Below, piece by piece: positions 1-28,155 of a stretch of DNA of 28,155 nucleotides (positions within the stretch are counted from its first letter, which is position 1; every line of letters starts with the position of its first letter). The DNA comes from an uncultured Lachnospiraceae bacterium (GTDB lineage Bacteria; Bacillota; Clostridia; Lachnospirales; Lachnospiraceae), in the NCBI GenBank assembly GCA_934394615.1, contig CAKRRJ010000028.1, positions 1-28,155 on the forward strand, given 5' to 3'. The notes beneath the pieces were generated by a model. It made no database searches. It was not told the origin of the DNA and saw nothing but the letters and a program-made list of their open reading frames with translations. The position numbers and the translations under genes are program-made.

Positions 1-129
1 GCTGCACAGACCGCTTTAGTTGCTGCTATTTCCGAGATCGATAAGGCTTGCACCAAGGGTGTATACCACAAGAATACTGCTTCCAGAAAGGTTTCCCGCC
101 TCTCTAAAGCTGTAAGCGCAATGGCTTAA
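1..129 (+). CDS. rpsT: 30S ribosomal protein S20, C-terminal part (5' end outside window)
   Basis: The window opens inside a plus-strand frame that reads 42 codons and ends at TAA (127-129). The peptide contains [20 protein letters not shown] followed by [15 protein letters not shown], the helical, Lys/Arg-rich C-terminus of bacterial ribosomal protein S20, with the family's hallmark HKNTA-RK-SRL pattern. S20 binds 16S rRNA early in 30S subunit assembly. The N-terminal half lies outside the window, so start, promoter and autoregulatory leader cannot be judged. An intrinsic terminator follows 35 nt after the stop. The gene converges on ychF. The identity is secure despite the truncation. Confidence 0.95.
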
Positions 130-164
130 TCATAAGACTGGAATATTATAAATAATCATAAAAA

Positions 165-201
165 GCTTCGGTTCCTGGGTGTGAGGAACCGGAGCATTTT
201 T
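165..201 (+). terminator. Intrinsic terminator of rpsT
   Basis: GCTTCGGTTCC (165-175) pairs with GGAACCGGAGC (185-195) with one G-T pair, followed by ATTTTT. The 3' arm and T-tract are also the 5' arm of a second, perfect 20-bp palindrome (191-241), so the two folds exclude each other. Confidence 0.85.
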
Positions 202-350
202 GTATGATAGAAAATTGCGTCCTATCATACAAAAATGCTCCGCAGGGATGCGCACTCGGCGCAATGGTAGATGGTTGCCGAAGCAACCGCGCCTCGGCGC
301 GAGAATCCGGCAAGCCGGATTCTTTTTCACATAGGAAATTGCGTCCTATG
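191..350. repeat. Nest of palindromes, dispersed-repeat-like intergenic element
   Basis: This stretch has no credible gene and holds four hairpins in about 160 nt. (1) A perfect 20-bp inverted repeat, 191-210 against 222-241, with an 11-nt spacer. (2) GGTTGC-cgaa-GCAACC at 273-288. (3) AGAATCCGG-caag-CCGGATTCT followed by TTTT at 302-326, a terminator-like hairpin. (4) CATAGGA-N7-TCCTATG at 330-350. A 13-bp direct repeat, AATTGCGTCCTAT, occurs at 213-225 and 337-349, in or beside the loops of hairpins 1 and 4. Short open frames on both strands are products of the palindromes. I believe similar sequences are scattered between Lachnospiraceae genes, but I cannot check copy number here. Confidence 0.7.
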
Positions 351-356
351 GAACAC

Positions 357-404
357 AAAATGCCGGCCTGGCCTACGCTTGTCTGCGTATCCCGACCGGC
401 ATTT
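357..404 (-). terminator. Intrinsic terminator of ychF
   Basis: AAAATGCCGG (357-366) and CCGGCATTTT (395-404) form a perfect 10-bp stem, with an inner TACGC/GCGTA stem. Read on the minus strand, it follows the ychF stop by about 25 nt and ends in TTTTG. It could also act on transcripts coming from rpsT. Confidence 0.75.
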
Positions 405-428
405 TCTGTATCTTTTTAATCTGCTGTT

Positions 429-1526
429 TTATACGTTGAAACGGAACAGAATCACATCGCCGTCTTTGACCACGTAATCTTTTCCTTCCAGACCAACCAG
501 GCCTTTCTCTTTCGCCTTTGCGTAAGTACCGCAGTCTAACAGATCCTGGTAGTTTACAACCTCAGCACGAATGAAGCCGCGCTCAAAGTCAGAGTGGATC
601 TTGCCTGCTGCCTGCGGAGCCTTGGTTCCGACCTTAATGGTCCATGCACGGGTCTCGTCCTCACCGGAAGTCAGATAACTGATGAGGCCCAGGAGACGGT
701 AGCTTGCTGCGATCAGCTTGTCCAGGCCGGACTCGGTCAGGCCAAGTGCCTCCAAATACTCCTGCTTTTCGTCATCATCCAGCTCTGCGATTTCCTGCTC
801 AATCTGAGCACTGATCACGAATACTTCGCAGTTGTTCTCTGCTGCGTACTTGCGGACTGCTGCAACGTGCGGGTTAGATGCGCCGTCGTCTGCCAGGTCG
901 TCCTCTCCTACGTTTGCGGCAAAAATAACCGGCTTGCAGGTCAGAAGATTTAAGGAATTGACGAATGCCATAATATCCTCATCGTCATTCTCGTAGGTGG
1001 AAGCCAGTTTTCCATCCTCCAGAATGACTTTCAGCTCTTTTAAGACCTCAACCTCTTTTGCGAGGGATTTGTCGTTGAACGCGGACTTGGAAGTCTTTGC
1101 GATGCGGCGCTCCAGGATCTCGATATCAGAGAAGATCAGCTCCAGGTTGATGGTCTCGATGTCGCGGATCGGATCTACGCTGCCCTCTACATGGATGACG
1201 TTCGGGTCCTCGAAGCAGCGCACCACATGAACGATTGCGTCAACTTCACGGATGTTTGCCAGGAACTGGTTTCCCAGGCCCTCACCCTTGGACGCGCCTT
1301 TTACCAGGCCTGCGATATCTACAAATTCAATAACAGCCGGGGTTACTTTCTTAGAATGATAAAGATCTCCCAGAAGTTTTAAACGGTTATCCGGAACAGC
1401 AACCACACCCACGTTCGGGTCGATGGTACAGAACGGATAGTTTGCAGACTCTGCGCCAGCCTTGGTCAGAGAGTTGAACAGGGTACTCTTGCCGACGTTC
1501 GGCAGACCCACGATACCTAATTTCAT
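429..1526 (-). CDS. ychF: Redox-regulated ATPase YchF (Obg-like GTPase family)
   Basis: 365 residues, the usual length for YchF (E. coli 363). The P-loop GLPNVGKS sits at residues 7-14 and [10 protein letters not shown] carries the switch II/G3 region. The base-recognition motif is NVGE rather than the NKxD of true GTPases, the change that makes YchF/OLA1 prefer ATP. A coiled-coil insertion follows the G domain, and the C-terminal TGS domain ends in [13 protein letters not shown]. The family associates with ribosomes and is linked to oxidative-stress control. The ATG has SD GGAGG about 9 nt upstream. It is monocistronic in appearance, with a promoter at 1586-1614 and a terminator at 357-404. 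Confidence 0.97.
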
Positions 1527-1585
1527 AACAATATATCCTCCTTAGAAAATACGCGGAAACGTATTTCGTTTTCTCATTCCTGTCT

Positions 1586-1614
1586 ACTATAACATAGGAA
1601 GAAAAAAAAGTAAA
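1586..1614 (-). promoter_or_regulatory. Candidate promoter of ychF
   Basis: On the minus strand, TTTACT (1609-1614), a 17-nt spacer, then TATAGT (1586-1591). It overlaps the T-tract of the terminator of the preceding gene. A short palindrome (AAATACG/CGTATTT, 1547-1566) lies in the leader before the ychF SD. Confidence 0.4.
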
Positions 1615-1630
1615 TGTCCGAAGCGGATCA
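1602..1630 (-). terminator. Terminator of the D-cysteine desulfhydrase family gene
   Basis: On the minus strand the TGA stop codon begins a small stem (TCCG-CTT-CGGA with flanking pairs), followed by TTTAC and eight T. The stem is short but the T-tract is strong. Confidence 0.5.
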
Positions 1631-2578
1631 GTCCAGGTTTACATCCACAGCAAACAGGCCGCCCGCACCGCCCGTGTGGACGAACAGGACATTGTCCTCC
1701 GGCGTAAACGCCCCCTCCTCTGCCATGGCAAGCAGGCCGGCAAAAGCCTTGCCGCTGTATACCGGATCCAGGAACAGACCTTCCTTTCGTGCCATAAGGG
1801 CAATCGCCGCGTTGCCCTCTTTCGACGGAACCGCATAGCCAGGACCTGTCATATCCCGGATAAAAAGCTCTTCGTTCTCCTGAGGCAGCTCCAGAAGCGC
1901 TTCCATCTCCCCGATGACCTGATTTACGCTCGCCTCAAAATCTGCCGGGCGCACGCCGATGCCCGTCACCTTTGTTTCCGGCATAAAAATCTTTGCCCCA
2001 AGTACCAGCCCAGCGTAGGTGCCGCCTCCGCCCGAAGCGCACACAATGTGCTGGAATGGAATATGTGCTTCCGCGATTTCCCGCGCGCACTCCACATAGC
2101 CAAGACCACCAAGCCCATTCGAACCGCCAACCGGAATCTTGTAATACGGCTTTCCGGATGCCCTGCCAATGCGGTCCATCTCCTCATAAATGTCGTCGTA
2201 GCTGGTTGTATCCAGGAAACGTACATCGGTCCCCATCAGGTATTCCAGAAGAAGATTGCCTTTCCGCTCCAGAACGCCGTGCTTCTGCAGGATGATGATT
2301 GGCTTCATGCCAAGTTTCAGCGCGCACGCTGCCGTCAGCATCGCGTGGTTTGACTGTGCCCCGCCAGTCGTAAACACGATCTCAGCCCCCTGCTTTTTTG
2401 CGTCCGCCAGAAGAAACTCCAGCTTGCGGACCTTGTTTCCGCCAAGCGCTACCCCTGTCATATCATCGCGCTTGATCCATACATTTGTGTTTAAATAGCT
2501 GCTGATGTTGTCCAGGCGCTGCAGCGGCGTCGGAAACACCCCCAGGTGGATCCTTGGAAATTCACTTAACGGTTTCAT
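1628..2578 (-). CDS. dcyD: D-cysteine desulfhydrase / ACC deaminase family PLP enzyme
   Basis: 316 residues of fold-type II PLP enzyme. GGNKVRKLEF (about 46-55) carries the Schiff-base lysine K49, and GGAQSNHA (72-79) is the phosphate/substrate loop of the ACC deaminase-D-cysteine desulfhydrase family. GGTYAGL is a further cofactor loop. Members turn D-cysteine into pyruvate, H2S and ammonia; close relatives act on L-cysteate or ACC, so the substrate is not certain. I chose the ATG at 2578 because AGGAGG lies 8 nt upstream; the frame could extend 8 codons further but then the SD would be coding. It has its own promoter (2615-2643), so it is probably transcribed apart from the XRE gene behind it. 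Confidence 0.85.
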   Translation of the reverse strand: MKPLSEFPRIHLGVFPTPLQRLDNISSYLNTNVWIKRDDMTGVALGGNKVRKLEFLLADAKKQGAEIVFTTGGAQSNHAMLTAACALKLGMKPIIILQKHGVLERKGNLLLEYLMGTDVRFLDTTSYDDIYEEMDRIGRASGKPYYKIPVGGSNGLGGLGYVECAREIAEAHIPFQHIVCASGGGGTYAGLVLGAKIFMPETKVTGIGVRPADFEASVNQVIGEMEALLELPQENEELFIRDMTGPGYAVPSKEGNAAIALMARKEGLFLDPVYSGKAFAGLLAMAEEGAFTPEDNVLFVHTGGAGGLFAVDVNLD

Positions 2579-2614
2579 CGCATGTACCTCCTCCTGCCCC
2601 ATTCTTTTTTCTCT

Positions 2615-2643
2615 ATCATACGCCTGTCATCCGGCGAATTCAA
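2615..2643 (-). promoter_or_regulatory. Promoter of the D-cysteine desulfhydrase family gene
   Basis: TTGAAT (2638-2643), 17-nt spacer, TATGAT (2615-2620) on the minus strand, 37 nt before the chosen ATG. It starts immediately downstream of the preceding gene's terminator. Confidence 0.55.
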
Positions 2644-2644
2644 G

Positions 2645-2729
2645 AAAAAAACTGCCGTAAAATGCTTGCCCAAACCTTTCCCCCAGCGAACAACGCTATG
2701 GAAATGTTTCTGGCAGCATTTTGCGGCAG
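2645..2729 (-). terminator. Long intrinsic terminator of the XRE gene
   Basis: GGCAGCATTTTGCGGCAG (2712-2729) pairs with CTGCCGTAAAATGCTTGCC (2652-2670) with one mismatch and one bulge. Inner stems are AAACCTTTCC/GGAAATGTTT and AGCG/CGCT. On the minus strand the hairpin runs straight into seven T (2645-2651), 3 nt after the XRE stop codon. Confidence 0.85.
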
Positions 2730-2732
2730 CCC

Positions 2733-2969
2733 TCAGTCGGAATTTTCCTGTTCTATTGTAAGGTTCGCAACGTCCGGCACATACTGCATGATGTCCTCCA
2801 CCCTGCAGTTTAAGATCTGGCATAATGCCTCGATCGTATGCGTCGATACATATGCATTCTTCTTCAAACGGTTGATCTGGCCGGAACTGACACTATAATT
2901 TTTGATCAGCCGGTACTGGGAAATGCCACGGGTTTTCATGGTTTCCCACAGCGGATCGTAATTTATCAT
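2733..2969 (-). CDS. Small XRE-family helix-turn-helix regulator
   Basis: 78 residues that are almost entirely a Cro/C1-type HTH. MINYDPLWETMKTRGISQYR leads into the helices around GQINRLKKN and VSTHTIEALCQILNC, and it ends VEDIMQYVPD. This matches the compact, single-domain XRE class common in Firmicutes (starting M-x-Y-x-PLW). I chose the ATG at 2969, with AGGGG 8 nt upstream, over a GTG three codons earlier. It has no sensor domain and its targets are unknown. A strong terminator isolates it from the downstream PLP-enzyme gene, so co-transcription with that gene is unlikely. Confidence 0.85.
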   Translation of the reverse strand: MINYDPLWETMKTRGISQYRLIKNYSVSSGQINRLKKNAYVSTHTIEALCQILNCRVEDIMQYVPDVANLTIEQENSD

Positions 2970-3072
2970 GTCCGTCACCCCTGATTCTTAAGTCTTTCAC
3001 TCTATTAAATCAGTTTGTCCGGCTTCTGTATATTATCCATAATTGGACATGTTTTTTATTCCGCAGCTTGTT

Positions 3073-4344
3073 TTATTTCAGATATTTTTCCATCATCGGG
3101 CAGATATCCAGTGTTGCGAAGTAATCCTTCGCGGTCTCCGCACGGCGGATCATCTGAACGGAACCGTCTTCTTTTAATAACAGTTCTGCGGATTTCAGTT
3201 TTCCGTTGTAGTTATAACCCATTGCAAATCCATGCGCTCCGGTATCATGAATAACTAACAGATCACCCATATCAATCTCCGGAAGCATGCGGTCGATCGC
3301 GAATTTATCGTTGTTCTCACAAAGGGAACCAGTGATATCATACTTGTGGTCGCACAGAGCATCCTCTTTTCCGGCTACGGTAATATGATGGTAAGCACCG
3401 TACATTGCCGGGCGCATGAGGTTAACAGCGCAGGCATCCACACCGATATACTCTTTGTGGGTGTGTTTCTCATGAATTGCCTTGGTTACCAGGCAGCCGT
3501 AAGGTCCCAGCATGAAACGGCCAAGCTCGGTATAGATCGCTACATCGCCCATGCCTGCCGGTACCAGAACTTCCTCGTATACCTTGCGCACGCCCTCGCC
3601 GATTGCCAGAATATCGTTCGGCTCCTGCTCCGGGCGATACGGGATTCCAATTCCGCCGGACAGGTTAATGAAGGTAATGTGCGCACCGGTCTCCTCTTTC
3701 AGCTTAACAGCCAGCTCAAACAGAACCTTTGCCAGCATCGGATAATACTCGTTGGTTACCGTATTGCTTGCGAGGAATGCGTGCATACCGAAGTTCTCCG
3801 CACCCTTTTCCTTCAGGATCTTGTAGGCCTCAAACATCTGCTCGGTGGTCATGCCATATTTTGCATCGCCCGGGTTGTCCATAATGTCGTTGCTGATCTT
3901 GAACAGTCCACCCGGATTATAGCGGCAGCTGATGGTTTTCGGAATGCCGCCCAGCATCTTCTCCACACACTCAATGTGGGTGATGTCATCCAGGTTGATG
4001 ATGGCACCCAGGTCGTTTGCCAGCTTGAACTCTTCCGGCGGGGTGTCGTTGGAGGAGAACATGATATCATGGCCGGAAAAACCGGTTGCATCGGACATCA
4101 TCAGCTCCGTTGCGGAAGAACAGTCAGTTCCGCAGCCGTACTCCTGCAGGATTTTCAGAATATATGGGTTCGGAGTTGCCTTTACCGCAAAATACTCCTT
4201 ATATCCCTTGTTCCAGGAAAACGCCTCTTTTAAACGCTTCGCGTTCTCACGGATTCCTTTTTCATCGTACAGATGAAACGGTGTCGGATAGGTCTTTGTG
4301 ATCTCCTCTAACTGTGCTTTGGTTACGAATGGTTTCTTCTCCAT
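3073..4344 (-). CDS. lysA: Diaminopimelate decarboxylase
   Basis: 423 residues, fold-type III PLP decarboxylase. YFAVKATPNP (51-60) carries the PLP lysine K55. NLSGGIGIPYRPEQ is the glycine-rich phosphate-binding segment. GSLCENND near the C-terminus is this subfamily's version of the CxExD motif, with the catalytic cysteine from the partner subunit. It makes L-lysine from meso-diaminopimelate, the last step of lysine synthesis. SD GAGGAG precedes the ATG. I see no lysine riboswitch in the 156 nt upstream, only the pyruvate kinase terminator. Decarboxylases for other diamino acids share the fold, but the motifs and length favour LysA. Confidence 0.9.
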   Translation of the reverse strand: MEKKPFVTKAQLEEITKTYPTPFHLYDEKGIRENAKRLKEAFSWNKGYKEYFAVKATPNPYILKILQEYGCGTDCSSATELMMSDATGFSGHDIMFSSNDTPPEEFKLANDLGAIINLDDITHIECVEKMLGGIPKTISCRYNPGGLFKISNDIMDNPGDAKYGMTTEQMFEAYKILKEKGAENFGMHAFLASNTVTNEYYPMLAKVLFELAVKLKEETGAHITFINLSGGIGIPYRPEQEPNDILAIGEGVRKVYEEVLVPAGMGDVAIYTELGRFMLGPYGCLVTKAIHEKHTHKEYIGVDACAVNLMRPAMYGAYHHITVAGKEDALCDHKYDITGSLCENNDKFAIDRMLPEIDMGDLLVIHDTGAHGFAMGYNYNGKLKSAELLLKEDGSVQMIRRAETAKDYFATLDICPMMEKYLK

Positions 4345-4395
4345 GGTATCTCCTCTCTAAAATCAACGGATCCGCCAATGGCGTTTCCTCAATAT

Positions 4396-4465
4396 ACAAA
4401 ATAAAACAAAGAAGCCTGATCAGGCCGCAATCAAACTGATTGTAACCTATATCAGACTTCTTTGT
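4396..4465 (-). terminator. Intrinsic terminator of pyruvate kinase
   Basis: ACAAAGAAGCCTGAT (4406-4420) pairs with ATCAGACTTCTTTGT (4451-4465), 15 bp with one G-T. An inner stem, CAATC/GATTG, lies within. On the minus strand it ends in TTTTATTTTG. The loop side also holds the palindrome CCTGATCAGG (4415-4424). Confidence 0.85.
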
Positions 4466-4500
4466 CCAGTTTTTTCTATGAATATGAAAAATTATGAAAA

Positions 4501-5940
4501 TTACTCAACAACTACCACACGCATGATATTGGTGCTGCTTGCCGGCTCGTGGCGGGTATTCTTGCTTACCACACCTGCGGTTACAACTGCCACATCTCCG
4601 CTCTTGACTACGTTTTTTTCTTTCAGAAGTTCAACTGAGGACTCAATCAGAAGATCTGTGGAGTCTGCGCGTCTTGCCTGGAACGGCTTTACGCCCCAGT
4701 AAATCTGCATCTGGCGTACTGCGGTTGCGCTCGGGGACAGGCCAACTACCGTTGTGCTCGGTCTCCACTTGGACAGCAGGCGGGTGGTAAATCCGCTGAT
4801 GGACGGAGCAATGATGACATCTGCTTCCACATCATGAGCGGTGGATACGGAAGAGTAGCATACTGCGTTGGAAATGTTCTTGCGGTTCGCGGTGGAAACT
4901 CTTCTCATGCGGTATGCGTTGTAGTCCAGGTACTGCTCGGAAGTCTCGCAGATCTGAGCCATCATCTTTAATGCCTCTACCGGATATTTACCCATAGCGG
5001 TCTCACCGGAAAGCATAACAGCGTCGGTTCCGTCGTAAACTGCGTTTGCAACGTCGGTTACCTCTGCACGGGTCGGGCGCGGGTTGCGGATCATGGAATC
5101 CAGCATCTGGGTTGCGGTGATAACCGGCTTACATGCCAGATTACACTTGCGGATGATGGTCTTCTGGATGTGCGGAACCTGCTCAGCCGGGATCTCTACA
5201 CCCATGTCGCCGCGGGCTACCATGATGCCGTCGCTGGCCTCAATGATGTCATCCAGGTTCTCGATGCCCTCTGCGTTCTCGATCTTCGCGATGATCTGGA
5301 TTGCGGAGCCAGCCTCGTCTAACATAGCGCGGATCTCGCGGACAGCGTCTGCGGTACGAACGAAGGAAGCTGCGATGAAATCGAAGCCCTGCTCAATACC
5401 GAAGCGGATATCTGCTTTATCTTTCTCAGTCAGTGCCGGAAGTTTGATCTTTACGTTCGGTACGTTTACGCCCTTGCGCATGCCGAGCTCGCCGCCGTTT
5501 ACTACGGTGCAGACGATATCGGTGCCGTCTACCACTTCCTGAACCTTTAACTCGATCAGGCCGTCGTCGATGAGGATGGTGTTGCCTGCCTCAACATCAG
5601 CCGGAAGTCCGCTGTAGTTGATGAAACCGATCTGGTCGTCGCCAACGATCTCGCGGGTGGTCAGGGTGTAGGTCTGGCCCTCTTTTAAGGTTACTTTCTT
5701 CTCATCCTTTAACAGGCCGGTACGGATCTCCGGTCCCTTGGTATCCAGAAGTGCTGCGATCGGCAGATCCAGCTCCTCACGGATGCTCTTTAACATATCC
5801 AGGCGGGACTTCTGCTCTTCATAGTCGCCGTGGGAGAAGTTGAAACGCGCGATGTCCATGCCGTTCTCGGCAAGTGCTTTCATCAGGTTGCGGTCATTGG
5901 TGTTTGGTCCCATGGTGCAAATGATCTTTGTCTTTTTCAT
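4501..5940 (-). CDS. pyk: Pyruvate kinase
   Basis: 479 residues from MKKTKIICTMGPNTNDRNLM. It catalyses the ATP-yielding last step of glycolysis, phosphoenolpyruvate to pyruvate. Visible motifs are ARFNFSHG (substrate and metal site), LDTKGPEIRTG, GDMGVEIP, and the family signature around MLDSMIRNPRPTRAEVTDVA followed by DGTDAVMLSGETA. The length fits the enzyme without the extra PEP-utiliser domain found in Bacillus. The ATG at 5940 has GGAGG 11 nt upstream; a TTG six codons earlier overlaps the SD and is less likely. It lies 52 nt after the rhomboid-like gene, so read-through from corA is possible. Confidence 0.97.
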   Translation of the reverse strand: MKKTKIICTMGPNTNDRNLMKALAENGMDIARFNFSHGDYEEQKSRLDMLKSIREELDLPIAALLDTKGPEIRTGLLKDEKKVTLKEGQTYTLTTREIVGDDQIGFINYSGLPADVEAGNTILIDDGLIELKVQEVVDGTDIVCTVVNGGELGMRKGVNVPNVKIKLPALTEKDKADIRFGIEQGFDFIAASFVRTADAVREIRAMLDEAGSAIQIIAKIENAEGIENLDDIIEASDGIMVARGDMGVEIPAEQVPHIQKTIIRKCNLACKPVITATQMLDSMIRNPRPTRAEVTDVANAVYDGTDAVMLSGETAMGKYPVEALKMMAQICETSEQYLDYNAYRMRRVSTANRKNISNAVCYSSVSTAHDVEADVIIAPSISGFTTRLLSKWRPSTTVVGLSPSATAVRQMQIYWGVKPFQARRADSTDLLIESSVELLKEKNVVKSGDVAVVTAGVVSKNTRHEPASSTNIMRVVVVE

Positions 5941-5992
5941 TGATGTGTTGTCCTCCAAAATAGTTTTATGAAACTGTTAACATGAATCTAAT

Positions 5993-6850
5993 CTATTGAA
6001 CAGAACCCTTTGTGACATGCTGATGCGTGTACAAATGATCCTGACAATACTCGTAATTGCCCTCGCATTTGGAACAGTAGCGGAACTCCAGCTCCGGATT
6101 GTCAAGCTCGGTTCTTCCGCATACCGCGCAGCGGTGGCGCGTTTTTCCCGGAACTACGATCTTCGCCTGCGGTTTCATCTGCTGTCTGAACTCCTGGCGG
6201 CGCTTGATCTCCTTCGGCGCGTAGCGCTTATAGTTGCGGGTCATGGCGAAAAACAGAATAATGGTAATCATGGAAAGGACCAGCTCCACTTTTACGCTGA
6301 TGCTTCCCGTGAAAAAGTCATAAAGGTATACGGCCGCCTCAGCAATGGCAATCCATTTTGCCTTGACCGGCAGCACAAAAAACATGTAAAACTGTGCGTC
6401 CGGGTTGATGATGCAGAAGGCAAAGAACAGGGATGCGTTCAAAAAGCCGGTAGAAAGCAGCCAGTACTGGCGAAATACGAAGTAGCCCACAAACGCAGCC
6501 ACGATCTGGGCCAGCACACCCATAAAGAAAAATACGTTAAAACGGAAGGATCCCCAGACATACTCTAACGTCTGACCGAGGTTATAATATAGAAACAACG
6601 CGATCAGTCCGTAAAAGATCTGGGTGAAGCTCCAGGAGCCAAATGCCGGCGGATACACCAGGAAGGTGACCAGACGCCAGATCTGCCCGCGCAGGATCAG
6701 GCCCACATTCAGGCTTAAGTAATTGTAGTAGATCATCGGGTCCAGAAGCCATACCACCAGGCCCACCGCATACAGGATCGTGATGTAATACATCAGGTTC
6801 CGGATGGCATACTTCTGATACTTTCGTTCGAGATCAGTAAAAAATTTCAT
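5993..6850 (-). CDS. Rhomboid-fold membrane protein with C-terminal zinc ribbon, probably not a protease
   Basis: 285 residues. Five or six membrane segments lie between about 19 and 204, with the GQIWRLVTFLVYP motif (55-67) shared by rhomboid, Derlin and TMEM115-like proteins, and FVLPVKAKW (158-166) typical of the non-proteolytic branch. I find neither the GxSG serine motif nor a paired AHxxG histidine. A basic stretch (205-238) leads to a cytosolic cysteine cluster: C241/C244, C259/C262, C269 and H272, a likely zinc ribbon. SD AAAGGAA precedes the ATG. The gene starts 24 nt after corA and is probably co-transcribed with it. The function is unknown; family members are thought to bind or sort membrane proteins. 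Confidence 0.75.
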   Translation of the reverse strand: MKFFTDLERKYQKYAIRNLMYYITILYAVGLVVWLLDPMIYYNYLSLNVGLILRGQIWRLVTFLVYPPAFGSWSFTQIFYGLIALFLYYNLGQTLEYVWGSFRFNVFFFMGVLAQIVAAFVGYFVFRQYWLLSTGFLNASLFFAFCIINPDAQFYMFFVLPVKAKWIAIAEAAVYLYDFFTGSISVKVELVLSMITIILFFAMTRNYKRYAPKEIKRRQEFRQQMKPQAKIVVPGKTRHRCAVCGRTELDNPELEFRYCSKCEGNYEYCQDHLYTHQHVTKGSVQ

Positions 6851-6874
6851 GCAGATTCCTTTCTTGTAACGGGA

Positions 6875-7816
6875 TCAGAACAGGTTCCGTTTCGCAAAAA
6901 TCCACGCCACCACGCAGGTGAGGATCACGGACAGCACAATGACAATGCCGAATCCGTACGCATTGTTCGCGAACGGCATGCTGCTACTCAGCACATTCAT
7001 GCCGTAAAAGCTGGACACCATGGTCGGAATGGACATGACAATGGTGATGGTTGCCAGAAACTTCATGACAATGTTCAGGTTATTGGAAATAACTGAAGCA
7101 AAGGCATCCATGGTTCCGCTTAAAATGCCGCTGTAAATGTTCGCCATCTCGATTGCCTGCTTGTTCTCGATGATGACATCGTCCAGGAGGTCGGTGTCCT
7201 CCGGATATTTCTTGATCTTCTCACTCTTTAAGAGCTTCTCCAGCACCACCTCATTGGAACGCAGGGAAGTGGTAAAGTACACAAGGCTCTTCTGCAGCTC
7301 CAGAATCTCGATGAGCTCCTGGTTTCGCGGAGATTTGTAAAGTTCTTTTTCTACGATGTCGCTCTTCTTGTCAATGATGCGCAGGTACTGCAGGTAAAGG
7401 GATGCGTTCTTATACAGGATCTGGAGGATGAAGCGAGTCTTCATATAAGTATAGAAGTCACGGACTCTTCCGTCCATGAACGCGTTCAGTACCGGGGTTT
7501 CTTCCAGACACACAGTGATGATGATGGTGTCGGCCATGATGATGCCCATAGGGATCGTCACATACCAGTCTTTTTCGTTGCGCTCCTCGATCACAGGGAT
7601 ATCGACGAGGATCAGGCTGTAGCTGTCTTCCAGTTCAATACGGGACCGCTCCTCTTCATCCAGAGAGGCCCGGACATGATCCGGATCGATCTCGTAGCGT
7701 TCCGCGATCTCCAGAATCTCCGTCGCTGTGGGATTGGTCAGTGCAATCCAGCAGCCGGATTCTGCTTCGTCTATCTGATGGATCGCGCCATCTTCTGTTT
7801 TGAATATGCGTATCAT
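6875..7816 (-). CDS. CorA-family divalent cation transporter
   Basis: 313 residues. An acidic N-terminal cytosolic domain is followed by a long helical stretch (about 120-245) and two C-terminal membrane helices. The hallmark GMN is at 272-274 (FYGMNVLSSSMPFAN), and the protein ends with a basic tail, AKRNLF. CorA pentamers conduct Mg2+, and some relatives carry Co2+, Ni2+ or Zn2+, so the cation is not settled. SD AAGGAA lies 11-12 nt before the ATG. It is the first gene behind a consensus promoter at 7852-7880, with the rhomboid-like gene 24 nt downstream. Confidence 0.9.
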   Translation of the reverse strand: MIRIFKTEDGAIHQIDEAESGCWIALTNPTATEILEIAERYEIDPDHVRASLDEEERSRIELEDSYSLILVDIPVIEERNEKDWYVTIPMGIIMADTIIITVCLEETPVLNAFMDGRVRDFYTYMKTRFILQILYKNASLYLQYLRIIDKKSDIVEKELYKSPRNQELIEILELQKSLVYFTTSLRSNEVVLEKLLKSEKIKKYPEDTDLLDDVIIENKQAIEMANIYSGILSGTMDAFASVISNNLNIVMKFLATITIVMSIPTMVSSFYGMNVLSSSMPFANNAYGFGIVIVLSVILTCVVAWIFAKRNLF

Positions 7817-7851
7817 ACGTCTCTGGTTCCTTTCCCTGTTTCAGCTACCTT

Positions 7852-7880
7852 ATTATAAATTCTGCGCCCCTGTTTGTCAA
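7852..7880 (-). promoter_or_regulatory. Consensus sigma-A promoter of corA
   Basis: On the minus strand TTGACA (7875-7880), exactly 17 nt, then TATAAT (7852-7857): both hexamers match consensus perfectly. It lies 36 nt before the corA start. It suggests strong constitutive expression of corA and probably of the rhomboid-like gene. Confidence 0.85.
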
Positions 7881-7947
7881 ATCTATTGATCGTTCTTTTT
7901 TAACTCTGACAGAAGTTTCCCAATTTTCTTAACTAATTTTTTACAGC

Positions 7948-7976
7948 TTGACAAATTGTAATATAGAACATTTTAT
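7948..7976 (+). promoter_or_regulatory. Promoter of the activase-like gene
   Basis: TTGACA (7948-7953), 17-nt spacer, TTTTAT (7971-7976). It is divergent from the corA promoter, with about 67 nt between the two -35 boxes. The predicted leader of about 65 nt ends in the unusual SD-hairpin arrangement at 8021-8051. Confidence 0.6.
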
Positions 7977-8020
7977 GTTAAACTCTCCACTGTACGCTGA
8001 AGAAGTGTGTCTTTTTAGAT

Positions 8021-8051
8021 AAGGAGGCAGGGGTTTTCCCCGCATCAGATG
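8021..8051 (+). promoter_or_regulatory. Ribosome binding site with a hairpin between SD and start codon
   Basis: AAGGAGG (8021-8027) is 21 nt from the ATG (8049), far beyond normal spacing. The gap contains the perfect hairpin GGGG-TTTT-CCCC (8030-8041). If folded, it removes 12 nt and leaves an effective spacing of 9 nt. No other ATG, GTG or TTG occurs between the SD and this ATG in any frame. Confidence 0.55.
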
Positions 8052-11000
8052 AGTTTATTACATAATAATACATTAGGAATCGATATTGGTTCCACTACCG
8101 TTAAAATCGCAGTTTTAGACAGCGAACACCATATGTTATTCACCGACTACGAGCGCCACTATGCCAACATCCAGGAGACGCTCGCTCTTTTATTATCAAG
8201 AGCAAAAGAAAAACTCGGCGAAATGAATGTTTCTCCGAGCATCACAGGCTCCGGCGGCCTGACCCTGTCCGGACACTTAAACATTCCCTTCACCCAGGAG
8301 GTAGTAGCCGTTGCTACTGCCCTGCAGGACTATGCCCCGCAGACCGATGTAGCCATTGAGCTGGGCGGCGAGGACGCCAAGATCATTTACTTTACCGGCG
8401 GCATCGACCAGCGCATGAACGGCATCTGCGCAGGCGGCACCGGTTCCTTTATCGACCAGATGGCATCCCTCTTACAGACCGATGCATCCGGCCTGAATGA
8501 ATACGCCAAAAACTACCAGATGATCTACCCGATCGCGGCCCGCTGCGGCGTGTTCGCGAAATCCGATATCCAGCCGCTCATCAATGAGGGCGCAACCAGA
8601 GAGGATCTGGCAGCATCCATCTTTCAGGCAGTCGTGAACCAGACCATCAGCGGACTGGCCTGCGGCAAGCCGATCCGCGGCACCGTGGCTTTCCTTGGCG
8701 GTCCGCTTCACTTTTTACCAGAGCTGCGCAAGGCCTTTATCCGAACCCTGAATCTGGATGCCGAGCACATTGTAGCGCCGGATCACTCCCATCTGTTTGC
8801 TGCCATCGGCGCAGCCATGAACGCAGATGAAAAAGTGACCGTATCCTTAACCGATATGATCAGCCGCCTCACCTCCGGCATCAAGATGGAGTTTGAGGTC
8901 AAGCGTATGGACCCGCTCTTTGCGTCCCAGGAAGATTACGACGCCTTCCAGGCCCGTCATGCACAGCATCAGGTAAAAAAAGGAGACTTATCCACCTACA
9001 GCGGCAATTGTTACCTGGGAATCGACGCCGGTTCCACCACCACCAAGGTAGCCCTGGTCGGTGAAGACGGAAGCCTGCTCTACAGCTTCTACGACAACAA
9101 CAACGGAAGCACCATCGCAACTGCCATCCGTGCGATTTCCGAGATTAAGGAAAAACTGCCGGAGACCGCGCACATTGCCTGGTCCTGTTCCACCGGCTAC
9201 GGCGAGGCGCTGTTAAAGTCCGCCCTGATGTTAGATGAGGGCGAGGTCGAGACCATCTCCCACTACTACGCTGCCGCGTTCTTTGAGCCGGATGTAGACT
9301 GCATCCTGGACATTGGCGGCCAGGACATGAAGTGCATCCGCATCAAGGATAATACCGTGGACAGCGTGCAGTTAAATGAGGCCTGCTCCTCCGGCTGCGG
9401 TTCCTTCATCGAGACATTCGCGAAATCCTTAAACTATTCGGTCATCGACTTCGCGAAGGAAGCGCTCTTTGCGAAGAACCCGACCGACCTTGGCACCCGC
9501 TGCACCGTGTTCATGAACTCCAACGTAAAGCAGGCGCAGAAAGAGGGCGCAACCGTTGCGGATATCTCCGCAGGCCTGGCTTACTCCGTTATCAAGAACG
9601 CGCTGTTTAAGGTTATCAAGATCACCAGTGCATCCGACCTGGGCAAACACGTTGTCGTTCAGGGTGGTACGTTCTACAACGACGCGGTTCTGCGCAGCTT
9701 TGAGAAGATTGCAGGCTGTGAGGCAGTCCGCCCGGACATTGCCGGCATCATGGGCGCCTTTGGCGCGGCCCTCATCGCGCGAGAGCGCTGCAATCCGGAA
9801 AAGGGCACTTCCATGCTGCCGCTCGACCGGATCCTTTCCTTAAAATATGAAACTTCCATGGCACGCTGCAAGGGCTGCACCAACCATTGCGTTCTCACCA
9901 TCAACCGTTTTGACGGCGGACGCCAGTTCATCAGCGGCAACCGCTGTGAGCGCGGCCTCGGAAAAGAAAAAGCCAAGAAAGAGATTCCGAACCTGTTCGA
10001 CTACAAGTATCACCGGATGTTCGACTACGAGCCGCTTCCGGCAGATGAAGCGGTACGAGGCACCATCGGCGTTCCGCGTGTCTTAAACATGTACGAGAAC
10101 TTCCCGTTCTGGGCTACGTTCTTAAAGGAACTGAAATTCCGCGTGATCCTGTCGCCGCAGTCCACCAGAAAAATCTACGAGCTGGGCATTGAGTCCATCC
10201 CGAGTGAATCGGAGTGCTATCCGGCAAAACTGGTACACGGCCACATTTCCTGGCTGATCCGTCAGGGCGTGCGCGATATCTTCTATCCGTGCATCCCGTA
10301 TGAGCGCAATGAGACCCCGCAGGCAGGCAACCATTATAACTGCCCGATGGTCACCTCTTATGCTGAGAACATCAAAAACAACGTGGAAGAGCTCACCGAG
10401 TTCAATGTCCACTTTATGAATCCGTTCTTTGCCTTCACCAACGAGGAGGTGCTCACGAAGCAGCTCATCGTGGAGTTTGGTAAGGAATACAACATCTCCT
10501 CTGTAGAAGTACAGAAAGCCGCTCACGCCGCATGGGAAGAGCTTCTGGCATCCCGCCGCGACATGGAAAAGAAGGGCGAGGAAACCATTGCCTGGTTAAA
10601 GGAGCATGACCGCCACGGCATCGTGCTGGCCGGCCGTCCATACCATGTAGATCCAGAGATCAACCACGGTATTCCGGAGCTCATCACCTCCTATGGATTT
10701 GCAGTCCTCACCGAGGATTCCATCTCCCATCTGGCAGACGCCGAGCGCCCGCTCATCGTCACGGACCAGTGGATGTACCACTCCAGATTATACCGCGCCG
10801 CTACCTATGTGAAGAACAGCGAGTGCCTGGACTTAATCCAGTTAAACTCCTTCGGCTGCGGCCTGGATGCTGTTACCACCGACCAGGTACATGATATCCT
10901 GACCGGTTCCGGCAAAATTTATACCGTATTAAAGATCGATGAGGTCAACAACCTCGGTGCGGCAAGAATCCGTATCCGTTCTCTCATCGCAGCCTTAAAG

Positions 11001-12308
11001 GTGCGTCAGCAGAAGCACTTCGAGCGCAAGGTCGTATCCAGCGCTTACAACCGCGTGGTCTTCACCAAGGAAATGAAGAAAGACTACACCCTGCTCTGCC
11101 CGCAGATGTCCCCGATTCATTTTGAGCTGATCGAACCGGCCATCCGCGCCTTCGGCTACAACATCGAAGTGTTAAAGAACGACAGCAAAAGTGCCGTGGA
11201 TGTAGGCCTGCAGTACGTCAACAACGATGCCTGCTACCCGTCCCTGATCGTCATCGGCCAGATTATGGATGCGCTGTTATCCGGCAAGTATGACTTAAAC
11301 CGCACCGCTGTACTCATGAGCCAGACCGGCGGCGGCTGCCGTGCTTCCAACTACATCGGATTTATCCGCCGTGCCCTGGAAAAGGCCGGCATGCCGCAGG
11401 TTCCGGTCATCTCCGTCAACGCCAACGGCATGGAGACAAACCCGGGCTTCACCTTCACGCCGGGCCTCATCACCAAGGCCATGCAGGGCGTTGTTTACGG
11501 CGATATCTTCATGCGCGTGCTCTACGCAACCCGTCCTTACGAGAAGGTTCCGGGCTCCGCGAACGCGCTGCATGAAAAATGGAAAGAGCGCTGCATGAAG
11601 AGTCTTTCCACCCGCTCCGCAAATATGACGGAGTTTGGACGAAACATCAAGGGAATTATCCGTGACTTTGATGAGCTGCCGCGTCTGGATGTGAAGAAGC
11701 CGAAAGTCGGCATTGTCGGCGAGATTCTGGTTAAATTCTCCCCGCTGGCCAACAACCACATCGTTGATCTGCTGGAATCCGAGGGAGCCGAGGCCGTGAT
11801 GCCGGATCTGATGGACTTCCTGCTGTACTGCTTCTACAACAGCAACTTCAAGGCAGACCACCTCGGCGGAAAGCGTTCCACCGCCCGCCTGTGCAACCTG
11901 GGAATCTCCTTACTGGAGTACTTCCGCAAGACCGCACGCAAGGAACTGGAAGCCAGCAAGAACTTCACCCCGCCGTCCCGTATCTGGGAGCTGGCGGATA
12001 TGGCAAAGCACTATGTATCCCTGGGCAACCAGACCGGTGAGGGCTGGTTCTTAACCGGTGAGATGCTGGAGCTGATCCACAGCGGTGTCAAGAACATCGT
12101 CTGTACCCAGCCGTTCGGATGCCTGCCGAACCACATCGTGGGCAAGGGCGTCATCAAAGAGCTGCGCGCATCCCATCCGGAGGCAAATATCATTGCCGTC
12201 GATTACGATCCGGGTGCCAGCGAAGTAAACCAGCTGAACCGTATCAAGCTGATGCTGGCAACAGCGCAGAAACAGCTGCACGCGGAAGAAAATAAGGCAA
12301 TTTCGTAA
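8049..12308 (+). CDS. Giant acyl-CoA dehydratase activase-related protein (tandem ASKHA ATPases + DUF2229 + HgdB-like)
   Basis: 1419 residues. There are two BadF/HgdC-type ATPase modules in one chain. The first (about 8-260) has [26 protein letters not shown] with C127, and [10 protein letters not shown] with C166. The second (about 322-580) has [26 protein letters not shown] with C446/C450, and TRCTVFMNS with C485. In HgdC two such cysteines per subunit hold one [4Fe-4S] cluster across a homodimer, so this chain may form an internal pseudodimer. A CKGCTNHC cluster (607-614) precedes the DUF2229 region (about 670-900). The rest resembles HgdB/HgdA-type subunits, with [10 protein letters not shown] (1093-1102) and [11 protein letters not shown] (1352-1362). 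The family is widespread in clostridia. Low-potential electron transfer is inferred; the substrate is unknown. No dehydratase genes lie nearby. Confidence 0.9.
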
Positions 12309-12329
12309 AAATTTAAATCATAAGCACTA

Positions 12330-12376
12330 AAGGTCCGAAGTTCCGGGAATATGCCGACCGCCTTCGGACCTTATTA
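12330..12376 (+). terminator. Terminator of the activase-like gene
   Basis: AAGGTCCGAAG (12330-12340) and CTTCGGACCTT (12362-12372) form a perfect 11-bp stem 21 nt after the stop codon. The T-tract is poor (TTATTAG). Confidence 0.65.
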
Positions 12377-12606
12377 GCGTCTTGACTTCTTCTTATCCCG
12401 ATACATGGCCTGGTCGGCGAGGTAGTAGACTTTTCAAAGGAGAACTCTCCGGTTTCCAGATAATGATCCCGCTCATCCCAGGCAACCTCAGTAAAGGCCG
12501 GTTCATATCCTGCTCTCCGGCAGGCTTCCTTGGCAATGTCCGCATCAATTCCCGCGTAATCTCCATTTCGGTCGATATAGAAAATTTGTTCTCTGTTTTC
12601 TATCTT
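12374..12606 (-). pseudogene. Remnant of an SBP_bac_3-GGDEF diguanylate cyclase
   Basis: Minus-strand translation gives two fragments in different frames. The first, from about 12606, reads NREQIFYIDRNGDYAGIDAD and then IAKEACRRAGYEPAFTEVAW, resembling the N-terminal lobe of a family 3 extracellular solute-binding domain. It is preceded directly by an in-frame TGA (12607-12609). The second reads VYYLADQAMYRDKKKSRR and stops at TAA (12374-12376), the typical last helix of a GGDEF domain. The junction is near 12425. A membrane-bound sensor cyclase with its middle, including the GGDEF active site, deleted is the simplest explanation. It cannot make c-di-GMP. This is the only identifiable content of the 335-nt gap, apart from the terminator at its left end. 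Confidence 0.65.
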
Positions 12607-12643
12607 TCATGCTCCTTCCCCTTGCCAATTTTGTTCTGAGTTT

Positions 12644-15600
12644 TTACTGCGGAGTCAGAATCTTAAGCAGCTCCTCCTTGCTGAGGCTGCCGATGGATAC
12701 CTGTTCTCCGGAAATGATCTGGTCTGCCAGATCCCGTTTCTGTTCCTGGAGATTTAAAATATTCTCCTCTACGGTATCCTTCATGATCAGTTTGAACACC
12801 GATACCTGTTTTTCCTGACCGATGCGGTGCGCACGGTCAGTCGCCTGGTTCTGTGCTGCCACATTCCACCACGGATCATAGTGGATGACTACGTCCGCTG
12901 CCGTAAGATTCAGTCCGGTTCCGCCGGCTTTCAGGGAAATAAGGAACACTTTTGTATCGTCCGTCTGGAACGCTCCGGCCATGCGGATACGCTCTTCTTT
13001 CGGCGTTGCTCCCGTCAGTTTGTGGTACGCGATCTCTTCTTTTTTCAGGCGTTTCTCGATCCGTTCCAGCATGGAAGTGAACTGGGAGAACAAAAGGATC
13101 TTATGCCCTCCCGCAATGCCGCCCTGAATCAGTTCCATGCAGGTGTCAAGCTTTGCGGAGCCGCCTTTGTAGCGGTCGAAGCACAGCGACGGATCGCAGC
13201 AGATCTGACGCAGCTTTGTGAGTTCTGCCAGCACCTGCAGACGCTCTTCGCCCGATGCCGGACCGCTCATCTGCTGCAATTCTTCCTTTAACGCAAGCGC
13301 ATGCGCGGTGTAGAGCTGCTTCTGCTCCTCGCCCGCCATGGAATAAACCACCGTCTCGAGTTTATCCGGGAGGTCTTTTAAGACATCCTTCTTTAAGCGG
13401 CGAAGCACAAACGGTCCGCTGAGCCTGCGCAGGTTCTTTAATGCATATGGATCCGCGTCTTTGGCGATCGGAGTCTCAAACTGCCTGCGAAACTGCGCAT
13501 AACTGAACAAAAATCCCGGCATCAGATAATCAAAAATGCTCCAGAGCTCAGACAGCCGGTTTTCAATCGGGGTGCCAGTCAGGGCAAAGCGGGTCTGGGA
13601 CTGAATCATCTTAACAGACTTGGCGCTCTGGGTAAGCGGATTTTTGATATACTGAGCCTCATCGATAACCTGGAAGCGGAACTGGAATGGCTCATAAAAA
13701 GCAATATCACGCTTTAACAAATCGTAGGAGGTGATGAGGATCTGCGGATGTTGAATGGCATCTACGGGTTCTGAAACCGCTTCCCCCGAAGCTGCGTTTG
13801 GTGCTGCTTCTCCGGTCCGCGCCGCGATTTTTAAAATCTCCTCCCGCTCCGGTGCCGTTCCCGCCACAGTCTGCACCGTGAGATCCGGCGCAAAGCGTTT
13901 TAGCTCATTCTCCCAGTTGTAAACCAGAGAAGCCGGGCACACGATCAGCGACTGGGACTCCGGGTGCTCTTCTGCCTCTGCCTGCAGCAGCGCGATGACC
14001 TGGATCGTCTTTCCAAGGCCCATATCGTCTGCCAGAATTCCTCCAAACCCATTTACATCGAGTGTTTTCAGCCAGCGGTAGCCGTTTTTCTGGTATCCGC
14101 GCAGCACCTGCTGCAGGGAAGCCGGAACCGCATAATCGCTGTCTTCCACCGACTTCATGCCGCGGACCACGGCGCGGAACAGATTATCCCGGTAAAACGT
14201 AATGCCAGTTCCCTCTTTCAGCACACTGTCCAGATACAGCGCCCGGTACATCGAAACTTTCACTGTGCCGGATAAAAGATCGTTCCGCCCGATCCCGAGA
14301 CTGTCCGTCATGCGTGCCACCGTCATAATTCCATTCTCATCGACATTCAGAAATTCTCCGCTGCGCAGGCGGTAATATTTCTTTTTCGGATCGTAGCCGG
14401 ACAAAATGTCCAGAAGCTCATCCCGCGACATGCCCTCGGCGTCGACGCTGAGTTCCAGCCATCTCCCTGCGGTCTGCACGCCAACCTTCACCTGTGGTGA
14501 CGGCAGAACACGGATTTTTCTTGCCGCATCCGAAACCAGGACCTGGCCAAGCGTCATAAACTCATCCATGCCCTCGGAGAGCAGCCGGTAAAGTGCCTCC
14601 TCATCGTTGCGAATGACCAGATACTCCGACTCTCCGTCGCGGTACTGGAAATATTTTGTGATTGCCTGGCTGATGCGGAACTCGCCCGGCACATCACGGC
14701 AGATGATCCGCGGCACCTTGTCGTCGTTGAGCGGCGAAAACGAGAAATCCCCATAAGAGAGCATCGGCTTCATGGTGATCTCGTCCAGTCCGGTACTGTC
14801 GAACGAGAACTGTGCCTTTAGTTCCTTTGGCCGGTAACTCTCCAGGTCCACATCGTTCACAGTAAGCTCCGCATAAGGAAGGATTTTCTGCAGCACCCGC
14901 TCATAAAACAGCGGGATATCGCGGTCCTGAATATCCAGCGTATGGCTTTTTTTATCTTTCAGCACCTGTTCCAGAAACACGCCAAGCTCTCTGGATTCCA
15001 TCTCATCCAGGCACATGAGGCTTGTGTCATTACCCACATACCAGCCGCGCTCTCCGGGAATACCGAAGAGTTCCTGGTCTACCGAAACAGAAATGCCATC
15101 GCGGCCTGCCCGGCAGATCTGCACCGGCAGACGCATGCACTCCTGTTTTACCTTTACCGTGCTGTGCGTACCGTCAGAAAACTCCACATCCAGTTCCCGG
15201 CCTTCCATGAGCTGAAAGAAGCGGTCGCGGTTTGCCCGGTTCAAATTCAGGGTGCGCAGTCCCTGCATGGTAACGAATGAACTCTTCCGAAACTGTTCAA
15301 AATGCTCCTGGTAAACCTGCACCAGCTCCAGAAGGAGGGCACAAAGTTCACGATCCTCCTCCGCAAACGCGTTCAGGCTGTGATGAAATGTGAGCTGCTT
15401 TCCATAGGAAACACTGGCTCCGGTGCGAACGGCCTCCGCAAACGCCATCAGATCTTTCATAACATAAAAACGATCCCGTCCAAGCTTAAATTCCAGGCTG
15501 ACAGAACCGTTTTTCAATATCAGGCGCGGCACCAGGCGGATTTCCGTCTCCTCCGCATCCTGAATGATCTGCGCCACTTCCCGGTTCGTATACTCCCGGA

Positions 15601-15865
15601 TCATGGTGCGGATCTCCTGTGCTGTGGAGACCGGACGGCCTGAATTCTGCTCCTGTTCTTTTTTCCATTGTTCCCACACAAGTTTCGCATGTGCGCACAT
15701 GCCCCTGTAGGAATTTCCGTTCCCACAAGAACAAGAGTAGTCACGTATCTGACTACCCTTGACATATAAACTCACCTTATATAAGCTGTCTCCATCCTGG
15801 ACGGAGGCGCGGATTCCCTGCTCTCCCTTCCAGAATGTGCTGGTGGCGGACTCCGTTATCTTCAT
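12644..15865 (-). CDS. SWIM zinc-finger SNF2-family helicase/ATPase
   Basis: 1073 residues. An N-terminal SWIM finger uses C45, C47, C57 and H59 (CxC-x9-CxH). A long SNF2-associated region follows. The RecA-like motor begins with ILADDMGLGKT near residue 612, has DEAQ near 735, and ends with GTGLNLTAADVVIHYDPWWN and the arginine-finger region DRAHRIGQ near 1013. These are ATP-driven DNA translocases or remodellers; the bacterial role is poorly defined, probably repair or transcription-complex recycling. I chose the ATG at 15865, which has AAGGAGG 8 nt upstream. The open frame runs 68 codons further upstream, but that part is structured intergenic DNA and not conserved-looking protein. It lies downstream of argS on the same strand. 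Confidence 0.92.
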   Translation of the reverse strand: MKITESATSTFWKGEQGIRASVQDGDSLYKVSLYVKGSQIRDYSCSCGNGNSYRGMCAHAKLVWEQWKKEQEQNSGRPVSTAQEIRTMIREYTNREVAQIIQDAEETEIRLVPRLILKNGSVSLEFKLGRDRFYVMKDLMAFAEAVRTGASVSYGKQLTFHHSLNAFAEEDRELCALLLELVQVYQEHFEQFRKSSFVTMQGLRTLNLNRANRDRFFQLMEGRELDVEFSDGTHSTVKVKQECMRLPVQICRAGRDGISVSVDQELFGIPGERGWYVGNDTSLMCLDEMESRELGVFLEQVLKDKKSHTLDIQDRDIPLFYERVLQKILPYAELTVNDVDLESYRPKELKAQFSFDSTGLDEITMKPMLSYGDFSFSPLNDDKVPRIICRDVPGEFRISQAITKYFQYRDGESEYLVIRNDEEALYRLLSEGMDEFMTLGQVLVSDAARKIRVLPSPQVKVGVQTAGRWLELSVDAEGMSRDELLDILSGYDPKKKYYRLRSGEFLNVDENGIMTVARMTDSLGIGRNDLLSGTVKVSMYRALYLDSVLKEGTGITFYRDNLFRAVVRGMKSVEDSDYAVPASLQQVLRGYQKNGYRWLKTLDVNGFGGILADDMGLGKTIQVIALLQAEAEEHPESQSLIVCPASLVYNWENELKRFAPDLTVQTVAGTAPEREEILKIAARTGEAAPNAASGEAVSEPVDAIQHPQILITSYDLLKRDIAFYEPFQFRFQVIDEAQYIKNPLTQSAKSVKMIQSQTRFALTGTPIENRLSELWSIFDYLMPGFLFSYAQFRRQFETPIAKDADPYALKNLRRLSGPFVLRRLKKDVLKDLPDKLETVVYSMAGEEQKQLYTAHALALKEELQQMSGPASGEERLQVLAELTKLRQICCDPSLCFDRYKGGSAKLDTCMELIQGGIAGGHKILLFSQFTSMLERIEKRLKKEEIAYHKLTGATPKEERIRMAGAFQTDDTKVFLISLKAGGTGLNLTAADVVIHYDPWWNVAAQNQATDRAHRIGQEKQVSVFKLIMKDTVEENILNLQEQKRDLADQIISGEQVSIGSLSKEELLKILTPQ

Positions 15866-15902
15866 AAAAAGCGCCTCCTTGCGCATACTGGTGAAATCTG
15901 TC

Positions 15903-16035
15903 TGACATGCTTGCACAGCTCGATTCCGCTTCGCTGCATCTCGCTGCGCGGGCTTCGCCCTATAGATGCCAGCGAATCCCGAAGGCTCTGTGAGCAAGCT
16001 CACTGCCTTCGCAATCCACCGACCTCTGCATGTCA
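15903..16035. repeat. Long imperfect palindrome between argS and the SNF2 gene
   Basis: A 133-nt arrangement of nested arms: TGACATGC (15903-15910) with GCATGTCA (16028-16035); GCTTGCACAG (15909-15918) with CTGTGAGCAAGC (15988-15999), 2-nt bulge; GATTC (15922-15926) with GAATC (15974-15978); GCATCT with AGATGC; and an apical GGGC-ttc-GCCC. It has no T-tract on either side. It follows the argS stop by 11 nt on the minus strand and could act as a 3' stability element, or be a dispersed repeat. Confidence 0.6.
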
Positions 16036-16046
16036 CTGTTGTAACG

Positions 16047-17813
16047 TCACATACGACTAGGTGCTTCAAATCCGAGTACCTGGATGCATGCCTCGAGTAC
16101 GCGTTTCACCAGTGTAATGAGCGCGATCCAGCTTGCCTGGCGCTCTTTATCTTCCTCTGCCAGGATACGGGTATCGTGGTAGAAGCTATTGAAAGCGTTA
16201 GACAGGTCGAAGATATACTGGCAGATCTTGTGCGGCGCGGTCTCCGCGAACGCATTCTCCATCACATCGTTGTACTTGGACAGTTCCAGCATCAGGGCCT
16301 TCTCTGCGTCGCTGGCTGCCGGAAGGATGGCCTCTGCCTTTGCGCCCGGATTCTGTGCCTCATATTTGCCCAGAATGGATTTGATGCGGACGATGGTGTA
16401 CAGGATGTACGGACCGGTGTTGCCCTCGAAGGAGATAAAGCGGTCGATATCGAACACATAATCCTTCGCTGCCTGATTGGACAGGTCACCATATTTTAAA
16501 GCTGCAAGGCCAACGATCTTTGCGGTCTCCTTTGCCTCAGCCTCATCCATGCTGCGGTTTTCCATAATACGGTTGTAAACAGCCTCATCGATATCGGCAA
16601 TGAGGTGCTCCAGACGCATGACACCGCCCTCTCTGGTCTTAAACGGCTTTCCATCCTTGCCGTTCATGGTACCGAAGCCGATGTGGATCATCGGGGTTTC
16701 CGGTTTTACATAGCCGGCCTTCTTTGCCACACGGAACACCTGCTTGAAATGCAGTTCCTGGCGTTTATCGGTAATGTAAACATATTTGACCGGCTGGAAA
16801 TCTTTCTCACGCTGGATGATGGTTCCCAGATCGGAGGTTGCGTACAGGGCAGCGCCGTCGGACTTGCGCACGATACACGGTGGCAGTTCCTTGGAGTCGG
16901 TCGGCTCAGTCACATCAACAACCAGAGCGCCCTGGCTCTCGTATGCCAGACCCTTGTCCTGCAGATCCTGGATCAGCCACGGAATGTACTCCTCAGCATC
17001 GCTCTCGCCTTTCCAGAGTTCAAAATGAACATCCAGATTGTCGTAGTTTCTCTTTAAGTCTGCCAGGGAAACGCTCATGATGTGCTTCCAGATAGCAGTG
17101 AACGGCGGATAACCCTTCTGAAGCTTGAAAGTTGCAGTCTGCGCGCGCTCCTTGAACGCCTCATCCACTTTAGACTTGCCGCTTGCGGTCGGGTAAATGT
17201 CTTCCAGCTCGCTGATGGTAAACGGCGGCTCAGATGGATACTCCCCGGTGTAGTTCTCATCAAAATAAACCAGATCCGGCTTGCGGTCGCGCAGCTCCTC
17301 GATGATGAGACCCATCTGAAGGCCCCAGTCGCCAAGATGCACGTCGCCGATCATGTTGTAGCCTAAGTAACGGCCCATGCGCTTTACACTCTCACCGATT
17401 ACAGCAGAACGCAGATGGCCGACATGCAGCGGTTTCGCCACGTTAGCTCCGCCGTAGTCCACGATAATAGTCTCACCGTGGCCTTCTTCCTCCACGCCAA
17501 GCTTCTCTTCCTTTGCCATGCCGTTCATGAAATCAGCCAGATAAGCAGCATTTAAACGGATGTTGATGAAACCAGGCATAACCGCGTTGATCTCGGAGAA
17601 CATGCCGTCGCCGTTTAACTTTTCCACAACCTCATTTGCAATGTCGATCGGTTTCTTTTTATAAGCCTTGGCTGCTGCCATAGCGCCGTTGCACTGGTAC
17701 TCACATAAGTCCGGGCGGTTGGATAACACAACCTTTGCGTAGGACGCGTCGTAGCCACAGGCAGTAAATGCAGACTTCATCTCGTCTGCGATCAGATCCA
17801 GAATTTTCTTCAC
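16047..17813 (-). CDS. argS: Arginyl-tRNA synthetase
   Basis: 588 residues, class I synthetase that charges tRNA-Arg. An N-terminal Add-1 domain (1-110) leads to GGANVAKPLHVGHLRSAVIG with the HIGH signature as HVGH (130-133). The KMSK position is degenerate (FKTREGGVMRLEHL), as in many ArgRS enzymes. The C-terminal helical DALR anticodon-binding domain ends VLGFEAPSRM. The start codon is GTG (17813), set by AAAGGAGA 7 nt upstream. A near-consensus promoter lies at 17861-17889, and I see no T-box, so expression may be constitutive. It is divergent from efp; both are translation genes. Confidence 0.97.
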   Translation of the reverse strand: MKKILDLIADEMKSAFTACGYDASYAKVVLSNRPDLCEYQCNGAMAAAKAYKKKPIDIANEVVEKLNGDGMFSEINAVMPGFINIRLNAAYLADFMNGMAKEEKLGVEEEGHGETIIVDYGGANVAKPLHVGHLRSAVIGESVKRMGRYLGYNMIGDVHLGDWGLQMGLIIEELRDRKPDLVYFDENYTGEYPSEPPFTISELEDIYPTASGKSKVDEAFKERAQTATFKLQKGYPPFTAIWKHIMSVSLADLKRNYDNLDVHFELWKGESDAEEYIPWLIQDLQDKGLAYESQGALVVDVTEPTDSKELPPCIVRKSDGAALYATSDLGTIIQREKDFQPVKYVYITDKRQELHFKQVFRVAKKAGYVKPETPMIHIGFGTMNGKDGKPFKTREGGVMRLEHLIADIDEAVYNRIMENRSMDEAEAKETAKIVGLAALKYGDLSNQAAKDYVFDIDRFISFEGNTGPYILYTIVRIKSILGKYEAQNPGAKAEAILPAASDAEKALMLELSKYNDVMENAFAETAPHKICQYIFDLSNAFNSFYHDTRILAEEDKERQASWIALITLVKRVLEACIQVLGFEAPSRM

Positions 17814-17860
17814 CTTTTTCTCTCCTTTGATCTTAATTCTTCCTTTTATCCTGATGTATT

Positions 17861-17889
17861 ATTATACCTGATTCAGGACTAAATTGCAA
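17861..17889 (-). promoter_or_regulatory. Promoter of argS
   Basis: On the minus strand TTGCAA (17884-17889), 17-nt spacer, TATAAT (17861-17866), about 48 nt before the GTG start. Confidence 0.8.
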
Positions 17890-17917
17890 GAATAGCCCTG
17901 TTTAAGCCAAAAAACAG

Positions 17918-17946
17918 TTGAAAAATGAAGCCTTTTAGTATAGAAT
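17918..17946 (+). promoter_or_regulatory. Promoter of efp
   Basis: TTGAAA (17918-17923), 17-nt spacer, TAGAAT (17941-17946). AAGGAGG follows at 17977-17983, 8 nt before the efp ATG. Confidence 0.75.
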
Positions 17947-17991
17947 ATAGTAGATTAATAGCGAGTACGCAAATTCAAGGAGGAATATCAC

Positions 17992-18549
17992 ATGATTTCA
18001 GCAGGTGATTTTAGAAACGGCATTACCCTGGAAATCGAGGGTAACGTATACCAGATCGTAGAGTTCCAGCACGTAAAACCGGGTAAAGGTGCTGCTTTCG
18101 TAAGAACCAAAATCAAAAACGTTATGACTGGTTCCGTCGTTGAGAGAACTTTCCGTCCGACCGAGAAGTTCCCGTCTGCAAGAATCGACCGCGTAGACAT
18201 GCAGTATCTGTACGAGGATGGCGATCTGTACAACTTCATGAACATGGAGAACTACGAGCAGATGGCTCTCTCTGCAGACGTAATCGGCGATGCATTAAAG
18301 TTTGTTAAGGAGAACGAGGTTGTTAAGATCTGCTCTTACAACGGCAAAGTATTCTCCGTAGAGCCGCCGTTATTCGTAGAGCTCGAGATTACCAACACCG
18401 AGCCGGGCTTCAAAGGCGATACCGCACAGGGCGCTACCAAGCCGGCAACCGTTGAGACTGGCGCAACCGTATACGTTCCGCTGTTCGTTGACAACGGCGA
18501 CAAGATCAAGATCGATACCCGTACCGGTGAGTACCTGTCCAGAGTTTAA
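17992..18549 (+). CDS. efp: Elongation factor P
   Basis: 185 residues, full length. The KOW-like N-terminal domain carries the loop [10 protein letters not shown] with K32 at the tip, the position equivalent to the modified lysine of E. coli EF-P (K34). The protein ends with the OB domain signature [19 protein letters not shown]. It relieves ribosome stalling at polyproline stretches. The chain-tip residue is lysine and its neighbours PG-K-G resemble EF-P types modified in Firmicutes, but no modification gene is in the window. Well-placed promoter, AAGGAGG site and terminator make it a single-gene unit. Confidence 0.97.
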
Positions 18550-18584
18550 TACTCCGCACAGTTTCCGATCTGAAATAAGACTTC

Positions 18585-18623
18585 AAAAGAGGCGGTCCCC
18601 AATCTGGGAACCGCCTCTTTTTT
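18585..18623. terminator. Bidirectional terminator between efp and the M20D amidohydrolase
   Basis: AAAAGAGGCGGTCCCC (18585-18600) and GGGAACCGCCTCTTTT (18606-18621) pair with one mismatch around a 5-nt loop. Six T follow on the plus strand and TTTTG on the minus strand, so it serves both converging genes. Confidence 0.9.
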
Positions 18624-18641
18624 CCTAACTCACGGATTGCG

Positions 18642-19817
18642 TTATTCTTTTGCAAACTTCTCCTGAGCATCCAGAAGATACTGTACATAGAACGCCGCAC
18701 CGTTCGGCAACGCGTCCTCATCCAGATCAAAGCGCTCATGATGCAGCGGATAACAGCAGTCTTTCTCTTCATTCCGGCATCCGATAAACGCATAGATGCC
18801 CGGGAATTTCTCCAGGAAGTAGGAGAAATCTTCGCCACCCGGCGTTCCCTCATAGTGGATCACGCCCTTTTCACCCAGAATCTTCTTTACAGATTTCTCC
18901 GCGATCTCGCTGCAATACTTATCGTTGATGGTGGCCGGGATATCGGTGTAGTAATCCAACTCGTAAGAAGCACGATACGCTTCACAGGTACTCTTGATCA
19001 CACGCTCAATCATGCCCGGAAGCTTTTTCTGCAGTTCCGGATTGAAGGTTCGGACGGTTCCGCTCATCTCAGCAGTCTCCGCGATAATATTAGCCAGAGT
19101 TCCCGCATGGAATGTGCAGATGCTGATGACTACCGTATCCATCGGATTCGTCTCCCGGCTGACCAGGCTCTGCAGCGCATCGATCACCTTGGCACCTACA
19201 TAAATCGGGTCTACGGAATACTGTGGCATGGCTCCATGGCCGCTGTGGCCGATAATCTTAATGTTCATAAACCCTGCGGAAGTGTAGCGCGGACCCGGAT
19301 CTACAGAAATGGTTCCGGTCTTCAGATACGGGAAAATATGCATGCCGGCTACCGTATCCAGTTCCCCAAGTTTCCCGGAATTTAAAATCTGGATGGCACC
19401 GCCCATCTGTTCCTCAGCTGGCTGAAAGATAAATTTCACTGTACACTGAAGTTCATCGCGGTGTTCGGAAAGAACCTTTGCGGCGGTGAGCAGCATGCTG
19501 ATGTGTCCATCGTGTCCACAGGCATGCATCACACCTTTATTCTCGGATTTGAACTCCAGATCCTTAACCTCCGTAATCGGAAGCGCGTCAATGTCGCAGC
19601 GCAGGCCGATTACCGGATGCGCTTTCTTTCCTTTCAGGGTTCCAATGGTTCCGGTCTCCCCCACAGTCTCGTATGGGATGCCCATCTTGTCAAGCTCTGC
19701 GCGGATACGCGCAGCAGTTTCTGTTTCCTTCATGCTCAGTTCCGGATGACGGTGAAACATCCGGCGCATGGAGATCGTATACTCTTTCTGTTTCAATACT
19801 TCTTCCATTACGTTCAT
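18642..19817 (-). CDS. M20D-family amidohydrolase (N-acyl-amino acid / aminoacyl hydrolase)
   Basis: 391 residues. Metal-binding motifs of the M20D class are visible: HACGHDGH (C100, H102), QPAEE (E135/E136), GMHIFP (H160), and a C-terminal PLHHERFDLDEDAL. The inserted dimerisation (lid) domain contains IIGHSGHGAMPQ. Relatives hydrolyse N-acetyl amino acids, hippurate or IAA-amino acid conjugates; the substrate here cannot be told. The ATG at 19817 has AGGAG 10 nt upstream; the GTG further upstream lies in the SD itself. It starts 39 nt after the permease stop codon, as the last gene of the peptidase-permease unit. Confidence 0.9.
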   Translation of the reverse strand: MNVMEEVLKQKEYTISMRRMFHRHPELSMKETETAARIRAELDKMGIPYETVGETGTIGTLKGKKAHPVIGLRCDIDALPITEVKDLEFKSENKGVMHACGHDGHISMLLTAAKVLSEHRDELQCTVKFIFQPAEEQMGGAIQILNSGKLGELDTVAGMHIFPYLKTGTISVDPGPRYTSAGFMNIKIIGHSGHGAMPQYSVDPIYVGAKVIDALQSLVSRETNPMDTVVISICTFHAGTLANIIAETAEMSGTVRTFNPELQKKLPGMIERVIKSTCEAYRASYELDYYTDIPATINDKYCSEIAEKSVKKILGEKGVIHYEGTPGGEDFSYFLEKFPGIYAFIGCRNEEKDCCYPLHHERFDLDEDALPNGAAFYVQYLLDAQEKFAKE

Positions 19818-19856
19818 AACATGATATCTCCTTTCCACACTTATTGAGACCGCCTG

Positions 19857-21254
19857 TTAAAACGGACCGTATCCGATGGAAACTGCAATGTACAGGAATA
19901 CCAGCTGCATGATCAGGAACATGCCCTGCAACGGCAGAACGAATTTGTACCAGCTCTTTAACGGCACTTTTGCCAGAGACAGATAGATCAGCAGGGTTCC
20001 GTTAGTGAACCAGAAGGTATTGGAAATACCGTCACCAAACTGGAATGCCATAACCGCAGTCTGTCTGGTAATATGAAGCATATCCGCAAGCGGAACCATG
20101 ATCGGCATAACTGCGGTTGCCTGACCGGAACCAGACGGGATCAGCGCGTTGATGAAGAAGTTTACAATGAACATGCCAACTGCACTGACATAAGCGGATG
20201 CGCCGTTCATCAGGCTGGAAAGGCTGTGTACCAGCGGATCTACCAGACCACCGGTAGTCATGGTCCACTGTACGGATCTTGCAATGCCGATGATCAAAGC
20301 ACCTGCAAACGCGCCGCGACAGCCGTCCAGGATCATGTTGATGCCGTCATCCAAACCAACATGGTTTACAATACATACGATAAGGGCACCCATTAAGAAT
20401 ACGGTTGCCATCTCGGTGTAAGACCATTTTAAGTTCAGGATACCATAAATGGTAACCAGGATTGTAACCACAAGCACCAGGGCAGATGCTTTCTTCGGCG
20501 CGTCAAATTTCAGATTCGGATCTACCGGAATGCGCAGGGAAGAGGTATCAATGTCTTTGACCAGGCTCTTTGACGGGTCTGCTTTTACTTTCTTCGCGTA
20601 ACGCATGGTCCAAAACAGGCTTAAGATCCAGACACAGAACAGAGCCGGAAAACGCAGTTCCCATCCGGAGAACATCGGAAGTTCCGCGATGGTATGGGAT
20701 ACACCGACGGTAAACATGTTAAACGGTGCTACCGCAAAGCTGATCAGGCAGGCAAAACCGGAAATGGCCATACCAACCAGGGAATCATAGCCCAGGGACA
20801 ATGCCAGGGAAATGATGATCGGCACGAACGGGATAATATGCTCACTCCATCCAAGGATGCCGCCCAGGATGAAAAACACAATCATAACAATGGCGATGAT
20901 GACCTGGCTGCTGAGTTTTTCGGATGCCTTCAGCACGCTGTTAATGGCCGCGCCGACCGTATCGGTGCGCTTGTAAATCTCGACTACTCCGCCGATGATC
21001 ATAATACAGAACATCATATTGGCGGTAGCCGTCATGCCTTCCGGAATAGAACGGAACATCTGAAAAATGGTTACCGGCGTCCGGTCTACTGCATGGTAGC
21101 TATCTGCAAGGACCCTCGTTACGCCGTCGATCGTCTCACGGTCATAAGCTCCCGGATTTACAAAATAAGATACAATGGTACATAGGATTACCATGACGAT
21201 CAGCGGTATAAACGGATTCATGGTGTGGGATGCTTTTTTGGTGTCTTTACTCAT
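19857..21254 (-). CDS. YfcC-family (DcuC/ArsB superfamily) permease
   Basis: 465 residues with about 12 hydrophobic segments. The N-terminus HTMNPFIPLIVMVILCTIVS, the FNMFTVGVSHTIAELPMFSG segment and the second-half IPSGSGQATAVMPIMVPLAD repeat motif place it in the YfcC group of anion/amino-acid-type carriers. Such proteins are often encoded beside M20 peptidases and move amino acids, dipeptides or acyl-amino acids; that role is inferred from context. The start ATG at 21254 has AAAGGGGA 7 nt upstream; a longer frame to 21302 runs into the upstream hairpin. It lies between the two M20 hydrolases, implying uptake of the substrate they cut. Confidence 0.85.
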   Translation of the reverse strand: MSKDTKKASHTMNPFIPLIVMVILCTIVSYFVNPGAYDRETIDGVTRVLADSYHAVDRTPVTIFQMFRSIPEGMTATANMMFCIMIIGGVVEIYKRTDTVGAAINSVLKASEKLSSQVIIAIVMIVFFILGGILGWSEHIIPFVPIIISLALSLGYDSLVGMAISGFACLISFAVAPFNMFTVGVSHTIAELPMFSGWELRFPALFCVWILSLFWTMRYAKKVKADPSKSLVKDIDTSSLRIPVDPNLKFDAPKKASALVLVVTILVTIYGILNLKWSYTEMATVFLMGALIVCIVNHVGLDDGINMILDGCRGAFAGALIIGIARSVQWTMTTGGLVDPLVHSLSSLMNGASAYVSAVGMFIVNFFINALIPSGSGQATAVMPIMVPLADMLHITRQTAVMAFQFGDGISNTFWFTNGTLLIYLSLAKVPLKSWYKFVLPLQGMFLIMQLVFLYIAVSIGYGPF

Positions 21255-21275
21255 GTTTTTTCCCCTTTCTTGTAA

Positions 21276-21359
21276 AATGTACTCTCGAAGTCTCTCTTGC
21301 ACCTGCCTTTGCGGCTGATTTTCTGCCAGTCAGGCACAAAGAGATTCCGAGAGTACATT
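21276..21359 (-). terminator. Intercistronic terminator-like hairpin between the PepT-like gene and the permease
   Basis: AATGTACTCTCG (21276-21287) and CGAGAGTACATT (21348-21359) are perfectly complementary (12 bp). The pairing continues inward imperfectly (AGTCTCT/AGAGATT and TTGCACCTG/CAGGCACAA). On the minus strand the stem ends in ATTTTAC. The weak T-tract suggests partial termination or a processing/stability site rather than a full stop. Confidence 0.55.
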
Positions 21360-21366
21360 AAAGAAT

Positions 21367-22494
21367 TCAGAACTCTCTCAAGATCTGCTTTACCAGCTGT
21401 AACATTTTCTTCATTTCGTCGATCACGACATACTCACCGGCACTGTGCGAATGATAAATGGAAAATCCGATCGGAATGCTTCCGATACCGATCTGCTGTG
21501 TACAGGTCGCATCCATGACGCCAAAGGATCTTGCCCGTTTCATGGGAATTCCGACGCTTTCATAGATATGTCCCAGACGTTCCAGCATATCTTCGTTCAC
21601 GGAAAAATCGGATTCCGGGAAGTCGCATTCCTTCCGGATATTACAGCGGCAGCCGCTTATTCTGGCAGTTTCTTCAATAATCCGGCAGATGTCCCGCGAA
21701 ACCTGTTCCCATTTTTCTGCCCCAAAGGTACGCACTTCCATATCAAAACGCGCATGCCCCGGAACAGCATTGGACTGCGACAGGGAAACCAGATCAAACA
21801 CATTGATCCGCAGATTTTCATCCACCTGCCCCATTGGGATCTGGTGAAGGATCTTTACCACGGTTTCCAGGGCATTGACACCCGGTTCATCCCGCCGTAT
21901 CACATGGGCTCCCTGACCGATCAGTTCCACATGGATAAAGTGTCTGGCCGGGGTCCGCACAAGAACCTCTCCCGTCACATAATGATCCGGGATCAGGGCC
22001 TCCTCGCTTTCCACACCGGAATAATCCGCATACTTTCCTCCATGGGAACCAAGTTCCTGACAAACGGTAAACAGCAGTTCCAGCGGACGCATAGACTCCC
22101 CGGATTCTTTCATCTGACTGATTGCTTCCAGAAACAACGCAATAGCCAGTTTACCATCTGCTCCCAGGACGCTGTTTCCGCTGCTGGTGATCTTTCCGTC
22201 TGCTATGATAGAGTTCACCTGGTTTCCCGGTGCTGTCGTGTCCATATGAAGTACGATCAAAAGCGGGCGTTTTCCACGGTTCCCGGGACATCTGGCAAGA
22301 ATGTTCCATCCATCCGTAACCACCCGGCTGTCCAGCATCTGCCGTTCATGAGGAATCTGCAGCGCATCCAGTTCCTTTTCCATCAGTTCGCAGAACGCGC
22401 GCTCATGATGTGACTCACTGGCGCAGTCTGCATATCGCATAAAACGTGCAACGGTTCGTTCGATTTTATATACCTCCTTTTCCTTGATTGCCAT
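21367..22494 (-). CDS. M20-family peptidase, peptidase T-like
   Basis: 375 residues. The co-catalytic zinc motifs of the PepT-like M20 group are present: VLHMDTTAPG (H83, D85), LGADGKLAI (D113), CQELGSHGG (E147), and a C-terminal IYHSHSAGEYV. It is probably a cytosolic aminotripeptidase or related exopeptidase. It is the first gene of the scavenging unit. The ATG at 22494 has only a weak upstream SD (GAAG). A strong AAGGAGG lies inside the first codons (near 22470), but no ATG, GTG or TTG follows it at normal distance, so the true start is unsettled. The divergent regulator gene begins 155 nt away. Confidence 0.88.
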   Translation of the reverse strand: MAIKEKEVYKIERTVARFMRYADCASESHHERAFCELMEKELDALQIPHERQMLDSRVVTDGWNILARCPGNRGKRPLLIVLHMDTTAPGNQVNSIIADGKITSSGNSVLGADGKLAIALFLEAISQMKESGESMRPLELLFTVCQELGSHGGKYADYSGVESEEALIPDHYVTGEVLVRTPARHFIHVELIGQGAHVIRRDEPGVNALETVVKILHQIPMGQVDENLRINVFDLVSLSQSNAVPGHARFDMEVRTFGAEKWEQVSRDICRIIEETARISGCRCNIRKECDFPESDFSVNEDMLERLGHIYESVGIPMKRARSFGVMDATCTQQIGIGSIPIGFSIYHSHSAGEYVVIDEMKKMLQLVKQILREF

Positions 22495-22561
22495 ACTTCA
22501 ATTTTAACATCCGGCCCCAACAAATTCTATTGGTTATATCCAGTACCTTTTGTCCTTGTTT

Positions 22562-22577
22562 TTGTGCGTTTGCACAA
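22562..22577. promoter_or_regulatory. Candidate operator palindrome in the divergent regulator region
   Basis: TTGTGC-GTTT-GCACAA is a perfect 6-bp dyad 18 nt upstream of the regulator's -35 box and about 68 nt from the peptidase start. Its position fits a site for the divergently encoded CdaR-like protein, but no binding consensus is known to me for this subgroup. Confidence 0.35.
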
Positions 22578-22594
22578 TTTTATAGAGAAAATTC

Positions 22595-22622
22595 TTGTTT
22601 TTTCGCCGTTTTTTATTATAAT
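22595..22622 (+). promoter_or_regulatory. Promoter of the CdaR-like regulator
   Basis: TTGTTT (22595-22600), 16-nt spacer, TATAAT (22617-22622). The SD GGAGG (22639-22643) follows closely, giving a short leader. Confidence 0.55.
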
Positions 22623-22649
22623 AATAGAAAAATACTCCGGAGGACTGCC

Positions 22650-23717
22650 ATGCTGGATATCCCCATGATCACAAAAATTGCAAAAAAACTTCAGACACAT
22701 ATTCCAGGCGGACTTATGGTCTGCGATGCCAGCGGGCGCATTGTGGTTTCCAGCGACCCGGATCTGACCGGTTCCCTGAACCTGCTGGCCATCCAGTGTC
22801 TGAACTTAAACGGTCCCGTATCGACTGTCCCGGATCCGGATCATCCGGATCAGTTTTCCGGCACCGCAGCTCCGCTCCGTTACCACAACAGCCGGATCGG
22901 AGCCCTGGTCCTTCCTGATTCTTCCCTAGACTCTGGAAAACTGGCCTCTATTTTAAGTTCTGCCGCGGAAATGATGTACGAAGAGCTTCTCACCTCATAC
23001 AATCTGCACAGTCAGACTCAGGAACGCGACCAGTTTCTGTTTGAATGGCTCCACATGCAGCCACCCTACAACAGCACCTTTCAAAAACGCGGCGAACGTC
23101 TCGGAATCGATATATCCGGCCTGCGTACTATCATCGTGACGGATCCGGATACACCGGAATACGCATTCTTATCTCCCATGCTCCATAAGCTTCTCTCTCC
23201 GGATGATTTCATGCTATCCCTGTCCCAGACATCCGAACTGATCCTGATCCGGGAACAGGATGATTTTGAAAAACGGCTGCACCGGATCCTGTCCGTACTC
23301 TCAGAACTCCCCTCCGGTCTCTGCAGCGGTCAATCCTGCCTCAATTCCGGCTATCAGACCGCACTGGAATGTTTAAGCCTGGGACGTCTCCTCTTCCCTG
23401 ACCGGAAACGCTTTGACTATGACTTCATGAAAACCGCGCTGGCCCTGTCTCACCTGGACCTTCCCGGACTGGAAGCCGATTTTACGATTCTGAAAGAAAA
23501 GGGTTCCAATGCGGAACTGGCCGAAACCGTTATTGCCTGGATCCGCTGCAGTGGCGATATCCAGAAGTTAAGCCAGGAACTGCATCTTCACCGAAACAGT
23601 ATTCCTTACCGGATTCGGCGCATACGGGAGTTGTGCGGAAAAGATTTAAACAATGCCTACGGTCAGATGGCACTTTATGCATCTTATATCCGCTACCTGC
23701 AAATCCATGCAAACTAA
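22650..23717 (+). CDS. CdaR-family transcriptional regulator (diacid-recognition + PucR HTH)
   Basis: 355 residues. The N-terminal part (1-130; GGLMVCDASGRIVVSSDP) matches the putative sugar-diacid recognition domain of CdaR. The C-terminal part (about 302-333; GDIQKLSQELHLHRNSIPYR followed by IRRIRELCG) is the PucR/CdaR-type helix-turn-helix. CdaR proteins activate uptake and catabolism genes in response to small acids. The start ATG at 22650 has GGAGG 6 nt upstream; the frame is open 54 codons further but that covers the promoter. It is transcribed divergently from the peptidase-permease-amidohydrolase unit, its likely target. The effector may be an acylated or dicarboxylic amino acid (inference). 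Confidence 0.85.
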   Translation: MLDIPMITKIAKKLQTHIPGGLMVCDASGRIVVSSDPDLTGSLNLLAIQCLNLNGPVSTVPDPDHPDQFSGTAAPLRYHNSRIGALVLPDSSLDSGKLASILSSAAEMMYEELLTSYNLHSQTQERDQFLFEWLHMQPPYNSTFQKRGERLGIDISGLRTIIVTDPDTPEYAFLSPMLHKLLSPDDFMLSLSQTSELILIREQDDFEKRLHRILSVLSELPSGLCSGQSCLNSGYQTALECLSLGRLLFPDRKRFDYDFMKTALALSHLDLPGLEADFTILKEKGSNAELAETVIAWIRCSGDIQKLSQELHLHRNSIPYRIRRIRELCGKDLNNAYGQMALYASYIRYLQIHAN

Positions 23718-23739
23718 AAAAGGGCCTCAGCCCTTTTTT
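23716..23739. terminator. Bidirectional terminator between the CdaR-like gene and yqeG
   Basis: AAAAAAGGGC-ctca-GCCCTTTTTT, a perfect stem with A and T tracts on both sides. It overlaps the last bases of both converging genes' stop codons. Confidence 0.9.
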
Positions 23740-24233
23740 CATTTTCGCTTATAAAAATATAATACCACTGCCTCCAGATACCGCTTCAGCACAATCTGGA
23801 TCTCCTCTTTCGGGTTGATAGGCTTTACCAGAATGCCATAGATTCCGGCGCGGTTCGCTCCATACACATCCGTAAAAAGCTGGTCTCCCACAAACAGGAC
23901 CTCCTCTTTGCGAAGCCCCATCTGTTCTACTGCCCGGTTGTAATTCTTCACGCCTGGTTTTCCGGCCTTGTAAATATAGGGTGACTGCACCTGTCCGGCA
24001 AAAGATTTCACCCGCGGCTCCTTGTTGTTGGAAAGAAGAAGCGTCTGAAATCCAAGACCATGAAGCCGCGCAAACAGTGCCAGCGCCCGCTCATCTGCCG
24101 GAGCTCCGTGAGGGACCAGAGTATTGTCGATATCAAAGATAACGCCCTTTTTCCCTTTTTCTCTCCAGCCTTCCCAGTCTATGCCATAGGTACTGTCCAC
24201 CCATTCCTTTGGATAAAATGGTTCTAATATCAC
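23739..24233 (-). CDS. yqeG: YqeG-family HAD IIIA-type phosphatase
   Basis: 164 residues. HAD motif I is FDIDNTLVPHG (nucleophile D34, acid D36), motif II is LLLSNN, motif III lysine is in AGKPG, and motif IV is VGDQLFTDVYG. No cap domain is apparent, as expected for subclass IIIA; the family is related to phosphatidylglycerophosphate phosphatases (GEP4). I chose the GTG at 24233 (MILEPFYPKEW), which matches where family members begin and lies 13 nt after the nrdR stop. A TTG start at 24278 would overlap nrdR and has the SD too close. It is probably co-transcribed with nrdR. Confidence 0.88.
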   Translation of the reverse strand: MILEPFYPKEWVDSTYGIDWEGWREKGKKGVIFDIDNTLVPHGAPADERALALFARLHGLGFQTLLLSNNKEPRVKSFAGQVQSPYIYKAGKPGVKNYNRAVEQMGLRKEEVLFVGDQLFTDVYGANRAGIYGILVKPINPKEEIQIVLKRYLEAVVLYFYKRK

Positions 24234-24246
24234 GTCTGTTTTCGTC

Positions 24247-24708
24247 CTACTTTCGTTTATTTTCCAGAAGCTTTCCAAGCTCCTCCATAAAGGTGTTCAC
24301 ATCCTTGAACTCCCGGTAAACTGACGCAAAACGCACATATGCCACCTCATCGAGCTGTTTTAATTTCTGCATGACCAGCTCACCGATGGCAGAACTCTCG
24401 ACTTCCCGGTCCTCCACGGTAAAAATCTGGTTTTCGATCTCATCGATCATCTGGTTGATCTGCTGGATGGATACCGGGCGCTTATGACAGGAATGAATGA
24501 CTCCCGCTTCTACCTTGGAACGGTCGTACGGCTCTCTGGTCTGGTCTTTCTTAATGACCATAAGCGGTACCGTTTCCAGTTTCTCATATGTGGTAAAACG
24601 CTTTCCGCAGATGACGCACTGACGCCGGCGCCGGATGGAGCAGTTGTCCTCCGCCGGTCTGGAATCAATGACTTTGGTATCTGCAGCGTTGCAAAATGGA
24701 CACTTCAA
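24247..24708 (-). CDS. nrdR: NrdR transcriptional repressor of ribonucleotide reductase genes
   Basis: 153 residues, the normal length. An N-terminal zinc ribbon uses C3, C6, C31 and C34 (CPFC...CVIC) with the intervening VIDSRPAEDNCSIRRRRQ DNA-binding segment. An ATP-cone domain follows (VIKKDQTREPYDRSKVEAGV), which senses ATP/dATP. The start is TTG (24708): AGGAGG lies 9 nt upstream and family members begin exactly at M-K-C-P. The longer frame to 24777 is leader sequence. No nrd genes are in the window, so it acts elsewhere. A candidate promoter (24779-24807) and a palindrome (24739-24754) precede it. Confidence 0.95.
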   Translation of the reverse strand: MKCPFCNAADTKVIDSRPAEDNCSIRRRRQCVICGKRFTTYEKLETVPLMVIKKDQTREPYDRSKVEAGVIHSCHKRPVSIQQINQMIDEIENQIFTVEDREVESSAIGELVMQKLKQLDEVAYVRFASVYREFKDVNTFMEELGKLLENKRK

Positions 24709-24738
24709 GTTTTTCTTCCTCCTGTGTATCATACGGAA

Positions 24739-24754
24739 TTTTCTGTTCAGAAAA
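24739..24754. promoter_or_regulatory. 16-bp palindrome in the nrdR leader
   Basis: TTTTCTGTTCAGAAAA has perfect 7-bp arms with a 2-nt centre. The small centre favours a DNA operator over an RNA hairpin. It lies downstream of the predicted promoter and 30 nt before the nrdR start. It does not look like the usual NrdR box. Confidence 0.4.
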
Positions 24755-24778
24755 CTCCTATCCGTGTACGGTAACATT

Positions 24779-24807
24779 ATTTTAACCTATCCACCCCATC
24801 TGCGCAA
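24779..24807 (-). promoter_or_regulatory. Candidate promoter of nrdR-yqeG
   Basis: On the minus strand TTGCGC (24802-24807), 17-nt spacer, TAAAAT (24779-24784). Confidence 0.5.
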
Positions 24808-24856
24808 GCAGTTTTAACACAGTGAAGTGCCACGCGCTGCACAAACCAGAGGCTCC

Positions 24857-25122
24857 CTAATCACACTTGCAGGGCTTTTCAATCTCCTTCAGCTTTTTGA
24901 CCTCCACCAGGATAATATCATCCCCGATCTGGCACACATCCTTAAACGGAATGATATACTCTTTCTCCCTCCCAAAGATCCCGCAAAGACATCCGGGGCC
25001 CGGAACGATCAGATGGGTGATGCAGCCATTTTCCGGATCGAACTCCACATCACCCACAAATCCGAGCTTTTTGCAGTCGCAGATGTTGATGACTTCTTTT
25101 TTTTTAAATCAAAAATACGCAT
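24857..25122 (-). pseudogene. YlmC/YmxH-family PRC-barrel (sporulation) gene, frame broken in a poly-A run
   Basis: The downstream frame encodes GDVEFDPENGCITHLIVPGP, then GREKEYIIPF and IGDDIILVEV, the PRC-barrel of YlmC/YmxH sporulation-linked proteins, with a Cys-rich tail (PCKCD). The expected N-terminus MRIFDLKKKEVINICDCKKL is encoded just upstream from an ATG at 25122, but the two parts are offset by one base. The shift maps to nine consecutive A in the mRNA (25097-25105); ten would give one continuous frame of about 88 residues. In the downstream frame a TGA sits just before the run. It may be a true frameshift, a sequencing error, or a gene decoded by slippage. The SD before 25122 is weak; an in-frame ATG lies at 25131. 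Confidence 0.75.
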
Positions 25123-25155
25123 AGGCCACATCCGGAATCCAAACTTCCTTACTGT

Positions 25156-25185
25156 AGTCTATGCGTATCTTTTCCAGGCGATTCC
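25156..25185 (-). promoter_or_regulatory. Possible sporulation-sigma promoter of the ylmC-like gene
   Basis: On the minus strand CATAGACT (25156-25163) resembles the sigma-E -10 pattern CATACA-T, with GGAATC (25180-25185) 16 nt upstream as a poor -35. It would fit a sporulation gene but the match is weak. Confidence 0.2.
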
Positions 25186-25243
25186 ACCGCCGCCGCTTTT
25201 TCACGGTCTGCCGCGGTCCTGCCTTTCTCTGTTTTTTATCTGA

Positions 25244-26146
25244 TTAGAATAACGGAACAACTGCGCCCTCGTAGGTCTGCTCCATGTACTCTTTGACTGC
25301 GTCGCTGGTCAGGGCATCCATGAGTGCTTTGGTCTTTGCGTCATCTTCCTTGCCTTCCTGAACTGCTACCACGTTGCCGTAGGTGGTTGCTGCCTCAGAA
25401 TCGGAAGCCTCTACTGCCAGAGCGTCGGATACTTTTAAGCCTGCCTCGATTGCGTAGTTGCCGTTGATAACTGCGATATCAACATCCGGAAGGGAACGCG
25501 GAACCTGTGCTGCCTCAACCTCAAGGATGTCAAGGTTCTTCGGGTTCTCTACGATATCGGTCTTGGTTGCCTTTAAGCCTGCGCCGTCAGCCAGCTTTAA
25601 CAGGCCATTTGCCTCTAACAGAAGCAGTGCGCGTGCCTCGTTGGTTGCGTCGTTCGGAACTGCTACCTTTGCGCCGTCTGCCAGCTCATCCAGGGATGCG
25701 GTCTTGCCTGCGTAAATGCCGAACGGCTCATAGTGGATCTTGCCTGCGCTGACTAACTTGGTTCCTCTCTCCTCATTGAACTGCTCCAGATACGGAAGAT
25801 GCTGGAAGTAGTTTGCGTCCAGATCGCCAGCGTCCAGTGCCAGGTTCGGCTGAACGTAGTCGGTGTACTCTACAACCTTTAAGTTATAACCCTGCTTTGC
25901 GAGTTCTTCTCTCGCTGCCTCCAGAATCTCTGCATGAGGTGCCGGGCTTGCGCCTACGGTCAGATCCTCAAGATCTCCGGTGGTCTCTTCTGCTGCCTCA
26001 CTGCTCTCTGCCTCTGCGGAAGTCTCTGCTGCCTCTGCGCTGGTCTCTGCTGCTGCAGTGGTTTCAGCCGGTTTGCTGCCGCCGCACGCGGTCAGGGCTG
26101 CTGCTGCCAGGAATGCTGCTACGATCACACCAATGTTCTTTTTCAT
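25244..26146 (-). CDS. metQ: Methionine-binding lipoprotein of the MetNIQ ABC importer
   Basis: 300 residues. A lipoprotein signal peptide (MKKNIGVIVAAFLAAAALTA, lipobox ending at C21) is followed by a low-complexity Ala/Glu/Thr/Ser linker (about 25-56) that tethers the receptor away from the membrane. The NlpA/MetQ domain begins LTVGASPAPHAEIL and contains DLDANYFQHLPYLEQF and AVINGNYAIEAGL, family-typical ligand-pocket segments. It binds extracellular methionine. The ATG at 26146 has GGAGG 9 nt upstream. It is the last gene of the operon, separated from metI by two small hairpins. I see no strong terminator in the following 120 nt. Confidence 0.93.
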   Translation of the reverse strand: MKKNIGVIVAAFLAAAALTACGGSKPAETTAAAETSAEAAETSAEAESSEAAEETTGDLEDLTVGASPAPHAEILEAAREELAKQGYNLKVVEYTDYVQPNLALDAGDLDANYFQHLPYLEQFNEERGTKLVSAGKIHYEPFGIYAGKTASLDELADGAKVAVPNDATNEARALLLLEANGLLKLADGAGLKATKTDIVENPKNLDILEVEAAQVPRSLPDVDIAVINGNYAIEAGLKVSDALAVEASDSEAATTYGNVVAVQEGKEDDAKTKALMDALTSDAVKEYMEQTYEGAVVPLF

Positions 26147-26183
26147 AATACTTATCCTCCTCGATAAATAAATTTGATTTATA

Positions 26184-26213
26184 TGGCCTTTGGCCAACAG
26201 CCGTTTCCGGCTG
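26184..26213 (-). promoter_or_regulatory. Two adjacent hairpins between metI and metQ
   Basis: In the mRNA, CAGCCG-GAAA-CGGCTG (26198-26213), a perfect stem with a GNRA tetraloop, is followed 1 nt later by TGGCC-AAA-GGCCA (26184-26196). No T-tract follows, so an mRNA processing or 5' stabilising role for metQ is more likely than termination. Confidence 0.5.
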
Positions 26214-26221
26214 CTAAATCC

Positions 26222-26887
26222 TTACCGGATTCGTTTGTCGCTCTTCTTCGCCAGTCTCATGCCAATCTCCTGGATGATCTGGACGATGATGACAAGAATG
26301 GCTACCGTTACCAGCATAATGTCTGTCTCATAACGGTAATAGCCGTAGTTGATGGCGATGCCGCCAAGTCCGCCGCCGCCGACTGCACCGGCCATAGCGG
26401 AGTAACCAAGAATGGTCGTGGTGGAGATTGCCGCTCCGATCAGAAGAGACGGCTTTGACTCCGGAAGCAATACTTTCCAGATGATCTGGAAGGTGGAAGC
26501 GCCCATGGACTTTGCCGCCTCAATGACTCCGGCATCGATCTCCTTAAAGGAAGATTCTACCATGCGGGCAATGTACGGAGCTGCCGATGCCACAAGCGGC
26601 GGTACGACTGCTCTCCAGCCAAGGCTCGTTCCCACCAGCTTTCTGGTAACCGGGATCATCATGATCAGAAGGATGAGGAATGGCACCGAGCGAAGCAGGT
26701 TAATGAGAAGTCCCAGGACTTTCTGCAGGACCGGGATCGGGCGGATGCCGTCTTTATCGGTTACCACCAGGATGATGCCAAGCGGAATTCCGATGATATA
26801 GGAAACGATGGTGGAGATGATCACCATACACAGGGTCTCTCCGATTCCGTTCCGGATCAGTTCCATGATCTGCTGACTAAATAACAT
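26222..26887 (-). CDS. metI: Methionine ABC importer permease
   Basis: 221 residues with about five membrane helices, as in MetI. The ABC-permease EAA loop is visible as EAAKSMGASTFQIIWKVLLP, followed by GYSAMAGAVGGGGLGGIAIN, a conserved D-methionine/L-methionine permease segment. It forms the membrane channel with a MetN dimer. The second ATG (26887) is preferred because GGAGG lies 9 nt upstream; the ATG at 26893 would leave only 3 nt. The gene overlaps the end of metN by 11 nt, indicating translational coupling. Confidence 0.93.
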   Translation of the reverse strand: MLFSQQIMELIRNGIGETLCMVIISTIVSYIIGIPLGIILVVTDKDGIRPIPVLQKVLGLLINLLRSVPFLILLIMMIPVTRKLVGTSLGWRAVVPPLVASAAPYIARMVESSFKEIDAGVIEAAKSMGASTFQIIWKVLLPESKPSLLIGAAISTTTILGYSAMAGAVGGGGLGGIAINYGYYRYETDIMLVTVAILVIIVQIIQEIGMRLAKKSDKRIR

Positions 26888-27896
26888 CGCCATTCACCTC
26901 CTCGTACGGTACATGCACAGTTTTTAAGTAATGCAGCGCTCTTGCCGCGTCTGCTTCATCCTCCGGAAGCTGGATGATCATCTGTCCGTAAGCCGTGCCT
27001 CCAATATCTTTGGTAGAGGCATACAGGATGTTCACCGGAACCTTGCTTGCCAGGATCATGTTGGCGAGCACCGGCTCCATAGAGGATCTGCCATCGAAGG
27101 TGATACGGATTTTTCTGGATTTATCGAACGTTACATTCTCCACGGCGTCACCCAGAATAAGCTGGCGTCCGATTTTGGACTTCGGCTCTGAGAAGATTTC
27201 CGATACCCGTCCGGATTCGGCAATCTGGCTGTGATCGATGATGGCCACCCGGTCGCAGATGGCTTCGATGACTGCCATCTCATGCGTGATGACAATGACT
27301 GTGATACCTAAATCCCGATTGATCTGCTTGATAAGCTGCAGAATGGACTTGGTAGTGTTCGGGTCCAGGGCACTGGTCGCCTCATCACAGAGAAGCACTT
27401 TCGGATTTGTGGCAATGGCTCTCGCGATCGCCACCCTCTGGCGCTGGCCGCCGGAAAGCTGTGCCGGATAGGCTTTCGCCCGGTCTTCCAGGCCAACCAG
27501 CTTTAACAGCTCCATCGCACGTTCCTTTGCCTGCTGCTTCGGCACACCCGCAATCTCCATCGGGAAGCAGACATTGCGGAGAATGTTTCTCTGCGCCAGC
27601 AGATTGAACTGCTGGAAGATCATGCCCATGGACTGTCTTGCCCTTCTCTGCGCCGCATCGCTTAACGCCGCCAGGTTTTCTCCCTCAAATAAGACTTCGC
27701 CGGAAGTTGGGATCTCCAGCATGTTGATACATCGCACCAACGTGCTCTTTCCTGCTCCGGAAAGTCCGATAATACCGAAGATCTCACCCCGGCGGATTTC
27801 CAGGTTAATGTCGTCCAGGGCTTTGACCGGCCCGTTCGCCGTCTTAAATTCCTTGCCCATGTGCTTTAACTGGATGATGGTTTCCTCTAATGCCAT
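26877..27896 (-). CDS. metN: Methionine ABC importer ATP-binding protein
   Basis: 339 residues. Walker A is GLSGAGKS (44-51), Q-loop is FQQFNLL, the signature LSGGQ is at 147-151, Walker B is VLLCDEA (about 167-173), and the H-loop is ITHE. The C-terminal part (about 255-339) is the NIL domain (VTFDKSRKIRITFDG...), which binds methionine and shuts the importer down by trans-inhibition. The start ATG at 27896 has AAAGGAAA upstream. It is the first structural gene after a Met-rich leader ORF and a perfect terminator, so transcription into it is probably conditional. Confidence 0.95.
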   Translation of the reverse strand: MALEETIIQLKHMGKEFKTANGPVKALDDINLEIRRGEIFGIIGLSGAGKSTLVRCINMLEIPTSGEVLFEGENLAALSDAAQRRARQSMGMIFQQFNLLAQRNILRNVCFPMEIAGVPKQQAKERAMELLKLVGLEDRAKAYPAQLSGGQRQRVAIARAIATNPKVLLCDEATSALDPNTTKSILQLIKQINRDLGITVIVITHEMAVIEAICDRVAIIDHSQIAESGRVSEIFSEPKSKIGRQLILGDAVENVTFDKSRKIRITFDGRSSMEPVLANMILASKVPVNILYASTKDIGGTAYGQMIIQLPEDEADAARALHYLKTVHVPYEEVNGDVI

Positions 27897-27942
27897 GATG
27901 GTTTCCTTTCCCTGATTATGATAACGAAGAATCCGAAGATGT

Positions 27943-27976
27943 AAAAAGCCGTAAACCTGCAACAGGTTTACGGCTT
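27943..27976 (-). terminator. Intrinsic terminator upstream of metN (candidate attenuator)
   Basis: In the mRNA AAGCCGTAAACCTG (27963-27976, read on the minus strand) and CAGGTTTACGGCTT (27946-27959) form a perfect 14-bp stem with a 3-nt loop, ending in a run of five T. It lies 60 nt after the leader ORF stop codon and about 46 nt before the metN ATG, between the leader and the operon it would control. Confidence 0.88.
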
Positions 27977-28036
27977 AGAATGCGTTCTCGTTTCTGATTT
28001 TATGCTTTCTTCTATGCTCTTTCCTGACCCTGCAGA

Positions 28037-28135
28037 TTATTGATGAAATTCATTGCATACGAACATACGGCACATGTTCATCATCATGCCGCACATCATA
28101 GCCATATTCATCTGCATGGTCTTAAACTGAGTCAT
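28037..28135 (-). CDS. Methionine-rich leader peptide of the metNIQ operon
   Basis: 32 codons from ATG (28135) to TAA (28037-28039), too short for ordinary gene calling. The peptide starts MTQFKTMQMNMA and continues MMCGMMMNMCRM, then ends in FVCNEFHQ. It has 11 Met, including a triple and a double, and three Cys (15, 22, 27). GAGGA lies 7 nt before the ATG, a good SD. An intrinsic terminator and then metN follow. Such composition directly before a methionine transporter operon is the hallmark of a leader peptide sensing charged tRNA-Met. A small Cu(I)-binding Met/Cys peptide is an alternative. Only 20 nt upstream is visible, so the promoter is unseen. Confidence 0.7.
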   Translation of the reverse strand: MTQFKTMQMNMAMMCGMMMNMCRMFVCNEFHQ

Positions 28136-28155
28136 AGCTGGTTCCTCGTTTCCGT

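Follow-up and report, generated by a model that had tools for sequence, protein, structure and literature searches.

The metNIQ locus and its leader

The window, that is, the whole stretch of 28,155 nucleotides of Lachnospiraceae DNA that was analysed, carries on its (-) strand the genes metN, metI, and metQ of a methionine ABC transporter, preceded by an intrinsic terminator and, further upstream, by a short ORF rich in Met codons (Table 1). Family searches bore out the gene order metN-metI-metQ given in a preliminary description of this DNA, with MetI above its NCBIfam cut-off and MetN and MetQ below theirs. MetN is the top NCBIfam model for the ATPase, under its curated cut-off, and the NIL domain of this protein lies above the Pfam cut-off; MetQ is likewise the top NCBIfam model, under its cut-off, for the binding lipoprotein, whose start we set at an ATG within a longer ORF opening with TTG. 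The remaining elements named in that description are also present in the sequence: the 32-codon ORF with its Shine-Dalgarno sequence and 11 Met codons, the 14-bp terminator, which begins 60 nt past the leader stop codon, and the metN start at 27896, 46 nt past the terminator T-run. A consensus terminator scan, whose rule requires five T within the eight bases past the stem, did not list this terminator, in which some of the T-run belongs to the stem.

Table 1. Features of the metNIQ locus and of its leader in the window
Feature	Position	Strand	Description
Shine-Dalgarno-like sequence of the leader ORF	28140..28147	(-)	GAGGAACC, 4 nt ahead of the ATG
Leader ORF	28037..28135	(-)	32 codons, 11 Met, 3 Cys; sequence MTQFKTMQMNMAMMCGMMMNMCRMFVCNEFHQ
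Segment 1	28107..28119	(-)	CCAUGCAGAUGAA, approximately codons 7-10 (Met-Gln-Met-Asn), the first Met codons after the start
ORF-internal hairpin P0	28062..28097	(-)	core CGGC..GCCG
Segment 2	28020..28037	(-)	AUCUGCAGGGUCAGGAAA, at or just past the stop codon; consensus of the relatives approximately CUGUAUGGAUUGUGA
Segment 3 of the antiterminator	~27959-27976	(-)	5' arm and loop of the terminator
Intrinsic terminator 3:4	27943..27976	(-)	14-bp hairpin AAGCCGTAAACCTG-TTG-CAGGTTTACGGCTT and T5 run
metN	26877..27896	(-)	ATPase of the methionine ABC transporter; contains a NIL domain
metI	26222..26893	(-)	permease; NCBIfam NF008049, 213.3 bits (curated cut-off 212)
metQ/NlpA type	25244..26146	(-)	binding lipoprotein; PF03180, 301 bits, above cut-off

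The Met density of the leader ORF is not expected by chance, because it reaches 11 Met per 25 residues, the maximum for a short ORF upstream of this metN, whereas none of the 3330 dinucleotide shuffles made from 111 upstream regions has seven or more per 25 residues. The leader RNA of the window is also more stable than all of 200 shuffles (z -5.6). The window holds just 20 nt 5' of the leader ORF, and the promoter and any further upstream elements were judged from the relatives: of the 67 leaders with 150 nt available upstream, 65 have a sigma-70-like promoter in that stretch, compared with 78 of 1340 mononucleotide shuffles. Purine-rich stretches resembling Shine-Dalgarno sequences, read by eye, occur at the equivalent place in the leaders of the relatives.

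Conservation of the leader among relatives

MetN relatives were drawn from a collection with one genome per species, of which we kept the best 80 of 518, with up to 800 nt of upstream sequence. A related short ORF with at least five Met precedes metN in 69 of these 80 loci, a proportion that describes close relatives and should not be read as a family-wide frequency. In all 70 leaders, window included, the ORF is followed by a hairpin with a T-rich tail, in a search run without shuffle control and with the terminator of one locus (L006) reassigned by hand, the automatic choice having been a farther hairpin. As counted from the rows, it lies 53-82 nt past the stop codon in 58 of the 70 leaders, and anything from 24 to 306 nt separates it from metN. 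The preliminary description had proposed to look for just such an arrangement upstream of metN in relatives, a conserved Met-enriched short ORF and then a terminator.

The consensus leader peptide is MxxxxxMQMNMxMMNGMxxMCRMFxCxK (63 peptides, obtained from the 70 leaders by trimming those longer than 36 aa to 36 and removing duplicates; some start codons were shifted to an internal Met by rule). The first Met after the start is codon 7 in 58 of 70 leaders, and Met makes up 28% of the residues after the start, against a background of 2.9%. Six or more Met were found within 400 nt before metN in 66 of 81 loci (window included), compared with 1 of 71 loci for a control stretch 900-1300 nt upstream. 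The residue between the Met codons of segment 1 varies (Asn, His, Asp) around a constant Met, two loci (L053 and L065) having MQMHM.

Eleven of the 80 loci have no leader. Five of them carry a T-box instead (see below), and two were set aside, their contig ends cutting the sequence upstream of metN at 138 and 215 nt (L019 and L077). In three others (L056, L062, and L063), metN follows closely behind an apparent coding sequence, as judged by eye. The last one, L005, is a close relative in which the region of up to approximately 180 nt upstream of metN retains, also by eye, promoter-like and terminator-like remains and no Met ORF, an apparent loss of the leader. This is the kind of case that the preliminary description held to speak against its reading, a relative without the ORF in which the terminator is kept; it was found in L005 alone, the ORF being kept in the 69 loci mentioned above. 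No Met ORF was found in L005, L056, L062, L063, or L135 despite their placement among leader-bearing MetN rows, nor in L108 and L123, whose places in the tree are unsure.

With a profile of the peptide, the leader was detected in at least 13 of 299 genomes at the family level, including five already-known carriers (G001, G005, G008, G010, and G011), and in at least 2 of 391 at the class level, one of them the centre genome G001; both counts are lower bounds, as the profile missed a clear family member (L130, in genome G031). In all 12 genomes chosen as carriers there is one strong match to the leader (E <= 6.5e-8), at the coordinates of the metN leader, and two of the 12 have a second, weak match (E ~0.7-0.9).

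Coding constraint on the leader ORF

In the nucleotide alignment of the 70 leaders (columns 4-69), all 37 gap runs are multiples of three. Over its 2189 codons, internal ATG triplets number 617 in frame, as against 12 and 41 in the other two frames. A crude pN/pS of 0.43 was obtained from 245 close pairs; these are mutually dependent and also include stretches of paired RNA. These data support coding constraint on the leader ORF, the codon-level conservation that the preliminary description had proposed to test for. None of the four leader peptides tried had a Pfam match, and NCBIfam gave nothing useful for the same four, with a single chance-level match for one of them.

Alternative RNA pairings in the leader

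Segment 1, on the first Met codons, pairs with segment 2 (UUCAUCUGUAUGG), at or past the stop codon. Among the 69 distinct rows, and with gap cells set aside, 80.7% of the cells of this helix 1:2 (13 pairs) are paired; in the window, it has a 7-bp core UGCAGAU/AUCUGCA. The hairpin P0 inside the ORF is paired in 96.5% of cells, with changes on both sides at four of the five pairs counted, and the terminator 3:4 in 92.2%, with changes on both sides at 8 of 13 pairs. In one case within P0 (L020), a double change, Asn to Lys together with Arg to Pro, keeps the pair. Combined, the three helices are paired in 88.4% of cells compared with 35-43% when slid, a comparison that favours them in that the counted helices were drawn from one row (L038). 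They contain 129 cells changed on both sides, against 39.5 in shuffles and reached by none of 500, an excess that is inflated by the relatedness of the rows.

In the relatives, segment 2 is complementary to terminator arm 3 as well as to segment 1. The resulting antiterminator 2:3, exclusive with the terminator, is paired in 85.1% of cells compared with 26-41% when slid, a comparison that again favours a helix drawn from L038. Its covariation is modest, with 13 cells changed on both sides against 5.2 in shuffles (reached by 9 of 500) and a covariation score reached by 39 of 500 shuffles, and 2:3 is the weakest of the pairings. Duplex z scores below -2, relative to shuffled intervening sequence, were obtained for 1:2 in 42 and for 2:3 in 26 of the 70 leaders; those of the window are weak, at -1.4 and -1.2, respectively. 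RNAalifold predicts P0 and the terminator, and neither 1:2 nor 2:3. Taken together, the pairings read from the alignment fit elements 1:2, 2:3, and 3:4 like those of the trp leader, plus a covarying hairpin inside the ORF.

This RNA pairing also bears on whether the ORF encodes a small functional protein, perhaps a metal-binding one, whose gene merely lies ahead of metN and ends in an ordinary terminator. Met and Cys bind soft metals, the peptide is rich in both, and the ORF is under coding constraint, all of which would suit such a protein. Nevertheless, the pairing joins the ORF in cis to the region past its stop codon, so that a free-standing protein is unlikely; its only database hit is the chance-level one mentioned above, it occurs as a single copy, at metN, in all 12 genomes chosen as carriers, and a T-box occupies the same place in a nested clade. 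We therefore hold this explanation to be very improbable.

A proposed attenuation mechanism

The conserved coding ORF, its Met codons, the terminator before metN, and the alternative pairings across relatives together support the attenuator interpretation advanced in the preliminary description. In our judgement, it is quite likely that the leader controls metNIQ by ribosome-mediated transcription attenuation, with charged tRNA-Met as the signal sensed. With ample methionine, the ribosome would reach the stop codon, segment 2 would not be holding arm 3, and the terminator 3:4 would form. With scarce elongator Met-tRNA, the ribosome would stall on the first Met codons, where it would cover segment 1, melt P0, and free segment 2. 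The freed segment 2 could then capture the terminator's 5' arm (2:3), and polymerase would continue into metNIQ. In an untranslated leader, 1:2 and P0 would be expected to form, leading to termination. Such an attenuator would most likely turn on methionine import when methionine runs short.

A thermodynamic simulation of stalling, in which codons 1-11 plus 12 nt were masked and 2:3 was counted in a transcript without arm 4, provides partial support for this switch. The mean number of expected 2:3 pairs over the 70 leaders rises from 4.0 in the free transcript to 7.1 in the simulated stall, with a gain of more than two pairs in 31 leaders and a loss of more than two in eight; in the window it rises from 0.0 to 2.6. 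With the ribosome at the stop codon the mean is 4.2, not below that of the free transcript. In the full-length transcript at equilibrium, 3:4 keeps a mean of about 10-11 pairs (10.0-10.8) in all three states, and therefore the switch would have to be kinetic, with the antiterminator acting during transcription. Counting against the attenuator reading, initiation too is limited when methionine is short, and this would switch the leader off.

Methionine T-boxes in place of the leader

S-box and T-box RNAs are the usual devices for methionine control in this phylum. At the Rfam gathering score, we found neither S-box (RF00162) nor T-box (RF00230) in the window, no Rfam match in the 17 of the 69 leader-bearing loci that were scanned (the run covered 28 of the first 80 loci), and no S-box or T-box in four further leader-bearing loci (L121, L122, L124, and L130), in agreement with the preliminary description, which had seen no motif of either kind in the leader. 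An S-box or T-box was rejected for the window also in a permissive scan, which gave just families under the gathering score, the top one, on the opposite strand, being Spd-sr07 (35.5 bits against 55, E 5.7e-4). A different explanation, that the leader is a riboswitch or a protein-binding RNA and that translation of its ORF is incidental, would account for the conserved RNA structure. Since no Rfam family reaches its gathering score here, and the in-frame ATG triplets far exceed those of the other frames and the gap runs keep to multiples of three, we regard it as the least probable of the explanations considered.

In contrast with the leader-bearing loci, seven loci have an RF00230 T-box and no leader upstream of metN (L024, L068, L069, L078, L080, L118, and L136), corresponding to 5 of the 28 loci scanned among the 80 and 2 of 30 others. 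Alignment to RF00230 places the specifier loop GAAC-AUG-G in L068 and L024; the same string is present in L069, L078, L080, and L136, and L118 has GAAG-AUG-G. By T-box convention, we take AUG to be the specifier triplet in these loops. In a MetN tree of 108 rows (111 less three identical ones), all T-box rows except L118 fall into an eight-row group (support 98/85), together with L056 and the cut locus L077. Ten genes with the leader form the sister of this group (join 100/96), which is nested among other leader carriers. One Met-tRNA sensor thus appears to have replaced the other before orthologous metN genes, and from the nesting, in a tree with a midpoint root, we infer that the direction was from leader to T-box. 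Such a swap would be a natural experiment on the replacement of an RNA sensor with its signal kept. A Met T-box resembles the proposed leader in reading tRNA-Met and controlling termination, and differs from it in binding the tRNA directly, in having no ORF, and in being absent from the leader-bearing loci scanned.

All 12 carrier genomes have one SAM riboswitch above cut-off, located before a metK motif, as found by scoring 149 candidates per genome out of 169-558, so that others could be missed; in the three cases checked, NCBIfam confirmed the identity of metK. By this model, SAM would be read at metK and Met-tRNA at metNIQ, which suggests how Lachnospiraceae such as Hungatella, Lacrimispora, and Enterocloster may regulate the uptake of methionine.

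Comparison with known leader peptides

The leaders of the trp, his, thr, and ilv operons are ribosome-mediated transcription attenuators. The Met leader shares with them a short ORF with many codons for the amino acid under regulation, a stop codon near segment 2, the alternative pairings 1:2, 2:3, and 3:4, and an intrinsic terminator before the operon. Unlike them, it would sense an amino acid whose tRNA also starts translation, it precedes a transporter operon, and it has an extra covarying hairpin inside the ORF. The mechanism itself is known; on our best reading, what is new here is an attenuator of the trp type for methionine with an additional hairpin in the ORF. Only for methionine does a shortage affect initiation as well, and a leader of Met codons therefore poses the question, which this system makes testable, of whether elongator tRNA-Met can run low while initiation still works.

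A Leu-rich attenuator has reportedly been described in Staphylococcus aureus. Leaders for His and for branched-chain amino acids in Firmicutes represent the same kind of attenuation, directed at other amino acids and operons. PMC2965389 describes hisS and hisZ leader peptides in Firmicutes as well as exchange between leaders and T-boxes, and mentions that in Lactobacillus sakei a methionine transporter is preceded by a T-box. Closest in its target operon is metL, a leader peptide proposed before metNIQ in Streptomyces lividans (PMC8079986), so that the idea put forward in the preliminary description has a precedent. In the open PMC literature covered here, we recognised no other Met-codon attenuator for metNIQ. 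The metL peptide, likened here by its description, resembles the Met leader in having Met and Cys near the C-terminus (..CMCRRMCAF), and differs in having just two Met after the start and a leaderless transcript; its authors found no typical Rho-independent terminator (passages of PMC8079986). It is a weaker proposal, comparative evidence being absent from those passages. A survey of Actinobacteria reports that methionine operons there are not preceded by a conserved RNA structure (PMC1262725).

Other methionine-rich leaders and cysteine

A further 30 metN loci came from the 57 of 120 family genomes that were NIL-positive; eight of these loci have an ORF with at least five Met per 25 residues. 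Three are repeats of known carriers (L121, L122, and L124) and one, L130, belongs to the main leader family. The other four, L110/L117, L119, and L125, have Met-rich ORFs before metN that are unlike the main leader. Hairpins with T-rich stretches lie behind the ORF in the five non-repeat loci; in L110, a later hairpin had been picked automatically, and a better one is visible in the sequence. L110 and L125 are weak alone, because five or more Met were reached by 86 of 3330 shuffles, whereas L117 (8 Met) and L119 (7 Met) are above all shuffles.

These unlike leaders have little in common with the main leader beyond their richness in Met and Cys, a point that bears on nascent-peptide arrest. Arrest peptides include SpeFL and TnaC, the latter stalling in response to Trp; by analogy with TnaC, the peptide (MQMNM..GM..MCRMF.C) could stall in the exit tunnel on Met or SAM and so control the terminator. 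In favour of arrest, the majority consensus includes residues other than Met (Q8, N10, G16, C22, and R23), and C22 is invariant in the 63 peptides. However, much of this non-Met conservation coincides with the pairing segments, Q8-N10 with segment 1 and C22-R23 with P0; one column pair (48/65) is invariant and hence uninformative. P0 also shows compensating codon changes (the double change in L020 and Arg/Cys exchanges), and in the nested clade the leader's place is taken by a T-box, which senses tRNA. Arrest is less likely because of the location of these residues and because the unlike leaders have little but Met and Cys in common with this one; we judge it improbable.

Returning to the attenuator reading, the leaders may respond to more than methionine. 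All 70 main leaders have at least two Cys, and Cys accounts for 13.1% (206/1572) of their non-Met residues against a background of 1.5%, some of these Cys being tied to P0 pairing and the rows being related. In the four unlike leaders, two of which are mutually related, the share is 11.9% (12/101). One possible, rather doubtful extension is that the leader acts as a gauge of sulfur amino acids that reads both Met-tRNA and Cys-tRNA, and that leaders with this property evolved repeatedly in front of metNIQ within the Lachnospiraceae, in exchange with the Met T-box.

The leader of L119 (genome G036) is a Met/Cys-rich ORF located 465 to 315 nt upstream of metN and ending in MNMMMCCGHMCGSMYMAYCCACYDT, followed by a hairpin and a T-run. 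A search with its peptide gave matches in 22 of 299 family genomes at E <= 0.1, convincing in its own genome only (1.5e-19, the next being 8.6e-4). L110 and L117, with five and eight Met, respectively, represent a second leader type with a common C-terminus, VYFPAP, and a search for this type found 2 of 299 family genomes, its two source genomes. Elsewhere in the window, a pyridoxal-enzyme-like ORF at 1628-2602 on the (-) strand, presumably a relative of D-cysteine desulfhydrase/ACC deaminase, may be another gene of sulfur metabolism.
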